Assembly: GCA_012719415.1 (NCBI GenBank)
Contig: JAAYAK010000072.1
Coordinates: 1 to 64,000, forward strand
DNA length: 64,000 nucleotides
Reading direction: 5' to 3'
DNA from: Syntrophorhabdus sp.
GTDB taxonomy: Bacteria; Desulfobacterota; Syntrophorhabdia; Syntrophorhabdales; Syntrophorhabdaceae
Below are positions 1 to 64,000 of the stretch, piece by piece (the first letter of the stretch is position 1; every line of letters begins with the position of its first letter). The translations under genes and the position numbers were made by a program. A model generated the notes under the pieces. That model searched no databases and had not been told where the DNA came from. It saw only the letters and a list, made by a program, of their open reading frames with translations.

Positions 1-1
1 A

Positions 2-286
2 CAGGCGAAAAAGATGCAGGACCGCCTCATGAAGCTCCAGGAAGAGATGGCGGACAAGACCGTGGAGGCGCAGTCGGGCGGCGGCATGGTAAGCTGTGTC
101 GTCAACGGCAAGCAGGAGGTCGTCTCTCTCAAGATATCGCCCGAAGTGCTCGAAGAGAAGGACAATGAACTGCTCGAGGACCTCGTTGTCGCGGCTGTCA
201 ACGAGGGGCTCGACCGTTCCCGGGAGATGGTCCAGGAGGAGATGTCGAAGGTGACGGGCGGCATGCAGATGCCCTTCGGGATGTAG
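2..286 (+). CDS. ybaB: YbaB/EbfC nucleoid-associated protein, 5' end cut by the window edge
   Basis: Small DNA-binding protein of the YbaB/EbfC family, which forms dimers that coat the nucleoid and is usually encoded with dnaX and recR. The reading frame is open to the first base, and the residues before the first ATG (QAKK, then MQDRL) match the usual QAQKMQ-type N-terminal helix. The true start therefore lies upstream and only about 94 residues are visible. Family marks are the GGGMV turn, the NGKQEV strand and the LVVAAVNE helix. recR begins 3 bp after the stop, giving the classic ybaB-recR pair. Confidence 0.93.
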   Translation, partial: QAKKMQDRLMKLQEEMADKTVEAQSGGGMVSCVVNGKQEVVSLKISPEVLEEKDNELLEDLVVAAVNEGLDRSREMVQEEMSKVTGGMQMPFGM

Positions 287-289
287 GAC

Positions 290-886
290 GTGTTCTATCC
301 CGAACCGATCGAACGGCTTATCGAGAACCTGACCCGGCTCCCCGGCATCGGCCGGAAGACGGCGACACGGCTTGCCTTTTTTCTCCTCAATGCGAAAGAG
401 GGATACATCACGGAGTTGTCGAGAAGCCTCGTCGATATCAAGGAGAAGATACGCCTTTGCAGCGTCTGCTTCAACATCACCGACACCGACCCCTGTGTGA
501 TATGCAGGGATGAGAGACGAGACAGGACCTCGGTGTGTGTCGTGGAGGAGTCTTCCCACATGATGGTCATCGAGTCGTCGAATCCGGGGCGTTTCCGGTA
601 CCACATCCTCCATGGCGTCATCAACCCCATCGAGGGCGTGGGCCCCGATGACATCAGGATAAACGAGCTTCGCGACCGTGTCGTCCGCGAAGGCATCAGC
701 GAGGTCATCGTTGCCACGAACCTCAACATCGAAGGCAACACCACCGCCCACTACATCGGAGAGATCTTAAAACCCTACGACGTGAGGATCACAAGGATAG
801 CCTCAGGCATCCCCGTCGGCGGAGACATCGTCTACATAGACCCCCTGACCATCAAAAGCTCCCTGGAAAACAGAAAAAAGTTATAA
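290..886 (+). CDS. recR: Recombination mediator protein RecR
   Basis: RecR works with RecF/RecO to load RecA on gapped DNA. The 198-residue product has the family length and order: a helix-hairpin-helix at about residues 15-31 (LTRLPGIGRKTATRLAF), a four-cysteine zinc site (C57, C60, C69, C72), then a Toprim domain beginning VCVVEES near residue 83 and the C-terminal GGDIVYIDPLT segment. It starts with GTG three bases after the ybaB stop, so it is probably translated from the same message. An inverted short-repeat element follows directly and may end the transcript. Confidence 0.96.
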   Translation: MFYPEPIERLIENLTRLPGIGRKTATRLAFFLLNAKEGYITELSRSLVDIKEKIRLCSVCFNITDTDPCVICRDERRDRTSVCVVEESSHMMVIESSNPGRFRYHILHGVINPIEGVGPDDIRINELRDRVVREGISEVIVATNLNIEGNTTAHYIGEILKPYDVRITRIASGIPVGGDIVYIDPLTIKSSLENRKKL

Positions 887-891
887 AGACA

Positions 892-969
892 GGTGATAGG
901 TGATAGGTCATAGGTGATAGGAAGGGATCCTTCCTTCCCATGACCCATAACCCATGACCCATAACCCCT
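892..969. repeat. Inverted arms of short tandem units (site A)
   Basis: The left arm (892-921) repeats GGTGATA/GGTCATA units of about 7 bases. The right arm (931-969) repeats CCCATGA/CCCATAA units that are roughly their reverse complement, around a central GGATCC. The whole can fold as an imperfect hairpin between recR and pckG. It belongs with the other such sites at 18.06, 35.54, 38.49, 40.84 and 57.56 kb. Confidence 0.7.
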
Positions 970-1051
970 TATCTGCCTCTTCTTCTCTTGCAATCCCCCC
1001 CTGATTTATTGTTAACTATTTCGCTGCAGATATTGACAGGAGGAGCTACCG

Positions 1052-2845
1052 ATGAAGAGCGCGAACACAGAACACAAGGATCTTCTTCAATGGGTCGACG
1101 ACATGGCGCGCATGTGCAAACCTGACAGCGTTTACTGGTGTGACGGTTCAAAGGAGGAGTACGACAGTCTCATGGCCCATGCCGTGGAGGCAGGGTCAGC
1201 CATACCACTCAAGAAGCGGCCCAACAGCTTTCTTTTCCGTTCCCAGCCGTCCGATGTGGCCCGTGTTGAGGATCGCACCTACATCAGCTACCATGAGGAA
1301 TCTCAGGCCGGTCCCACGAACAACTGGATCGAGACCGACGAGCTGAAGGGCATTATGCTCGGCCTCTATGACGGCTGCATGAAGGGCCGTACCATGTACA
1401 TCATCCCCTTCTCCATGGGCCCCATCGGCTCGCCCATAGCGAAGATAGGCATCGAGATCACGGACAGCCCTTACGTTGTTTGCAACATGCATATCATGAC
1501 GCGGGTGGGGACGAAGGTGCTTGAACAACTGGGAACCGACGGCGAGTTCATCCCCTGCATGCATTCCGTCGGAGCGCCCCTCGAAAAGGGGCAGAAAGAT
1601 GCTCCCTGGCCCTGTGCCCCCATGGACAGGAAGTACATCAGTCATTTCCCCGATGAGAACCTCATATGGTCCTACGGGTCAGGTTACGGCGGCAACGCGC
1701 TGCTCGGCAAGAAGTGCCTTGCCCTCCGCATCGCCTCGGCCATGGCACGGCGTGAGGGTTGGATGGCCGAGCACATGCTTATCCTGCGGCTTATCAGTCC
1801 TGAGGGCAAACAGTATCATATCGCCGCCGCTTTCCCGTCTGCTTGCGGGAAGACCAATCTTGCCATGATAGGACCAACCATACCGGGGTGGAAGGCTGAG
1901 TGCATCGGTGACGACATTGCATGGATGAAGCTGAGGCCCGACGGAAGACTCCACGCCATCAATCCCGAAGCAGGTTTTTTCGGGGTGGCGCCGGGCACGT
2001 CCTATTCATCGAACTCGGCTGCCATGGACAGCATCAAGGAGAACTGCATCTTCACGAACTGCGGGCTCACCGACGACGGTGACATCTGGTGGGAGGGGAT
2101 GACCGATGATCCTCCATCCCACACGATCGATTGGCAGGGAAGGGATTGGACACCCGCTTCGAAGGACCCTACGGCACATCCGAATGCCCGTTTCACCGCT
2201 CCTGCCCGCCAGTGCCCGATCATCAGCCCCGATTGGGAGAAACTGGAAGGGGTTCCCATCGACATCTTCATCTTCGGAGGCCGTCGTGCCTCGACGGTTC
2301 CCCTTGTATATGAGGCATTCAGCTGGGACCATGGCGTGCTTATGGGGGCGACGGCGTCTTCAGAAACAACGGCCGCGAACATCGGGTCCATTGGGAACGT
2401 TCGCCGCGATCCCTTCGCCATGAAGCCCTTCTGCGGCTACAACATGGGAGATTACTTTCAGCACTGGCTCGATATGGGCAAGCGTCTGGGAGACAAGGCG
2501 CCCCGGATCTTCTACACGAACTGGTTCAGGAAGACTGCCGACGGCAGGTGGCTCTGGCCGGGTTTCGGGGAGAACAGCCGCGTCCTCAAATGGATGTGTG
2601 AGCGTGTCGACGGCAAGGCGGGAGCACGGGAGACAGCCATAGGTTACATGCCGTCTGCCGAAGACCTCGACCTTGCGGGACTCAATGTGCCGGCAGAGGA
2701 CATGAAAGAGCTGCTGCATGTCGATGCCGCTGCCTGGAAAGAGGAGGTCAGGGACATGGAGGAGCATTTTGCCCAGTTCGGAGACCACTTGCCCCGGGTT
2801 TTGGCGGAAGAGCTGAAGGCGCTCGCGAAGAGGTTGGAAAGCTAG
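1052..2845 (+). CDS. pckG: Phosphoenolpyruvate carboxykinase (GTP)
   Basis: Interconverts oxaloacetate and PEP with GTP/GDP in the cytoplasm, an anaplerotic or gluconeogenic step. The 597-residue length is typical of the GTP enzyme. The diagnostic P-loop FPSACGKTN lies at residues 261-269 and the metal-binding DD pair at 287-288. The ATG is preceded by AGGAGG at good spacing. The gene stands alone: a repeat hairpin precedes it and an unrelated DUF1850 gene follows after about 40 bp. In an anaerobe the enzyme may run in either direction; the sequence cannot tell. Confidence 0.96.
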
Positions 2846-2884
2846 AGACCGCGGGGACCACGGGGTCCCTCCGGGAGGTTGATG

Positions 2885-3349
2885 ATGGCATCCGTCCGCA
2901 CCGGCGTCTGCCTGGGGTTCCTGTCCTTGATGTTGCTCACGGCGACCGCGACGGGCGCATGCCTCGTGGTTTCGGCAGGAGAGGGGGGAAGATGTCTTGT
3001 TTCCCTTCCCGTCGAGGACGGGTGTATCATTCATCTCGATTTCATCAATTCGATCTACCTCGCTCCCGTACGGGAGACCTTCCTTCATGAGGTCGGCAGG
3101 GGGCTTTCCATCATACGGGTGGAGAGCCCCTCTGCCGGCGTTTTTGAGTATTACAGGATTGAGACGGACGGGCCTTCGGCGGAGATGTACCGCAACGTGG
3201 GATCCATTCTCCTGAGAAGCCATGATTATGGGAACCACACCGTGACCGTGGGCGAAAGGGTCCTTCGCCTGGAAGACTTTGCTGCGGGAGGCGACCCGCT
3301 GACCATCTCCGTGCTTGATGGCGGTTGCGCGCCGGATAAGGGGCGATAG
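2885..3349 (+). CDS. DUF1850-family exported protein
   Basis: A product of about 154 residues with an N-terminal hydrophobic signal (LGFLSLMLLTATATG) followed by a short domain resembling DUF1850, including the F-I-N-S-I-Y-L-x-P-V-x-E-T-F stretch typical of that family. DUF1850 proteins are often encoded beside TAXI-type TRAP transporters, but none is present here. The start at 2885 is chosen because GGGAGG ends 6 bp upstream; TTG 2879 and ATG 2882 are alternatives. Its stop shares a base with the GTG of the next gene, so the two are probably co-translated. Confidence 0.65.
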   Translation: MASVRTGVCLGFLSLMLLTATATGACLVVSAGEGGRCLVSLPVEDGCIIHLDFINSIYLAPVRETFLHEVGRGLSIIRVESPSAGVFEYYRIETDGPSAEMYRNVGSILLRSHDYGNHTVTVGERVLRLEDFAAGGDPLTISVLDGGCAPDKGR

Positions 3350-4077
3350 TGGGTCTCGAGCGGAAGGTCCATGCGGGACTCGGCCGGGTCATCGTTGTCG
3401 CCGCGGTGTTGATTCTTCTCGCATGCTGCACCCCCGCGGCATTCAATTACGAGGTCTTTGACACATCCGGTACCGCAGAGGCCTTCGGACGCCGCGAGGA
3501 GGATATCGATGCCCTGGTGAAGGAGGGCCTCCTGAGGTTCGTCCTGAGCCCTGTGGCGGCAGACGACGGGTATCTCTTCGGTGAGAGGGGAGTCCTGGGA
3601 GAGCCCGTGGAGGCGCAATCGGGCGAAAGACTGGAGATACGGTGGGAGGGTTTCTTCCCGAGATACCGCCTCTATTATGTCCCGTCGCCCGGGCACCCGG
3701 GCGTCGTCATCGGTGAATGCTACTTTCCCGACGGCTGCAACAACGGGTTCTTCTTCGCCCCCGACGCGGACGGGGACACTGTCCCCGACAGGCTTCGCTA
3801 CGTCCAGTGGGTGAGCAGCGATTACGGGCGTGACGACGGTGTCCCCGGTTACCTCGACCGTTATCGCTACGTCTACGACGTGGCGAAGGACCGGCTCTAC
3901 GTCTGGCACGATCTTCTCTTCTACCGATGTCCCCCGCCTTTGAGCACCCCTCCCTACACATGCAGAACGAAGTGCGATCCTCCCTGTAAGGTGAGCACCG
4001 TCGGCAACAGGACCTACCCCGTAGTCTTCAAAACGCGCCTTGTCGACCAGAGGTCGCTCCTCGGACAAGAACGGTAG
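3349..4077 (+). CDS. Hypothetical lipoprotein
   Basis: A 242-residue protein of unknown function. Residues 14-28 are a hydrophobic signal ending in a lipobox-like LACC, so it is probably lipidated and anchored in the envelope. The mature part is rich in aromatic and acidic residues and has a cysteine-rich tail (CPPP, CRTKCDPPC). A segment reading DADGDTVPD resembles a calcium-binding or thrombospondin-type-3-like loop. The GTG start overlaps the stop of the DUF1850 gene, suggesting a two-gene envelope unit. I do not recognise a family. Confidence 0.6.
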   Translation: MGLERKVHAGLGRVIVVAAVLILLACCTPAAFNYEVFDTSGTAEAFGRREEDIDALVKEGLLRFVLSPVAADDGYLFGERGVLGEPVEAQSGERLEIRWEGFFPRYRLYYVPSPGHPGVVIGECYFPDGCNNGFFFAPDADGDTVPDRLRYVQWVSSDYGRDDGVPGYLDRYRYVYDVAKDRLYVWHDLLFYRCPPPLSTPPYTCRTKCDPPCKVSTVGNRTYPVVFKTRLVDQRSLLGQER

Positions 4078-4146
4078 CGTGCGGCCCGTTCAAGGCTTTC
4101 CCTCCCGGCTCACGCCTGGCCGGTCTGCCGGGACGCCATGTCCGGT

Positions 4147-4374
4147 TCATTTCAGGATGACCTGCATTATTCCTGCGTTTCCATTTTCAAGGCGACTGAT
4201 GTTCCCCTGTCTTGTGCCGATCTTCCTTGCAAGCTCTTCCTGGGTCATATTCTGCTCTGTCCTGGCTTTTATGAGCTGGCTTATTATCTGGTATTCCGGT
4301 TCAAGCTTCTTAACCTCTTCGGCAAATTCGGGATCGCTCAAAAGCTTGCCCTTTACTTCGTCCCAGGTCTTCAT
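4147..4374 (-). pseudogene. Truncated XRE-family (HigA-like) antitoxin
   Basis: The 75-residue reading frame has a helix-turn-helix typical of HigA antitoxins (NMTQEELARKIGTRQGNISRLENGN) but stops about 8 residues after the NGNA motif. Family members carry another 20-30 residues (the recognition-helix partner and C-terminal strand). No frame downstream restores them. The ATG overlaps the TGA of a toxin remnant as ATGA, the usual HigBA arrangement. The locus is a decayed toxin-antitoxin pair. Confidence 0.65.
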
Positions 4375-4430
4375 GAAGGATACCTCCTCTGGTGATCATC
4401 TTTCCTTGCGAGAGCCGTCTCCAGTTCTCT
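4371..4430 (-). pseudogene. C-terminal remnant of a HigB/Gp49-type toxin
   Basis: Translating the minus strand just ahead of the antitoxin start gives RELETALARKDDHQRRYPS and a stop. This matches the usual basic tail of Gp49-like HigB toxins (KRELE/KREIE followed by an alternating charged helix; compare the intact tail at 8.9 kb). Further upstream the frame no longer resembles a toxin, so most of the gene is missing. It is too short to appear as an ordinary open reading frame. Confidence 0.5.
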
Positions 4431-4533
4431 CTTATATCGTATAGGATATGTCGATTACAGGTCCTGGATTGCTCCGGAAAGTCAGCATGTGCGTTGCCGC
4501 AGATCTATTTTGGACGGATGTGACATGGTCCCC

Positions 4534-4561
4534 TTGACAATATCGAAATCGTCGCTATAAT
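4534..4561 (+). promoter_or_regulatory. Consensus sigma-70 type promoter of the PerR-like gene
   Basis: TTGACA at 4534-4539 and TATAAT at 4556-4561, separated by 16 bp. Both hexamers are perfect. The start point would fall near 4568, inside the palindrome at 4566-4588. Confidence 0.8.
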
Positions 4562-4565
4562 AGCC

Positions 4566-4588
4566 TAATCAGGAATGGTTCCTGATTA
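4566..4588 (+). promoter_or_regulatory. Fur/PerR-type operator palindrome
   Basis: Perfect 10-bp arms TAATCAGGAA and TTCCTGATTA around a 3-bp centre. It covers the predicted transcription start and ends 5 bp before the ATG of the Fur-family gene. The TGATTA core resembles the known PerR box half-site (TTATAATnATTATAA type). The position indicates autorepression, and relief by peroxide is likely given katG next door. Confidence 0.75.
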
Positions 4589-4593
4589 AAGCC

Positions 4594-5028
4594 ATGGTGA
4601 GACAGTCGATGCTGAAGGTATTGAAAAGGAAGGGGCTCAAGATGACGCCTCAGAGGCTGGCTATCATCGAGGCGCTGGCGGCAATGCGGGACCTGCATCC
4701 CAGCGCGGGAGCGGTGTACCGGGAGGCGAGGAAGATACGGAAGGGCTTAAGCCTCTCGACCACATATGCCACGCTCAACCAGCTCTCCGCGCAGGGCATC
4801 ATCAAGACACTTGAGTTCGACACGGCGGAGAACAGGTACGAGGCGAACATCGGTGAGCACGTCAACCTGATCTGCAAGGGGTGCGGGAAGATAGTCGACT
4901 ACGAGACGCCTACCCCGGCTGATCCCGGCGAGGTGGAGAAAAGAACGGGTTTCTCGGTTACAGACACACGACTGGAGTATTACGGTTACTGTGAAGAATG
5001 TCGGAAGAAAGGAACCGGAGAAGGATGA
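4594..5028 (+). CDS. perR: PerR-like peroxide-responsive regulator (Fur family)
   Basis: A 144-residue Fur-family repressor with an N-terminal winged helix (residues about 10-80, with LKMTPQRLAIIEAL) and a C-terminal dimer domain carrying two CxxC zinc pairs (CKGC, CEEC). The position 69 bp upstream of katG on the same strand argues for PerR rather than Fur or Zur. ATG 4594 lies only 5 bp from the operator and has no good ribosome site. ATG 4609 has GGTGAG upstream and may be the real start. The gene probably represses itself and, by read-through, katG. Confidence 0.85.
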   Translation: MVRQSMLKVLKRKGLKMTPQRLAIIEALAAMRDLHPSAGAVYREARKIRKGLSLSTTYATLNQLSAQGIIKTLEFDTAENRYEANIGEHVNLICKGCGKIVDYETPTPADPGEVEKRTGFSVTDTRLEYYGYCEECRKKGTGEG

Positions 5029-7281
<2,253 letters not shown>

Positions 7282-7343
7282 TCGCGGGCAAAACGTTGTC
7301 GATGACGCCTGACATGGCGTCGAAACAGACTATCAACCAACAA

Positions 7344-7382
7344 CCGGTTCCAGCGGACGGTATATAGCCGCCGCTGGACCGG
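7344..7382 (+). terminator. Hairpin after katG
   Basis: CCGGTTCCAGCGG (7344-7356) pairs with CCGCTGGACCGG (7371-7382) with one bulged T. The GC-rich stem of about 12 bp lacks a following T-run, so it may stabilise the katG message end or terminate with help from Rho. Confidence 0.55.
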
Positions 7383-7455
7383 GAAGTTGGTCCTTGCTCA
7401 CATTCTTGTCAATATCCCTTGGAGCTTCAGATAAGATGATTAGCGTTCATTGTGT

Positions 7456-8286
7456 TTACTTGTGGCGCCAGACCTTGATCGCGGAGATCACCAGTATCAC
7501 CGCGAGGAGAGGGAGGAGGACAGGGGTTGGGACGATGCCGAGGAGGTGGCCTCCCAGGTAGGAGCCGACGAGGGAGCCGATGGCCATTATGGTTATGAAC
7601 TTCCACTGTGTGCGGATCACCCCGAAACTGCTGTCGCGGCTGTAGCGGGCGAAGCCGGTGATCATGGTGGGGAGGCTCACTGCCAGTGAAATGCTTCCGG
7701 CCAGTTTGAGATCGGCCCCGAAGAGCAGCATTACCGTTGGGATGAGAAGCTCTCCGCCTGCGACGCCCAGCAATGAGGCGATCATGCCGATGCCTACCCC
7801 GGCAACGACGCCCACGCATGTCAGGAGCCAACCATGCAAGAGAGGCGCGCCGCCGTCTCTTAAGCCATGTCCAAAGAGAAGGACTGCGGCGATCCCGATG
7901 AGAAGGATGGCGATAACGCGGTAGAGTTTGTGGGACCTCAACCGTATGGCCCAGCCCGCACCCAGCCAGGCACCGGCAAGGCTGCCCGAAAGGAGGGTGA
8001 TGAGGATATCGTAGCGCCCGAAAACACTCGAGAAGGGAACGGTGGCGGCTCGGAAGGGCAGGGCGGAGGCGACTACAACAAGGCTCATGGCCTTGTTGAG
8101 AATGACGGCTTCGAGGGCCGCGAAACGAAAGGCCCCTATTAGCAGCGGAAGGCGAAACTCGGCCCCTCCAAGACCGATCAGGCCGCCAAGGATCCCTATG
8201 ACCGCCCCGCCGCTGAATACGGCAAGAGGATTATGACTGGTGGCCTGCTCCCTGTCCCCGGAGAGGGCATTCTCTTCTGTGTTCAT
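7456..8286 (-). CDS. TauE/SafE family sulfite/anion exporter
   Basis: A 276-residue inner-membrane permease with about eight hydrophobic segments and the duplicated four-helix TauE/SafE architecture. Glycine-rich entry helices (FSGGAVIGILGGLIGLGGAEFRLP and IGMIASLLGVAGGELLIP) begin each half. Members export sulfite, sulfoacetate or other small organosulfur anions; the substrate here cannot be read from sequence. It is transcribed toward katG, alone. The ATG at 8286 lies within a long AT-rich lead. Confidence 0.87.
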   Translation of the reverse strand: MNTEENALSGDREQATSHNPLAVFSGGAVIGILGGLIGLGGAEFRLPLLIGAFRFAALEAVILNKAMSLVVVASALPFRAATVPFSSVFGRYDILITLLSGSLAGAWLGAGWAIRLRSHKLYRVIAILLIGIAAVLLFGHGLRDGGAPLLHGWLLTCVGVVAGVGIGMIASLLGVAGGELLIPTVMLLFGADLKLAGSISLAVSLPTMITGFARYSRDSSFGVIRTQWKFITIMAIGSLVGSYLGGHLLGIVPTPVLLPLLAVILVISAIKVWRHK

Positions 8287-8567
8287 TTTTCGTACCTCGC
8301 TGACCCGGTTCGTGTTACCGCTATGTACCGTATCATATAAGGCGGGCAGGATACAACTGAATGGTGTGAGCGACGAAACAGGGAAGGGAGGTTGGCGGGT
8401 CCGGTTACCACCTTACTCTCCATACGATCTCATCGTTTCTCATAATATACCTGCATTGTACATTTAGAGAAACTCCAGCGTCATCAGTGAGTCACCATCA
8501 CAGAAGAGTCTGTTGAAGCACAACCTTCTCAAGGAATACTCCGGCCTGGGATGTATGAAAAACTTAC
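8287..8567. other. Intergenic stretch between the TauE gene and the HigBA promoter
   Basis: No gene is supported here. It must hold the promoter of the minus-strand TauE/SafE gene, but no hexamer pair stands out. Base composition shifts toward AT from about 8.4 kb and marks the left edge of the accessory island. Confidence 0.4.
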
Positions 8568-8597
8568 TTGACAAAGGTTAACATCAGCGTTAACCTT
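8568..8597 (+). promoter_or_regulatory. HigBA promoter with operator between -35 and -10
   Basis: TTGACA (8568-8573) is followed by 17 bp and TAACCT (8591-8596). A perfect 9-bp inverted repeat, AAGGTTAAC (8574-8582) and GTTAACCTT (8589-8597), fills the spacer and covers the -10. This is where a HigA antitoxin would bind to repress its own operon. The predicted transcript starts only a few bases before the GTG at 8603, so it would be nearly leaderless. Confidence 0.75.
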
Positions 8598-8602
8598 ATC
8601 CC

Positions 8603-8957
8603 GTGAACAGAGTTGTTACATTCTATACAACGGTTGGTGGAAACTGCCCGATAAAGGAATTTCTTGATTCATTGCCGGCAAAAGCCGCACAGAAAGTGAC
8701 ATGGGTATTGAGTCTGTTAGAGGATTTGGATATTGTACCTTCTTCGTATTTCAAAAAGCTTGTCGGCACCGAAGAGATATGGGAATGCAGGATTCAATCC
8801 GGTTCAAACTCATATCGTATTCTGTTTTTTTCTTGGTAACTCCATAGTGGTTCTGACACATGGACTGGTAAAAAGGAGTCAGAAGACACCGAAACAGGAG
8901 ATAGAAAAGGCAGAAACATACAGGAAAGATTTCTTAAAGAGGAGGATGAAACCATGA
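8603..8957 (+). pseudogene. higB: HigB/Gp49-family toxin with a +1 frameshift in a T7 run
   Basis: Ribosome-dependent mRNA interferase of the RelE/HigB Gp49-like family. The first frame reads 78 residues through WECRIQSGSNSYRILFFSW and stops. Skipping one base of the seven T residues at about 8825-8831 continues with LGNSIVVLTHGLVKRSQKT and the charged tail expected of the family, giving about 118 residues. That second frame ends in a TGA overlapping the higA ATG (ATGA). The break is a homopolymer expansion, a sequencing error, or a site of transcriptional slippage. If real it silences the toxin. Confidence 0.8.
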
Positions 8958-9229
8958 GCGATCTCAAAAAGTACATTGGTAAGAGAAAAAAGATAGATAA
9001 GGAATTTGCTGAAGGATACAAAGAAGGCTACGAACAGTTCAAAATCGGAGCAATGCTTCGTCAGGCTCGTGAGTCAGCGGGCTTAACGCAGGAAGAGCTG
9101 GCTCTCAGGCTCAACACCCGAAAAACAGCAATTTCCAGAATCGAGAACCACGCAGAAGACATCAAGCTATCAACCCTGGAGCGTTTTGCGGCGGCACTCG
9201 GGAAGCAATTACGTTTGCAGATTTCTTAA
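8954..9229 (+). CDS. higA: HigA-type XRE antitoxin
   Basis: A 91-residue antitoxin with an N-terminal charged helix and a C-terminal helix-turn-helix (LTQEELALRLNTRKTAISRIEN) plus the usual closing helix (LSTLERFAAALGKQLRLQIS). It binds the toxin and the operator upstream of higB. ATG overlaps the restored higB stop by 4 bp, with AGGAGG in the end of higB as ribosome site, so translation is coupled. Its completeness contrasts with the truncated homologue at 4.15 kb. Confidence 0.88.
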   Translation: MSDLKKYIGKRKKIDKEFAEGYKEGYEQFKIGAMLRQARESAGLTQEELALRLNTRKTAISRIENHAEDIKLSTLERFAAALGKQLRLQIS

Positions 9230-9242
9230 CACAACGGCGACA

Positions 9243-9383
9243 AAAGGACTCCTCTCGCGGGGCAAGTTCGCGGAGATCGTCGGCATCGATAGAAGTGAGA
9301 TAGACCTGTTCATAGAAGCCGAAGGACTCATGGAAACGGAAGGTACACCCATTGAAATTATGGCTCCTCGGTACATTGCATGA
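9243..9383 (+). pseudogene. Detached 3' end of an ImmA/IrrE gene
   Basis: The translation GLLSRGKFAEIVGIDRSEID followed by LFIEAEGLMETEGTPIEIMA repeats the C-terminus of the gene at 9866-11005. The DNA matches 10871-10999 with only a few substitutions, all but one at third codon positions or otherwise mild. It begins directly after higA without the upstream four-fifths of the gene and without the PIN-like partner. The repeat element copy 1 starts about 30 bp downstream. It is a scar of duplication or recombination between similar modules. Confidence 0.75.
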
Positions 9384-9414
9384 TCCAAACACACTCCGGA
9401 TATGCCTGGTCCCG

Positions 9415-9704
9415 GCGCGGGGGCTCCGCGTGGGGTCTCTTTGCCGTTGAGCCACGCTACGGATCACACCCGTTACGTGCTTTCGACTCGCTCGATGCTC
9501 ATTGCGGACAGAGGTGGGAGCGGGCTTTTGACTGGTCGTCCGCAAACATAACTTTGTAGCGTATCGCCACCATGGTGCTGTCAGACGCATCGGTCCCGGC
9601 CACTTCCGTGCCCGGTCCGCGCTCCCCGAAACCACAACGGGTCCCGTGATCCTTAAGCTAACGGCTGCCCGCCAAAGAAACCCCACGCTCCGAGGTTGGC
9701 TGGA
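9415..9704 (+). repeat. Palindromic island element, copy 1
   Basis: About 290 bp, sharing a conserved core with copies at 11574-11860 (direct) and 14864-15135 (inverted). Nested complementary segments run from outside inward: GCGTGGGGT near 9429 with ACCCCACGC near 9680; GGATCAC..ACCCGTT near 9461 with AACGGGTCCCGTGATCC at 9637-9653; GTGCTTTCG with CGAAACCAC; CGATGC with GCATCG; and GCGGAC with GTCCGC. No open frame in it resembles a transposase. It fits a miniature transposable element or a structured RNA. The end stem is the least perfect of the three copies. Confidence 0.85.
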
Positions 9705-9819
9705 GTTCTGGGTCCGACGGGACTCTCAGCAATCGGGTAAGCCGGGCTCCAGGGCGCCCAGTGCATACCGCAATTGTGCGCTGTCTACTCTGATGGGAAA
9801 TAATATTTCGTTATGTAGC

Positions 9820-9848
9820 TTGACAAAAAACATAAGAAAGTATAGTAT
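9820..9848 (+). promoter_or_regulatory. Promoter of the ImmA/IrrE gene
   Basis: TTGACA at 9820-9825, with TATAGT at 9841 (15-bp spacer) or TAGTAT at 9843 (17-bp spacer) as -10. AAGGAGG follows at 9854-9860, just before ATG 9866. It sits in the AT-rich gap after element copy 1. Confidence 0.6.
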
Positions 9849-9865
9849 CGTAGAAGGAGGTTCGT

Positions 9866-11005
9866 ATGGATCAGCAGACGCTAGCCAACCGCCTGAAGGC
9901 AGCAAGGGAGAAGGTTGGCCTTTCGGTCGTCGAGGCGGCTCGGAGGCTTGGATATACAAGTTATCAGACGCTGAGCAACATCGAGAAAGGCGAGAGGAAG
10001 GTCAAGGCTTCGGAACTCAACCTCTTTGCCAGGGTGTATTTCTGCTCCCTGGACAGTTTTCTCGATGAGGCTTTCCAGGGGAAAACAATGGTCTTGCTCT
10101 GGCGAAAAGCCCCTGAGGGCGATGCCAGGAAAGAACTTGAATCAGCCATTACGTATCGCTGCGAACAGTATCGTTCCCTTGAAAGGTTGCTGGGACACGA
10201 AAGCACCGGTGACCCAAAATTCATCGATCTCAGAATCAACGACATCAGCACTCCCGGAAAGATCGACTCTCTTGCCGGCGATACCTGGAGGCTTCTTGAG
10301 CTTGGCAGCAGGCCGGCCTTGACGCTCAAGAACATACTGGAGCAGACATACGGGGTAAAGTTCATCTATCAACCCCTCGCGAGTATCAGCTCGGCCGCCT
10401 CCACCGTCCATCCCGATTTCGGGCCCGTGATCGTCATCAACTCCGATGAAGCGCCCTGGCGCCGCAACTACGATCTTGCACACGAGCTATTCCACCTCAT
10501 TACCTGGAAGATCGTTCCCGCGGAAGAATTGAGCGGGGATTACCTTGCGGAGATAGAAAAGAAGGCGGACCGGTTCGCCTCCGCGCTCCTTCTCCCCGAG
10601 GCGGAAGTAAGAAAGGCGATGGACAAGGTCATGGAGAATCAAAAGACCCTGACCTATGCGGATGTAGTCGACATTGCCAGGGACTTCGGCGTTTCCACGG
10701 TGGCCCTTCTGTACCGCCTGTCCGCCATCGGGTGCATCGAATGGGAAACGGCCAGAAAGCTGGCCGGCGATGAAACGCTGGCCAGACTGGACAAGAAGAA
10801 GAGGATCGACGACTGGGGCGACAGACCCGTTTCCGACCGGTTTCACAGCCTCGCCGTGAAGTGCCTGAGAAAAGGACTCCTCTCCCGGGGCAAGTTCGCG
10901 GAGATCGTCGGCATCGATAGAAGCGAGATAGACCTGTTCATAGAAGCTGAAGGGCTCATGGAAACGGAAGGTACGCCTATTGAAATTATGGCTCCTCGAT
11001 GCTGA
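9866..11005 (+). CDS. XRE-domain ImmA/IrrE metallopeptidase (antitoxin/regulator)
   Basis: A 379-residue protein of the COG2856 type. An N-terminal helix-turn-helix (residues about 8-60, with VVEAARRLGYTSYQTLSNIE) is joined to an ImmA/IrrE zinc peptidase with HELFH at 206-210 and a probable third ligand E231 in EKKADRFASALLLPE. Such proteins cleave or bind a partner and regulate their own operon, and many are antitoxins for a downstream nuclease-like toxin. The PIN-like gene here starts inside its last codons. The last 43 residues are duplicated as a fragment at 9243-9383. A good promoter and ribosome site lie upstream. Confidence 0.88.
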   Translation: MDQQTLANRLKAAREKVGLSVVEAARRLGYTSYQTLSNIEKGERKVKASELNLFARVYFCSLDSFLDEAFQGKTMVLLWRKAPEGDARKELESAITYRCEQYRSLERLLGHESTGDPKFIDLRINDISTPGKIDSLAGDTWRLLELGSRPALTLKNILEQTYGVKFIYQPLASISSAASTVHPDFGPVIVINSDEAPWRRNYDLAHELFHLITWKIVPAEELSGDYLAEIEKKADRFASALLLPEAEVRKAMDKVMENQKTLTYADVVDIARDFGVSTVALLYRLSAIGCIEWETARKLAGDETLARLDKKKRIDDWGDRPVSDRFHSLAVKCLRKGLLSRGKFAEIVGIDRSEIDLFIEAEGLMETEGTPIEIMAPRC

Positions 11006-11501
11006 CGTAATCATAGACCTGATCAGACTTGAAATATTCGACAAACTTACCGCACTGCATGAGATACACGCAGCATCGACGGTCATCGATGAAGTCAAAT
11101 ACTGCATAAGAGACGGCGTGAAAGTGCCGATCCCATTCCGAGGGAAGTACATTGACACGGGGACTGTCCGTGAGGTATCCGCTGAACCCGAGGAGCTTGC
11201 CGAGGCACTCAATCGTATTCCGGAGAACCAGCGCAGTGTCATCCATGGAGGAGAACTTGAATCCATGGCGGTTCTCGTCCGCCGGGACGACCTTGTCTTC
11301 TGCAGTTGCGATGCCGCCACCATACGGACCCTGCCCTTTCTTGATCTCTCTGAAAGGGGTATTTCAGTCGAACGACTGCTCAAAACCTCGGGTCTCACAC
11401 AATCGAGCTTCGAGGACCGTCACACAGAAGCATACTTCAAGAGCAATCTGGATATCGGGAAGAAAAGCAAACTCGGCTTACTCTCTACCAGTCCGTCGTA
11501 G
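10980..11501 (+). CDS. PIN-like putative nuclease toxin
   Basis: A 173-residue protein with a PIN-like acidic pattern: LLDADVIIDL at the N-terminus (D7, D9), GGELESMAVL (E92, E94) and CSCDAATIR (D111), the order expected for a metal-dependent RNase fold. The TTG start at 10980 is preceded by GGAAGG and overlaps the ImmA/IrrE gene by 26 bp, so the two are translationally coupled. The pairing suggests a toxin held by the XRE/ImmA-IrrE protein. The last 20 residues are lysine- and serine-rich and may not belong to the fold. Confidence 0.7.
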   Translation: MKLWLLDADVIIDLIRLEIFDKLTALHEIHAASTVIDEVKYCIRDGVKVPIPFRGKYIDTGTVREVSAEPEELAEALNRIPENQRSVIHGGELESMAVLVRRDDLVFCSCDAATIRTLPFLDLSERGISVERLLKTSGLTQSSFEDRHTEAYFKSNLDIGKKSKLGLLSTSPS

Positions 11502-11573
11502 CGCTGTGGCACAACACCGAAGGGCATAGAAGAACTGAGTACGTATGGAGACTCTCCTCTTCGGCCGGTTGTC

Positions 11574-11860
11574 GCGGTGGCTCCGCGTGGGGTCTCTTTG
11601 CCGTGCAGCCACGCTACGGATCACACCCGTTACGTGCTTTCGACTCGCTCGATGCTCATTGCGGACAGAGGTGAGTGCAGGTTGCCGGTTGGTCGTCCGC
11701 AAACATAACCCTATCGCATATCGCCAACGTGGTGCTGTCAGACGCATCGGTCCCGGCCACTTCCGTGCCCGGTCCGCGCTCCCCGAAAACACAACGGGTC
11801 CCGTGATCCTCCGCTAACGGCTGCACGGCAAAGATACCCCACGCTTCGAGGTTGGCTGAA
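11574..11860 (+). repeat. Palindromic island element, copy 2
   Basis: About 287 bp, the same orientation as copy 1. The end stem is the best kept of the direct pair: 26 bases from GCGTGGGG (11585) match the reverse complement of the segment ending ACCCCACGC (11843) with one mismatch. Core segments are as in copy 1. The most variable part is the loop between GCGGAC and GTCCGC (about 11662-11700). The copy starts about 70 bp after the PIN-like gene. Confidence 0.85.
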
Positions 11861-11950
11861 GGTGATAAGAAAGAAGAAGTGAAACAAACATGCAAGATTC
11901 AAGTGACAATTGCTGGTGTATGCAAGGGGAGGGCATGGCAACATCGCTCC

Positions 11951-11990
11951 TATGGACGCGATGGAGATCGAGTCCATAATCGGCCCTTTT
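11951..11990 (+). repeat. 40-bp imperfect direct repeat, first copy
   Basis: Matches 12107-12146 with few differences. It contains TATGGAC and GTCCATA, which can form a 7-bp stem around GCGATGGAGATCGA. It lies in the gene-free stretch after element copy 2. Confidence 0.6.
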
Positions 11991-12106
11991 GAATCTAGAC
12001 CTCTTGACAATTGCTTCCTGAAAGCAATAAGCAAGGCAATCGTGGAAATATCCACGGTTTCATGTGGTAATTGCGGACATTCAAAGAGCATAACAATATC
12101 GTTTTT

Positions 12107-12146
12107 GTGGACTCGATGGAGATCAAGTCCATAATCATCCGTTTTT
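12107..12146 (+). repeat. 40-bp imperfect direct repeat, second copy
   Basis: Second copy of the unit at 11951-11990, 156 bp downstream. The stem bases are partly changed (TGTGGACT and AGTCCATA) but still pair. Confidence 0.6.
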
Positions 12147-12156
12147 CATGTCGGAC

Positions 12157-12187
12157 TTACACCTTTGGTGTAAATTTATCGATAAAT
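12157..12187. other. Hairpin plus perfect 14-bp palindrome in an otherwise gene-free gap
   Basis: TTACACC/GGTGTAA (12157-12173) forms a 7-bp stem with a TTT loop. It is followed at once by ATTTATCGATAAAT (12174-12187), a perfect palindrome. The whole gap 11861-12554 holds no supported gene and is AT-rich. These sites could be a terminator and operator for the membrane/SIR2 pair, but no promoter pair is obvious. Confidence 0.45.
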
Positions 12188-12554
12188 GTAGCGTTAGGCG
12201 AGTTGATTCCTTGAAGTGCTGTTCTCTGGCTTGAATACACGGCACTGGAAAAGTAAAGGATTCAATACAATTCTTATTGACATGTGCTCAGGATAATAAC
12301 AGAATAATCTAAACACTAAGCGTATCCATTGGCTGAATGCGATAGAGAAATAATTGGTTTATCGAGGAACGTTCCGATGTTTCTAATCGAGAGCGATGAT
12401 GATTTCGGACGACGTTTGGCGGACAGGTCAACAACCCCCGGGGTTATCCTCGAAATCTGCCGAGAATAACAGAAACAGGACGCAAGACTAGAGGATCAAG
12501 AAGTCAAAGGCTAGATGTAACCGATTGACTTATTGTACTGTGTGGAGATTCTGG

Positions 12555-13544
12555 ATGAATCGTGAATCACTTGTCAGAATTACCGGTATTCCAAAGAAAG
12601 GGATTTGGGAAAAACCTTGGATTAGCTATGCTTTGGTTGTGTTGTCGATCTGTTGTTCCGTTGCAGTCGCTTACATGGGTTGGCAAATTAATGAGAAGAT
12701 TACCAAAATCAACGTCGAGTCCAGTGAAACAACGGCAACGAAAAATCGGGAACTCAGTAAGCAAATTCACGATGAAGATACCAAATTCAGAAGTCAAAGC
12801 GATAGCATGGCTCGGGCGATGGCGCAGTCAAGCGTTGATCAGCAAAAGATATCTTGGACAGTTTCGTTACTCCCGCATCTCTCAAGTGCTGATTCTAAAC
12901 TGCAGCTATACGCTTCATTGGTGCTACGAGATCTGAAGGAAAAAGGTGTCTTTCCAGATCATTTGATGCCGGCAATTGGGAGGGCAGCGTTTGACGAAAG
13001 AACGGACCCTGATGCTGCTCACATCCTTAAAGAGCTGTTTGGGAAGGGCAAAGGGCAATATACCCTGACTATGGGCAGCAACTTGTTTTCGAATGTACCA
13101 TTTGCCTTGTCGCTTGACGAGAGGAGATATTTCATAATCAACTCCGATAAAGGGCAATTTTCCATAAGCGTTATAGTCGGCAATGAAAAGATCGCTGAAG
13201 TTGAGATCGTGAACAACAGGCCAGTTCGCAATTCTCTCTCTAATGTTTTCTTGACTCATGGACAGACCCTGATTGTCTCCAGTTTGGATGACGGTAAACA
13301 GATTTACAAAGCCAACGTCGGACGAGAGATTGACTTAACCTATCTGACTCCAGACAAACCAGTTCGCATCAGAGTAGCTCCTGACAGAATCCAAGTCGGG
13401 GGGTCTACTCTTTCAAACAATTCTATATCCAATTTTATGGTGGGGATAATTGTTTTCAAGAATGGTGGTATGGCCTTGGGTGGAAACTCCATTGCGCCTA
13501 AGGCTGTTCGGGAGCTCTATCTCAGAACTATCGGCAAACGATAA
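12555..13544 (+). CDS. Single-pass membrane protein of unknown function
   Basis: A 329-residue protein with a transmembrane segment at residues 22-43 (WISYALVVLSICCSVAVAYMGW). A charged, probably coiled segment (about 45-95) follows, then a helical part (WTVSLLPHLSSADSKLQLYASL), and a C-terminal region of beta-rich character (130-320). I recognise no family. ATG 12555 is chosen for the GGAG 8 bp upstream; TTG 12525 is possible. The SIR2-like gene starts 78 bp downstream on the same strand, and both share low GC content. A membrane partner for a NAD-consuming effector is one reading; this is inference. Confidence 0.6.
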   Translation: MNRESLVRITGIPKKGIWEKPWISYALVVLSICCSVAVAYMGWQINEKITKINVESSETTATKNRELSKQIHDEDTKFRSQSDSMARAMAQSSVDQQKISWTVSLLPHLSSADSKLQLYASLVLRDLKEKGVFPDHLMPAIGRAAFDERTDPDAAHILKELFGKGKGQYTLTMGSNLFSNVPFALSLDERRYFIINSDKGQFSISVIVGNEKIAEVEIVNNRPVRNSLSNVFLTHGQTLIVSSLDDGKQIYKANVGREIDLTYLTPDKPVRIRVAPDRIQVGGSTLSNNSISNFMVGIIVFKNGGMALGGNSIAPKAVRELYLRTIGKR

Positions 13545-13622
13545 CAAAGCGATGGAGTTGATGGTTTAGAATCGAAGAGCCGGTTAGAGAGTTATGCTGA
13601 GTTTGTAGAAGGGTGTCTACGA

Positions 13623-14669
13623 ATGAATAAGTGCTATATTTTAGGTGCCGGCGCTTCCTTTGGATACGATGATAGTATTGTACCGGAATTACGCCCTCCT
13701 TTGACTAATGGGTTTTTTGTACAAGGGCTTCGATTAGGCATTTTCACAGAACAATCTTTTCCTGATTTGTTTTCGAGTGTTAGGAAATATCTTAGCATAG
13801 AAGGAGATATTGAAAGACAACAGCAACTGGATTGTGATATTGAAGGGCTGTTAGATTGGCTTGCGAACGCGTTTAAGGAGGCAACCTCATCGGGTGAGAT
13901 CGATTTTGAGCGAAGCAATCAGGCGCAACGAGCATTAAGTCAAACATTCTATTTCATATACGAATTATTTAGGTATTATACGCTTCTTTATGGTCCTAAA
14001 TTTGATAACTATAGAAGACTTGCTCTTCATTATCATGACTGTAAGTACGGAATCATAACTTTAAACTATGACGTGTTCTTCGAATTGGCCGCACAGAGTA
14101 TTAACGTTAATACTCATTATTCTCTTGGGCCGCATCATCCCAAAAGCGTTCCCATTGCAAAGATTCATGGTTCTATAAATTGGTTGAATCCGTGTAGAGG
14201 CGGAATTGCATTCGGGGGTTTAGGAAGCGATTCTTTCTTAGAGATTATTACCCCCATTTTCTCAAATAGGATAAACATAACACAGATGATGGTCTTACCG
14301 CCTGGCGCTGTTCGTGACATCAGCTATCGAGATTTTGTTAGATCAGGTATAGATTATGACGAACCTGCGATAATTCCACCTCTTGCTGGATACAAAGACT
14401 ATGATAAGATTCAAGACTATTCGGGTATATGGACATTTGCTGAGTCAATGCTTCGGGAAGCTACCGAATTAGTTATAATCGGATGTTCTATACGAGCCGA
14501 AGACGTTAAATTTAACGAGTTGCTGAAAAAAGCTGTTGGTCAAAAGGCATCTATTACTATTGTTGATAAGACTCCGGACAAGGTTGTCAGTAATTTAGAA
14601 CGAATAGTTGCCAATCCAATCGTGGATAAAACATTTACCTCATTTACCGATTACGCCAAAACTCTTTGA
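13623..14669 (+). CDS. SIR2-like (defence-type) NAD-binding protein
   Basis: A 348-residue protein with SIR2-fold landmarks: GAGAS at 8-12, TLNYDVFFE at 146-154 with N148 and D150, KIHGSINW with catalytic-type H182, and a late IIGCSIRAED segment. It lacks the zinc CxxC pairs of true deacylases (compare the sirtuin at 24.9 kb). It therefore belongs with the SIR2-like domains used as NADases in phage-defence systems such as Thoeris, DSR and SIR2-HerA. It follows the membrane-protein gene and is followed by the inverted element copy. Composition is clearly AT-richer than the core genome, indicating transfer. Confidence 0.8.
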   Translation: MNKCYILGAGASFGYDDSIVPELRPPLTNGFFVQGLRLGIFTEQSFPDLFSSVRKYLSIEGDIERQQQLDCDIEGLLDWLANAFKEATSSGEIDFERSNQAQRALSQTFYFIYELFRYYTLLYGPKFDNYRRLALHYHDCKYGIITLNYDVFFELAAQSINVNTHYSLGPHHPKSVPIAKIHGSINWLNPCRGGIAFGGLGSDSFLEIITPIFSNRINITQMMVLPPGAVRDISYRDFVRSGIDYDEPAIIPPLAGYKDYDKIQDYSGIWTFAESMLREATELVIIGCSIRAEDVKFNELLKKAVGQKASITIVDKTPDKVVSNLERIVANPIVDKTFTSFTDYAKTL

Positions 14670-14863
14670 AGAATCGAACGCCGCCTCAACCACACACAAT
14701 TCCCTCCGGCATAGAAGATTCACGCCACCACCCTAAGATGAATTAAGATGACTTGATCAGGGTGGAGGCACCCAGCGGGCAAGATGATAGGCTCTGGGGT
14801 AGAAAGCCTTATGGTCGTTATTCTTGCAGCGGTTCAAATCATTCAAAGCATTACTTTACCCAC

Positions 14864-15135
14864 CGAGCGCGGGGTCCCACTTCTCCCGGACGGCCGTTAG
14901 CGGAGGATCACGGGACCCGTTGTGCTTTCGGGGAGCGCGGACCGGACACGAAAGTGGCCGGGACCGATGCGTCTGACAGTACCGTATGGGCGATACGTTA
15001 TCAAGTCATGTCTGCGGACGACCAATAAGCAACCCGTACCTACCTCTGTCCGCAATGAGCATCGAGCGAGTCGAAAGCACGTAACGGGTGTGATCCGGAG
15101 CGTGGCTGCCCGGGAGAAGTGGGACCCCGCGCGGA
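14864..15135 (-). repeat. Palindromic island element, copy 3 (inverted)
   Basis: About 272 bp, the reverse orientation to copies 1 and 2, closing the island just before the dynamin-like gene. The core matches the other copies, but the end stem has another sequence: GGGGTCCCACTTCTCCCGG (14871-14889) pairs with CCGGGAGAAGTGGGACCCC (15110-15128). The inner pair GTGCTTTCG/CGAAAGCAC is perfect here and imperfect in the other copies. Pairing is thus kept while sequence changes. Confidence 0.85.
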
Positions 15136-15183
15136 CCTTACGTTACGAGAGCAAACTGACTGACGAACCGTTTGTCATTTGTC

Positions 15184-16857
15184 TTATTTTGCTGTTTGAT
15201 CCAGTGTTCGTTTCAGCTCTTCTATCAAGGCGGAGGTTAAGCCTGTTCGGGATTGCATGCCCGATAGCAGGGCATCGATCGTTGAGAGCTCGTCCTTGAC
15301 GTATCCCATTGCCTGGTCGCGGACCTCGTCGATCGTTTTGTTGATCCGTATTTCCCATTGGTATGCCAGGCGGGAGAGGTGGGCTTCGACGGTTTTGGGG
15401 ATGAGCTTGCGAAAATGGGTCTCGAAGGGTTTTCGGAAGATGCACATGGGGATGAGGAACCAGAGGAGGTCGAAGTGGAAGTCGAAGGGATGGATGAAGG
15501 CTATGTCAGGGTGGGAGGGCTCGGTGACGGTCATGTTCCATTCGATGCTTGTCGGGGTGATTCCCAGTACCTTTTCGATGTTCTTGTCGAGGAGGTTCCG
15601 AAAGAGCATCATCGAGCGGGAGATGGCGGCATGGGCCTTTTTCAGGGTGCCCAGGAAATGCTTGTATTCCGTCTTCGACAGGGAATCCATCTCTTTCGTC
15701 ATCGTTTCCATGAGCCACTCTTCGTAGCGTCTCGTGAGCTTCCAGAGATTTCCCTTCCATTGGGGCATCTCTTCGGACAACGTTTTGAGGAGCTTTTTCG
15801 TCAATGGCAGCCTGTGGGTGGTTTCGAGGTATTCCGCTATGACCGGGCGGGTCTGTTGCTTGCTGTCCCGGGCGATGAGGGAGAGCTCCGACTGGATGAG
15901 GTCGTAGTTGACGGTTTCGTCGAGAATGAGTTTCTTTAAGACATCGCGGTCCTCGTCGCTCTGCAGGGATGTTTTGAGGGCTATCTCGAGGTAGCTGATC
16001 GTGTTCCTGGTGAGGGACCTTACCTTGTGGCGCAGGATGCCCTCGAATTCGTTGCCGCGGTTACGGGACAGGGCGAGCAGCATCTGGTCGAGGAAGCGTT
16101 TGTAGAATTCCGTTTCGGCGACGACGGAATAGAGGAGCACGGGAAAGTCCCGGTTCAGCTCCCGCCTCAATGTGCTCTTGAAGAACCGGACGACCTCCTC
16201 CTGCTGGTCCGATGAGAGTAGGTCGACCTTTGTCAGGAGGAGGACCACCCTGGGCGTGTGCTCCGTGAGGTTTCTTATGAGGGCAAGGTCGTTTTCCGAC
16301 AACGGTCTGTCCGCGCTGATCGCGACGATCGCCATGCCGACCCCGGGAAGCCATTCCTGGGATATCTCCGTGTTGTACTTGAAGACGCTTCCCAGGCCCG
16401 GTGTGTCGACAAGGCGGAGTCCCTCGTAGTACGTGAGGTGGGGCAGTTCGATGTCCACCACCTCGACGTTCTTCTCGTTTGCGGGGTTTTTCGCCTCTGA
16501 GATATAGAGTTCAACCTCGTCGAGGCCGATCCGCGATTTCCTGTTGTCGAGGAATGTCACTGTGGCCCCTTCGGTCTCCCCGTAGCTCAGGCGCGTGATG
16601 ACGGTGGTTACGGGAATGGCGCCGACGGGAAGGACGGGCTTGCCGATGATGCTGTTGAGAAAGGAGCTTTTGCCCGCCTTGAATTGTCCCAGGATGGCGA
16701 CGTCGATGAAGGGATCTCTTGCCAGCAGGTCCTTACAGGCGTCGACCTGCCGCGAGAGGGACAGGATGCCGTATTCCTTGCAAATCTTCTCAATGGTATT
16801 GAGGACCGGAAGGGCGGGGTGCCGGATGGGGCTTGCAATGCTTGAAGTGTCGTTCAT
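15184..16857 (-). CDS. Dynamin-like GTPase
   Basis: Large GTPase of the bacterial dynamin-like family, thought to act on membranes. Numbering from the leading TTG frame, G1 GQFKAGKSS is at 58-66, G3 DTPG at 152-155 and G4 TKVD at 210-213. The helical stalk occupies about residues 280-555, with a hydrophobic stretch near 460-475 (FHFDLLWFLIPMCIF) that may be the membrane paddle. ATG 16857 follows GGAGGAG; the frame could also open with TTG one codon earlier. Its 3' end lies 48 bp from element copy 3, so the island boundary abuts this gene. Confidence 0.85.
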   Translation of the reverse strand: MNDTSSIASPIRHPALPVLNTIEKICKEYGILSLSRQVDACKDLLARDPFIDVAILGQFKAGKSSFLNSIIGKPVLPVGAIPVTTVITRLSYGETEGATVTFLDNRKSRIGLDEVELYISEAKNPANEKNVEVVDIELPHLTYYEGLRLVDTPGLGSVFKYNTEISQEWLPGVGMAIVAISADRPLSENDLALIRNLTEHTPRVVLLLTKVDLLSSDQQEEVVRFFKSTLRRELNRDFPVLLYSVVAETEFYKRFLDQMLLALSRNRGNEFEGILRHKVRSLTRNTISYLEIALKTSLQSDEDRDVLKKLILDETVNYDLIQSELSLIARDSKQQTRPVIAEYLETTHRLPLTKKLLKTLSEEMPQWKGNLWKLTRRYEEWLMETMTKEMDSLSKTEYKHFLGTLKKAHAAISRSMMLFRNLLDKNIEKVLGITPTSIEWNMTVTEPSHPDIAFIHPFDFHFDLLWFLIPMCIFRKPFETHFRKLIPKTVEAHLSRLAYQWEIRINKTIDEVRDQAMGYVKDELSTIDALLSGMQSRTGLTSALIEELKRTLDQTAK

Positions 16858-17172
16858 CAACTCCTCCGAAAGCGATCCGTGGATGACCGCGAAAGGCTTC
16901 CACTATTTGTCAGGAGTTATCAGCCCCGGTCAGGGCGGTTAGAAGGTGAACCCCATCACCGGTCAAAAAATATCATATATCCGGGAAGGTTTACAATCCA
17001 AAACCATCTTCCGCAGTCATGCCTTTGCCGGTAGCGCGCGTTGACTTCCTGCGGTGAGGGGGATATGATTCCTGTACCGCGGGGCATGGGTGTGGTGGTG
17101 CCTGGTCGCCTGGGAGTTTTCATTGCCCGATCATGTCCGCGGCACGTGTTCAGGAAAGTCCCCGGGGGAGAT
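16858..17172. other. Intergenic region between divergent genes
   Basis: About 315 bp separate the dynamin-like gene and the ferredoxin-nitroreductase. It must hold both promoters, but I cannot assign hexamers with confidence. CCGGTCAGGGCGG near 16925 and ACCGGTC near 16956 are partly complementary. An in-frame extension of the nitroreductase to 17041 exists but shows no protein-like conservation. Confidence 0.35.
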
Positions 17173-18051
17173 ATGAATTACGACGGTCTCATCACCATCG
17201 ACAGCGAGATATGCAGGAAGGACGGGCTTTGCGTTCGCATCTGTCCGAAGGTTTTCACCCAGGCCGGGCCGGGCAGTGTGCCTGAGGTCTCGCGGCCGGA
17301 GTTCTGCAATGATTGCGGGCATTGCCTGCTTGTCTGTCCTGTCGGGGCGATACGGCACCGCAATCTTGAGGGAAGGGCCATCACTGAAGTGGAGAAGGAC
17401 CTTTTGCCGTCGTTCCGGCAGGTGCAGGAGATGGTGAGGGCGCGGCGCTCCATTCGGAATTTCCTCGATAAGCCCGTCGAAAGAGAAATGATAGAGAAGG
17501 TCGTCGACGCGGCCCGGTTTGCTCCCAGCGCCAAGAACACGCAGAGTACGCGGTTCATTGCCGTCGACAATGGTGAGACGCTTCGGAGGATAGCGTCCAT
17601 GACGGCGGCGTGGCTGGGAAGGTCGGCGAAGAAGCTCAGGAACCCTCTCGTCCGCGCCGTGTATCTCATGCGCGGCCTGACGACGAAGGAAGAGTATTCC
17701 CGCTGGATCGGACAGTTCGAGCTTACGGCGCGCAACATGGAGAAGGGCATCGATACGATCCTGTACCGGGCCCCCGCGCTTGTCCTGTTCCATGCCGACA
17801 GACGGGTGCGCTTCGCTGAGGCGAACGCGAACCTTGCCCTCCAGAACGCCACCTTCGCCGCCTCAGCGCTCGGCCTTGGCACCTTCTACACGGGATATGT
17901 CGTCTCCGCCTGTGCCCACGACAGGGCGATCCCCGATATGCTCGGAGTCCCGAAAGGACACCGCGTCTACGCCGGTATGACCCTTGGTCATGTGAAGATC
18001 GGTTTTTCGCGCTGGATAGACCGGAATCCGGCAAGAATAGACTGGATATAG
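17173..18051 (+). CDS. Nitroreductase with N-terminal two-cluster ferredoxin domain
   Basis: A 292-residue fusion. Residues about 1-65 are an 8-iron ferredoxin (CRKDGLCVRICPKVF, CNDCGHCLLVCPVGA) and residues about 85-290 a flavin nitroreductase (RRSIRNFLDKPVE, ARFAPSAKNTQSTRF, ASALGLGTFYTGY). Such proteins are common in anaerobes and reduce an unknown substrate with electrons delivered through their own clusters. ATG 17173 is chosen because GGGGGAG precedes it and the family starts there; the longer frame from 17041 is unlikely. It is monocistronic, followed by a repeat hairpin. Confidence 0.88.
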   Translation: MNYDGLITIDSEICRKDGLCVRICPKVFTQAGPGSVPEVSRPEFCNDCGHCLLVCPVGAIRHRNLEGRAITEVEKDLLPSFRQVQEMVRARRSIRNFLDKPVEREMIEKVVDAARFAPSAKNTQSTRFIAVDNGETLRRIASMTAAWLGRSAKKLRNPLVRAVYLMRGLTTKEEYSRWIGQFELTARNMEKGIDTILYRAPALVLFHADRRVRFAEANANLALQNATFAASALGLGTFYTGYVVSACAHDRAIPDMLGVPKGHRVYAGMTLGHVKIGFSRWIDRNPARIDWI

Positions 18052-18060
18052 ATCACTGGC

Positions 18061-18238
18061 GTTAGAACCGTTAGAACCGTTAGAACCCCTCTAATCCTTG
18101 GAATGGTTGTGAGTTGGTGATGACTGTGGGAGGGGGAGAGCTTGAAGTACAATCCTCTCCGCCTGTGCTCGGCACCCCTTCAACGTCCCAACGGTCCCAA
18201 CTGTTCTAACGGCTCTAACGGTTCCAACGGTTTTTAAC
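18061..18238. repeat. Inverted arms of short tandem units (site B)
   Basis: Left arm 18061-18088 is three exact GTTAGAACC units. Right arm 18190-18238 carries four or five units of the reverse complement, GGTTCTAAC, with substitutions (TGTTCTAAC, GGCTCTAAC, GGTTCCAAC). About 100 bp without a gene lies between. The gap 18052-18365 holds nothing else I can name. Confidence 0.75.
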
Positions 18239-18365
18239 CCTGTCGTCACCCGTATTACCTAATTTACTTTTCTTTCACAATGTGCGATAAAGTCACAGAA
18301 AGTTGATTGCACCCATTGCATTCAACAGGGATACTCATAATTCAGTAAGAAGGGTGCACGATACG

Positions 18366-19664
18366 ATGAACAACCATTCTCTTGACGACATAGTTACCGC
18401 GTACAGCCGTTTTGTCCCCCACCAGTTCCTGCAGCTCCTCGGCAAGGACAACGTTGTCGATATCACTCTCGGCGAGAGCCTTGAGAAGAAGATGACCATT
18501 CTCTTCTCGGACATGAGAGATTTTACGACCCTTTCCGAATCGATGACGCCCCGTCAGAACTTCGAGTTCATAAACGCTTACCTGGAGCGAATGGAACCGG
18601 TTATCACCGAGCACAACGGTGTTATAGACAAGTACATAGGCGACGCGATCATGGCTCTTTTTCCGACGAGCCCCGATGACGCTCTCGAGTGCGCGATAGA
18701 GATGCTTGGTCGCCTTGCCGGGTACAACCAGGAAAGAGGAAAGGCCGGGCATCGATCGGTCTCTATCGGTATAGGTCTCAACACGGGTCTTATGATGCTG
18801 GGCACAGTGGGCGGCAGGAACCGAATACAGAGCACCGTCATCAGCGACGCCGTGAACCTTGCTTCACGCGTGGAGACCATGACGAAGAGCTTTCGCACCA
18901 ACCTCCTCATCACGGAGCACACATACTGCAGCCTTAAGGACCCTGTCCGATACCGGATACGGTTTGCCGACCGCGTTACGGTGAAGGGTAGAAAGCAGCC
19001 GCAACCGGTCTATGAGGTCTTCGATGGCGACCTGCCCGAGGTCCGCGCCGCGAAGGAAAAGACGACGAGGCTCTTCGAGAGAGGGGTGGCCTATTATTAT
19101 TTCAGGGAGGTTATGCGCGCGCTCGAACTGTTCAGAGAATGCCTGGCCGAATGCCCGGAAGATAGCCTGGCAAGGGTGTATGCGGACAGATGTGAGCACT
19201 ACCTGGAGACGGGTGTCCATGAGGGAGCGGGCGAGATCGATCTTGTCGCTAAATGGGCGGAGGCCTTCGAGATAGGACACCCTGACATCGACGACCAGCA
19301 CCGGCAGTTGTTTGAGCGTGTGAACAGGTTCGCCGAAATGATCAGGAAGGACCGCGACTTCACAGCAGCCGGTCCCGTCATTGATTTCCTCGACGAGTAC
19401 GTCCGGACGCACTTCAAGGACGAAGAGGATATCATGGAGAAGCAGGGATACCCCTTTCTGGACGTCCAGAGGGACCAGCACGAGCGGTTCACGGAGCGCT
19501 TTGCGGCTCTCAAGCGCGAATTGCAGGAATCAGACGGTTCCGACTGGCATTTTCTTCTCTTCAAGATACAGATACTCGTCGTGGATTGGCTTGTCCATCA
19601 CACGTGCGGGGCTGACAGGCACCTGGGCAGGTTTCTCAGACTGGAAAGGTCAACAGGAGAATAG
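18366..19664 (+). CDS. Class III adenylate/guanylate cyclase fused to bacteriohemerythrin
   Basis: A 432-residue fusion. The cyclase homology domain spans about residues 40-215, with metal-binding FSDMRDFT (D49) and YIGDAIMALF (D93) and the NRIQSTVISDAVNLASR dimer segment. A short helical linker follows (about 235-295). Residues about 305-430 are a hemerythrin domain with the full ligand set (IGHPDIDDQHRQL, HFKDEEDIM, RDQHERF, LVHHTCGADRHL). Oxygen or NO binding at the diiron site probably tunes cyclic nucleotide synthesis. ATG 18366 is one choice; GTG 18354 and TTG 18303 are in frame. A ferritin-like gene follows 11 bp later. Confidence 0.87.
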   Translation: MNNHSLDDIVTAYSRFVPHQFLQLLGKDNVVDITLGESLEKKMTILFSDMRDFTTLSESMTPRQNFEFINAYLERMEPVITEHNGVIDKYIGDAIMALFPTSPDDALECAIEMLGRLAGYNQERGKAGHRSVSIGIGLNTGLMMLGTVGGRNRIQSTVISDAVNLASRVETMTKSFRTNLLITEHTYCSLKDPVRYRIRFADRVTVKGRKQPQPVYEVFDGDLPEVRAAKEKTTRLFERGVAYYYFREVMRALELFRECLAECPEDSLARVYADRCEHYLETGVHEGAGEIDLVAKWAEAFEIGHPDIDDQHRQLFERVNRFAEMIRKDRDFTAAGPVIDFLDEYVRTHFKDEEDIMEKQGYPFLDVQRDQHERFTERFAALKRELQESDGSDWHFLLFKIQILVVDWLVHHTCGADRHLGRFLRLERSTGE

Positions 19665-19675
19665 GGAGCGGTGAA

Positions 19676-20182
19676 ATGAACATCGAGGTATCGGGAGAAC
19701 TCTCGGGAATACTGGAAATGCTGAAACAGATGGCGCTCTTCGAGACGAAGATCGCCGAAATGTACAGCGTTTGCGCGTCGATGTGGAAGGAGGACGGCCA
19801 GTTCTGGCTCGATATCTGGCGGGATGAATTGCGGCACGCACGGCATATCGAGCAGATGATGGACATCATTCGGAAGAAGCCGGGACGTTTTCAGGCCGGA
19901 CGCCCCTTCAACGTGCATGCCCTGGCGACGGTTGTCAGGGACATCGTGCAGAAAACGGAAATGCTGAGGAACGGAGAGATCACGCAGGAGAGGTTCTTGT
20001 TTATCGCACAGAGCTATGAGGAGGGATATATCGAGGACAAATATGGCGAGATCGTAAAGACCGACGATGTCGAATACCAGACCCTCATGAGGGAGATCGT
20101 CAGTGATACCCGGCAGCACAAGGACAGGATCATTCATCACATACTAGACAGTGCGGAAAAGAAGGGATACATCAAGACGTAA
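19676..20182 (+). CDS. Ferritin-like/rubrerythrin-type diiron protein
   Basis: A 168-residue, almost wholly helical protein with a four-helix ferritin-like look. LFETKIAEMYSVCA supplies the first Glu, DELRHARHIEQM the ExxH pair, and later helices further acids and histidines (IAQSYEEGYIEDKYGEI, DTRQHKDRIIHH). The rubredoxin zinc ribbon of classical rubrerythrin is absent. It lies 11 bp after the cyclase-hemerythrin gene with its own ribosome site, so the two diiron proteins are probably made together, perhaps as an oxygen or peroxide response. The specific reaction is unknown. Confidence 0.75.
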   Translation: MNIEVSGELSGILEMLKQMALFETKIAEMYSVCASMWKEDGQFWLDIWRDELRHARHIEQMMDIIRKKPGRFQAGRPFNVHALATVVRDIVQKTEMLRNGEITQERFLFIAQSYEEGYIEDKYGEIVKTDDVEYQTLMREIVSDTRQHKDRIIHHILDSAEKKGYIKT

Positions 20183-20193
20183 CCACCTGCCAC

Positions 20194-20240
20194 GGTAGGA
20201 AGCATGGTTTCCGGCTAACCACATACCTTGTCTTCCTGCC
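20194..20240 (+). terminator. Weak hairpin after the ferritin-like gene
   Basis: GGTAGGAAG (20194-20202) can pair with CTTCCTGCC (20232-20240) with one G-T pair. There is no T-run. It may end the cyclase operon; the remainder of the gap to 20394 shows nothing I can support. Confidence 0.35.
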
Positions 20241-20394
20241 GGAACTCACCAGGACCCTCCCATCGGCCGTATGCCGGCACCGGGGGCGCCCGGGCTCTGG
20301 AATTTCTGCTTGAAACCGGTCCGGCTCAATGTTAAAACCCAAATGCCCATAGCGGCTCTGAAAGACGACGGGACGAGTGCGGGAGAGGTTTATG

Positions 20395-21090
20395 ATGAAC
20401 GGTTTGATCGACGAAGGTCGGGAACTCATTGACGCGGCGGAAGAGGGTGACGTTGCCGGGGCGAGCGTGCTCATCGCGGCAGGCGCCGACGTGGAGGAGA
20501 CGGATACCGGCGGCTGGACGCCTCTCATGGTGGCGGCGCAGGCGGGGCATCTCGAGATGGTGCGTGTCCTGATCGCGGCGGGGGCCGATGTGAACGCGAG
20601 GGACAGGCTCCGTGTGACGCCTCTCATGGTGGCGGCGTCGGGTGGCTCCACGGGCCTCATGGAAATGCTGCTTAATAACGGGGCGGCTGTCAACGATGCG
20701 GACGAGAATGGAACGACCCCTCTTATGTGGGCGTCCACGGAAGGGCGTGTCGAGGCGGTGCGGATGCTCATAGTACGGGGAGCCGACGTGAACGCGAGGG
20801 GGGCGAGCGGGTACACCGCGCTCATGGACGCGTCGGGGAAAGGGCACGTGGAGGTGGCGGAGCTTCTCATAACGGCAAAGGCTGATGTGAACGCGAAGGA
20901 CAAGAACGGCCTGACGGCCCTCATGCTCGCGGCGATGATGGGTCACAGTGACGTGGTCCGCGCACTCATACGTGCGGGAGCCGACGTGAACGCCAGGGGA
21001 GATGGCGGGTACACCGCCCTTATGGACGCGTCGGGAAGCGGCTGCGAGGAGATAGTCCGGCTCCTTGAGGAAGCGGGGGCTACCGGGTAG
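20395..21090 (+). CDS. Ankyrin-repeat protein
   Basis: A 231-residue protein made almost only of about seven 33-residue ankyrin repeats, each with the TPLM/TALM start, the A-x-x-G-H helix and a GADVNAR turn. No signal peptide or membrane segment is present, so it is cytoplasmic and presumably a protein-binding scaffold. ATG 20395 is chosen because GGGAGAGG lies 6-7 bp upstream; ATG 20392 and GTG 20377 are in frame. The repeats are also visible in the DNA, so copy number may vary. Its 3' end overlaps the convergent flavoprotein gene by 11 bp. Confidence 0.88.
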   Translation: MNGLIDEGRELIDAAEEGDVAGASVLIAAGADVEETDTGGWTPLMVAAQAGHLEMVRVLIAAGADVNARDRLRVTPLMVAASGGSTGLMEMLLNNGAAVNDADENGTTPLMWASTEGRVEAVRMLIVRGADVNARGASGYTALMDASGKGHVEVAELLITAKADVNAKDKNGLTALMLAAMMGHSDVVRALIRAGADVNARGDGGYTALMDASGSGCEEIVRLLEEAGATG

Positions 21091-22558
21091 CTTCCCTGAT
21101 GCTCTTGACGGCGATGCGGCCCGAGCTCAGCGCGAAGCTGCTTGCCGAACCCTCAGCGAGGAGGTCGTAGGTGCTGTCGTAAAGACCGCCCATGTCCTGC
21201 CCCGTGACATACAGGCCAGGGATCACTTCCCCTTGCTCATCGAGGGCCTGCATGCGCGTGTTTACCTGTACCCCGCCGAGGGTCAGGAAGAACGCGCGGA
21301 GCCCTTTCAGCGCATAGTAAGGACCCTGCCGGGTATCGAACTTCACGAGATGCTCCGGTTTGCGGCTGAAGTCCGGGTCGTGTTTCCCGTCGGCGTAGCG
21401 GTTGACAGTTTCGATCGTCTCCCGCAACTTCTGCGGTCTTATCCCTATCTTCCCGGCGAGTTCCTCGATCGTGTCCGCCTTGAAGGCGAAACCTGAGACT
21501 ATACCTTTCTCGATGCCTTCATCGAGGGCAGTCATCTTCTGTCCCGGAACGACGATGGCGTTGAAGGGTGTGAGAGGCCCGCTATCCACCATCGACCTTC
21601 GCATGGCATCGTCAAAGATGGACCACATGAGACCCCCGTTCGCCGTCATCGCGTTGTAGACGTCGCTGAAGACGGAGCCGAAGGATTCATTGTAGAAGCG
21701 GTCTCCATGCTTGTTCACCCAGAGAAAGGGCTGGCTCAGGGCACAGCGCATCTGTTTCATGTGGTCCGGTCCGCTGAACTGTCTTATCGCCGGCTCATTG
21801 TCGAGATAGGGGCTGTTTCCCGCAAGCGTCCCCATACTCGCGAGTGCCGCGCCAGCGCTCATGGCAAGGTTGATCCCGTCACCCGTCCTGCCGTCGACAG
21901 CGGGTCCGCGGTACATGAGCTTTGCCATCCCCGGTGTGCTGACATCGGGCACGTACTTCTTCAGCATCTCCTTGTTGCTGGCGAAACCCCCCGTGGCTAT
22001 GATGACGGCCCGCGCGGTTATCGTCATGGTGTTTCCGTCGGCATCGACGGCCTCGACGCCCGTGACGGCGCCCCTCTCGTCGATAAGGAGTTTCTTCGCC
22101 GGCGTTTGCGTCAAAAGGGGCACGCCTCTCTCCTTTATGTGACCGGAGAGTATCTTCACGAGCCGGGCTCCCCGGCCTTCGAAGATATGCCATACCTGAA
22201 GGCTCCTCTCGGGCGGGAACATCGTCCTTATCCCCTCTATCCTTACCCCGTGGTCGACGAGCCAGTCGATGGTCTCGGCGGATTCGTTGAGAAGGGCCCT
22301 GATGACCGACGCGTTGCACCGCCAGTGATGGAATTCCATAACCCTGGCGAAGACCTGGTCCGTCGTTGTCGTGATCCGCTTCTCCTTCTGATACCGTGTT
22401 CCGATGCCGAGAGAACCTTCTGGGAAAAGGCCGGCGCCGCCGGGAAAGGGCATCTTCTCCAGAAGAATGACCCTCAAGCCATATTCTGCCGCCGTCAGCG
22501 CGGCCGACAGGCCGCTTAAGCCCCCTCCCGCGATGACTATGTCCGTTTCGTGGTCCAT
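21080..22558 (-). CDS. FAD-dependent oxidoreductase of the fumarate reductase/flavocytochrome c type
   Basis: A flavoprotein of about 492 residues with an N-terminal Rossmann motif (DIVIAGGGLSGLSAALTAAE), a GGFASNKEML segment and the C-terminal GGVQVNTRMQAL and GLYVTGQDMGGLYDSTYDL parts seen in fumarate reductase, KSTD and urocanate reductase relatives. It reduces or oxidises an unknown C=C bond. No haem domain or Tat signal is present, so it is cytoplasmic and needs a separate electron donor. ATG 22558 follows GGGAGGA; a 24-residue extension to 22630 is unlikely. It converges on and overlaps the ankyrin gene. Confidence 0.82.
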   Translation of the reverse strand: MDHETDIVIAGGGLSGLSAALTAAEYGLRVILLEKMPFPGGAGLFPEGSLGIGTRYQKEKRITTTTDQVFARVMEFHHWRCNASVIRALLNESAETIDWLVDHGVRIEGIRTMFPPERSLQVWHIFEGRGARLVKILSGHIKERGVPLLTQTPAKKLLIDERGAVTGVEAVDADGNTMTITARAVIIATGGFASNKEMLKKYVPDVSTPGMAKLMYRGPAVDGRTGDGINLAMSAGAALASMGTLAGNSPYLDNEPAIRQFSGPDHMKQMRCALSQPFLWVNKHGDRFYNESFGSVFSDVYNAMTANGGLMWSIFDDAMRRSMVDSGPLTPFNAIVVPGQKMTALDEGIEKGIVSGFAFKADTIEELAGKIGIRPQKLRETIETVNRYADGKHDPDFSRKPEHLVKFDTRQGPYYALKGLRAFFLTLGGVQVNTRMQALDEQGEVIPGLYVTGQDMGGLYDSTYDLLAEGSASSFALSSGRIAVKSIREATR

Positions 22559-22710
22559 GATCGCCTGTCCTCCCGCTTCGTCGTCCCTCTGATGCCGTGC
22601 AAAGTGATCCCTGGACGAAGCATCATTCATGCTATAATAGATGGGGAGTGCAAATCAATGCAGTATGCTCTTCTGGATGAGAGGGTACTGCGAGGGAGAA
22701 GGGCGGAAAT

Positions 22711-23268
22711 ATGCGCGGATCGGCAGTCATCATAGTTCTCTTGCTCGGGATCGTGGTCGCGGCGGGATGTGTCTCTCCGAACTTTCCCGCCGGGGATGTG
22801 GCGGTAAGACTTCCTCTCAACGAGGGCGTGGGGAGTCTCGACTTCCTGTCGGAAGGCGAGGTGTGGATACTCCGTGACATCAACAGGGCGAGAGCGTCTG
22901 CCGCGGTCCCGCTTGAGCCTCTCAAGGCCTCGCGGGGGCTTTCACTGGCGGCAAAGGAGCGCGCGGAGGAGATCGCCCGTTCGGACTCGTCAGGCATGAC
23001 ACCGGAGCAGGAACGGAACCGCCTCTTCGAGCGTGTCCGCCGGTTTGGAACGTGGACGGGGAGTGTCGCCGAGGTGAGGAGCCACGGATACCCCGAGGAC
23101 ACTGTAGTGAAAGAGCTGCTGAGCGGAAGCATCTTTCAAAGGGGACAGTCCCGGCCGTACTTCATGGATGCCCAATACGCGGTGATGGGCACGGGATGCA
23201 CAATGGCCGTGCGCATCGCTCCCCTGTGTGTCATCATCGTTGCCAGCGAATTCAGGGAAGGCCGCTGA
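22711..23268 (+). CDS. Lipoprotein with CAP/SCP-like domain
   Basis: A 185-residue protein with a lipoprotein signal ending in VAAGC (C20) and a region resembling bacterial CAP/SCP domains of the YkwD type (ILRDINRARASAAVPLEPLKASRGLSLAAKERAEEIA). The usual HxxN-type central motifs are weak, and the end is shorter than typical. It probably sits in the envelope; its function is unknown. TATAAT at 22633-22638 could be its -10, with a poor -35. Confidence 0.6.
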   Translation: MRGSAVIIVLLLGIVVAAGCVSPNFPAGDVAVRLPLNEGVGSLDFLSEGEVWILRDINRARASAAVPLEPLKASRGLSLAAKERAEEIARSDSSGMTPEQERNRLFERVRRFGTWTGSVAEVRSHGYPEDTVVKELLSGSIFQRGQSRPYFMDAQYAVMGTGCTMAVRIAPLCVIIVASEFREGR

Positions 23269-23349
23269 CCTTTCATGCATCATTGTCTGGCGCAGCCTTT
23301 TAGGCTTTACAGGCGGCTCAGATATGGACTACGATAGGCATATGGCCCC

Positions 23350-24873
23350 TTGGGCCTGGAACGAAAAGCAGCTGTACCTTTGCGCCTGTCCATGTATGCC
23401 GAAGATCAAGAAGACCGTGGTTTTTCGATTCGGGGTGACGCCTGCGGCCAGGACTCGCTGGCCCGGATGGACGAGCGCGCCGACCACGCCTTCTCGCGTG
23501 CCGCCGGCGCGCCCCTCATCGACGGGAACCGTGTCCGTCTTCTGAAGGATGCCGGCGAGAACTACCCGGCATGGCTCGAGGCTATCGGAGCCGCGACACA
23601 GCACATCCATTTCGAGAGCTACATCATCTATGAGGACGATACGGGGCGGAGATTTGCCGATGCCCTGATCGCGAAGGCGCGCGAAGGCGTGCGGGTGCGG
23701 CTCATCCGCGACTGGATGGGCGGTCTCGGCAAGGCATCCCGGCGGTTCTGGAATGACCTCAAGACGGGTGGCGTGGAAGTGCGCTGCTACAATCCCCCGC
23801 GCTTCAGCAGCCCCTTCGGCTGGCTCTCGCGGGACCACAGGAAGATGCTTGCCGTCGACGGAAAGATAGGGTTCGTTTCCGGCCTGTGCGTGGGCAGAAA
23901 GTGGGAGGGCGCCCCGGAACGGGGGATCGAGCCCTGGCGAGACACCGGCGTGGAGGTATGCGGGCCTGCGGTGGCCGATATAGAACGGGCATTCGCCGAG
24001 GTCTGGGCAATGATGGGCGAACCCGTCCCCGAAAGTGAGCTCCCCGGTGCCGATGAGATCGATCGGGCCGGCGATATGAGACTGAGGGTTGTGGCAGGTG
24101 TGCCGGCCATGGCGAGCGTGCTGAGGCTCGATCAGCTTGTGGCCACCCTCGCAACAAAGAGGCTCTGGCTGACCGATGCCTACTACGCAGGGCTGTCCAC
24201 CTACGTTGAGGCCCTGAAGGCGGCGGCGAGGGATGGTGTCGATGTCCGCCTCATTGTGCCCAATGCGACGGACATCCTCCTTCTGCGACCATTGTCACGG
24301 GCAGGTTACCGGCCGCTCCTCGAAGCGGGCGTGCGCGTTTTCGAATGGAAGGGCCCCATGCTCCACGCGAAGACGGCGGTCGCGGACGGTTCGTGGGCGC
24401 GTGTCGGTTCGACGAACCTCAATATCGCCAGCTGGTTCGGCAATTGCGAGCTGGACCTCGTCGTCGAGGATGTCTCCTTCGCCGGTGAGATGGAAGAGAT
24501 GTACCTCCGGGACCTTACTAACGCAACCGAGATAGTCCTTGATGAGAGGCACAAGCTACGGGCGCCGCGCAGGGCGTACCGGAGGGCCGCCGCGTCCGGC
24601 GGGGGAGGGAGCCTCGGGCGGGCCGTGGCGGGCGCGGTCCGCATCGGTAACGCCGTGGGGGCCGCCTTCACCGACAGGAGGGTACTCGAGCCGGTGGAGG
24701 CGCGCCTGATGATCTTCGCCGGTGTTATCTTCGCGGTGCTGGCTGTCATCCTTGGTTTCTTTCCCCGCGTGCTCGCATACCCGCTCATGGTAATCTGCGC
24801 GTGGCTGGCGGCGGGACTCATCTACAGAAGCTGGAGGCTCTACCGGGAAGGCAGGCGGAAAAGAAGGCATTGA
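23350..24873 (+). CDS. Phospholipase D / cardiolipin synthase-type protein
   Basis: A protein of about 507 residues with two HKD motifs, [16 protein letters not shown] and [18 protein letters not shown], as in cardiolipin synthases and phosphatidyl transferases. Two hydrophobic segments lie at the C-terminus ([37 protein letters not shown]), the reverse of ClsA where the membrane helices are N-terminal. The start is unsure: TTG 23350 opens the frame, ATG 23392 and ATG 23467 are inside it, and none has a good ribosome site. Conserved sequence begins near residue 50. It may make cardiolipin or modify another envelope lipid. Confidence 0.82.
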
Positions 24874-24945
24874 TTCCCGCGGCGGCTCGTAATAGCCTTG
24901 TGTGAGCGGGAAGCGGGGAACGTGAGAAAGGAAAGGAGCGAGAGC

Positions 24946-25716
24946 ATGGAAGAGAAAATTCGCGAGGTGGCGCGACTGATCACGGAGGCGAAAAACATTG
25001 TCATCTTCGTGGGTGCCGGACTGAGCACTGAATCGGGGATACCCGATTTCCGGAGCCCGGGAGGTGTCTGGGACAAGTACGACCCGGCCGATTTCGATTT
25101 CCATAATTTTCTTTCCCGGGAATCATCACGGGAGAAATACTGGCAGATGGCAACGGAGATGTATGAAGCAATGAGGGACGCGAAGCCCAACGCCGGGCAC
25201 CTGGCCATCGCCGAGCTTGAGAGGCTCGGCAAGCTCGACTGCCTCATCACGCAGAACATCGACGGCCTCCACTTCAAGGCGGGGAACTCGGAGGCGAAAG
25301 TCTTCGAACTCCACGGCACCGCGATGCATGTGGCCTGCCTCGACTGTCACAGGCGGTATGAGAGGGATCCCATCCAGGAAAGGATCGCCGCGGGAGACAG
25401 GGCGCCGAGATGCGATTCCTGCGGGGGGCCCCTGAAACCGGCCACGATCTCCTTCGGGCAGAGCATGCCCGAGAGGGAAACGGCTGAAGCGTTCCGGCGG
25501 TCTGCCGCCTGCGATCTTTTCATCGTGATAGGTTCGTCGCTCGTTGTCTATCCGGCGGCGCAGATGCCCGTCGAGGCGAAACGGTCGGGGGCGAAGCTCG
25601 TGATAATCAACCGCGACGCAACCCCTTGCGACAAAATGGCCAACGTCATACTGAACGGCCCGGCCGGGCAGATCATGGAATCGATACTGCAAGAGGTGAA
25701 GGAAGGCCGGGTATAA
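24946..25716 (+). CDS. cobB: NAD-dependent protein deacylase (sirtuin)
   Basis: A true SIR2 deacylase of 256 residues: GAGLSTESGIPDFRSPGG for NAD binding, TQNIDGLH, the catalytic His in ELHGTAMHVACLDC, zinc cysteines CLDC and CDSC, and GSSLVVYPAAQMP. In acyl-CoA-rich anaerobes such enzymes reverse lysine acylation of CoA ligases and dehydrogenases, though the targets here are unknown. ATG 24946 follows GAAAGGAG; the longer GTG frame from 24898 is unlikely. It contrasts with the zinc-less SIR2-like protein at 13.6 kb. Confidence 0.93.
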   Translation: MEEKIREVARLITEAKNIVIFVGAGLSTESGIPDFRSPGGVWDKYDPADFDFHNFLSRESSREKYWQMATEMYEAMRDAKPNAGHLAIAELERLGKLDCLITQNIDGLHFKAGNSEAKVFELHGTAMHVACLDCHRRYERDPIQERIAAGDRAPRCDSCGGPLKPATISFGQSMPERETAEAFRRSAACDLFIVIGSSLVVYPAAQMPVEAKRSGAKLVIINRDATPCDKMANVILNGPAGQIMESILQEVKEGRV

Positions 25717-25855
25717 GGCCTGAGCAAGAGCCTCTCCGGGTTTCGTCGAAGCGGTCAGAGATTGGCATTTTCTGACCGCCCATTCTTTCATTCGTCCTGG
25801 GCTGTCATGGTGCCTCCATCGCGTTGATGGGCAAGGTCTTGATTCTCTCCGGAAC

Positions 25856-25881
25856 TCATTGTATAATGAGGTATATAACGA
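25856..25881 (+). promoter_or_regulatory. ModE-like operator upstream of modA
   Basis: TCATTGTATA, 6 bp, then TATATAACGA. The right half is identical to the ModE consensus half-site and the left matches its reverse complement at 8 of 10 positions with the canonical 6-bp spacing. It lies about 38 bp before modA. No modE gene is in the window. Confidence 0.7.
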
Positions 25882-25918
25882 GTGCTACGAGACAGATAGA
25901 CAAAGGAGGAATGTAACC

Positions 25919-26671
25919 ATGAGGAAGATTGTTGGCAGTCTGTTCCTGGTCCTGGCAGCCGTCATGCTGTGTGTTGTGCCCGTCCATGCAGGCGACCTCA
26001 GCATCTCTGCGGCCGCAAGCCTGCGCGAGGCAGTTACGGAGCTTGGAAGTGCCTTTTCCGCGAAGAGCCCGGATGTCAGGATCCAGAACAATTTCGCCGC
26101 GTCGGGGGCCCTCGCGAAGCAGATAGAAACCGGCGCCCCGGCGGACGTGTTCTTTTCGGCCAACGTGAAGTGGATGGACTTCCTCGTCGAAAAGGGTCTG
26201 ATAGACAAGAGGTACACCACCGTCGTCGCCTACAATGTCCTTGTTTTCGTGGGGAAACCGGATCTCAAGGCAAAGACAATGCAGGACCTGGTCAAGCTGG
26301 AGAGGATCGCCGTGGGAAGCCCCAAGAGTGTCCCGGCGGGCGACTATGCCGTTCAGGCCATCAAGAAGGCGGGAATCGAAAAACAGCTGGAAGGCAAGCT
26401 CGTGATGGGCAAGGATGTTCGGGAATGTCTGATGTACGCGGACAGGGGCGAGGTGACAGGCGCCTTCGTCTACAAGACGGATGCCGAGCAGATGGCGAAG
26501 AACGTGAAGATCCTCTTCATCGTGCCCCAGGGACTCTATCCGAAGGTGACCTATCCGCTGGGAGTCACGGCGGCGGGGGCGAAGAAGCCCGAGGCCGTCG
26601 CGTATTTCAAGTTCGCGCAGTCCGCGGAAGGGAAAAAGATACTTGCGAAGCATGGTTTTATAGTAGAATAG
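25919..26671 (+). CDS. modA: Molybdate ABC transporter, substrate-binding protein
   Basis: A 250-residue periplasmic binding protein: a signal peptide ends near VHAG (residue 23), then the ModA core follows (ISAAASLREAVTELGSAF, NFAASGALAKQIETGAPADVFFSA, FVYKTDA). It captures molybdate or tungstate for ModBC. ATG 25919 is preceded by AGGAGG; an upstream extension to 25859 is not protein-like. It is the first gene of modABC, with 6-bp and 1-bp gaps to the next genes. Supply of molybdenum fits the molybdenum hydroxylase genes at the right end of the window. Confidence 0.95.
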   Translation: MRKIVGSLFLVLAAVMLCVVPVHAGDLSISAAASLREAVTELGSAFSAKSPDVRIQNNFAASGALAKQIETGAPADVFFSANVKWMDFLVEKGLIDKRYTTVVAYNVLVFVGKPDLKAKTMQDLVKLERIAVGSPKSVPAGDYAVQAIKKAGIEKQLEGKLVMGKDVRECLMYADRGEVTGAFVYKTDAEQMAKNVKILFIVPQGLYPKVTYPLGVTAAGAKKPEAVAYFKFAQSAEGKKILAKHGFIVE

Positions 26672-26677
26672 CCTTGC

Positions 26678-27364
26678 ATGCCCCTTTTCAGCCATTCGGA
26701 CTACCTCGCGATCCTGCTTTCCCTCAAGGTGGCGGTGGTCGCGACCCTTGTCTCTCTGCCTTTCGGGTTCGCCGTGGCCTATCTCATGACCTTCAGAAGG
26801 TTTCCGGGAAAGGTCGGCCTTGATGTAATTGTGAATCTGCCCCTCACGCTGCCGCCCGTCGTGGTGGGATATCTTTTGCTCCTTCTTCTGGGGCAGCAGG
26901 GGCCCATAGGGAAGTGGCTGCTGCAGCCCCTGGGAATTAAGCTGATCTTTACCTGGAAGGCTGCGGTTATTGGCACGGCGGTGGTGGGTTTTCCCCTCAT
27001 GGTAAGGTCCATACGGACCGGCATGGAGACGATCGACCGGAGGCTTGTCGAGGCTTCCCGCACTCTGGGGGCCAGGTGGTTCGACACGGTGATGACTGTT
27101 ATCGTACCCCTTTCGGTTCGGGGGATCATCGCCGGATCTATCCTCATGTTCGCCCGGGGGCTGGGCGAGTTCGGCGCTACCATCATCGTGGCCGGGAACA
27201 TCCCCGGCGTCACCCAGACCATTCCCCTTGCCATCTACGACTATGTCAGCTCACCGGGGGGTGATGTCATGGCCATGGCGCTTTGCCTCGTGTCCATTTC
27301 CATCTCCGTTGTCGTACTCGTTTTTCATGAATGGTTGAGCAGAAGGATGGTCAGGGCGGACTGA
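26678..27364 (+). CDS. modB: Molybdate ABC transporter, permease
   Basis: A 228-residue inner-membrane permease with about five to six helices and the EAA-type loop (VEASRTLGARWFDTVMTVIVPLSVRGIIAGSI) that docks to ModC. LTLPPVVVGYLLLLLLG and GEFGATIIVAGNIPG are typical of ModB/CysW. Its ATG lies 6 bp after modA. Confidence 0.95.
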   Translation: MPLFSHSDYLAILLSLKVAVVATLVSLPFGFAVAYLMTFRRFPGKVGLDVIVNLPLTLPPVVVGYLLLLLLGQQGPIGKWLLQPLGIKLIFTWKAAVIGTAVVGFPLMVRSIRTGMETIDRRLVEASRTLGARWFDTVMTVIVPLSVRGIIAGSILMFARGLGEFGATIIVAGNIPGVTQTIPLAIYDYVSSPGGDVMAMALCLVSISISVVVLVFHEWLSRRMVRAD

Positions 27365-27365
27365 C

Positions 27366-28421
27366 ATGGAACTCCGGGTCGCAGCGCATAAACAGCTTGG
27401 CACCTTTTCCCTCGACGTGGACTTCACCATTGAGGGGGAGAGAATAGGCATCTTCGGACCCTCCGGGGGAGGCAAGTCCACCCTGGTGGGTCTTATTACC
27501 GGGTTGCTCCATCCCGACCGCGGTATTGTCGTGATCGACGGTGAGCCGATCTTCGACCGCGAGAGGGGGGTCAATGTTCCCGTGGAACACAGGCGTATAG
27601 GGATGGTCTTCCAGCGGCCCCACCTGTTTCCCCATTTGAGCGTGAAAGGAAACCTTCTTTACGGTTTCAGGCGCTGTTCTCACCGGCACCGGAGGATAAC
27701 CCTGGACCACGTGGTGGAGGTCCTGCAGATCGGCCATCTCCTGGATCGGGGAGTGAAGAATCTCTCGGGCGGGGAGAAACAGAGGGTGGCGATCGGCCGG
27801 GCCGTGCTTTCGAACCCCCGCATGCTGGCGATGGACGAACCTCTCTCCGCCCTGGACGACAGCCTCAAGTTCCAGATAATCCCTTTCTTGAAAAACGTCT
27901 GTGAAACCTTCACGATACCTTACCTCTTCATCTCCCACTCGCTGACGGAGATGAGGGTCATGACAGACCGGGTGCTGTGCGTGACCGCCGGCCGGGTTGA
28001 GGCACAGACGACCGGAGAACAGTTGGCGCGGGATGCGACCGGAGACTACGCGTCTGCTTACATGAACCTGATACGGCTCAAAGGGCCGCGGCGCGTCGAC
28101 GACATGTATGGCTATCCGTGGGGAGAGGGCGAACTGCTCATCTCCGGGGTGAGCGGGGCCGAGGAGGCCCTCTTCGAGGTCTCTTCCGCGGACATCATGC
28201 TCTTCAAGCGCCACCCCGAGGCCATCAGCGCGCGCAATCTCCTGCGATGCCGGGTGTCGGAGATATTCAATGCCGGTGGCAGAATAGGTGTTGGACTGGA
28301 ATGCGGAGACGAGAGGCTTGTGGCGCTGGTCGTGAAAAGAACGCTCCGGGAGCTGGACATAAGAGAAGGAACGGAGATATACGCCGCCATCAAGGCAACC
28401 GCCTTTCGGCAGTTGGGTTAG
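27366..28421 (+). CDS. modC: Molybdate ABC transporter, ATP-binding protein
   Basis: A 351-residue ATPase driving ModAB. Walker A GPSGGGKST is at residues 31-39, the Q-loop region VFQRPHLFPHL near 81-91, signature LSGGE at 133-137 and Walker B MLAMDEP at 153-159. The C-terminal third (about 280-350, ISARNLLRCRVSEIFNAGGRI and onward) is a Mop/TOBE molybdate-binding domain. It starts one base after the modB stop and converges on the ArsC-like gene. Confidence 0.95.
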   Translation: MELRVAAHKQLGTFSLDVDFTIEGERIGIFGPSGGGKSTLVGLITGLLHPDRGIVVIDGEPIFDRERGVNVPVEHRRIGMVFQRPHLFPHLSVKGNLLYGFRRCSHRHRRITLDHVVEVLQIGHLLDRGVKNLSGGEKQRVAIGRAVLSNPRMLAMDEPLSALDDSLKFQIIPFLKNVCETFTIPYLFISHSLTEMRVMTDRVLCVTAGRVEAQTTGEQLARDATGDYASAYMNLIRLKGPRRVDDMYGYPWGEGELLISGVSGAEEALFEVSSADIMLFKRHPEAISARNLLRCRVSEIFNAGGRIGVGLECGDERLVALVVKRTLRELDIREGTEIYAAIKATAFRQLG

Positions 28422-28433
28422 ATCTTCCTGGTA

Positions 28434-28784
28434 TTACGGGTGATCCTTTTTAGAGATCCATTCCTTCCATACTTCGGGCGCGTAGCCGATGGTCGCCCTC
28501 GGGCCGTTGCGGACAATGGGTGTCTTGAGGAGGAGAGGGTCGCTGAGCAGTTCTTCCTGCGGGTCATGGGTGAGGTATTTGAGGTTTCGCCGGGTGTAGC
28601 GTTGCCCCTGCGTGTCCATGAGGTTCTCGATGCCCACGGCGGCCTTGATGCTGTTGAGTTCGCCCTTGCTGAGACCCTTCACCGTCAGGTCGATGTACTG
28701 AAAGGGGATGCCACGTTCCTTGAAGAAACGCTGTGCCTTTCGCGTGTCCTGGCATTTGGAGGTGCCGAAGATCTGGATGTTCAT
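28434..28784 (-). CDS. ArsC/Spx-family thioredoxin-fold protein
   Basis: A 116-residue protein of the ArsC/YffB family: FGTSKCQDTRKAQRFFKERG has a single N-terminal cysteine (C11), and the C-terminus has the TPIVRNGPRATIGYAPEVWKEW block. Without arsenic-resistance neighbours an arsenate reductase role is doubtful; many such proteins are glutathione- or thioredoxin-linked reductases of unknown substrate. It lies 16 bp downstream of typA in the same direction and may share its transcript. Confidence 0.82.
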   Translation of the reverse strand: MNIQIFGTSKCQDTRKAQRFFKERGIPFQYIDLTVKGLSKGELNSIKAAVGIENLMDTQGQRYTRRNLKYLTHDPQEELLSDPLLLKTPIVRNGPRATIGYAPEVWKEWISKKDHP

Positions 28785-28800
28785 GGCGTGATGGGGTCTA

Positions 28801-30621
28801 TCAGACCTTCTGGCCGGCTATCTTCGATCTCTTGCGCTGGAGCCCGTCGAGGATGGTCTTGCGCAGCCTGATGGACTTTGGTGTGATCTCCACGAGTTCA
28901 TCTTCGTTGATATAGGAGATGCAGTCTTCGAGGCTCATGTACCGGGGGGGCGTTAGGATGACGGCGTCGTCGGAGCCTGCGGCCCGCATGTTCGTCAGCT
29001 TTTTGCCCTTGGCGGGGTTTATGACGAGGTCTATCTCGCGGGTATGTTCACCGATGATCTGGCCTCCGTAGACCCGTTCACCGGGGCCGAGGAAGAGCTC
29101 ACCCCGCTCCTGGAGGTTGAAGAGGGCATAGGCCACGGTGGTGCACTCCTCCATGACCACGAGGACCCCGTTGTTGCGGTTCTTCATCTCGCCGGCGTAC
29201 CGGTCGTAGCCGTCGAAGATGTAGTTCATGGTGCCCGTGCCCTTCGTTTCCGTCAGGAACTGGGAGCGGAAGCCGATGAGGCCCCGGGTGGGGATGCGAT
29301 AGCTCAGTCTCACCATGCCTCTGTCCTGGTGCATGTGGACCATCTGGCCCTTGCGCGGTCCGAGGTTCTCGATCACATTGCCGGAGTACTCCTCGTCGAC
29401 GTCGATGGTCAGTTCCTCGTAGGGTTCAAGGACGCCATCGTCACTTTCCCTGAAGATGACCTTCGGGCGGGTGACCTGGAATTCATATCCCTCCCTGCGC
29501 ATCTTCTCGATGAGTATGGACAGGTGAAGCTCGCCCCGGCCCGAGACCTTGTACCCGATGGAATCGGAAAGCTCCTCGACGACGAGGGCGACGTCGGAAA
29601 GGGTTTCCCGCATGAGCCTCTCCCTGATGTGGCGCGACGTGAGGAACCGGCCCTCCTGTCCGGCAAAGGGGGAATCGTTAGGGATGAAGTTCATCGATAT
29701 CGTCGGGGGGTCGATATCGATGCCGGGAAGAGGCGCCGGGTTTTCCGGGTCCGTCAAGGTCTCACCGATGGTTATGGAATCCATTCCCGCGACGGCGACT
29801 ATCTCGCCGGTGCCGGCTATCTGCGTTTCTTCCATGCCGCTGCCCTTGAAGCGGTAGACTTTCGTTATCCGGGCCGGCGCGGAAGGTACGCCTTCCGTGG
29901 CCACTATGACGTCCTTGTTGAGGTTGAGAACACCCGAGGTGATCTTCCCGATCGCCAGTCTTCCAAGAAAGGGGGAATAGGACAGGGAACTCACGAGCAT
30001 CTGCAGGGAGGCGTCGGGGTTTCCTGTGGGCGGAGGCACCGAATCGACGATCATGTCAAAGAGGGGTATCATCGAGCCGCCCGCCTGCGTGTGGTCGAGT
30101 GTGGCGTAGCCGGCCTTCGCCGATGTGTAAATGATGGGGAAATCGAGGATGTCGTCGGGCGCATCGAGCTTGACGAAAAGGTCGAAGACCTGATCGACGA
30201 CCCAGTCGCACCGTGCGGCAGGCTTGTCGATCTTGTTGACGACGACGATAACGGGCAGTTTGAGATTCAGGGCCTTCTTGAGGACGAACCTTGTCTGGGG
30301 CATCGGTCCTTCCGCAGCATCGACGAGAAGGAGGACGCCGTCGGCCATCTTGAGGACCCGCTCCACCTGGCCCCCGAAATCGGCGTGTCCCGGGGTGTCG
30401 ATGATATTGATGAAGAAGTCCTTGTACGCAAAGGAACCGTTCTTTGACGATATTGTGATGCCCCGTTCCCGTTCGAGGTCCATGGAGTCCATGAGCCTCT
30501 CCTCGACGATCTCGTTGTCGCGGAACATCCCACTTTGCCTGAAGAACTGGTCCACAAGCGTGGTCTTCCCATGGTCGACGTGGGCGATGATCGCTATATT
30601 CCTGATCCTATTTTGTTCCAT
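28801..30621 (-). CDS. typA: Translational GTPase TypA/BipA
   Basis: Ribosome-associated GTPase of about 606 residues, involved in 50S assembly and stress adaptation. The N-terminal IRNIAIIAHVDHGKTTLVDQ carries G1, ERERGITI the switch region, DTPGHADFGG G3 and NKIDKPAAR G4, followed by the EF-G-like domains and the TypA-specific C-terminus (RAAGSDDAVILTPPRYMSLEDCISYI). The family start is ATG 30621; the frame opens to ATG 30666, only 9 bp after the cold-shock gene, which could also be used. Being downstream of the cold-shock gene on the same strand suggests co-regulation at low temperature. Confidence 0.95.
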   Translation of the reverse strand: MEQNRIRNIAIIAHVDHGKTTLVDQFFRQSGMFRDNEIVEERLMDSMDLERERGITISSKNGSFAYKDFFINIIDTPGHADFGGQVERVLKMADGVLLLVDAAEGPMPQTRFVLKKALNLKLPVIVVVNKIDKPAARCDWVVDQVFDLFVKLDAPDDILDFPIIYTSAKAGYATLDHTQAGGSMIPLFDMIVDSVPPPTGNPDASLQMLVSSLSYSPFLGRLAIGKITSGVLNLNKDVIVATEGVPSAPARITKVYRFKGSGMEETQIAGTGEIVAVAGMDSITIGETLTDPENPAPLPGIDIDPPTISMNFIPNDSPFAGQEGRFLTSRHIRERLMRETLSDVALVVEELSDSIGYKVSGRGELHLSILIEKMRREGYEFQVTRPKVIFRESDDGVLEPYEELTIDVDEEYSGNVIENLGPRKGQMVHMHQDRGMVRLSYRIPTRGLIGFRSQFLTETKGTGTMNYIFDGYDRYAGEMKNRNNGVLVVMEECTTVAYALFNLQERGELFLGPGERVYGGQIIGEHTREIDLVINPAKGKKLTNMRAAGSDDAVILTPPRYMSLEDCISYINEDELVEITPKSIRLRKTILDGLQRKRSKIAGQKV

Positions 30622-30674
30622 CGGGGTGGGAATCGAAGGCAGGCCCGACTGTCGCCGGGCCTGCATCGGGTGGT

Positions 30675-30875
30675 TTACGCCTTTGCTACGTTGGATGCGG
30701 CCGGACCCTTGGGGCCATTGACCACATCGAAGGTAACCTGCTCACCTTCGCTCAGGGACTTGAAACCGTTGCCCTGAATGGCTGAGTAATGGACGAACAC
30801 GTCAGTGCCGTCATCACCTGTGATGAAACCGAAACCTTTTGACTCGTTGAACCATTTAACAGTTCCCTTGGCCAT
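30675..30875 (-). CDS. cspA: Cold-shock protein (CspA family)
   Basis: A 66-residue single cold-shock domain with both RNA-binding motifs KGFGFI and VFVHYSAI. It is an RNA chaperone in the cytoplasm. GGAGG precedes ATG 30875. A strong promoter lies about 125 bp upstream, leaving a leader of about 120 nt as in other cold-shock messages. Confidence 0.96.
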
Positions 30876-31000
30876 GCTACAAACCTCCTAAAAGATATTG
30901 AAATGTGGAAGAAAAGGAACTGCGCTATGGGACAGACAACAAAAATGAGTAATTCCTGCGTTTGTGACGAACAGCTTGTTCCTTCCTATGCTCCGGGTCG

Positions 31001-31029
31001 ATTATCGCACAAAAATCAGGGGAGTGCAA
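31001..31029 (-). promoter_or_regulatory. Promoter of the cold-shock gene
   Basis: Read on the minus strand: TTGCAC (31029-31024), 17 bp, GATAAT (31006-31001). The start would be near 30994, giving a leader of about 120 nt. The rest of the gap 30876-31177 shows nothing else I can assign. Confidence 0.7.
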
Positions 31030-31177
31030 GAAATATTCTCACCAGGACCGAAAAAGAAAGGGCGACCGGGGGTTTTCTTCCTTGATATGGAAGAACGAAT
31101 TCCCGTAATCTAGATATGAGCAGAGGCGGGTGGCCGGCACTCGTAAGGCGGCCGTGAGCCTGAAAAGGAGGGAGCGT

Positions 31178-31972
31178 ATGATAGACCTTGACAGGGGGCT
31201 TCGGTCTTATGACCGCCCGGAGATCCTTTATCGGCTTTTCTTTCCCCGTCGCGACGTCGCCGCCGATTCGGAAAGACCGAGGGCGTTCAACCGCTTCGTG
31301 AAGGTGGCGGAAGGTATTTCGATCTGCTGCCGGTGCTATCCTGCGCGGCAGGACGGGCCGAACATTCTGTATTTCCACGGCAATGGAGAGGTCGCGTCCG
31401 ACTACGACTATGTCGCGCCGGTGTATGCCGAAAGGGGATTGAACCTTTTCGTTGCCGATTACCGCGGTTACGGAGGAAGCGACGGGAGTCCCACATGCAC
31501 GGCCATGATAAAGGATGCCCATCCCATCTTCCGTGATTTCGTGAAGTATGTCGGCGAGAACGGTCTCACGGGAAGCCCCTTCGTCATGGGTCGGTCTCTC
31601 GGAAGCGCCGCGGCCATAGAACTCGCCTGTCATTACCAGGCGGAGCTCCGCGGACTCGTCGTGGAGAGCGGATTTGCGAGTGCCGCGAACCAGGTGGCAC
31701 GGCTGGGGGTGGAACACCTGTTTGATGACGAGGCCCCTGTCGGATTCGGCAATCATCTGAAGATAAAAGACGTGAAGATCCCCACGCTCATTATCCACGG
31801 CGAATGGGACGAGATCATCCCCGCTTCAGAAGGAAGGGCGTTGTACGAGCTGTCGGGAGCCGTCCGGAAGTCCTCTCTTTTCATTCCCCGGGCCGGTCAC
31901 AACGACATCATGATGCTCGGGCTTAAGGCTTACATGGACGCTATTGAAACGTTCACTCGAAGAATATGCTGA
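31178..31972 (+). CDS. Alpha/beta hydrolase
   Basis: A 264-residue alpha/beta-hydrolase with ILYFHGNGEVASDYDYVAP (oxyanion HGNG), a nucleophile elbow GRSLG (VMGRSLGSAAAIEL), a likely acid in IIHGEWDEIIP and a histidine in PRAGHNDIMML. It resembles the BEM46/YfhR-type serine hydrolases of unknown substrate. No signal or membrane segment is seen. ATG 31178 follows AAGGAGG; the longer frame from 31130 is unlikely. It stands alone between the cold-shock gene and the formate/nitrite channel. Confidence 0.87.
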   Translation: MIDLDRGLRSYDRPEILYRLFFPRRDVAADSERPRAFNRFVKVAEGISICCRCYPARQDGPNILYFHGNGEVASDYDYVAPVYAERGLNLFVADYRGYGGSDGSPTCTAMIKDAHPIFRDFVKYVGENGLTGSPFVMGRSLGSAAAIELACHYQAELRGLVVESGFASAANQVARLGVEHLFDDEAPVGFGNHLKIKDVKIPTLIIHGEWDEIIPASEGRALYELSGAVRKSSLFIPRAGHNDIMMLGLKAYMDAIETFTRRIC

Positions 31973-32087
31973 CCCATGAAAATAATCTCTTGATATCTGT
32001 CTCCTTCTTGTGGTTTTCTTAGAAAAACAACAATTGAGATTCAGTAACGCAACAGAGGGATGAGGCAAGTCAAAAAAAGGAGGGACT

Positions 32088-32915
32088 ATGGCGAACAAAC
32101 CTGTGGAAATCGTCCAGTTGGCTGGCGATGCTGGCAAGTACAAGGCTAATCTCACACCCGGCAATTATCTTGTGCGCAGTTTTATGGCAGGTCTCTTTAT
32201 CGCAGTCGGAGGGGCTCTTGCCACGGTGTGCGGAACGGGGCTCGAGAACTCCATGGGAGTGGGATTCAAATCGATGATAGCGGGCGCGGTCTTCCCCGTG
32301 GGCTTGATCGCGATCGTTCTCACGGGCATGTCGCTCTTCACCGGCGACACGATGCTCATTCCTATGGCCGTGTTTCAGAACAAATCGACCTGGGGGAAGG
32401 TGATCAACGCCTGGTTCTGGGTATACATAGGTAATTTTGTCGGATCGTTGTTCTGGGCCTATCTGATGTCCGTCGGGCCCTTAAGCAAGGGCGGCGGCGC
32501 CGAGCTGACCGCTTTCGGGCAGAACGCCGTCGCGATAGCGCAGGCCAAGACGCTGCCCTACATAGCGAACGGCGGGGCGGGTCTGTGGTCAGCCTTCATG
32601 AAGGGCATCGCCTGCAACCTGCTTGTCAACCTGGCCATTCTTCTGGCCCTTTCATCGAAGAACATGATAGGCAAGTTCTTCGGCATATGGTTCCCCATCA
32701 TGGCCTTTGTTGCCTCCGGGTTTGAGCACAGTGTCGCCAACATGTACTTTATCCCCACGGGGATCATGCTGGGAGCAAATGTCACCTGGGGACAGTTTAT
32801 CGGCTGGAACCTTATCCCCGTGACCCTCGGGAACATCGTGGGCGGGTTTGTCTTTATCGGGGCGGTATACTACATTTCCTTCAAGAAAGAGCTTTCATCC
32901 ATCGCTCCAACCTGA
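32088..32915 (+). CDS. Formate/nitrite transporter (FocA/NirC family)
   Basis: A 275-residue integral membrane channel with six helices and the FNT signatures LTGMSLFTGDTMLIP and the second-half segment KGIACNLLVNLAILLAL. It passes formate, nitrite, hydrosulfide or similar monovalent anions. In a syntroph, formate export is attractive, but there is no formate dehydrogenase or pyruvate formate-lyase nearby to prove it. A strong AGGAGG site precedes ATG, and a GC-rich hairpin follows the stop. Confidence 0.9.
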   Translation: MANKPVEIVQLAGDAGKYKANLTPGNYLVRSFMAGLFIAVGGALATVCGTGLENSMGVGFKSMIAGAVFPVGLIAIVLTGMSLFTGDTMLIPMAVFQNKSTWGKVINAWFWVYIGNFVGSLFWAYLMSVGPLSKGGGAELTAFGQNAVAIAQAKTLPYIANGGAGLWSAFMKGIACNLLVNLAILLALSSKNMIGKFFGIWFPIMAFVASGFEHSVANMYFIPTGIMLGANVTWGQFIGWNLIPVTLGNIVGGFVFIGAVYYISFKKELSSIAPT

Positions 32916-32931
32916 CGAAACTGAACGAAGA

Positions 32932-32958
32932 CCCCGGGGCCTGGAAGGGGCCCCGGGG
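32932..32958. terminator. GC-rich hairpin between convergent genes
   Basis: CCCCGGGGCC (32932-32941) pairs with GGCCCCGGGG (32949-32958) around a 7-base loop, 16 bp after the FNT stop and 32 bp from the stop of the converging aminotransferase. Neither side has a T-run. It could serve both genes. Confidence 0.6.
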
Positions 32959-32989
32959 ATTACAGCAGATCAAAGACCTTATCACTTGC

Positions 32990-34243
32990 TTAACTGCACA
33001 GGCGGGCTTCAGCCGCCTCCAGGGTTTCCATTCTCTTCGCAAAGGCAAACCGAACCGTCTTCTTCCCCATCCCTTTTGTACCGTAGAAGCATGACCCGGG
33101 GACAACGGCGACGCCCAGGTTAGCGGGAAGCCAGCGGGCGAAGGAGTAGTCATCACCGTCAAAATCCCAGGCGCTGAAATCGGCCATGGCGTAGAACGCT
33201 CCCTCGGGCGAGTGGGCGGAAAAACCGGCCCTCTGCAGAATGGATATCATCTTGTCCCTTCTGAGGGTGTAGTCCCCACGGAGTCCGGCGTAGTACTCAT
33301 CGGGCAGCCCGAGAACGGCGGCGCAGGCGGCCTGCAGCGGGGCCGGGGCGCAGATGGTCATGAAATCGTGAACGGTCCTCAAGATGGTGCTCAGGGGATT
33401 GAGGGCGCAGGCATAGCCGAGCCGCCAGCCTGTCATGGCGAAGGTCTTTCCCAATCCGCTGATCGTCACAGTTCGCTCCTCCATGCCGGGGATCGTGGCG
33501 ATGGGGATGTGGGGATGTCCGTCGTATATGATATGCTCGTAGATCTCGTCGGTGACGGCGACAACGTTGAATTCCCGGCACAGTTCCGCGATGCCTTCCA
33601 GTTCCTCCCTTGTGAAGATGTGTCCCGTGGGGTTGTGGGGGGTGTTGATGAGAATGGCACGGGTGCGATCGTTGAAGGCACCACGAAGCATGTCGAGGTC
33701 AAGGGCATAGGCCGGTGCTTCGAGAGGCACGAATCTCGGCACGCCCCCGGCAAAGACTATGGCGGGGAGATATCCCTCGTGATAGGGCTCGATGACGATG
33801 ACCTCGTCGCCGGTGTTGATGATCCCCATGAGCGTTGCCAGGATGGCCTCGGTGACGCCGCAGGTCACCGTCACGTGCTGATCGGGATCGAAACTGAGCC
33901 CGTACCACTTCTCCATCTTCGCGGCTATCGCCTGTCTCAGCGCGGGGGTCCCCCAGGTGATGGTGTACTGGTTCCCTCCCGACTCCAGGGCCCGGTGTGC
34001 CGCCTCGATGGCCTCACGGGGCGGGTCGAAATCGGGGAAACCCTGGGAGAGGTTGATCGCATTGTGTGTGATGGCAAGGCGGGTCATCTCGCGTATGAAG
34101 GATTCCCGTATCATGGTGAGGCGCCTCGCGCCGCCCCCTTTAACGGGATCGAACCTGGCGGCGAATGACGATCCCTTGTCATTCTCCAGGATGTCCATGA
34201 TCCTCGCCTCCTTTCTTGCTTCCTGTTCTTCCGGATTCTTCAT
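32990..34243 (-). CDS. Class I/II pyridoxal-phosphate aminotransferase
   Basis: A 417-residue fold-type I aminotransferase: INLSQGFPDFDPP at the substrate gate, NTPHNPTGHIFTREEL, DEIYEHIIYD, the PLP lysine in SGLGKTFAMTGWRLGY, and RFAFAKRMETLEAAEARL with the carboxylate-binding Arg. It is close to aspartate/aromatic or kynurenine-type aminotransferases, and the amino donor cannot be fixed. ATG 34243 follows GGGAGG; ATG 34198 is also possible, while the frame upstream to 34321 runs through a hairpin and is not coding. Two hairpins lie between it and the upstream gene. Confidence 0.87.
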   Translation of the reverse strand: MKNPEEQEARKEARIMDILENDKGSSFAARFDPVKGGGARRLTMIRESFIREMTRLAITHNAINLSQGFPDFDPPREAIEAAHRALESGGNQYTITWGTPALRQAIAAKMEKWYGLSFDPDQHVTVTCGVTEAILATLMGIINTGDEVIVIEPYHEGYLPAIVFAGGVPRFVPLEAPAYALDLDMLRGAFNDRTRAILINTPHNPTGHIFTREELEGIAELCREFNVVAVTDEIYEHIIYDGHPHIPIATIPGMEERTVTISGLGKTFAMTGWRLGYACALNPLSTILRTVHDFMTICAPAPLQAACAAVLGLPDEYYAGLRGDYTLRRDKMISILQRAGFSAHSPEGAFYAMADFSAWDFDGDDYSFARWLPANLGVAVVPGSCFYGTKGMGKKTVRFAFAKRMETLEAAEARLCS

Positions 34244-34307
34244 TGCTTCCTCCCTGCTTGTGACGTTTCTTTTTCGTTTCTCATCATTCCCTCCCTTTTT
34301 CCCGTAT

Positions 34308-34341
34308 AAAAAAAGGGCCATGGATCCGGTCCATGGCCCTT
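34308..34341 (-). terminator. Intrinsic terminator in the leader of the aminotransferase
   Basis: A perfect 12-bp stem, AAGGGCCATGGA (34313-34324) with TCCATGGCCCTT (34330-34341). On the minus strand it is followed by a T-run (34312-34308). It would end transcripts from the gene at 34527-34997, or attenuate the aminotransferase. Confidence 0.8.
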
Positions 34342-34351
34342 AAAGATCGAA

Positions 34352-34380
34352 AAGGCCATGGGTTTTGCACCCATGGCCTT
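34352..34380 (-). terminator. Second hairpin, upstream of the terminator
   Basis: A perfect 12-bp stem, AAGGCCATGGGT (34352-34363) with ACCCATGGCCTT (34369-34380), with four Ts after it on the minus strand. It shares GGCCATGG with the neighbouring terminator, so the two hairpins could exchange arms. The rest of 34381-34526 holds an ATA-rich simple repeat near 34428-34447 and no gene. Confidence 0.65.
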
Positions 34381-34526
34381 CTTTCTTACCCTGTCAGGAG
34401 AAAGTTCGACACGAGTGCCCCTTCGCGTAATAATAATAGTAATAATAGGCTCTGGTATCGATCTTCGTCATAGTTATGTCAGTTTATCGGAGCATGAAAA
34501 GCTTGTCAATCAAATTTTTCCCTGCC

Positions 34527-34997
34527 TCACGCGCCGGTCTTCTTCACGGGAATGAAGATCACCGTTTGAAGGTCTTCAGGAACCGTGGTCCCCGGGTCGT
34601 TGAGATAGAATTCGTAGCTTGTTCCCTGTGGCTCGTGGTTGTTGTCGTTCATCCATTCCGCGAGGGCCAGGTAGGCCGATTCGATCTCCTCGTACGGTCC
34701 GGTGTGGATGGTAGATGCGGCCTTCTCGATAGCGATCTCGCGCGACGTTATATTTCCCTTTCCCGGGATGGCCTTGGTGACGGGCAGGCCCATTTCGACA
34801 TCGAGGTCTTCCATCTCCACGTTGTAGTAAATGGCGAAGGGTGGTCCGGCAATATCCTCGCCCATCTCCTCGAGGTACTCCACGAGGGACTCGAAGGAGG
34901 ACGCGAAAACATCGGACAGTTGTTCAACGTTGACCCGGGACTTGATGGTCACCGCCGGGTGCGGGTCTATCGAGCTGATCTCACAATTGTACTCCAT
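34527..34997 (-). CDS. GyrI-like/AraC effector-binding domain protein
   Basis: A 156-residue stand-alone GyrI-like small-molecule-binding domain: the paired strand-helix repeats begin EISSIDPHPAVTIKSRVNVEQLSDVF and end EFYLNDPGTTVPEDLQTVIFIPV, with the GPYEEIESAYLALAEWM segment in between. Members bind ligands for MerR/AraC regulators or act as hydrolases or drug sinks. There is no DNA-binding domain here. Tandem hairpins follow it. Confidence 0.78.
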   Translation of the reverse strand: MEYNCEISSIDPHPAVTIKSRVNVEQLSDVFASSFESLVEYLEEMGEDIAGPPFAIYYNVEMEDLDVEMGLPVTKAIPGKGNITSREIAIEKAASTIHTGPYEEIESAYLALAEWMNDNNHEPQGTSYEFYLNDPGTTVPEDLQTVIFIPVKKTGA

Positions 34998-35082
34998 CGG
35001 GGAACCTCCTCGTATTCTTCTTTCACACTGAAACGGTTGGGATCACTTACTGCCTGTGGTCTCGCACCACCGCTGTGAACAC

Positions 35083-35520
35083 TCATTTTCCCTGGTATTC
35101 CTTAAGGGTTTTTACGAAGACCTCGGGAACATGGGCCAGGCGATGTATCGAGTGGTTAAAGGTCGCGAAACCGGTTTCCACGAGCGCGAGAAGCTTGCCC
35201 TTGTTCGTCACGCGGTGAAATACCCGAAAACCCCCGGAGCGTATCTCTCCGATGTGGGTATCGATCACGAGCTTGTCAAAGATGAATCCCTCGGACCTGT
35301 AGTTCACAACCATATCGGACATGATGATCCCCGTCTTGCCGTCGCCCAGGTCTCCTTCGGCAAAGCCCATTGAATGGAACATCTCTGCCCGTGCGCTCCC
35401 GATGATCACCAGGAGAGAATCATTCCCCAGGTGTCCCCCGTAATTGATGTCCCGGGGATAGAGCGTCACCGGGAACGTGAATTCGTAACTTGCCTGTTCT
35501 TCAATCTTGATGCGCGGCAT
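35083..35520 (-). CDS. Hot-dog fold acyl-CoA thioesterase
   Basis: A 145-residue hot-dog protein of the 4-hydroxybenzoyl-CoA thioesterase/YbgC type. The FPVTLYPRDINYGGHLGNDSLL segment holds the usual D/N-Y-x-G-H-x-N-N-type motif, and ETGFATFNH is a late strand. It hydrolyses an acyl-CoA of unknown chain. ATG 35520 is preceded by GGAGGAGG; a 5-residue extension is possible. Confidence 0.85.
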   Translation of the reverse strand: MPRIKIEEQASYEFTFPVTLYPRDINYGGHLGNDSLLVIIGSARAEMFHSMGFAEGDLGDGKTGIIMSDMVVNYRSEGFIFDKLVIDTHIGEIRSGGFRVFHRVTNKGKLLALVETGFATFNHSIHRLAHVPEVFVKTLKEYQGK

Positions 35521-35539
35521 CCAAACCTCCTCCAAAAAG

Positions 35540-35680
35540 AACGTTCAAGAGTTCAAGGGTTCAAAAGTTGTTCAAGAGACCGGCAGGGAACCCTGGTTCT
35601 GCTCCGTATCTCCGACCTTGCTGGATAAAGGTATTGTCTCTTACCCTTTAACCTTTGAACTCTTGAACCTTTGAACGTTC
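35540..35680. repeat. Inverted arms of short tandem units (site C)
   Basis: Left arm 35540-35578 is built of GTTCAAGAG-like units, and right arm 35645-35680 of the reverse complement (CTCTTGAAC, CCTTTGAAC). The outermost GAACGTTCAA of the left arm is mirrored by TTGAACGTTC at the right end, which abuts the stop codon of the UPF0182 gene. About 65 bp lies between the arms. Confidence 0.75.
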
Positions 35681-38365
35681 CTATTTATTCATGTCCTTCA
35701 ACAGTCTTTCCAGCTTTTTCATTTGTTCCCCGTAACCGGCCCAGTCGCCCTGGCGCTGGAGCTGCATCATACGCTCGAAGGTTTTGGCGGCCTCTCCAGC
35801 CAGTTCTTTGACACCTGTCGGACGGGGTGTTACCCCTGTTTGCGCCGAAGCAGGGGTCGCGACCTTGCCGCCGAATACCTTTTGAAGCGCCCCTTCGAGC
35901 GTCTGGTCCATGACGACATTGTTCTCATAGGCCACGATGATCCGCCTGAGCTCCGGCAGGCCGCCCTTGTCCTGGGCGGCGAGGTAAAGTGGCTGAATGT
36001 AGATGAGGGCCGATTCCACGGGAATGATGAGAAGGCTTCCCCGTATGACCTGTGACCCTCTCTGTCCCCACAGGGTGAGCTGCTGGGATATGTAGGAGTC
36101 CTGATCGATGCGCGCGTCGATCTGTCTCGGACCGTAGACAAGGCGGTCCCGGGGAAAGGTGTAGACAATGAGTCTCCCGTAGTTGGGGGTATCGCACCGG
36201 GCCGCGAACCACGCCGCAAGGTTATCCCTCTTTGCCGGTGTGTAAGGGGCGAGAAGCACATATTCCTCATTTTTCTCCCCGGGGATCTTCATGATCAGGT
36301 AGTAAGGATCCATCGACTTATCCCCGTAGGAAGGTATCTCCCAGAGGTCTTCCTTGTTGTAGAACGTTTTCGGGTCGCTCATGTGGTACGTGGCGTACAG
36401 GGCTACCTGTGTCTTGAAGATATCCTTGGGGTAGCGTATGTGTTTCCTCAGGTCCTCAGGCATTGTGTCGAGGTCCTGGAAGAGGCCCGGAAACATAGCA
36501 CTGTACACCTTCGCGATAGGGTCGTCGGGATCGCTCAGGTAATACCTGATCGCGCCGTTGTACGCGTCGACGGTTATCTTCACGGAGTTTCGCATGTAGT
36601 TGACCCGGTTGCGTAGCCGCCGGGAATAGGGCAGATGCGTCGAGACCGTGTAGGCGTCGACCATCCAGTAGAGCTTCCCCGAGTCGGATATGACCATGTA
36701 GGGGTCCTGATCCAGGGAAAGGAATGGCGTCGCCCTTCGAATGCGCTCTGTTATATTGCGATAATAAAGGATGCGGCTGTCAGTCTTGATGTCGGATGAG
36801 AGCATTATCTTGGCGTCCTTGAAGTGGGCCGCGAAGATGAGTCTCTTGAAAAAGGAATCGAAGGCCACACCACCGGATCCCTTGTAGGAGCTGTAGACAT
36901 TCCCTTCCGAGGTGGGGTAGCTGAACTCCGGGATTCGCGTGTTGGCGATGGCGTAGCTCCTCGTGAGCTCGCCGAAATAGATCTCGGGGGTAGACACCTT
37001 GATATCCTTTGTGATGGAACTGGGTGGGATGTCCTTCATGATGAATTCCGGAAGACCCTCAGGGGTTATTCTGGCGACATGCGCCAGAGAAACGCCATTG
37101 CCATGGGTGAAGACCAATTTTTCATTGATCCATGACTTGCTCGGGAGGTCGTCATAGGAGAGCTCCCGAGCGGACAGCATCACCTGCAGGTACTTGCCGT
37201 CGACCGTGTACCGGTCGTTCTCGATGCTCGTAAACTTGTAATAGGTCCGTATCTGTTGGAGTTGTCCCAAGGTTTTGAGGAGGGGGCTCTCGTCCCACAA
37301 CCTGATGTTCCGTATCGTCGCATCGTTCTTCCGGATATCATTTGCGGATAGATTGTACTCAACGTCAAAGGGCCTGAGATCGATCTTCTCGAGATCGTAC
37401 CCGTAACGGGTGAATTTTATGTGGTGCTCGATGAAGGGTTTCTCCAGGTCGAGTTCATTGGGAGTTACCTTGAAGTTCTGGAGCAGGTTGGGATAGATGA
37501 CCATGCCGATGATGTAGACGGCGATAATAGCCCCGACCGGGTAAAAGGCGGATCTGAACCTGCTCTTCGCAAAGGCGAGAATGAAGGCTGCCGCGGCAAT
37601 TACGCACAAAACCACAAGGATATTTATGACGAAAAGCTTTGCATGAAGGTCGGTGTAGCCTGCTCCCGTGATGACGGTGTGGGGGGCGTAGAGCAGATCG
37701 AACCTGTCCAACCAGAAGCCGAAGGCGGTCTTCAGGAGCACCAGCGAGGCGAGAATGCCCAGGTGTAGCCGGATCTCTCTTGCCACAAACAATTCGAAGC
37801 GGTTAACGTGAAAGCCGCGTTTGATGGCGTAACTCACGACGCTGATGAGCAGGGACATGAAAAGGAGGAAACCCAGGAAGGCACTCAGCGATTGATACAG
37901 AGGCAGTTTGAAGAGATAGAAACCCACATCCTTCTCGAAGATCGGGTCGAAAACCCCCGTCGGGACGGCTTTAATGAAGAAAAGGATCTGATCCCAAAGG
38001 TTCGCCCCCCACAGTGCCCCGATGACGCTGATGAAAAGGGCAACCAGGAGACCGAGGAGGCGAGACAGCCCGACTATCCTGTCCGTATTCAATGAAACCG
38101 TTGTGTAGCCGTTGATGGAGATGCTCGCCGTCGGGAACCGGACCTTGTTCGTAAGCCGTACATTGATGAAGATGAAGAGGAATGCGAAGATACCGAAAGC
38201 GAGGCCCGACAGGAGTTCCACCGTAATGACCCGGGAGAACACGAAGCGATACCCCGTTTCGACGAAGAAGAGCCAGTCGACATAAAGACTTACAAGCCGC
38301 GAAAACGCGGCAATAAGAACGATGATAGAAGCGATCAGGATGAATCGTTTCCGGTTCTTTACCAT
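35681..38365 (-). CDS. UPF0182 family membrane protein
   Basis: An 894-residue integral membrane protein matching the UPF0182 family in size and layout: seven or so helices in the first 330 residues, a large extracytoplasmic domain (about 340-830, with LWDESPLLKTLGQLQQIRTYYKF and YVLLAPYTPAKRDNLAAWFAARCD), and a charged, probably coiled C-terminus. The function of the family is unknown. It is a single gene bounded by inverted short-repeat sites on both sides (C and D). Confidence 0.92.
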   Translation of the reverse strand: MVKNRKRFILIASIIVLIAAFSRLVSLYVDWLFFVETGYRFVFSRVITVELLSGLAFGIFAFLFIFINVRLTNKVRFPTASISINGYTTVSLNTDRIVGLSRLLGLLVALFISVIGALWGANLWDQILFFIKAVPTGVFDPIFEKDVGFYLFKLPLYQSLSAFLGFLLFMSLLISVVSYAIKRGFHVNRFELFVAREIRLHLGILASLVLLKTAFGFWLDRFDLLYAPHTVITGAGYTDLHAKLFVINILVVLCVIAAAAFILAFAKSRFRSAFYPVGAIIAVYIIGMVIYPNLLQNFKVTPNELDLEKPFIEHHIKFTRYGYDLEKIDLRPFDVEYNLSANDIRKNDATIRNIRLWDESPLLKTLGQLQQIRTYYKFTSIENDRYTVDGKYLQVMLSARELSYDDLPSKSWINEKLVFTHGNGVSLAHVARITPEGLPEFIMKDIPPSSITKDIKVSTPEIYFGELTRSYAIANTRIPEFSYPTSEGNVYSSYKGSGGVAFDSFFKRLIFAAHFKDAKIMLSSDIKTDSRILYYRNITERIRRATPFLSLDQDPYMVISDSGKLYWMVDAYTVSTHLPYSRRLRNRVNYMRNSVKITVDAYNGAIRYYLSDPDDPIAKVYSAMFPGLFQDLDTMPEDLRKHIRYPKDIFKTQVALYATYHMSDPKTFYNKEDLWEIPSYGDKSMDPYYLIMKIPGEKNEEYVLLAPYTPAKRDNLAAWFAARCDTPNYGRLIVYTFPRDRLVYGPRQIDARIDQDSYISQQLTLWGQRGSQVIRGSLLIIPVESALIYIQPLYLAAQDKGGLPELRRIIVAYENNVVMDQTLEGALQKVFGGKVATPASAQTGVTPRPTGVKELAGEAAKTFERMMQLQRQGDWAGYGEQMKKLERLLKDMNK

Positions 38366-38488
38366 AATAGTCTCCCCCAGCGTTTTAAAGTGTAAAGACT
38401 ACCATCATTCTACCGGAATAGAAACAGATTCGTGTGTAAAGGGGGATACAGAGAGACAGGTGTATAGGTAACAGACAATAAGGGCCGG

Positions 38489-38602
38489 GTCATAGGTAAT
38501 AGGTTATGGGTAATAGGAAGAACCGGCCGTGAGGGAAGTACGCTACCCTAACACTACAGGCAATGTCGTTCCTATTACCCGTTACCTATAACCCATCACC
38601 CG
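38489..38602. repeat. Inverted arms of short tandem units (site D)
   Basis: Left arm 38489-38519 (GTCATAGGTAATAGG units) faces right arm 38569-38602 (CCTATTACCCGTTACC, ATAACCC units). It lies between the UPF0182 start and the sucD stop, both on the minus strand. The unit is related to site A (ATAGGTnATAGG) but not to B or C. The rest of the 243-bp gap shows nothing I can assign. Confidence 0.75.
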
Positions 38603-38608
38603 TCTTCT

Positions 38609-39481
38609 CTACTTCAGCTTGTGTTTTTTTGCCCATTTTGCTACGTCGATGGGGCTTTCGAGGACCTCGACCCCGGCAGAGCGGAGGGCCTCGTGTTTGC
38701 CCGCGTGGGTGCCGGCGCTGCCGCGCACTATGGCTCCGGCATGGCCCATCTTCTTGCCCTGGGGCGAATAACGGCCCGCTATGTATGCCGCGACAGGTTT
38801 CGACATTTTCCGTGCAATGAAACCTGCTGCCTTCTCTTCCTGCTCTCCGCCAACCTCTCCGACGACGATGACGGCGTCCGTGTCCTTGTCATTTTCGAAA
38901 AGCTCCAGGATGTCCGCGAGGTTTCTGAGGACAACGGGGTCGGCGCCCATGCCCACGACGGTGCTTTGCCCGACATTGGTCTCCGACAGGATGCCGGCAA
39001 ACTCGTAGGAAAGGGTTCCGCTGCGTGATATGATGCCCACCCGCCCGGGTGCGAAGAGAGATGCCGGCATGATGCCCATCTTACCCATTCCGGGAACAAG
39101 GATACCCGGGGTTGTCGGGCCGAGGGCGAAAACGCCCCTTTCCATTGCATAACTGCGCATTTTCAGAACGTCCTTGACGGGGATGTGCTCGGGGACGATG
39201 ACGATGAGTTTCACTCCGGCGTCGATCGTCTCGAGGAAGGCGTCGAGGACGAAGGCCGCGGGAACAAAGAACACCGAAGCATTGGCCCCCGTTTCCTTCA
39301 CGGCTTCGAGGACGCTGTTGAAGACAGGCACGCCCTCGACTGACGTTCCGCCCTTCCCGGGTGTGACGCCGCCTACGACGCGTGTGCCGTATTCAAGCAT
39401 CCAGTGCGTCTGGGCACTTCCGATACGGCCGGTGATGCCCTGTACTATAACACGTGTGGAATCGTTCATGAGTATGCTCAT
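38609..39481 (-). CDS. sucD: Succinyl-CoA synthetase, alpha subunit
   Basis: A 290-residue subunit with a CoA-binding Rossmann domain at the N-terminus (VIVQGITGRIGSAQTHWM, GVTPGKGG) and the phosphohistidine in MGHAGAIVRGSAGTHAGK near residue 250. With SucC it makes ATP or GTP from succinyl-CoA, or the reverse. It follows sucC by 43 bp on the same strand. The enzyme would close a route from methylmalonyl- or succinyl-type CoA esters to energy. Confidence 0.93.
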   Translation of the reverse strand: MSILMNDSTRVIVQGITGRIGSAQTHWMLEYGTRVVGGVTPGKGGTSVEGVPVFNSVLEAVKETGANASVFFVPAAFVLDAFLETIDAGVKLIVIVPEHIPVKDVLKMRSYAMERGVFALGPTTPGILVPGMGKMGIMPASLFAPGRVGIISRSGTLSYEFAGILSETNVGQSTVVGMGADPVVLRNLADILELFENDKDTDAVIVVGEVGGEQEEKAAGFIARKMSKPVAAYIAGRYSPQGKKMGHAGAIVRGSAGTHAGKHEALRSAGVEVLESPIDVAKWAKKHKLK

Positions 39482-39524
39482 AGGAAAACCTCATATGCTT
39501 TCATTTCTGTGGCCTGCATGGCGG

Positions 39525-40709
39525 TCATACGCGCTTTTCCCGGGTCTTCGTGCCCCCGGTTCCGCTCTTCCTATCGGGTCCGACAAGCTTGTAGAGAACC
39601 TCCACGGCCTTTTCCGTAGCCGCTTCCGTCACGACGTGGACACCGCCGGACTTGAATATCTCCCACGTTTCTTCCTGACGGTTGCCCAGCGCCTTGGCGA
39701 CAACGGGGATCCTGACGTTGTGCTCCTGCATGTAGCGGATAACGCCCTTCGCGCCCTCGTGGATGGGGTTGATGCCGCCGTATACATTTATGAATATGCC
39801 CCTCAGGTCGGGCTTCATCATGATAAGTTCCATACACCGGTACAGAAGGTCCGCCGTTATGCCTCCGCCGGTTTCGAGGAAATTCGCAGGCCTCATCTTC
39901 TGGCCGATGATGTCCATGGAGGCCATGCCCAGGCCAGCTCCCGAGGATATGAGACCTATGTCGCCCTCGAGGTCAACGTAAGTGACGCCGATCTCCCTGC
40001 CTCTTCTCTCCAGGGGGTTCTCGATGCGGTCGACGCGGTCGGGCAGGGGAAAACGTATCCGCGAAAGGGCGGAGTCGTCGACCTCCAGGACGGCGTCGAC
40101 GGCCATCAGGGCACCGTTCGATAACACGACGAGGGGGTTGATCTCGGCGATGAGGGCCTCGTACCGCGTGGCTATATGGTAAAGCTGGCCGATTATCTCG
40201 CTCCAGGGAGTGATGAGCTTCTGCTCGAGGCCGAGCATCCTCAGGAGGCTCCGCGCCTGGTAGGGATAATAACCGAATGATGGTTCGATGTGGATGGCGG
40301 CTATCTTCTCCGGTGATGTCTTTGCCGTCTCCTCGATAAGGACACCACCCTCGGTACTGACGACAATGACCGGTTTGCCCGAATAACCGTCAACGGTGAT
40401 GCCGAGGTACAGCTCCCTGGCGATATCCACTTTCTGGCACAGGAGTGCTTTGCGGACGGGCATCCCCTTGATCTCGGAATTGAAGAGCGCGTCAGCCACC
40501 TCTTTCAACTCGTCCGGGTTCGACGCCGTCTTGATGCCTCCGGCAAGCCCCCGGCCGCCGACGAGCACCTGTGCCTTGATGATGACGGGATACCCGATCT
40601 CACCGGCGGCGTGAAGCGCGTCGTGCATGTCGCTGACAAGCTCACGGCGGGGAACGGGAATGCGGTTCTGTTCAAAGATGTCCAGTGCTTCATATTCGTG
40701 AAGTCTCAT
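39525..40709 (-). CDS. sucC: Succinyl-CoA synthetase, beta subunit
   Basis: A 394-residue subunit with the ATP-grasp fold: MRLHEYEALDIFEQNRIPVPR, VIIKAQVLVGGRGLAGGIK, the AEINPLVV metal segment and the C-terminal GGITADLLYRCME and FINVYGGINP blocks. It partners SucD. The first gene of a sucCD unit, it lies downstream of repeat site E. There is no close ribosome site other than a weak GGGATCCC-like stretch, so the start at 40709 rests on the family N-terminus. Confidence 0.93.
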   Translation of the reverse strand: MRLHEYEALDIFEQNRIPVPRRELVSDMHDALHAAGEIGYPVIIKAQVLVGGRGLAGGIKTASNPDELKEVADALFNSEIKGMPVRKALLCQKVDIARELYLGITVDGYSGKPVIVVSTEGGVLIEETAKTSPEKIAAIHIEPSFGYYPYQARSLLRMLGLEQKLITPWSEIIGQLYHIATRYEALIAEINPLVVLSNGALMAVDAVLEVDDSALSRIRFPLPDRVDRIENPLERRGREIGVTYVDLEGDIGLISSGAGLGMASMDIIGQKMRPANFLETGGGITADLLYRCMELIMMKPDLRGIFINVYGGINPIHEGAKGVIRYMQEHNVRIPVVAKALGNRQEETWEIFKSGGVHVVTEAATEKAVEVLYKLVGPDRKSGTGGTKTREKRV

Positions 40710-40842
40710 ATGGGATCCCTTTGTGTTGATTTGGCTTCATGGCAATCCGGCACAACCCGGAACTGCAACAGACAAGTATAGAAGCAATCGTATTCGAAGT
40801 CAATGTAATTGATTAGGAATGTTATCAGAAAATGAATAAAAG

Positions 40843-41006
40843 AAATAGGACCTATAGGAGAATAAGACCTATGGGACATATAAGACCTATAGGACACATA
40901 GGACCCATAGGAGATGTCTGGAGGTGTTCGCAGGCGGCTCCGTCAGTCCTATAAGTCCTAAGCGTCCTATAAGTCCTATTGGTCCTATTCTCCTATAGGT
41001 CCTATT
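40843..41006. repeat. Inverted arms of short tandem units (site E), largest example
   Basis: Left arm 40843-40912 has about eight imperfect units of the type ATAGGACCTATAGGA or AAGACCTAT, and right arm 40945-41006 the reverse complement (TCCTATAAGTCCTA). The arms are 60-70 bp each and separated by about 30 bp, so a long imperfect hairpin is possible. It lies between the divergent sucC and GntR genes. The remaining gap (40710-41107) has pyrimidine-rich and AT-rich stretches and no gene. Confidence 0.8.
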
Positions 41007-41107
41007 CAATCCCTTGTCTCCCACCCCTTTCCTCCCCCCCCTTCCTTCACCCCTTTCTTTTTTGAAAATTTAATTGCATTTCTGATTTCATTTGTGTAAA
41101 GTTACGC

Positions 41108-41803
41108 ATGGCACAGACAAAGACGAAACAACCAACCAAACAACCGGAAGACAGCAGTCAGGTGGCGTACCAGGGCATTCGGCGGATGATCTACACCAGG
41201 GAACTCGTCCCGGGTCAGAAGATCGCTTACAGGGACCTGGCGGAGAAGCTCGGCCTCAGCCCAACGCCCATCATTCAGGCGTTGAAACGGCTTGAGCTCC
41301 TCGGGTTCGTCTGTCATGAGCCGAACAGGGGATTCTACATGTCTCCCTTCAGTCTCAAGGAGATCGAGGAGATCTACGAGTTGCGGGAGCTCATCGAACC
41401 TTCCCTGGTGGCCGACGCGGTCCGGAACATCGACAAGAAGGGGCTGGCGGATCTCAAGGCCGCTCTTGAGGCGCATCTCTCCGCGGAACGCGATTTCTAC
41501 CTGAAAGAGAGGCTCTTCAAGAACAGGGAGTTCCATCTGACCCTGGCATCACTTTCGAAGAAGGAGACGCAGATACGCATACTCCACAATCTCTTCGACA
41601 TTCTCTTTCTCAAGTACAGCGATCTGCCGAGGTCATCGCTGGTGGCGACGGACCAGGAACATCAGGAAATATATGACGCCGTTGCGCTGAGGAGCATGGA
41701 CCGGGCGCAGGCGGTGCTGAAGAACCACGTCACGAATGTGAAGATCCAGGTACTGTCGAGCGTCCGCAAGATGCTCGCCGAACAGGAACGTTCCGAATTC
41801 TAG
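41108..41803 (+). CDS. GntR-family regulator with FCD ligand domain
   Basis: A 231-residue FadR/FCD-type transcription factor: winged helix at about 20-85 (DLAEKLGLSPTPIIQALKRLELLGFV) and an all-helical FCD domain whose three histidines (REFHLTL, DQEHQEI, LKNHVTN) form the metal/carboxylate site. The effector is probably a carboxylic acid or CoA ester. It sits 44 bp upstream of the AbfD homologue, same strand. It is one of two candidates for binding the GTATAC palindromes at 45.15 and 46.6 kb. Confidence 0.87.
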   Translation: MAQTKTKQPTKQPEDSSQVAYQGIRRMIYTRELVPGQKIAYRDLAEKLGLSPTPIIQALKRLELLGFVCHEPNRGFYMSPFSLKEIEEIYELRELIEPSLVADAVRNIDKKGLADLKAALEAHLSAERDFYLKERLFKNREFHLTLASLSKKETQIRILHNLFDILFLKYSDLPRSSLVATDQEHQEIYDAVALRSMDRAQAVLKNHVTNVKIQVLSSVRKMLAEQERSEF

Positions 41804-41847
41804 GAACACGCGCCGTATCGAATTTCAACTAGAGGAGGCAATAGCTT

Positions 41848-43278
41848 ATGGGTATCAAGACAAAAGACGAATATATCGAATCATTGAGGTCTCTCAAACC
41901 GACCGCCTACATGTTCGGAGAGAAGCTGACGGACATCGTGGACAACCCCCGTCTTCGCGCCGGCATCGAGGCGACGGGCGCGACGTACGAGATGGCGGAG
42001 CTTGACCCCGATCTCATGATCACGACAAGTCCGCTCATCAATGAACCGGTGAGTCGTTTTACGCTTCCCCCGGGAAACGCTGAAGACCTTGTCGCCCGCG
42101 TGAAGGTGAACCGTAAGATAGCGAATCACGTGGGAACCTGCCACCAGAGGTGCACCGGCCTCGACTGCCTGTCGACCCTGGCCATAGTCACGTACGACAT
42201 TGACAAGAAGTACGGCACCGAATACTATCCCAGGTTCATGGAATTCCTGAAATACATGCAGAAGAACGATCTCACCGCCAATGCCGGCGTTACCGACGTC
42301 AAGGGCGACCGTTCGCTGCTTCCCTATCAGCAGGTTGACAAGGACATGTTCATCCACGTGGTGGAGAAACGGGCGGACGGCATAGTTGTCCGTGGCGCAA
42401 AGGCCCATCAGACCGGGTCTCTGTCCTCCCACGAGATCATCGTCCTGCCGAGCAGGGCCATGGCAAAAGAGGATAAGGACTATGCCCTTGCCTTCGCGGT
42501 GCCGGCCGATACCAAGGGCCTTATCCACGTTGTCGGCCGTTCGAGCCTTGACATGCGGGAACTGGACGGATGTGACATCGGCAACGCCTATTACTCAAAG
42601 TATTGCCCGACCCTGATATTTGACGATGTGTTCGTCCCATGGGACAGGGTTTTTCTGTGTGGTGAAACGGAATTCGCACTCGATATGGTGGTGAAGTTCT
42701 CATCCTTCCATCGTCAAAGCCACGGCGGCTGCAAGGCCGGCAAGATCGACTGCATGGTCGGTTGCGCCCTCACCCTGATGGACTACAACGGCACCTCCAA
42801 GGTGAGCCACCTCAAGCAGAAAGTGATCGATATGATACACAGGGCCGAAACCCTTTACGGTTGCTGTCTCGCTTCCTCGTACGAAGGCAAGAAGCAGCCT
42901 TCCGGTGCTTACTTTATCGATACGGTCCTTGCCAATGCTTCCAAGATACACGAGGGCAAGGAGATGGCCGAAGCAACAAGGCTCATGATAGACTGCAGCG
43001 GCGGTTTTGTGGCCGACCTGCCTTCGGACAGAGATTTTTCGAACCCTGAGATCGGTGATTTGCTGAAGAAATATCTCAAGGGCGTTGACAGCGTTCCCGT
43101 CGAGAAGAGGATAAAAATGTACCGCCTGGCGGAGAAACTGGCCCTCGAAAGCGCCGACACGATCTCCGACATCCACGGCGGCGGGTCTCCCGAGGCTCAC
43201 AGGGTCACGATCTTCCGGGAAACGAATATAAACGACAAGAAGAAGGCCGCCAGGCGGCTCGCAGGAATAGACGAATAG
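41848..43278 (+). CDS. abfD: 4-hydroxybutyryl-CoA dehydratase/vinylacetyl-CoA isomerase homologue
   Basis: A 476-residue FAD and [4Fe-4S] enzyme of the AbfD family, which dehydrates 4-hydroxybutyryl-CoA to crotonyl-CoA by a radical route. Probable cluster ligands are C98, C102, H288 and C295, whose spacings (4 and 7) equal those of the Clostridium enzyme. FAD-fold segments such as RGAKAHQTGSLSSHEIIVLP are also present. Related 4-hydroxyphenylacetate-3-hydroxylase proteins lack the cysteines. AGAGGAGG precedes ATG. No 4-hydroxybutyrate dehydrogenase or CoA transferase of that pathway is adjacent, so the natural substrate could be another 4-hydroxyacyl-CoA. Confidence 0.9.
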   Translation: MGIKTKDEYIESLRSLKPTAYMFGEKLTDIVDNPRLRAGIEATGATYEMAELDPDLMITTSPLINEPVSRFTLPPGNAEDLVARVKVNRKIANHVGTCHQRCTGLDCLSTLAIVTYDIDKKYGTEYYPRFMEFLKYMQKNDLTANAGVTDVKGDRSLLPYQQVDKDMFIHVVEKRADGIVVRGAKAHQTGSLSSHEIIVLPSRAMAKEDKDYALAFAVPADTKGLIHVVGRSSLDMRELDGCDIGNAYYSKYCPTLIFDDVFVPWDRVFLCGETEFALDMVVKFSSFHRQSHGGCKAGKIDCMVGCALTLMDYNGTSKVSHLKQKVIDMIHRAETLYGCCLASSYEGKKQPSGAYFIDTVLANASKIHEGKEMAEATRLMIDCSGGFVADLPSDRDFSNPEIGDLLKKYLKGVDSVPVEKRIKMYRLAEKLALESADTISDIHGGGSPEAHRVTIFRETNINDKKKAARRLAGIDE

Positions 43279-43303
43279 CTGTTATCCATCAGAACAAAGG
43301 AAT

Positions 43304-43329
43304 GAAAGGCCGGCACATGCCGGCCTTTC
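43304..43329. terminator. Bidirectional terminator between abfD and dctM
   Basis: GAAAGGCCGGC (43304-43314), loop ACAT, GCCGGCCTTTC (43319-43329). A perfect 11-bp stem with T-rich flanks (CCTATTTT) on the plus side, directly abutting the dctM stop. It serves two converging genes. Confidence 0.8.
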
Positions 43330-44637
43330 CTATTTTACAAGATTCGAGAGTATGAGTACTGTCCAGTACGGGGACAGCATGAGCAGGATTATGGATACTA
43401 TGTAGGCGGGAATGTAGTAGAACGCCCCCCTGAAGACGGATGCGAGGGGAATATCCTTGGCCATCCCCGCGACAACGTAGCAGCATATCCCTATGGGCGG
43501 CATGATGGAACCCATGGTTGTCACGATGGTTATGACCTGACCGAACCAGATCGGGTCGTATCCCAACTGTGTGACGAGAGGATAGAATATGGGAAGGGAC
43601 ACGAGAAGGAAGGCCAGCGCGTCCATGACGCAGCCGCCTATTATATAGCATATGATTATCAACCACAGCAGCACCCAGCTTGGCAGGTCGAGCCCGCTGA
43701 TCCAGCCCGCGATCTCGAAGGGGAGCCGGGTGACCGTTATGAACCGGCCGAATATGACAGCGCCCGCCACGATCATGAACACGAGACAGGAGATCCTGAG
43801 GGTGTCGACGATCGACTTTATGAACCCGTCCCAGGGGAGTTTGCGCCGTATAAGGCAGATGATGAGCGCCAGGGTGCAGCTCGTCGCCGCGGCCTCGGTG
43901 GCCGTCACCACTCCCGTGAACAGGGCGTACATGATGATGCCGAAGAGTATGAGGATATCGACGATATCGGGGAGGGCCCGGAAACGTTCCCTCCAGGAAC
44001 TCCTGCTTGCCTTGGGCCCCCAGTCGGGGTGACGCCAGCAGATGTATCCGACGGTGGCGGCTATGGCAGCCGTGAGTATAGCGCTGGGAATGACGTTCCC
44101 AAAGAAGAGCTTCCCGATCGATTGGCCCGTGTATAGCCCGTATACGACAAGGACAATGCTGGGAGGTATGAGAACGCCCAGTGTTGCGCCCGCGGCCACG
44201 GAGCCCGCGTTGAGCATGGGATGGTAGTTGTACTTCTTCATCTCCGGGATTGCAACGGTGCTCATCGTTGCGGCCGTGGCCGTGTTACTGCCGCTTATGG
44301 CGGAAAAGGCGGCGCACGCCATGATCGTCGTGATCGCGAGACCACCCTTGTAGTGGCCGAACCATTTGTGGGTCGCGTTGTAGAGGCCGTTGTTGTAACC
44401 CGCGTAATGTACGAACTCCCCTACAAGGATGAACATGGGAATAACCGTCAACCCATAGTTGGAGAAGATCCCCCACATGTCGGCGCCGATCATTCCGAAA
44501 GCTGCCTTAAAGGATGTCACGTAAGCGACACCGAGAAACCCGATGATCGCCATGGTGAAGCCGGCAGGTATCCTGACAAGGAAAAGGGTCGCGAACATGA
44601 TAATGATTCCGTAGATGCCGACGATAGGTCCATCCAT
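43330..44637 (-). CDS. dctM: TRAP transporter, large permease (DctM)
   Basis: A 435-residue membrane protein with about twelve helices and the DctM signatures (GIIIMFATLFLVRIPAGFTMAIIGF, ACAAFSAISGSNTATAATMSTVAIPEM). It uses a sodium or proton gradient to import the ligand delivered by DctP. It begins 2 bp after dctQ. The substrate is a carboxylate by family, with no more detail available. Confidence 0.93.
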   Translation of the reverse strand: MDGPIVGIYGIIIMFATLFLVRIPAGFTMAIIGFLGVAYVTSFKAAFGMIGADMWGIFSNYGLTVIPMFILVGEFVHYAGYNNGLYNATHKWFGHYKGGLAITTIMACAAFSAISGSNTATAATMSTVAIPEMKKYNYHPMLNAGSVAAGATLGVLIPPSIVLVVYGLYTGQSIGKLFFGNVIPSAILTAAIAATVGYICWRHPDWGPKASRSSWRERFRALPDIVDILILFGIIMYALFTGVVTATEAAATSCTLALIICLIRRKLPWDGFIKSIVDTLRISCLVFMIVAGAVIFGRFITVTRLPFEIAGWISGLDLPSWVLLWLIIICYIIGGCVMDALAFLLVSLPIFYPLVTQLGYDPIWFGQVITIVTTMGSIMPPIGICCYVVAGMAKDIPLASVFRGAFYYIPAYIVSIILLMLSPYWTVLILSNLVK

Positions 44638-44639
44638 CC

Positions 44640-45122
44640 CTAGTTCTCCTCGTGAAAGAGTTTCTTCAGAAAATCAATGAATGCCGTGAACGACAGCAGC
44701 GCGAAGCCGACGGCTACCATGAAGACATAAGGATGGAAGACGATCTTCAACGTCTCCGATACTTCGCTCGACTCCCATATCTTCATCCCCCACACGTACA
44801 GCTGCCATGACACGACGCCGAAGAAGAGCGTGATCGCGAGATAGGCCACCTTGTCGATAAGGTTCTTCAAAGGCTCAGGGAACTTTTCGGTAAGAATGTC
44901 AACGACTATATGGTCCTTGCGCTTTTGGGTGTAGCCGAGCGCGAAAGCGATCACAACCGCGCCGAGAAAGGAGACGATCTCGTAAGTGCCCCGAAAGGGA
45001 AGGTGAAATACCCTCAGGACGACGTTGCCCGTGGCCAGCAGCATGAGTGCTAGCACCGATATGCCGCCGAGGAAAAGCAGAACCTTGTTGCAGAAGTTGT
45101 TGAAGGTGTCCAGGTAGCGCAT
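44640..45122 (-). CDS. dctQ: TRAP transporter, small permease (DctQ)
   Basis: A 160-residue membrane protein with four helices, including the DctQ pattern VLALMLLATGNVVLRVFHLPFRGTYEIVSFLGAVVIAFALGYTQ. It scaffolds DctM. It lies between a hairpin after dctP and dctM, and a GTATAC palindrome lies about 30 bp upstream of its ATG. Confidence 0.9.
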   Translation of the reverse strand: MRYLDTFNNFCNKVLLFLGGISVLALMLLATGNVVLRVFHLPFRGTYEIVSFLGAVVIAFALGYTQKRKDHIVVDILTEKFPEPLKNLIDKVAYLAITLFFGVVSWQLYVWGMKIWESSEVSETLKIVFHPYVFMVAVGFALLSFTAFIDFLKKLFHEEN

Positions 45123-45152
45123 GGTGATTCTCCTTCAAGCATCGAACAAAAA

Positions 45153-45165
45153 GTATACGGTATAC
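45153..45165 (-). promoter_or_regulatory. GTATAC-type operator between dctP and dctQ
   Basis: GTATACGGTATAC, a 13-bp palindrome apart from its centre. It is nearly identical to GTATACTGTATAC at 46669-46681 and related to TTGTATACAA at 46587-46596. It sits just upstream of dctQ and may control an internal promoter or act as a roadblock. Confidence 0.65.
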
Positions 45166-45180
45166 ATCAAGCGGAGGACT

Positions 45181-45216
45181 GATAAAGCCGGGACGATTGC
45201 CAGTCCCGGCTTTATC
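45181..45216 (-). terminator. Hairpin after dctP
   Basis: GATAAAGCCGGGAC (45181-45194) pairs perfectly with GTCCCGGCTTTATC (45203-45216), 8-base loop. There is no long T-run, so it may protect the dctP message and cut read-through, leaving binding protein in excess over permease as is usual in such operons. Confidence 0.7.
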
Positions 45217-45224
45217 AGCGCATC

Positions 45225-46259
45225 CTATTTCTTGAACTGTTTCTCGTATTTGTCCCGCAGCATGTAGACGTCTTTCATTATCTTGTCACCGGCAAGTCCT
45301 TTCGCGGAAACGCGCTTGACATAGTCGTCGATCATGGGTTTCGTCAGCTTCGGGATCTCCGCCATCTCGGAGGCGGGCAGCTTGATGATCTGAAGGTTGT
45401 ACTTCTGCTTGGACCACTTGACTGCTTCCGTCACATGGTCGTCGACATACTTGCCGGTCCATTCCGCCTGCTCGCGCCTCAAGTCGTCGAGGACCTTCTT
45501 TACATCGGCGGGAAGGGCGTTCCATTTCTCCTTGTTCATCACAACCGCGAAGGTCACGACAAAGAGGTTCGTTTCCGTCGCGTAGGGAGTATAGGCCGCG
45601 AAGTTGAAGTCCTGGAGGATCTCCATGGAGGAGACAACGCCTTTTACAACTCCTTTCTGCAGGGCTTCAGGCGTCTCGGACTGGGGCATCGCGATGGGGA
45701 TCGCTCCAAGCTTTTTCACGGCCTCGGCTCCGGTCCCCGACACCCTGAGTTCCATCCCTTTGAGGTCCTTGAGAGACTTCACGGGTTTGGTCGTCATGAA
45801 GTCTGCGGGGGGACAGGTGAAGACGGTAAGAAGCTTCACCTTCTCGAATTCCTGGGGATACTTTTCGAGAAGATCGTAGAGGGCAAGGCTGGCCGCCTTG
45901 GCGCTGGTGAAGCCAAGAGGAAGATCGATCGCTTCCGACACGGGGAAGCGCCCCGGTTGATAGCTCATCGCGAAGTTGCCGATGTCCGCCGTGCCCGCTA
46001 TGACGCCGTCGAATATGTTTTTGGCGGGAAGGAGTGTTCCTCCGGGAAAGGTCTGTACCTTCACCTTGCCGTTGGTCCTCTTCTCAACCTCCTTGGCCCA
46101 GCGTTCCATCTGTACGCATGGGAAGGTCTTCGCCGGCGGGAAGTTTGCATAGGTGAGCGTTATTTTCGTCTGGCTTTGGAGATTGCCCGTGCAAATGAGG
46201 AACGTTCCGAAAAGCAGGACGCATAGACCGAGGAGCAATAAAGATCTCTTACCCTTCAT
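45225..46259 (-). CDS. dctP: TRAP transporter, periplasmic binding protein (DctP)
   Basis: A 344-residue extracytoplasmic solute receptor: signal peptide LLLLGLCVLLFGTFLICTG, then the DctP fold (ITLTYANFPPAKTFPCVQMERWAKEVEKRTNG, LKGMELRVSGTGAEAVKKLGAIPIAMPQSE with the carboxylate-binding Arg). It captures the carboxylate for DctQM. ATG 46259 follows GAGGGGG; the 65-residue extension upstream is not protein-like. It is the first gene of dctPQM and divergent from the catabolic operon. Confidence 0.93.
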   Translation of the reverse strand: MKGKRSLLLLGLCVLLFGTFLICTGNLQSQTKITLTYANFPPAKTFPCVQMERWAKEVEKRTNGKVKVQTFPGGTLLPAKNIFDGVIAGTADIGNFAMSYQPGRFPVSEAIDLPLGFTSAKAASLALYDLLEKYPQEFEKVKLLTVFTCPPADFMTTKPVKSLKDLKGMELRVSGTGAEAVKKLGAIPIAMPQSETPEALQKGVVKGVVSSMEILQDFNFAAYTPYATETNLFVVTFAVVMNKEKWNALPADVKKVLDDLRREQAEWTGKYVDDHVTEAVKWSKQKYNLQIIKLPASEMAEIPKLTKPMIDDYVKRVSAKGLAGDKIMKDVYMLRDKYEKQFKK

Positions 46260-46585
46260 ATTAACCCCCTCTATTGTGTTATTGACCCCCCTTTTCAGGG
46301 TCAGCAGGTACCAGTGTTCAAAAAGACTCGATGGAATACGGCGGAAGCTGGAGGTTGAAACCCGTATGGTGAGCGTCAGGAGAACATTCCCCGTACCGCA
46401 ATGGATCCGGACTGCTGACCCGGGGGTACCTCTTCTCCCGACACCCTTGAACAAACGCTTCCCGAATATACCCCAAAACCGGTTCTTTCCTTACAGAAGC
46501 GATAAAAAATCAAAGATACTATATCTTAGTAAAAACCCCTGATCTCTGGTAACGTCCGGTTGCCTGTCGTCTGCTCTTAAGAATC

Positions 46586-46613
46586 ATTGTATACAACTTT
46601 TTAGAAATGACAA
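46586..46613 (-). promoter_or_regulatory. dctP promoter with operator on the -10
   Basis: On the minus strand, TTGTCA (46613-46608), 16 bp, TACAAT (46591-46586). The perfect palindrome TTGTATACAA (46587-46596) covers the -10, in the position of a repressor site. Its form fits FCD-type GntR operators, whose core is a GT-N-AC dyad. Confidence 0.7.
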
Positions 46614-46628
46614 TCTAAAAAATATCGC

Positions 46629-46681
46629 TTGACAAGTAAATTTTCCATTTACTATATTGACACAAAGAGTATACTGTATAC
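46629..46681 (+). promoter_or_regulatory. Catabolic-operon promoter with operator at the start site
   Basis: TTGACA (46629-46634), 18 bp, TATATT (46653-46658), then GTATACTGTATAC at 46669-46681, which would lie about +4 to +16. The leader to the CoA-transferase ATG is about 110 nt. The gap 46260-46777 holds these two divergent promoters and no gene. Confidence 0.7.
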
Positions 46682-46777
46682 AATAGATTCCATGTCAAGG
46701 AAAAAACGATTCACATTTCATTAACCAGTTAGCCGGTGGTTTTTACCAGTATCAACCAATTCGTCGAGGAGGGCTCA

Positions 46778-47965
46778 ATGGATGTATTCAGGAAAATGAC
46801 AATGCTGTCGCTGGAGCAGGCAACCGTCCTTCCTTACCTGAGTTATCGTCTGGCCATGGACGGCATGAGAGTGATACGACTCGAACACCCGGTGTACGGG
46901 GACCCCAACCGCATGATAGGCGAGAACAGACTGGGTGAGGAAAGGATGAACACCTACTTCATGACCATCAACGCGGGGAAGGAGTGTGTCACCCTCGATC
47001 TGGGTTCTCCCGAGGGGAAAGGCATTCTCAAAGACCTTATTGTCAACCTGAAGGTCGATATCTTCGCCACGAACCAGCTTCCAAGGAATTATGAGAAACT
47101 TGGCATAGCTTACGAGACCCTGAAGTCCATCAAACCGGACATCGTGTGGGTGGGATTGACGGGTTTCGGGCCCGACAGCAACGAGGCGGCCTACGACCCC
47201 ATCCTCCAGGCACGGGGAGGGCTCATGGAATTGACCGGCAATGCCGGCGAGGACCCGCAGGTGGTCGGCATTCCCCTGCCGGACATGGGGACGAGCGAAC
47301 ACGCCTACGGGCTCATAATGAAGGCCCTTGTGAAGCGCGCGATGACGGGAGAGGGAAGCCGCATCGACGTTTCCATGCTCATGTCGACGACATCGTGGCT
47401 CACCGTTCCCATTTGCCTTACGAAGTCCTTCGGCAACAAGATCTCACGAAGGGGCAACACGCATGAGTTCTTCGCGCCTGTTTCCGTCTACGAGACGAAG
47501 GACGGTTATGTCTATATCGCGGTGGGGAACGACAGGCAGTTCGCGTCGATGACCCAGCTTCCGGGCTTCGAGAAGCTCGCACGGCCCGAATACGAGAAGA
47601 ACAAGGGGCGCATAGGAGATGTCAGGAATCTGAACGACACGATAAACGCATGCACAAGGACGAAGACGACGGCGGAGATGATCGAGATGTGCAACAGGGC
47701 GACCATAGCCATTTCCAGGGTGAACACCATAGAGGAAGTGATCGAGGATGAGTATGTGAAGGGAGCCATGTTGACCTCCCGGGACCCGAAAACGGGAACC
47801 CGGATCTGGATGGCCCCGCCACCGTTCATGACGCCATTTCTGAAGGAATCGGACCGTCAGATGACCTTCCCGCCGAGGTTCGGGGAACATAACGCCGAGG
47901 TGTATAGAAACATAGGGTATTCACAGGAAGAGATCACCGGTCTCAAGGAAAAGGGGATCATATAG
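46778..47965 (+). CDS. CaiB/BaiF (class III) CoA transferase
   Basis: A 395-residue formyl-CoA-transferase-type enzyme that moves CoA between carboxylates through an aspartyl-CoA thioester. The likely catalytic Asp lies in GIPLPDMGTSEHAYG, with ECVTLDLGSPEGKG and WVGLTGFGPDSNEAAYDPILQARGG as other family blocks. ATG 46778 follows GAGGAGG; the 14-residue extension is unlikely. As first gene of the plus-strand operon, opposite the transporter, it probably activates the imported acid. Confidence 0.92.
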   Translation: MDVFRKMTMLSLEQATVLPYLSYRLAMDGMRVIRLEHPVYGDPNRMIGENRLGEERMNTYFMTINAGKECVTLDLGSPEGKGILKDLIVNLKVDIFATNQLPRNYEKLGIAYETLKSIKPDIVWVGLTGFGPDSNEAAYDPILQARGGLMELTGNAGEDPQVVGIPLPDMGTSEHAYGLIMKALVKRAMTGEGSRIDVSMLMSTTSWLTVPICLTKSFGNKISRRGNTHEFFAPVSVYETKDGYVYIAVGNDRQFASMTQLPGFEKLARPEYEKNKGRIGDVRNLNDTINACTRTKTTAEMIEMCNRATIAISRVNTIEEVIEDEYVKGAMLTSRDPKTGTRIWMAPPPFMTPFLKESDRQMTFPPRFGEHNAEVYRNIGYSQEEITGLKEKGII

Positions 47966-47988
47966 CCTTCCTTCCAAACGAGGGCAGC

Positions 47989-48936
47989 ATGGGTCTTGTC
48001 GACAATATCCTGAAGGGCGACGAAAAGAGCGCGGCCCGGCTCATCACGGGAATCGAGAACGGGGACCGTGAGGCCTATCAGGAGCTCTCGCTCCTTTTCC
48101 CGCACACGGGTAAGGCGCATATCATCGGGGTGACAGGTCCGGCCGGGGCAGGCAAGAGCACCCTCATAGGACAGCTTGCTCTCCTGCTTGCGGGCAAGGG
48201 CAGCAGTGTCGGAGTCATAGCCACCGACCCGACAAGTGTCAACGGAAAGGGGGCCTTTCTCGGTGACCGCGTTCGCATGAAGGGGGCCGAAGAACACAAC
48301 GTTTTCATCCGGTCCATGGCGCATCGTTCCCACCCGGGGGGTATCGCCAGGGCGGCCGCCGCCGCGGCCTACGTGATGGAGGGTCTGGGCAAGGACCACA
48401 TCATCGTGGAGAGCATCGGTGCCGGGCAGACAGACAAGGACCTTTTCTTTCTCTGCGATACGGTCATCACGGTCTTCACGCCCGAATACGGCGATGAGAT
48501 CCAGCTTTTCAAGGCGGGACTTATGGAGATCGGGGATATCATCGTGGTCAACAAGTCGGATACATCCGGGGCGGAGGATGCCGCGCGCGACATCCTTCTT
48601 GCTTCAAGGCTGACGGCGCGGTCGAACGGTTGGGACGTTCCCGTCCTTCTCACCGATTCACAGCATGGTACCGGCATAGACGCCCTCGTGGAGGCGATGG
48701 AGGACCACTGGCAGCGGTCCGGCAGGAAGGGCCGGACGCAGCGGAAGGCGGACAACGCTGAGGCGTTCATGGTGGCCCTTCTGAAGGAGGAACTGTGGCA
48801 GGAGATATCCGAGAGGTTGACTGCCGCCCGGACATTCAAGGAAGTGGCCGGTGAGGTCCGCTCCGGCAGGATGGACCCCTATAGCGCGGTCCGGAAGATA
48901 CTCGATGAATTGGAGCCGAAATGGACTTTTCGCTGA
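47989..48936 (+). CDS. meaB: MeaB/ArgK-type G3E GTPase chaperone for a B12 mutase
   Basis: A 315-residue P-loop GTPase: G1 GPAGAGKST, the DPTS motif, IIVESIGAGQTD (switch region/G3) and G4 NKSD, followed by a short C-terminal dimer arm. MeaB proteins gate cobalamin loading and protect acyl-CoA mutases. The cognate mutase subunits are 7 kb downstream in the same run of genes. It begins 23 bp after the CoA transferase, and its end overlaps the next gene by 16 bp. Confidence 0.92.
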   Translation: MGLVDNILKGDEKSAARLITGIENGDREAYQELSLLFPHTGKAHIIGVTGPAGAGKSTLIGQLALLLAGKGSSVGVIATDPTSVNGKGAFLGDRVRMKGAEEHNVFIRSMAHRSHPGGIARAAAAAAYVMEGLGKDHIIVESIGAGQTDKDLFFLCDTVITVFTPEYGDEIQLFKAGLMEIGDIIVVNKSDTSGAEDAARDILLASRLTARSNGWDVPVLLTDSQHGTGIDALVEAMEDHWQRSGRKGRTQRKADNAEAFMVALLKEELWQEISERLTAARTFKEVAGEVRSGRMDPYSAVRKILDELEPKWTFR

Positions 48937-50081
48937 CGAAGGAACAGAGATTCTTCAGGGAGCAGGTGTCGCGGGCTGTTCAGCGCATCGTGGCCCCCTT
49001 CGCGGATTCCATCGACCGCAGTGACACCTTCCCCAGGGACCTGTTCCGGGAACTGGGCTCTCTGGGATATTATGGTATCAGGTACCCGGAGGAGATAGGA
49101 GGCATGGGTGCGGACTGCGTCATGTTCACCATTCTTTCGGAGGAACTGGCGCGGGCCTCGATCGGCTTCGCGGCGATCGCCACGATGCAGTGCCTCATGG
49201 GTACGGACTTCATACACAGGTTCGGTACGGGGGAGCAGAAAGAACGGTGCCTCTTCCCGGCGATCAGGGGGGAGAAGATCGGGACGATCGCTTTTACCGA
49301 GCCTGACTGTGGTTCCGACCTGGGGGGGATAAAGACCCGGGCGGTGAAGAATGAAAAGGGATACCTGCTGACGGGCCGGAAGCTCTGGATCACGGACGGC
49401 GACGTTGCCGATTTCGTCACCGTGGCCGCGACCACGGCGCCTGAGAAGAGGCTCGGAGGGATAGGCTTCTTCCTCGTCGAAAAAGGCACGCCCGGCTTCT
49501 CTGTGGGGCAGAAGATAGAGAAGATGTCCGCACGGGGAGCGGCGACGATGGAACTCATCTTCGACGGGTGCCAGATCCCGTCGGACAGCCTCATGGGTGA
49601 GGAAGGGAAGGGCGCGAAGTACCTGAGCGATATTCTCAGCGAGATACGGATCATGATAGCCGGCCTGGGACTTGGCCTCGCGAAGAGCGCCTTCGTTTCG
49701 GGCCTTCGATACGCGCGGCAGCGCGAGGCCTTCGGAAGGCCCATCGGCACGTTCCAGCTCATAGAGGAAAAGATAGCGGAGATGGAGGTGCGGATCAGGT
49801 CGGCCGAGCTTCTCACCTACCATGCCGCGTGGCTGAAAGACAGGGGTTCCCTGACGGTGAAAGAGGCCGCCATGGCGAAGTTCTACTCGACGGAGGCCGC
49901 CTGTTTCGTCGTCGACGAGGTGTCGAGGATACATGGCGCCTACGGCGTGGCCGAAGAATACCCGGCCCAGAGGTACTTCAGGGATGGCCGGTTCCTCCTT
50001 TTCGGAGGAGGGACGTCGGAGATTCTGAAAACGATCATCGCGAAAGACACGATGAAAAAATGTGAGTTCGAGATCAACTGA
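48921..50081 (+). CDS. Acyl-CoA dehydrogenase 1
   Basis: A 386-residue FAD enzyme of the acyl-CoA dehydrogenase family (MDFSLTKEQRFFREQV, FTEPDCGSDLGGIKTRA, YARQREAFGRPIG). The canonical catalytic Glu of short/medium-chain enzymes (in YEGT) is replaced: the sequence is LLFGGGTSEI with G363 there. As in isovaleryl- and long-chain enzymes, the base must come from elsewhere, perhaps E/D in ILSEIRIM on helix G. A branched or dicarboxylic acyl-CoA is likelier than a simple fatty acid. ATG overlaps the meaB end, and the second dehydrogenase starts 11 bp after the stop. Confidence 0.92.
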   Translation: MDFSLTKEQRFFREQVSRAVQRIVAPFADSIDRSDTFPRDLFRELGSLGYYGIRYPEEIGGMGADCVMFTILSEELARASIGFAAIATMQCLMGTDFIHRFGTGEQKERCLFPAIRGEKIGTIAFTEPDCGSDLGGIKTRAVKNEKGYLLTGRKLWITDGDVADFVTVAATTAPEKRLGGIGFFLVEKGTPGFSVGQKIEKMSARGAATMELIFDGCQIPSDSLMGEEGKGAKYLSDILSEIRIMIAGLGLGLAKSAFVSGLRYARQREAFGRPIGTFQLIEEKIAEMEVRIRSAELLTYHAAWLKDRGSLTVKEAAMAKFYSTEAACFVVDEVSRIHGAYGVAEEYPAQRYFRDGRFLLFGGGTSEILKTIIAKDTMKKCEFEIN

Positions 50082-50092
50082 AGGAGGGGTCT

Positions 50093-51238
50093 ATGGATTT
50101 CGCGTTTACAGAGGAGCAGCAGTTCTTCAAGAAGATCATAACAGACACCGTTGACCGCATGGTCGTGCCCAGGGCCCGCGAGATCGACGAGAAGGACGAG
50201 TTCCCCTGGGAGCTGTGGAGGGAGTTCACGAGGCTGGGATATCTCGGCCTGCGCTACCCCGAAGAGATAGGCGGCATGAACGCCGACCCGGTGACGGCAA
50301 TGATCTTTTACGAGCAGATCGCGCGCGGTTCGGTGGGATTTGCCCAGAGTGTCATCATGAACATCCTCATGGGCACCTACTTCGTATATCGTTTCGGTTC
50401 GCAGGCTATCAAGGAGCGCTGTCTCTACCCGGCCATGAGAGGAGACAAGGTCGCGACCATGTGTTTCACGGAGGACCAGTCGGGTTCCGACCTTTCCGCC
50501 ACGAGGACGACGGCGGTCAAGGACGGGAACGAATGGATCATAAACGGCACGAAGATGTGGATCACCAACGGTCCCCACGCCGATTTCGCGACGGTGCTCG
50601 CCACGACGGACCCCTCGCTTGGAGCCAAAGGGCTTAATTTCTTCCTTGTCGAGAAAGGGACCCCCGGATTTTCACCCGGCCAGATCCTCGACAAGCTTGG
50701 GTGCAGGGGGACGATTACCGGTGAACTGGTCTTCGACAATGTCAGGGTTCCGGAAGAGAACCTGCTGGGCGCGGAGCTCAACAAGGGCGTCGAGTATCTC
50801 GCGGAGATCCTCGACGAGGTGAGGGTCATGACAGCCGCCATGGCGATGGGTATAGCCCAGGCGGCCTACGATGAGGGTCTCGAGTACGCGAGGAAAAGGA
50901 TAGCCTTTGGAAAGCCCATCGGTACCTATCAACTCATCAGGGCGAAATTCGCGGACATGGCAACCGAGATGGAAGCGAGCAGGCTTCTCATCTACTCGGC
51001 CGCGTGGAAGATCAAGGAAAAGCTCCCGAGTCGTCTCGAGGCGGCCATGGCAAAGATGTTCGCAACGGAAACGTGCCTCAAGGTCGTAGACGAGGTGACG
51101 AGGATCTGGGGCGCCAACGCCTTCGCCAACGAATACAATCCCCAGCGTCATTTCCGGGACGCGCGCTTCCTCCTTTATGGAGGCGGCACGCACGAGATCC
51201 TCAAGGATTTCATGGGCAGGATGCTTATCGGCAAATAG
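50093..51238 (+). CDS. Acyl-CoA dehydrogenase 2
   Basis: A 381-residue paralogue of the preceding gene (MDFAFTEEQQFFKKII, FTEDQSGSDLSATRTTA, YARKRIAFGKPIG), roughly half identical by eye. It too has Gly (G364, in LLYGGGTHEI) instead of the usual base, and ILDEVRVM on helix G. The two may form a heteromer, or act on successive or stereochemically different substrates. AAGGAGGGG precedes ATG. Electrons pass to the ETF encoded next. Confidence 0.92.
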   Translation: MDFAFTEEQQFFKKIITDTVDRMVVPRAREIDEKDEFPWELWREFTRLGYLGLRYPEEIGGMNADPVTAMIFYEQIARGSVGFAQSVIMNILMGTYFVYRFGSQAIKERCLYPAMRGDKVATMCFTEDQSGSDLSATRTTAVKDGNEWIINGTKMWITNGPHADFATVLATTDPSLGAKGLNFFLVEKGTPGFSPGQILDKLGCRGTITGELVFDNVRVPEENLLGAELNKGVEYLAEILDEVRVMTAAMAMGIAQAAYDEGLEYARKRIAFGKPIGTYQLIRAKFADMATEMEASRLLIYSAAWKIKEKLPSRLEAAMAKMFATETCLKVVDEVTRIWGANAFANEYNPQRHFRDARFLLYGGGTHEILKDFMGRMLIGK

Positions 51239-51280
51239 TGGATGTGTTTGCCCGGATGACGGGATGCGAGGTGAGACACA

Positions 51281-52063
51281 ATGGATATCATAGTTCTCGT
51301 GAAGCAGGTTCCCGATCCTGAGGCGCTCGTCGAGATAGGGGCGAGCGGCAAAGACCTCAATATTGAGCCCAAGTTCGCCGTCAACCTCTTCGATGAGTTC
51401 GCTCTCGAAGAAGCTCTCAGGATAAAGGAAAAGCATGGCGGGAAGGTGAAGGCCCTGTCCCTCGGGGGTCCGAAGGCGATGGAGGCCCTGCGAACGGCCA
51501 TCGCCATGGGTGCCGATGAGGCCGTGCTCATCGAGGATGAGGCCTATGCGGCAAGGGACGGTTACAGTACGGCTCTCGCGCTTTTCAAGGCCCTTGAAAG
51601 GGAAACCTTCGACATTCTCCTCACGGGCAGGCAGGCCATCGATGCGGACCGCGGCGAGGTGCCCCAGATGGTGGCCCAGTTCCTGGGCCTGCCTCACGTG
51701 GGCGTTGTTGTAAAGCTGGACATCTCCGACGGCAAGGCCATGGCGGAATCGTCTCTCGAGGGTGCGAAAGAGGTCGTCGAAGTTGATCTTCCCGCCGTCT
51801 TCACGGCGCAGAAAGGCCTCAATGAACCCAGGGTGCCCTTGATCACGGGCGTCATGAAGGCCATGAAGGTGCAGATACCGAAGCTCACTATCGAGGACCT
51901 GGGATTCACGAAGGACATGGCCGCTCCCGAGAACTCGAAGACGAAGATAGTGCGCTATCTTCCGCCGAAGAAACGGCCGGCGGTTCAGCTTATCCCCGGA
52001 GAAGCCCGGGAGGCGGCAGCCGAGGCGGTGAGGATCCTCATGGACGTCGAGAGGGTTATATAA
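51281..52063 (+). CDS. etfB: Electron transfer flavoprotein, beta subunit (FixA-like)
   Basis: A 260-residue EtfB: IIVLVKQVPDPEALVEI start, ALEEALRIKE, and the nucleotide-binding GRQAIDADRGEVPQMVAQFLG. In classical ETF this site holds AMP, in bifurcating ETFs a second FAD. The ADRGEVPQ variant here matches neither reference exactly, so the type is open. Followed by etfA, fixC and fixX in FixABCX order. Confidence 0.92.
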   Translation: MDIIVLVKQVPDPEALVEIGASGKDLNIEPKFAVNLFDEFALEEALRIKEKHGGKVKALSLGGPKAMEALRTAIAMGADEAVLIEDEAYAARDGYSTALALFKALERETFDILLTGRQAIDADRGEVPQMVAQFLGLPHVGVVVKLDISDGKAMAESSLEGAKEVVEVDLPAVFTAQKGLNEPRVPLITGVMKAMKVQIPKLTIEDLGFTKDMAAPENSKTKIVRYLPPKKRPAVQLIPGEAREAAAEAVRILMDVERVI

Positions 52064-52076
52064 GACAGGGGGAAAG

Positions 52077-53057
52077 ATGGACAAGGTCCTTGTGTTCGTG
52101 GAAACGAAGGGTGATGAGCCCAGGAAGGCTTCCCTGGAACTTCTCTGTGAAGCGGAGAAGCTGGCCGCGAGCGGCAGGTTCAGCGTGGAGGCAGTGTGTT
52201 TCGGCGCGATGTCCGATACTCTCAAGGGTAGGCTCCTGTCCTGCGTACGCAAGCTGGTGCGCTTTAGCGACCCCGAACTTGCGGCATACAGCCCGGAGGG
52301 CTACGCCCGGGCGCTGGCAGGCTATGCCGCCGAGACTGGCGCGCGGATGATAGTGGCCGGGGCGACGGGAACAGGCCGCGATTTTTTTCCCCGCGTTGCC
52401 ATTATGCTTGCAACGGGCATGGTCTCCGACGTGACGGGGGCGAACTGGTTCGACGATCCGATGACGTTCGTGAGACCCATGTTCGGGGGCAAGGTGTTCG
52501 CGGAGGTCGCCTTCCCGGCTTCTCCCGTGGTCGTGACGGCGCGCCCCAACAGTTTTGCCATGGATATGCCTGAAGGGATCAAAGGGGAGTACGAGGAGAG
52601 GACAGCGGGGTCGCTCACGGGTGCCATTCATACCCGTGTCGTTCGCGTCGAGGAGACAAAAAGCGATGCTGTGGACCTCACCGAGGCCGACCTCATCGTG
52701 GCGGGCGGACGAGGGCTCAAGGCCGCGGAGAACTTCAAGCTCATCGAGGACCTGGCGGCGGCCATAGGCGGTACGGTCGGGGCCACGCGGTCCGTTGTCG
52801 ATGCGAAGTGGCGGGACCAGGCGGACCAGATAGGGAAGAGCGGCAAGACGGTGTCCCCGAAACTCTACATCGGGGCGGGCATCTCGGGCGCCATCCACCA
52901 CATCATGGGCATGGATACGTCGAAGGTCGTCCTTGTCGTCAACCGCGATCCCAACGCGATCATTTTCAACTATGCAAATTACGGCATCGTTGGCGACCTC
53001 TTCGAGGTGCTCCCGGCGATGACGGAAGAGATCGGCAAGCGCAAGGAAAGGGGATAG
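52077..53057 (+). CDS. etfA: Electron transfer flavoprotein, alpha subunit (FixB-like)
   Basis: A 326-residue EtfA with an N-terminal domain (VLVFVETKGDEPRKASLELL) and the FAD-binding C-terminus (LIVAGGRGLKAAENFKLIEDLA, GKTVSPKLYIGAGISGAIHH, NRDPNAIIFNYANYGIVGD). It carries electrons from the acyl-CoA dehydrogenases to FixC. It lies 13 bp after etfB. Confidence 0.94.
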   Translation: MDKVLVFVETKGDEPRKASLELLCEAEKLAASGRFSVEAVCFGAMSDTLKGRLLSCVRKLVRFSDPELAAYSPEGYARALAGYAAETGARMIVAGATGTGRDFFPRVAIMLATGMVSDVTGANWFDDPMTFVRPMFGGKVFAEVAFPASPVVVTARPNSFAMDMPEGIKGEYEERTAGSLTGAIHTRVVRVEETKSDAVDLTEADLIVAGGRGLKAAENFKLIEDLAAAIGGTVGATRSVVDAKWRDQADQIGKSGKTVSPKLYIGAGISGAIHHIMGMDTSKVVLVVNRDPNAIIFNYANYGIVGDLFEVLPAMTEEIGKRKERG

Positions 53058-53067
53058 GTGGTTCCTC

Positions 53068-54357
53068 GTGGATAAGATCGATGCCATTGTTGTCGGAGGG
53101 GGGCTTGCGGGGCTGTCCGCGGCGTACCGCCTTGCGGATGCCGGCAGACAGGTGATCCTCCTCGAACGCGGCGACGCGCCGGGGAGCAAGAATGTCACGG
53201 GTGGCCGCGTCTACGTCGACCCCATCCGGCCATATCTTCCCGGGATCATCGATTCCGCGCCCTTTGAACGCCATGTTGTCAGGGAGATGATCACCGTTCT
53301 CGACGAGGGCAGCGCCCTGCAGTTCGAATACGGGAACGAGAGATGGAAAAAGGAACCCTTCATGAGCCATACCGTTCTGAGGGCGAAGCTCGACGGCTGG
53401 CTCGCTGAACAGGCGACGGCGAAGGGGGCCTTCATCATCCCGCGGAAGAAGGTGGACGAGCTCCTTTACGAGGACGGTCAGGTGGCGGGGATACGGTCCG
53501 GCACCGAAGAGATCGGGGCCCACGTTGTCATAGCGGCCGACGGCGCGCTGTCCTTCCTCACGCAGAAGGCGGGCTTACGACAGCCTCACAGGCCGGAGAA
53601 CCTGGCGGTGGCTGTGAAGGAGATATACCAGCTCGATGAAAAGACCATCGAGGAGCGTTTCGGCCTCGGTCCCGATGAGGGGCTGGCGGGACTTTTTATG
53701 GGGTCCGTGACGCGGGGCATGTTCGGGGGAGGCTTTCTCTACACGAACCGCGACACCCTGTCGGTAGGCCTTGTTGTCGGTATCGATTCCCTTATACACG
53801 GCGCGGGAGACATCGACGCCCCGGGGCTCATGGAAGGTTTCACCGGCCGTCCCGAGGTAGAACGGTGGATCCGGGGAGGCGAACTCAGGGAATACTCGGC
53901 GCACGTCATCTCCGAGGCGGGGATAGGCGCGGCCCCGAAGCTGTACAGGGGCGGCATGCTGGTCGCGGGGGACGCGGCGGGCTTTGCCCTTAACCTGGGC
54001 CTCACGGTGAGAGGTATGGAGTTCGCCATCGCCTCGGGCGTGATGGCAGCCGATACCGCCGTCCTGGCCCTCAACGAAAACGACCTCTCAGAGAATTCCC
54101 TGTCGCGCTACGAGAAGAGATTGAGAGAGAGCTTTGTGCTGCCCGACATGGAGACCTTCCGCCATTCCCGGGAGGTCCTTGACAGACGCAGGTTTTTCAC
54201 CGTTTACCCCAGGTTCATGTGTGAGCTCTTCGACGAGCTCTTCACCGTGGGAGACAGACCGAAGGAAGGCCTTTATAAGACAGCCAAACGGGTCGCGAAG
54301 AAATATGTGCTTAACATGGAGACCCTGAAGGACCTTCTGGCGGCGAGGAGATTATGA
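53068..54357 (+). CDS. fixC: ETF:quinone oxidoreductase-type flavoprotein (FixC)
   Basis: A 429-residue FAD protein of the FixC family: DAIVVGGGLAGLSAAYRLADAG, the NVTGGRVY loop, GLVVGIDSL, and GDAAGFALNLGLTVRGMEFAIASGVMAA near residue 300. It takes electrons from ETF and, with FixX, hands them to membrane quinone. Its GTG start lies about 10 bp after etfA, and its TGA overlaps the fixX ATG. It lacks the C-terminal 4Fe-4S domain of mitochondrial ETF-QO, supplied here by fixX. Confidence 0.93.
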   Translation: MDKIDAIVVGGGLAGLSAAYRLADAGRQVILLERGDAPGSKNVTGGRVYVDPIRPYLPGIIDSAPFERHVVREMITVLDEGSALQFEYGNERWKKEPFMSHTVLRAKLDGWLAEQATAKGAFIIPRKKVDELLYEDGQVAGIRSGTEEIGAHVVIAADGALSFLTQKAGLRQPHRPENLAVAVKEIYQLDEKTIEERFGLGPDEGLAGLFMGSVTRGMFGGGFLYTNRDTLSVGLVVGIDSLIHGAGDIDAPGLMEGFTGRPEVERWIRGGELREYSAHVISEAGIGAAPKLYRGGMLVAGDAAGFALNLGLTVRGMEFAIASGVMAADTAVLALNENDLSENSLSRYEKRLRESFVLPDMETFRHSREVLDRRRFFTVYPRFMCELFDELFTVGDRPKEGLYKTAKRVAKKYVLNMETLKDLLAARRL

Positions 54358-54635
54358 CGATGAAGGTGGAAGAGAAGCTTGCCCTCAACGCGATAAAGAA
54401 CGACACGAAGAGCCATATCCTTCTCGACCAAAGCATCTGCGCGGCCTGTAAGGAACGCATGTGCATCGCGGTTTGCCCGGCACACCTGTATTCTTTCAAC
54501 GAAGAGACGGGAGAGATGGTCGTCGAGTATGCCGGATGCCTGGAATGCGGCACCTGCATGATAGCCTGTATCTATGGGTCGATAACCTGGGACTATCCGG
54601 GAGGTGAATTTGGCGTGCAGTACAGATATGGTTGA
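54354..54635 (+). CDS. fixX: Ferredoxin-like protein FixX
   Basis: A 93-residue iron-sulfur protein: CAACKERMCIAVCPAHLY and CLECGTCMIACIYGSI supply seven cysteines for a [4Fe-4S] cluster, with the FixX end GSITWDYPGGEFGVQYRYG. It completes FixC as electron outlet. Translation is coupled to fixC (ATGA overlap). Confidence 0.92.
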   Translation: MTMKVEEKLALNAIKNDTKSHILLDQSICAACKERMCIAVCPAHLYSFNEETGEMVVEYAGCLECGTCMIACIYGSITWDYPGGEFGVQYRYG

Positions 54636-54670
54636 TAAGACACCAAAGGCGCGGACTGAATGGAGACGAG

Positions 54671-55393
54671 ATGAAAGACACCTCAAGAAAGACATCGGCA
54701 GGAACGGGTCCCCTTAAAGGGATCAGGGCTTTGGGCAAACCCCGTTCCATGGGGGACGTGGCCTATGACTATCTCAAACAGGCCATCATCAAGGGGGACA
54801 TCCCTCCGGGACAGCGCCTCATCGAGAACCAGCTTTCGGCACAGATGGAGGTGAGCCGGGTTCCCGTGCGGGAGGCGGTAAAGAAGCTGGAACAGGAAGG
54901 TCTTGTAGAGCGCAGCGGGGTCCGCGGGTTTGTCGTGAAGGGCCTCAACCGGGAGGAGATAGAGGAGACCCTGGGCATCAGGGCCCTTCTCGAAAGCTAC
55001 GCCGCGTACCTTGCCACGGAGCACATCACCGAGGCGATACTGAAGAAACTGGAAGACAGCATAGACGCTTACAGGAAGGTTTTTGAGAGGAAAGGCAACA
55101 ACACGGACAGACTCATGCAGCTCAACACCCAGTTCCACGAGATCATATACAAGGCGGCGGGGAGCGGCAAGCTCTACTCCCTGATAAATTCCTTCAGGGA
55201 TGCCATTCATCGCTACCGGAGGCCCCTTCTCGCCTGTGAGGATTACGCGAGGGTGTCGCTGCGTGACCACGAGAAGATGGTCGAGGCGATGCGAAAGAAA
55301 GACAAGAAGAAGGTCGAAGAGCTGGTCAAGAAACATATCCTGAGAGGGATGGACATCATCATTCAGGAACTCGATGCGGGCAAAACGGTGTAG
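54671..55393 (+). CDS. GntR-family regulator with FCD domain (second)
   Basis: A 240-residue FadR/FCD regulator: winged helix (YDYLKQAIIKGDIPPGQRLIEN, LSAQMEVSRVPVREAVKKLEQEGLVE) and an FCD domain with metal-site histidines in TQFHEII, LRDHEKMV and VKKHILRG. ATG 54671 follows GGAGACGAG. It is embedded between fixX and the mutase genes, so it is co-expressed with the pathway and probably senses an intermediate. It is the second candidate for the GTATAC operators. Confidence 0.88.
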   Translation: MKDTSRKTSAGTGPLKGIRALGKPRSMGDVAYDYLKQAIIKGDIPPGQRLIENQLSAQMEVSRVPVREAVKKLEQEGLVERSGVRGFVVKGLNREEIEETLGIRALLESYAAYLATEHITEAILKKLEDSIDAYRKVFERKGNNTDRLMQLNTQFHEIIYKAAGSGKLYSLINSFRDAIHRYRRPLLACEDYARVSLRDHEKMVEAMRKKDKKKVEELVKKHILRGMDIIIQELDAGKTV

Positions 55394-55433
55394 CGGCAGA
55401 CAGGGATGATGAGACAATGAAGGAGGCACTGAT

Positions 55434-55835
55434 TTGGACACAAGGCCCATCAAGATCTTAGTTGCGAAGCCCGGACTGGACGGACACGACCGCGGGGCAA
55501 AGGTGGTCGCCCACGCGCTCAAGGAAGCCGGTATGGAGGTGATCTACACGGGACTGCACCGGACGGTGGATCAGATCGTCAGGATCGCCATCCAGGAGGA
55601 TGTGGACGTCATCGGTCTGTCCATCATGAGCGGAGCCCATATTCCCATTACGGAGAAGTTGATGAAGAAGGCCCGCGAGGAAGGGATCGACGACAGAATG
55701 GTCGTCGTCGGCGGGGTCATACCCGCGCGGGATATCCCGAAGCTCAAGGAATTGGGGGCGAAAGGGGTGTTCCCCGGGGGGACACCGTTCTCGGAGATCA
55801 CGAGCTTCATCAATGAAAACGTGAAGAAGTCCTGA
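55434..55835 (+). CDS. B12-dependent acyl-CoA mutase, small (cobalamin-binding) subunit
   Basis: A 133-residue cobalamin-binding domain with D16-x-H18-x-x-G21 (LDGHDRGAKVV), GLSIMSGAH and GGVIPARDIPKL, as in the small subunits of isobutyryl-CoA and 2-hydroxyisobutyryl-CoA mutases. The lower-axial histidine is present. The start is TTG 55434, preceded by GAAGGAGG. The large subunit begins 11 bp later. Confidence 0.93.
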   Translation: MDTRPIKILVAKPGLDGHDRGAKVVAHALKEAGMEVIYTGLHRTVDQIVRIAIQEDVDVIGLSIMSGAHIPITEKLMKKAREEGIDDRMVVVGGVIPARDIPKLKELGAKGVFPGGTPFSEITSFINENVKKS

Positions 55836-55846
55836 GGAGGCATGCA

Positions 55847-57475
55847 ATGGGAGTGGCGAAATATACCAAGGATGAGAAGGACAGGATCACCGACGTGACC
55901 CTGCAGTCGGGGATACATGTCAAGGCGTGCTATGGCCCCGAGGACCTCAAACGCATAGGGTTTTCCTACGAGAAGGACCTCGCGCCGCCGGGCCAGTATC
56001 CCTTCACCCGCGGGATACATCCCGAGGGGTTCCGGAGCAGGGCATGGACGACGCGGCAGTACACCGGCTTCGGTACGCCCGAGGAATCGAACGAGCGTTT
56101 CAAGCTCATGATATCCCATGGCCAGACGGGTCTCAACGTTGCCTTCGATCTTCCCACGCAGATGGGGTATGATTCCGACGATCCCATGGCCGAGGGCGAG
56201 GTGGGCAGGGTCGGAATGGCCATCGATTCCCTCAGGGACTTCGAGATAGCCTTTAACGGCATCAACCTCGAGAAGATCGGGTCCGGTCTGACCATAAACG
56301 CCGTCGCTTCGATCATGCTTGCGATGTACCAGGCCGTGGCCGAGAAATACGGGTTCGATCCGAAGAAGATCTCGGCGACGCCGCAGAACGATATCCTGAA
56401 GGAGATGATCGGAAGGGGCTCCTGGATCTTTCCCGTTGAACCCGCTGTCAACCTCATCGGCGATACCATCGAGTATTCGATGAATGTCCTGCCCCGCACG
56501 AATCCGGTGAGCATCTGCGGCTATCATATCAGAGAGTCCGGGGCGACGCCTGCCCAGGAGATAGGCTATGCCATCCTCATCGCCAACGCCTATATAGATA
56601 ACGTCCTGAAACGGGGATACGACGTTGACGATTTCGTCGGCCGTTTCTCCTTCAATCTCAACGTTTTCGGCAACATCTGGGAGCAGGTCGCCAAGTTCAG
56701 GGCGGCACGCAAGCTCTGGGCGCGGAACCTCAAGGAGAAATACGGGGTGAAGAAGGACTCGAACATGTACCTCAGGGGTCTTTTCGGAGGGGGTGGTTAC
56801 GGTCTCACCAAGGCACAGCCTGAGAACAACATCATGCGCGGCGCCTATTACGCCCTTTCCGCCGCTCTTGCCGGGGCCCAGACGATCGCCCTGTGCAGCT
56901 ACGACGAGGCGTATACCATCCCGACGCCGCACTCCGCGATCATATCCCTTCGTACCCTCCAGCTCCTCATGGACGAGATCGGTCTGAGGGATACCGTGGA
57001 CCCGCTGGCGGGCAGCTACTTCATAGAGACCATAACGAAGGAGATGGAGGGGAAGATAGAAGAGGAGATGGATAAGATCGAAAAGGCCGGCGGCATCGTG
57101 CAGGCGGTTGCCACCGGTTACGTGCAGCGACTTGTATCACAGCAGGCCTACGCGTATGAAAAGGGATTGCAGTCCGGGGAGCTGAAGAAGGTGGGGCTCA
57201 ACATCCACACCGAGGGCGAACCGATGGAAGTGGAGCTCCACGAATACACGGGAGAGTCCGCGAAAAAGCAGGTCGAAGCCCTGAAGCAACTCCGCAGGGA
57301 GCGCAACGACCGGGAGGTGACGCGTACCCTCAAGGATCTGGAAGCGGCGACGAGGGCCGGGAAGAACGTCATGCCCTATCTCGTGGAGGCGTGCAAGGCA
57401 TACGCGACGGTGGGTGAGATGGCCAGGGTCTTCAGGGATGTATTCGGAGAATTCGAGGAGCCGGGTCTCTTTTAG
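55847..57475 (+). CDS. Methylmalonyl-CoA-mutase-family acyl-CoA mutase, large subunit, with altered active site
   Basis: A 542-residue TIM-barrel subunit of an adenosylcobalamin carbon-skeleton mutase. Compared by eye with Propionibacterium MutB, it keeps Y72 (MutB Y89), Q180 (Q197), R190 (R207), H227 (H244) and E354 (E370). It has N97 for S114, L312 for H328, G314 for Q330 and C350 for N366; the HSQTSGWSL stretch has become LFGGGGYGL. Loss of the H/Q/N set around cofactor and substrate suggests a bulkier or different acyl-CoA than methylmalonyl-CoA. Retained Arg suggests an acidic group is still bound. The B12 domain is the separate preceding gene, and MeaB is upstream. Confidence 0.9.
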   Translation: MGVAKYTKDEKDRITDVTLQSGIHVKACYGPEDLKRIGFSYEKDLAPPGQYPFTRGIHPEGFRSRAWTTRQYTGFGTPEESNERFKLMISHGQTGLNVAFDLPTQMGYDSDDPMAEGEVGRVGMAIDSLRDFEIAFNGINLEKIGSGLTINAVASIMLAMYQAVAEKYGFDPKKISATPQNDILKEMIGRGSWIFPVEPAVNLIGDTIEYSMNVLPRTNPVSICGYHIRESGATPAQEIGYAILIANAYIDNVLKRGYDVDDFVGRFSFNLNVFGNIWEQVAKFRAARKLWARNLKEKYGVKKDSNMYLRGLFGGGGYGLTKAQPENNIMRGAYYALSAALAGAQTIALCSYDEAYTIPTPHSAIISLRTLQLLMDEIGLRDTVDPLAGSYFIETITKEMEGKIEEEMDKIEKAGGIVQAVATGYVQRLVSQQAYAYEKGLQSGELKKVGLNIHTEGEPMEVELHEYTGESAKKQVEALKQLRRERNDREVTRTLKDLEAATRAGKNVMPYLVEACKAYATVGEMARVFRDVFGEFEEPGLF

Positions 57476-57499
57476 GGCAAGGGGGCAATGGAAAAGGGA

Positions 57500-57526
57500 G
57501 CCCGGACCGTTCACGGAGGTCCGGGC
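57500..57526 (+). terminator. Hairpin after the mutase genes
   Basis: GCCCGGACC (57500-57508) pairs with GGTCCGGGC (57518-57526), 9-base loop, followed by ATTCCC with no T-run. It probably divides the plus-strand genes into two transcription units. Confidence 0.65.
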
Positions 57527-57560
57527 ATTCCCGGTGAGTTCCGTATCTGATTTTGTTTTT

Positions 57561-57598
57561 CAAACGGTTCAAACGGTTCAAATGGTTTGAACGGTTCT
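57561..57598. repeat. Compact short-unit repeat (site F)
   Basis: Three CAAACGGTT-type units in a row, followed immediately by the inverted TGGTTTGAACGGTT. Same 9-base period as sites B and C, but with almost no spacer between arms. It lies just upstream of the hyuA ribosome site, so a hairpin here could affect translation. Confidence 0.6.
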
Positions 57599-57613
57599 CA
57601 AAAGGGGGATCAC

Positions 57614-59710
57614 ATGCAAGACAGGTATTACCGGCTGGGTTGCGATATCGGAGGCACCTTCACTGATTTTGTCCTGCTCGATGACCAAACGGGGGAGATA
57701 AAGACCGGCAAGTGCCTGACCACGCCCCGGGACCCGTCGGATGCCGTGGAGGAGGGGATACGGGGCCTCGAGAAGACGACCCCCGATTTCGTGGGGAAGC
57801 TGGACGAGCTCATCCACGGGACGACGCTCGTCATCAACTCCATAATCGAGAGAAAGGGAGCGAAAACGGGCCTCATCACGACGAAAGGGTTCAGGGACGT
57901 TCTGGAGATAGGCCGCGAGATCCGCTACGCTCCCTACGACATATTCGCGGAATTCCCGCAGCCGCTGATCCCCAGGAGACTTCGCCTGGAGGTGGACGAA
58001 AGGATTCGCAGCGACGGGACCATCTTGACGCCCCTCGACCCGGAAGACGCGAGAAGGACCGTGAGGGCGCTTCTCGATATGGGTGTCGAGTCCATTGCCG
58101 TGTGCCTTCTCAACTCCTTCGAGAACCCTGTCCACGAGCGCATGATCGAGGAGATCATCCACAGGGAGGCGCCGGAGGTCTCCACGTCCATCTCCTATCA
58201 CGTCCTTCCGCAGATAAAGGAGTATGAAAGGACGAGCACCACGGTGACGAACGCGTACGTCAAACCCCTCACGGGACGGTACCTGTCGAAGCTGTCGGGA
58301 CGGCTGGAGTCCATAGGCTTCACGGGCAAGCTCTTCATCATGCTGTCGAGCGGAGGCGTCACCTCTGTCGACACGGCCGCGCGGTTTCCCGTGCGCATCA
58401 TCGAGTCGGGGCCGACGGCTGCGGTCATCGCCGGCCAGTACTACGGGAAGCATTTCAACATCCCCGAGATGTTCTGCTTCGATATGGGCGGTACGACGGC
58501 GAAATCGTGCCTCATCCAGAAAGGGGTGGCCGGTGTCGTTCCCACCTTCGAGGTGGGAAGGGTCCAGAGGTTCATGAAGGGAAGCGGGCTCACCATCCAG
58601 GTCCCCGTTGTCGACCTCATGGAGATAGGGGCCGGTGGCGGCAGCATCGCGAAGGTGAGCAAGCTGGGGACGCTGCAGGTGGGGCCTGAAAGCTCCGGCG
58701 CGGACCCCGGACCTATCTGCTACGGCAGGGGAGGACAGGACCCCTGTGTGACCGATGCCGACCTCCTGCTGGGGTACCTCGACGAGAACTACTTTCTCGG
58801 GGGCACGATGAAGCTCGACAAGGAGGGGGCCCGCCGCGGTGTAGAGGAGAGGATCGCGAAGCCGCTGGGTGTTTCCTTCATTCAGGCCGTCTGGGGCATA
58901 CACGACCTCATCAACGAGACGATGGCGGCGGCGGCAAAGACGCACATCGCGGAAAAGGGAGGCAATCCCAAGATCGTCACCATAGCGGCCTTCGGCGGTG
59001 CCGGGCCGGTCCATGCCTACGGGCTCGCGAAGAAGCTGGGGTCGCCGCGGATGCTCATTCCGCCGAACGCGGGAGTCGGCTCGGCGATGGGGTTCTTTAC
59101 GGCCCCGCGGGCCTTCGACCTTTTGAGAAGCCACAAGGTGTCACTGGGGGACGCCTCCTTCGGGGACGTAGAGGACATCTTCAAAGGGCTTGAACAGGAT
59201 GCCGCCGAGATACTGAAGAAGGAGGCCACGACCGACACGATCCGATTTGAACGGTCCCTTGACATGCGTTTTGTCGGACAGGGCTCGGAGATGAACATCT
59301 CCTTACCCGACGGGGATTTCACGAAGGTGACGAAGGCCGAGGTCAGGCAGCGTTTTGATGACGCGTACCGGAAGCTCTACGGGAGGACGTACCCGGATTC
59401 GGAGGTGGAGTTCATCAACTTCAAGGTCAGGGCCAGCCTCCCCGAGAAGCTTCTGCAGCTGCCGAAGATCGAAGGAAGGGTCGGGACCCTCGACAAGGCG
59501 GTCAAGGGCCAGCGGCTTGCCTATTCGCCCGTTTCGAAGGATTTCATCCCCCATACCGTTTACGACCGGTACGGTCTCTTTCCGTCGGCACGATTTCCCG
59601 GTCCCGCGATCATCGAAGAGAAAGAGTCCACCCTCATCGTGGGTGAGGACGCCCGCGTGTCCGTCGATGACTTCGGGTTCCTCTGGATCGATCTCAAGGA
59701 GGTGTGCTGA
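57614..59710 (+). CDS. hyuA: Hydantoinase/oxoprolinase A-type (HyuA) subunit
   Basis: A 698-residue ATP-dependent enzyme of the HyuA/acetone-carboxylase-beta family: actin-like phosphate loop LGCDIGGTFTDFVLLDDQTG, MFCFDMGGTTAKSCLI, GAGGGSIAKVSKLGTLQVGPESSGADPGP. With HyuB it either opens cyclic amides (hydantoins, 5-oxoproline) or carboxylates ketones such as acetone and acetophenone by ATP activation. The pathway context of acyl-CoA metabolism makes a carboxylase attractive. No gamma subunit is adjacent. ATG 57614 follows AAAGGGGG. Confidence 0.87.
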   Translation: MQDRYYRLGCDIGGTFTDFVLLDDQTGEIKTGKCLTTPRDPSDAVEEGIRGLEKTTPDFVGKLDELIHGTTLVINSIIERKGAKTGLITTKGFRDVLEIGREIRYAPYDIFAEFPQPLIPRRLRLEVDERIRSDGTILTPLDPEDARRTVRALLDMGVESIAVCLLNSFENPVHERMIEEIIHREAPEVSTSISYHVLPQIKEYERTSTTVTNAYVKPLTGRYLSKLSGRLESIGFTGKLFIMLSSGGVTSVDTAARFPVRIIESGPTAAVIAGQYYGKHFNIPEMFCFDMGGTTAKSCLIQKGVAGVVPTFEVGRVQRFMKGSGLTIQVPVVDLMEIGAGGGSIAKVSKLGTLQVGPESSGADPGPICYGRGGQDPCVTDADLLLGYLDENYFLGGTMKLDKEGARRGVEERIAKPLGVSFIQAVWGIHDLINETMAAAAKTHIAEKGGNPKIVTIAAFGGAGPVHAYGLAKKLGSPRMLIPPNAGVGSAMGFFTAPRAFDLLRSHKVSLGDASFGDVEDIFKGLEQDAAEILKKEATTDTIRFERSLDMRFVGQGSEMNISLPDGDFTKVTKAEVRQRFDDAYRKLYGRTYPDSEVEFINFKVRASLPEKLLQLPKIEGRVGTLDKAVKGQRLAYSPVSKDFIPHTVYDRYGLFPSARFPGPAIIEEKESTLIVGEDARVSVDDFGFLWIDLKEVC

Positions 59711-61419
59711 TGGCTCGTACCTTCGATCCGATAACACTCGAGATCCTGTGGAGACGGCTCATCTCCATCGTGGATGAAGCGGACGGCAGCGTCGCCCGCA
59801 CCGCCTTTTCGAGTCTCCTCAGGGACGCGCACGATTACACCTGCATGTTCACCGACCGTTTCGGCAGGGAACTGGCGCAGGGTACCTTTGCCACGCCGGG
59901 ACAGTCGGGCGCGATGGCCCTCGGCATCAAGAACCTTGTGAACAAGTATCCCCTTGACTTTTACAGCGAGGGAGACGCCTTCATCACTAATGACCCCTGG
60001 GCGCTCGCGGGACATCTCAACGATGTCTGCGTCATGAGCCCCATATTCTACAAGGACAGACTGGTCGCGTTCACCGCCTGCGTTTTCCATCATTCGGATA
60101 TCGGCGGACGCGTCGCGTCCGACAACCATGACGTCTTTGAGGAGGGGATCTTCATTCCCCTGGTGAAGCTCTACGACAAGGGCGTGCTGAACGAGTCCGT
60201 TCTCGACCTCATCCGCTGGAACGTGAGGACCCCCGATGAGGTCATCGGAGATATCCGTTCCCAGATAGCCGCGAACCACGTCTGCGGTGAAAAGATCTGC
60301 CAGATGCTCAAGGAGAGCGATCTTGAGAACCTCGACGACCTCGCGGACCAGATCATCGGTCTCACCGAGAAGAGCATGAGGGAAGAGATCGAGAGGATCC
60401 CTGACGGAGTGTACCGGACGAGGGGTGTCATCGAGCAGATGAAGGGGAAGGATGACATCATCATCGAGGCAAAGGTGGAGATCAGGGGAAGCGATATCAT
60501 CGTCGATCTCGAGGGGTCGTCGGGACAGGTGAACTGGGGCGGCAATGTGGTATACAATTTCACGTATGCCTATGTCTTCATGGCGGTAAAGAGCATGTTC
60601 GCGCCGGACATCCCCAACAATGACGGATGCGCGCGACCGATCAGGCTGACCGCGCCCGAGGGAACCGTCGTCAACTGCAAGTTCCCCGCGGCCGTGGCGG
60701 CACGCATGGGAGTGGGCCACTTTCTGACGGAGGTCATATACCGGGCGCTGTCCGACGTGCTGCCCGGCAAGGTGATAGCCGCGTCAGGCGGCACACCGGC
60801 GGCGATGAACGTCTTCTACGGGAAGAGAAAGGACGCGAGGCCCTGGCACAGCGTCATCATCAGGGGCGGCGGCATGGGGGCGGGGGCCCGCAACGACGGC
60901 AACTATGTCTACATCTTCCCGGCCAACGGGGCGAACACGCCCGTTGAGATCTTCGAGAGCGACACGCCGCTTATTGTGGAGAAACGGGAGATAGTCGCCG
61001 ATTCCGGCGGTGCCGGCAGGATGAAGGGCGGGCTGGGGAAGCGAGAGGTATTCAGGGTCCCTGATGATGAGTATGCCCCCATTCCCCCTGTTAATCTGGG
61101 GATCCAGGCGGGCCGTTACATCTATCCGGCAGAGGGCCTTTTCGGAGGAAAGCCCGGGGCGAAGGCACAGTTCCTGGTGAACGGCGTGCCGGGGAACTCC
61201 TACGGGCTGACCCAGCTAAAGCCCGGCGACGTGGTGATCATAGACGCCGCTGGCGGCGGCGGCTACGGCAGCGCCGGTGAACGGGACCCGGAGCTGGTGC
61301 TCAATGACGTCCGCGAGGGATATGTGAGCCCTGAAAGCGCGAGGTCGGACTACAAAGTGGCGGTCGATCCGAAGACACTCGAGATCGATGAGGAAGAGAC
61401 AAGGAAACTGAGACAGTGA
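59710..61419 (+). CDS. hyuB: Hydantoinase B/acetone-carboxylase-alpha type (HyuB) subunit
   Basis: A 569-residue partner of HyuA: DPITLEILWRRLISIVDEADGSVARTAFSSLLRDAHDYTC, the metal-type segment AFITNDPWALAGHLNDVCVMSP and FHHSDIGGRV, and glycine-rich GGGYGSAGERDP near the end. AAGGAGG inside the end of hyuA precedes ATG 59710, which overlaps the hyuA TGA, so expression is coupled. Carboxylase and amidase relatives cannot be told apart safely by eye. Confidence 0.87.
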   Translation: MARTFDPITLEILWRRLISIVDEADGSVARTAFSSLLRDAHDYTCMFTDRFGRELAQGTFATPGQSGAMALGIKNLVNKYPLDFYSEGDAFITNDPWALAGHLNDVCVMSPIFYKDRLVAFTACVFHHSDIGGRVASDNHDVFEEGIFIPLVKLYDKGVLNESVLDLIRWNVRTPDEVIGDIRSQIAANHVCGEKICQMLKESDLENLDDLADQIIGLTEKSMREEIERIPDGVYRTRGVIEQMKGKDDIIIEAKVEIRGSDIIVDLEGSSGQVNWGGNVVYNFTYAYVFMAVKSMFAPDIPNNDGCARPIRLTAPEGTVVNCKFPAAVAARMGVGHFLTEVIYRALSDVLPGKVIAASGGTPAAMNVFYGKRKDARPWHSVIIRGGGMGAGARNDGNYVYIFPANGANTPVEIFESDTPLIVEKREIVADSGGAGRMKGGLGKREVFRVPDDEYAPIPPVNLGIQAGRYIYPAEGLFGGKPGAKAQFLVNGVPGNSYGLTQLKPGDVVIIDAAGGGGYGSAGERDPELVLNDVREGYVSPESARSDYKVAVDPKTLEIDEEETRKLRQ

Positions 61420-61472
61420 AGATCGGCATGCCGCGAGAAGGGCATGCCAGGGGCAAGAGGAGGACAGTGAAC

Positions 61473-62780
61473 ATGGAGCGGCCATTCGATTCAAAAGTGA
61501 GATCGGAAAAGGAACTGAAAGTTCTCCAGCTCGACGGGCTGAAGTGGACCGTCGAGCACGCATACAATGGTTCCGTGCATTATCGGCGAAAGCTCGACGA
61601 GGCAGGGGTGAGACCGGGGGATATAAACTCCCTCACGGACATTCACAAGCTGCCCTTCACGACGAGCAAGGACCTTCAGGAGGGATACCCCTTTCCCTTG
61701 AGGAGCGTTCCCTTTGAAGATGTGGTCCGCATTCACGCGTCGAGCGGAACAACGGGCAAACGGAAAGTGCTCTGCTACACGGCGAAGGACATCGACGACT
61801 GGGCCAACATGTTCGCCCGGTGCTATTCGTACGCGGACTGCACACCCGAGGACAGGATCCAGATAGCCGTGGGATACGGTGTCTGGACCGCGGGATGGGG
61901 TTTCCAGAACGGATGTGAACGGTTCGGGTCCATGTCCATCCCCATCGGCCCGGGGAACACGGACATGCAGTGCCAGTTCCTGGAGGACTTCGGGACGACG
62001 GTCATGACCTGTACCGCTTCCATGGGCCTTCTCATGGCGGAGCTCATCGAGGCGAAGGGCCTTCGGGGGAAGATCCCCTTGAGGAAGATGATCTTCGGTT
62101 CCGAGAGGGCGAGCGATGCCATGCGCCAGAGGATATCCGAGCTTTCAGGAGTGGCCTTCGACCAGCTCTTCGACATTCCGGGCATGACGGAGCTCTACGG
62201 TCCGGGAACGGGTCTCGATTGCCGCTACCACACCGGCATCCACTACTGGGCCGATTATTACATACTGGAGATCCTGAACCCTGAAACGCTTGAACCGGTA
62301 CCCGAAGGCGAGGTGGGGGAGATGGTGGTGACGACGCTTCGTAAGGAGGCGGCGCCCCTCATCCGCTACCGCACGAGGGACCTGACAAGGATCATGCCGG
62401 GAAAATGCCCCTGTGGCAGTCTCATGCCCCGTCATGACAGGATACTGGGACGAAGCGACGACATGTTCATCTTCAGGGCCGTGAACATCTATCCCAGCCA
62501 CATAGACCAGATACTCTCCAGCATCAGGGAGGTCGGCAGCGAATACCAGGTCCGTCTCTACAGAAAGGACAAGGGCGGCAAGGACCACATGACGATCAGG
62601 GTGGAGCGGGCGCAGGGGACCGAGAAGTCCCACGACGCCGATAAGCACATCCGCAAGACCATAGAAAAGGAGGTCAAGAGACAGGTGCTCGTGAGCTGTG
62701 ACGTGGAGGTGGAGGATTACGGCTCCCTTCCGAGATCGGAACGTAAAACGAAAAGGGTTTTTGACGAAAGGGATTCATAG
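61473..62780 (+). CDS. Phenylacetate-CoA-ligase-type (PaaK) adenylating enzyme
   Basis: A 435-residue ANL-family ligase: N-terminal LKVLQLDGLKWTVEHAYNGSVHYRRKL, P-loop ASSGTTGKRKV, ELYGPGTGLDC, RYRTRDLTRIMPGKCPCG and GRSDDMFIFRAVNIYPSHID. PaaK enzymes activate phenylacetate and other aryl or short acids to CoA thioesters with ATP to AMP. ATG 61473 lies 9 bp after AGAGGAGG; the frame opens at GTG 61416 inside the hyuB end. Together with HyuAB it could activate a freshly carboxylated acid. Confidence 0.9.
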   Translation: MERPFDSKVRSEKELKVLQLDGLKWTVEHAYNGSVHYRRKLDEAGVRPGDINSLTDIHKLPFTTSKDLQEGYPFPLRSVPFEDVVRIHASSGTTGKRKVLCYTAKDIDDWANMFARCYSYADCTPEDRIQIAVGYGVWTAGWGFQNGCERFGSMSIPIGPGNTDMQCQFLEDFGTTVMTCTASMGLLMAELIEAKGLRGKIPLRKMIFGSERASDAMRQRISELSGVAFDQLFDIPGMTELYGPGTGLDCRYHTGIHYWADYYILEILNPETLEPVPEGEVGEMVVTTLRKEAAPLIRYRTRDLTRIMPGKCPCGSLMPRHDRILGRSDDMFIFRAVNIYPSHIDQILSSIREVGSEYQVRLYRKDKGGKDHMTIRVERAQGTEKSHDADKHIRKTIEKEVKRQVLVSCDVEVEDYGSLPRSERKTKRVFDERDS

Positions 62781-62821
62781 ACGGGTTTTACAGGATAGAA
62801 AGGATTGCAAAGGGGGTTCAT

Positions 62822-63790
62822 GTGAAAGCCTGTGATTATCACAAGCCGCATACGGTCAAAGAGGCCATCGACCTCATGGATAGCCTTGAAAACGCGAAGT
62901 ATATCGCCGGAGGTACCGACATCATGGTTCTCACGAGGCAAGGGAAGCTCTCTCCGGCTAACCTGGTATCGCTGAGAAACGTCAGCGGTCTCTCCGGCAT
63001 TGACGTGCAGAACGGTGTCAGGATAGGTGCCGGGGTGACCCACACCCGGATCGCCAACGACGAGTTCATCCGGGAGCATTGCAGCGCCCTCGCGGAAGGG
63101 GCCGGTGTGGTGGGTTCCCGGCAGATACGCAACGTTGCGACCATTGGAGGGAATATTTGCAACGCGGCCCCGTCGGCGGACACGGCATGTCCGCTTCTCG
63201 TTCTCGATGCCGTCGCTGTTATCACCGGCACATCGGGGGAGCGCCAGCTCTCCGTTGACGATCTCTTCCTTGGACCAAACAGGGTGGCGCTGGAAAAGGG
63301 CGAGCTCGTGACCGCTTTCGTCATGCCGGCCTTCGGTCCGCGGACGGGTTCTGCCTACATAAAGCACGCGAGACGTATGGCAATGGACCTGCCCATCCTC
63401 GGTATAGCGGCGCGGGTGACGGTGAAGATCGGCGGCAGTGAGGGCGGCTGCAGGGACGCTTTTGGCGGTGACGCGTCGGAGACCGTCAAACGTCTCGAGG
63501 CGGAAGGGCTCAGTCTCGAAGATGTCCGGATCGCGATGAGCGTTGTGGCGCCGCGGCCGATACGCGCGAAGAGGGCCGAAGAGAGCTTGAAGGGCAGGAC
63601 GATCTCGGAGAAGGCCCTGGAAGAGCTCGGCGAGATCGCCGGGTCGGAATCGCAGCCCCGTGACAGCTTTAGAGGGGAAGCATGGTACAGGCGGGACATG
63701 GTACGGGTGCTTACGAAACGCGCGGTTCTCACGTCCATTGAGCGCGCGGTGGGTGCGAGCAGCATGGTGTTTCCGGGCAGGCTCTGGTGA
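62822..63790 (+). CDS. Molybdenum hydroxylase, FAD-binding (medium) subunit
   Basis: A 322-residue subunit of the xanthine dehydrogenase/CO dehydrogenase/4-hydroxybenzoyl-CoA reductase family: YIAGGTDIMVL, RIGAGVTH and the FAD-binding VGSRQIRNVATIGGNICNAAPSADT, with the C-terminal GEAWYRRDMVRVLTKRAV. GTG start with GGGGG upstream. The 2Fe-2S subunit follows and the molybdenum subunit presumably lies beyond the window. It may hydroxylate or reductively dehydroxylate a ring or CoA ester; modABC elsewhere in the window would supply molybdate. Confidence 0.92.
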   Translation: MKACDYHKPHTVKEAIDLMDSLENAKYIAGGTDIMVLTRQGKLSPANLVSLRNVSGLSGIDVQNGVRIGAGVTHTRIANDEFIREHCSALAEGAGVVGSRQIRNVATIGGNICNAAPSADTACPLLVLDAVAVITGTSGERQLSVDDLFLGPNRVALEKGELVTAFVMPAFGPRTGSAYIKHARRMAMDLPILGIAARVTVKIGGSEGGCRDAFGGDASETVKRLEAEGLSLEDVRIAMSVVAPRPIRAKRAEESLKGRTISEKALEELGEIAGSESQPRDSFRGEAWYRRDMVRVLTKRAVLTSIERAVGASSMVFPGRLW

Positions 63791-63801
63791 GGAGGGGGTT
63801 C

Positions 63802-64000
63802 ATGATGAAGAAAGAGGTGGTGTTCACTCTGAATAACGAAGAGGTCATCGTGGAGGTCGACCCGAAATGGACGCTTCTCCACCTGTTGCGGGAAGTCCTC
63901 GAGCTGACGGGTACGAAGGAAGGATGCGGGGTGGGTGAGTGCGGCGCGTGTACCGTGATCGTTGACGGTGAGGCCGTGAACTCGTGCCTGTATCCCGTGA
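63802..64000 (+). CDS. Molybdenum hydroxylase, 2Fe-2S subunit, cut by the window edge
   Basis: The first 66 residues of a CoxS/HcrC-type subunit: TLNNEEVIVEVDPKWTLLHL then GTKEGCGVGECGACTVIVDG carrying the first-cluster cysteines. The second ferredoxin half and stop are beyond the window. GGAGGAGGGGG precedes the double ATG at 63802/63805. Confidence 0.93.
   Translation, partial: MMKKEVVFTLNNEEVIVEVDPKWTLLHLLREVLELTGTKEGCGVGECGACTVIVDGEAVNSCLYPV

Follow-up and report, generated by a model that had tools for sequence, protein, structure and literature searches.

Our main result is that a family of small ferritin-like proteins recurs beside two unrelated kinds of diiron sensor, each combined with a class III cyclase. 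One member of this family, hereafter the partner, is encoded directly after a cyclase-hemerythrin fusion in the 64,000-nucleotide stretch of Syntrophorhabdus sp. DNA that we analyzed (the window); in other genomes, partner-like genes lie with a separate cyclase and a diiron protein of the ODP family, a result that goes beyond the preliminary description of the gene pair and the positions it covered. This recurrence is suggestive of a little-known oxygen-to-cAMP switch family, and the partner appears to be a component common to cyclase modules with non-heme diiron sensors. The features of the window locus are as follows.

18263..18291, plus strand: candidate promoter TTTACT-N17-GATAAA, which recurs upstream of the orthologous operon in genome G005
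18366..19664, plus strand: fusion of a class III adenylate cyclase (predicted), a helical linker and a C-terminal bacteriohemerythrin, 432 aa, from the open reading frame and profile matches
18486..18998, plus strand: cyclase catalytic domain, residues 41-211, with metal-binding D49 and D93, base-recognition K89/T157, and N164 and R168
19251..19637, plus strand: bacteriohemerythrin domain, residues 296-424, from NCBIfam and the register against DcrH
19467..19469, plus strand: codon of Q368, the substituted ligand position, from the sequence and the alignment register
19665..19668, plus strand: GGAG, a putative ribosome-binding site within the 11 bp that separate the fusion and partner genes
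19676..20182, plus strand: ferritin-like partner (P0002), 168 aa, with the motif E23 - E51xxH54 - E115/E120 - T145xxH148 and a predicted fold

The fusion is encoded in a single reading frame, with its ATG at 18366 and its stop at 19664, and profile searches bear out the cyclase-hemerythrin architecture first proposed for it. The Pfam Guanylate_cyc profile matches residues 41-211 (E 9.5e-21; 74.6 bits against a curated cut-off of 21.9) and the Pfam Hemerythrin profile matches residues 307-420 (E 1.5e-10). Moreover, the hemerythrin part matches the NCBIfam profiles hemeryth_dom and bact_hemeryth (TIGR02481, 9e-30, 103.3 against a cut-off of 51.75; NF033749, 4e-27, 94.8 against 84), and since both scores exceed their curated cut-offs, its identity as a hemerythrin is far beyond chance. 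The closest named relative is ‘Syntrophobacterales bacterium Delta_02’ (L063; 85% identity), which points to a deltaproteobacterium of the anaerobic, syntrophic type, or something close to one, as the probable source. In an AlphaFold2 model of the fusion, confidence is low across the first half of the cyclase, so domain coupling and inter-domain contacts are not readable from it.

The catalytic set of the cyclase is intact, comprising two metal-binding aspartates, the transition-state asparagine and arginine, and an adenine-type lysine-threonine pair, and our alignment shows that all six residues (D49, D93, K89, T157, N164 and R168) are kept in nearly all relatives of the fusion. The catalytic domain and its metal and transition-state residues are shared with two class III relatives known as stand-alone domains, Pseudomonas aeruginosa CyaB (3r5g) and the Synechocystis cyclase 2w01, whereas the window’s cyclase has a hemerythrin as its sensor. 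The lysine and threonine are those of CyaB, and 2w01 has a glutamate at the lysine position. A lysine paired with a threonine marks the CyaC/CyaB kind of adenylate cyclase among class III enzymes, lysine with aspartate being the other adenine-type pair, and class III adenylate cyclases act as homodimers. The product was initially given as cAMP or cGMP; as judged from this active-site signature, the fusion is probably an adenylate rather than a guanylate cyclase, which favors cAMP and disfavors cGMP.

The hemerythrin domain, by contrast with its first description as carrying a complete ligand set, has one ligand changed. In a register checked against DcrH, its ligand positions are H312, H349, E353, Q368, H372, H412 and D417. 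The position taken by Q368 is that of the first histidine of HxxxH, which is an Fe1 ligand in the hemerythrin structure. Compared with the hemerythrin ligand signature H-HxxxE-HxxxH-HxxxxD (PMC9388753), the fusion thus departs from the O2-binding type by reading QxxxH at 368-372, and the six other positions match. Glutamine is found at this position in all ten members of the well-supported clade that contains the window’s protein, one of which is from a Rhodocyclales MAG, and in three relatives outside that clade (G268, G400 and L066, a Spirochaetes MAG), and therefore does not reflect a sequencing slip. The ratio dN/dS is 0.08-0.17 over the cyclase and hemerythrin parts and 0.13-0.17 for the partner gene; against three close relatives, the hemerythrin part (0.08-0.12) is as low as the cyclase part. 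Because glutamine is found throughout the clade and purifying selection is strong, we take the Q368 hemerythrin to be a kept variant and not a product of decay.

Other branches of the fusion tell a varied story. A complete ligand set is present in G080, L064, L067, L068, L073 and the Beggiatoa/Thiomargarita group, and the H349 position is occupied by M, I, Q, D or A in several betaproteobacterial fusions. These alignments show the hemerythrin ligands changing from branch to branch, and a single substitution is fixed in the window’s clade. With one Fe1 ligand gone, the site could contain a single iron or another metal, or be apo. The fusion’s domain is the sole hemerythrin in the window genome.

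The partner gene starts at 19676, 11 bp past the fusion stop at 19664, exactly as first described. The protein gave no useful sequence match in Pfam, NCBIfam, PHROGs or the PDB; PF02686 (GatC) was rejected as below cut-off, and matches in NCBIfam and PHROGs were insignificant. Its AlphaFold2 model, built from only three sequences, is a confident helical bundle (pLDDT 87.6), and the predicted structure has the ferritin-like four-helix fold shared by TM1526 (1vjx), YciF (2gs4) and Pfu (2fzf). Structural alignment with VIA-align ranks TM1526, a ferritin-like protein of the diiron-carboxylate kind, first (Z 15.5 and rmsd 2.5 across 143 residues) and places YciF and rubrerythrin-like proteins next, with the matches 1vjx, 2gs4 and 2fzf spanning Z 15.5 to 13.9. 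The best Foldseek match was an aldehyde-deformylating oxygenase, which we discarded as an identity at E 0.099; given the weak Foldseek E-values and the VIA-align ranking of TM1526 and YciF, we claim no specific enzyme role for the partner.

Across 57 aligned partner-family rows, almost no variation is seen at E23, Y30, W44, E51, H54, E115 and H148, and E120 is conserved almost as strictly. Unlike the rubrerythrin-like proteins above, the family has mostly lost the glutamate of the second ExxH, which is replaced in 53 of the 57 rows (Thr in 49, Ser in 4), and P0002 has Thr145. The partner therefore lacks the full E-ExxH-E-ExxH diiron signature. Of its original description as a ferritin-like diiron protein, the predicted fold and the residues E23, E51xxH54, E115, E120 and H148 hold up; with Thr145 where the glutamate would be, the diiron assignment is supported only in part, and the partner is probably a metal protein.

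Separate searches with each protein, in relatives and across the phylum, confirmed that the gene pair is conserved, a check that had been called for at the outset. The fusion and partner adjoin in eight genomes of the phylum and in one Rhodocyclales MAG, with the partner downstream at five loci (G000, G002, G003, G005 and the Rhodocyclales MAG) and upstream at four (G012, G013, G022 and G268). Among the 16 relatives that have His at position 368, a few of whose contigs are short, no partner was detectable; of the 13 Gln-type fusions, four are without it: G244, L066 (the Spirochaete), G400, which is truncated, and G011, which is broken. In G022, the 3′ end of the Gln-type fusion gene is overlapped by a stand-alone hemerythrin with complete ligands (L194:3813-4241, minus strand), giving a three-gene operon of partner, fusion and stand-alone hemerythrin; the last of these may act in trans. 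In G400, an FAD/NAD oxidoreductase gene (L191:5217-5933, plus strand) follows the truncated Gln-type fusion and is a possible reductase for the sensor.

A second arrangement combines a separate class III cyclase of K/D type, an ODP diiron protein (PF19583) and a partner-like gene. We identified it in 11 genomes (G008, G018, G023, G027, G035, G038, G118, G204, G277, G290 and G325), all but G118 by reading the DNA on either side of partner-family genes across the phylum; G008 belongs to the same genus as the window. Gene order at these loci varies between cyclase-ODP-partner, partner-cyclase-ODP and, in G325, a convergent layout. Overall, a class III cyclase lies at 19 of 64 partner-family loci, each time within about 1 kb (about 570 kb surveyed), where about 1.1 would be expected anywhere in those flanks at the window genome’s cyclase density; phylogenetic non-independence of the 64 loci, and the discovery of the Rhodocyclales one via the fusion, make the ratio descriptive only. 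A search of 395 genomes with the K/D cyclase, a check free of the bias of choosing loci by the partner, returned nine cyclase-ODP loci and added G118; a partner-family gene adjoins eight of the nine, and the ninth, G398, is without one. Moreover, a deeply diverging clade of partners (G268, G118, G204 and G288) includes partners of a Gln-hemerythrin fusion as well as of ODP-cyclases, which ties the family to each sensor type more than once, with the G268 partner on a long branch whose exact placement is unsure.

Most members of the partner family adjoin no cyclase. A second member in the window genome, on the window’s own contig (C72, about 103 kb; L198:6084-6626, minus strand), has no cyclase, ODP or hemerythrin near it. 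At L200:4853-6469 (plus strand), a partner-family gene lies immediately 5′ of a PAS-class III cyclase, with no obvious diiron sensor, an arrangement more in keeping with a protein that partners the cyclase than with one that partners an iron sensor. ODP is not part of the window’s operon: the ODP-domain genes of the window genome sit on other contigs, and ODP is present only in relatives with unfused cyclases. The cyclase-linked ODPs carry HxDxDL (L201, L208, L209, L218, L219, L225, L239 and L243), whereas flavodiiron-type sites are usually HxExDH, and on this comparison the cyclase-linked ODP also seems ligand-altered. In G290, a complete stand-alone hemerythrin (L209:5597-6025, plus strand) follows the cyclase-ODP-partner operon, and both types of diiron protein are found at one locus.

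Taken together, we lean towards a model in which the fusion is a soluble class III adenylate cyclase set by the redox or iron state of a non-canonical hemerythrin, with a dedicated ferritin-like metal protein. The state of the C-terminal hemerythrin (H-HxxxE-QxxxH-HxxxxD) would govern cyclase activity; the partner would aid the sensor, by iron loading, re-reduction or peroxide removal, or bind the complex or the cyclase; and the output, from the K/T signature, would be cAMP acting on CRP-type receptors. The genome encodes nine cNMP-binding proteins; canonical phosphate-binding cassettes (GE..PRSA) are present in several, a CRP-type regulator among them. The 99%-complete window genome contains neither a cytochrome bd nor a haem-copper oxidase gene, which supports the anaerobic host first assumed and is consistent with oxygen as a stress signal; the module would alert an anaerobe that lacks a terminal oxidase to O2 or oxidative intrusion. 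Both modules have in them a class III cyclase, a non-heme diiron site and the partner family; most simply, the partner would either serve the sensor’s iron or bind the cyclase. We give roughly even weight to the broader view that these loci form a distinct class of anaerobe oxygen/redox-to-cAMP modules, built from a cyclase, an interchangeable diiron sensor (a Gln-hemerythrin fused to a K/T cyclase, or an ODP next to a K/D cyclase) and a Thr-for-Glu ferritin-like protein as third working component.

Several other explanations bear on the same observations. The altered ligands of both proteins, Q368 in the hemerythrin and Thr145 in the partner, together with the partner’s predicted ferritin-like fold, would suit a sensor of iron or other-metal availability, whose weakened site loads only when iron is plentiful, with the partner as donor or store and O2 secondary; we consider this fairly unlikely, as the alternative sensor of the module, ODP, belongs to a family with a characterized O2-sensing member (PMC7666581). 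It is unlikely that the domain is a canonical reversible O2 or NO sensor, binding O2 in the manner of DcrH despite the glutamine and switching the cyclase by occupancy. Six of the seven ligands remain, among them the two bridging carboxylates and the two histidines of Fe2, the iron at which O2 binds, and DcrH is the best PDB match of the hemerythrin part, but the Fe1 histidine is replaced throughout the window’s clade, and the two characterized hemerythrin-domain c-di-GMP enzymes answer redox state, not ligand binding (PMC9388753). Of the coupling between an iron sensor and a cyclic nucleotide that was originally put forward, the link itself is well backed by the domain anatomy, purifying selection and pair conservation, and the canonical O2-binding type of hemerythrin falls away; with the Fe1 histidine replaced by glutamine, the domain is more likely to sense redox or iron state than to bind O2 or NO reversibly. 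That the partner is unrelated to the cyclase and adjoins it through an inherited neighborhood is improbable: most partner-family genes are located elsewhere, but adjacency stays as gene order flips among relatives, distant family members pair with both sensor kinds, and the partner is present at eight of nine cyclase-ODP loci found by the cyclase search. Finally, the loss of further ligands in other branches (the H349 position in several betaproteobacterial members) could suggest a metal-free, degenerate structural appendage on a cyclase regulated otherwise, which is very improbable for a clade with a single changed position, always glutamine, under strong purifying selection.

The redox- or iron-set cyclase that we favor has parallels in known systems. 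Bhr-DGC of Vibrio cholerae and Bhr-HD-GYP of Ferrovum are hemerythrin-domain c-di-GMP enzymes under non-heme diiron redox control (PMC9388753), and the window’s protein likewise fuses a bacteriohemerythrin domain to a second-messenger enzyme. Those proteins have an N-terminal hemerythrin and act on c-di-GMP, whereas the window’s fusion has a C-terminal hemerythrin and a class III cyclase; further, Bhr-HD-GYP has complete ligands (PMC9388753), and the window’s fusion has one changed and a ferritin-like partner gene. DcrH of Desulfovibrio vulgaris, similarly a signaling protein of an anaerobe with a C-terminal hemerythrin, differs in its MCP-domain output and complete HxxxH. The fusion is best read as a putative redox- or O2-responsive adenylate cyclase in a strict anaerobe, closer to Bhr-DGC than to a reversible O2 carrier. 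For the alternative sensor, Treponema denticola ODP is an oxygen-binding diiron protein coupled to an MCP homologue (PMC7666581); its family (PF19583) is found beside the partner family, though Treponema’s own output is an MCP and not a cyclase. We found no characterized cyclase-hemerythrin or cyclase-ODP module in the literature covered, largely papers free of subscription, and a review describes hemerythrin control of second messengers as established only for c-di-GMP enzymes (PMC9388753). If a non-heme diiron site does control cAMP here, hemerythrin regulation would reach beyond c-di-GMP, and oxidase-free anaerobes would gain a cAMP response to oxygen. A partner common to two unrelated diiron sensors also raises the question of whether these need a dedicated iron/redox accessory protein, and provides a first functional lead for the partner’s unnamed family, which has no match in Pfam or NCBIfam.

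Upstream of the pair, a consensus promoter scan flagged nothing, the candidate TTTACT-N17-GATAAA being too weak for the scanner; its counterpart in G003 is TTTACT-N17-GATATA. A CRP-like palindrome, TGTGCGATAAAGTCACA, at 18281-18297 was dropped as a CRP site; chance alone predicts 0.54 matches in the window, where one occurs, and the palindrome is found in G005 and not in G003. The pair is flanked by genes for a ferredoxin-nitroreductase (17041-18051), an ankyrin-repeat protein (20377-21090) and an FAD oxidoreductase (21080-22630), and open reading frames similar to the window’s flanking genes surround the pair in G003. Farther upstream, a gene for a SIR2-like domain protein (13623-14669, plus strand) lies near one for a dynamin-family GTPase (15184-16860, minus strand), and these two are possible defense genes.
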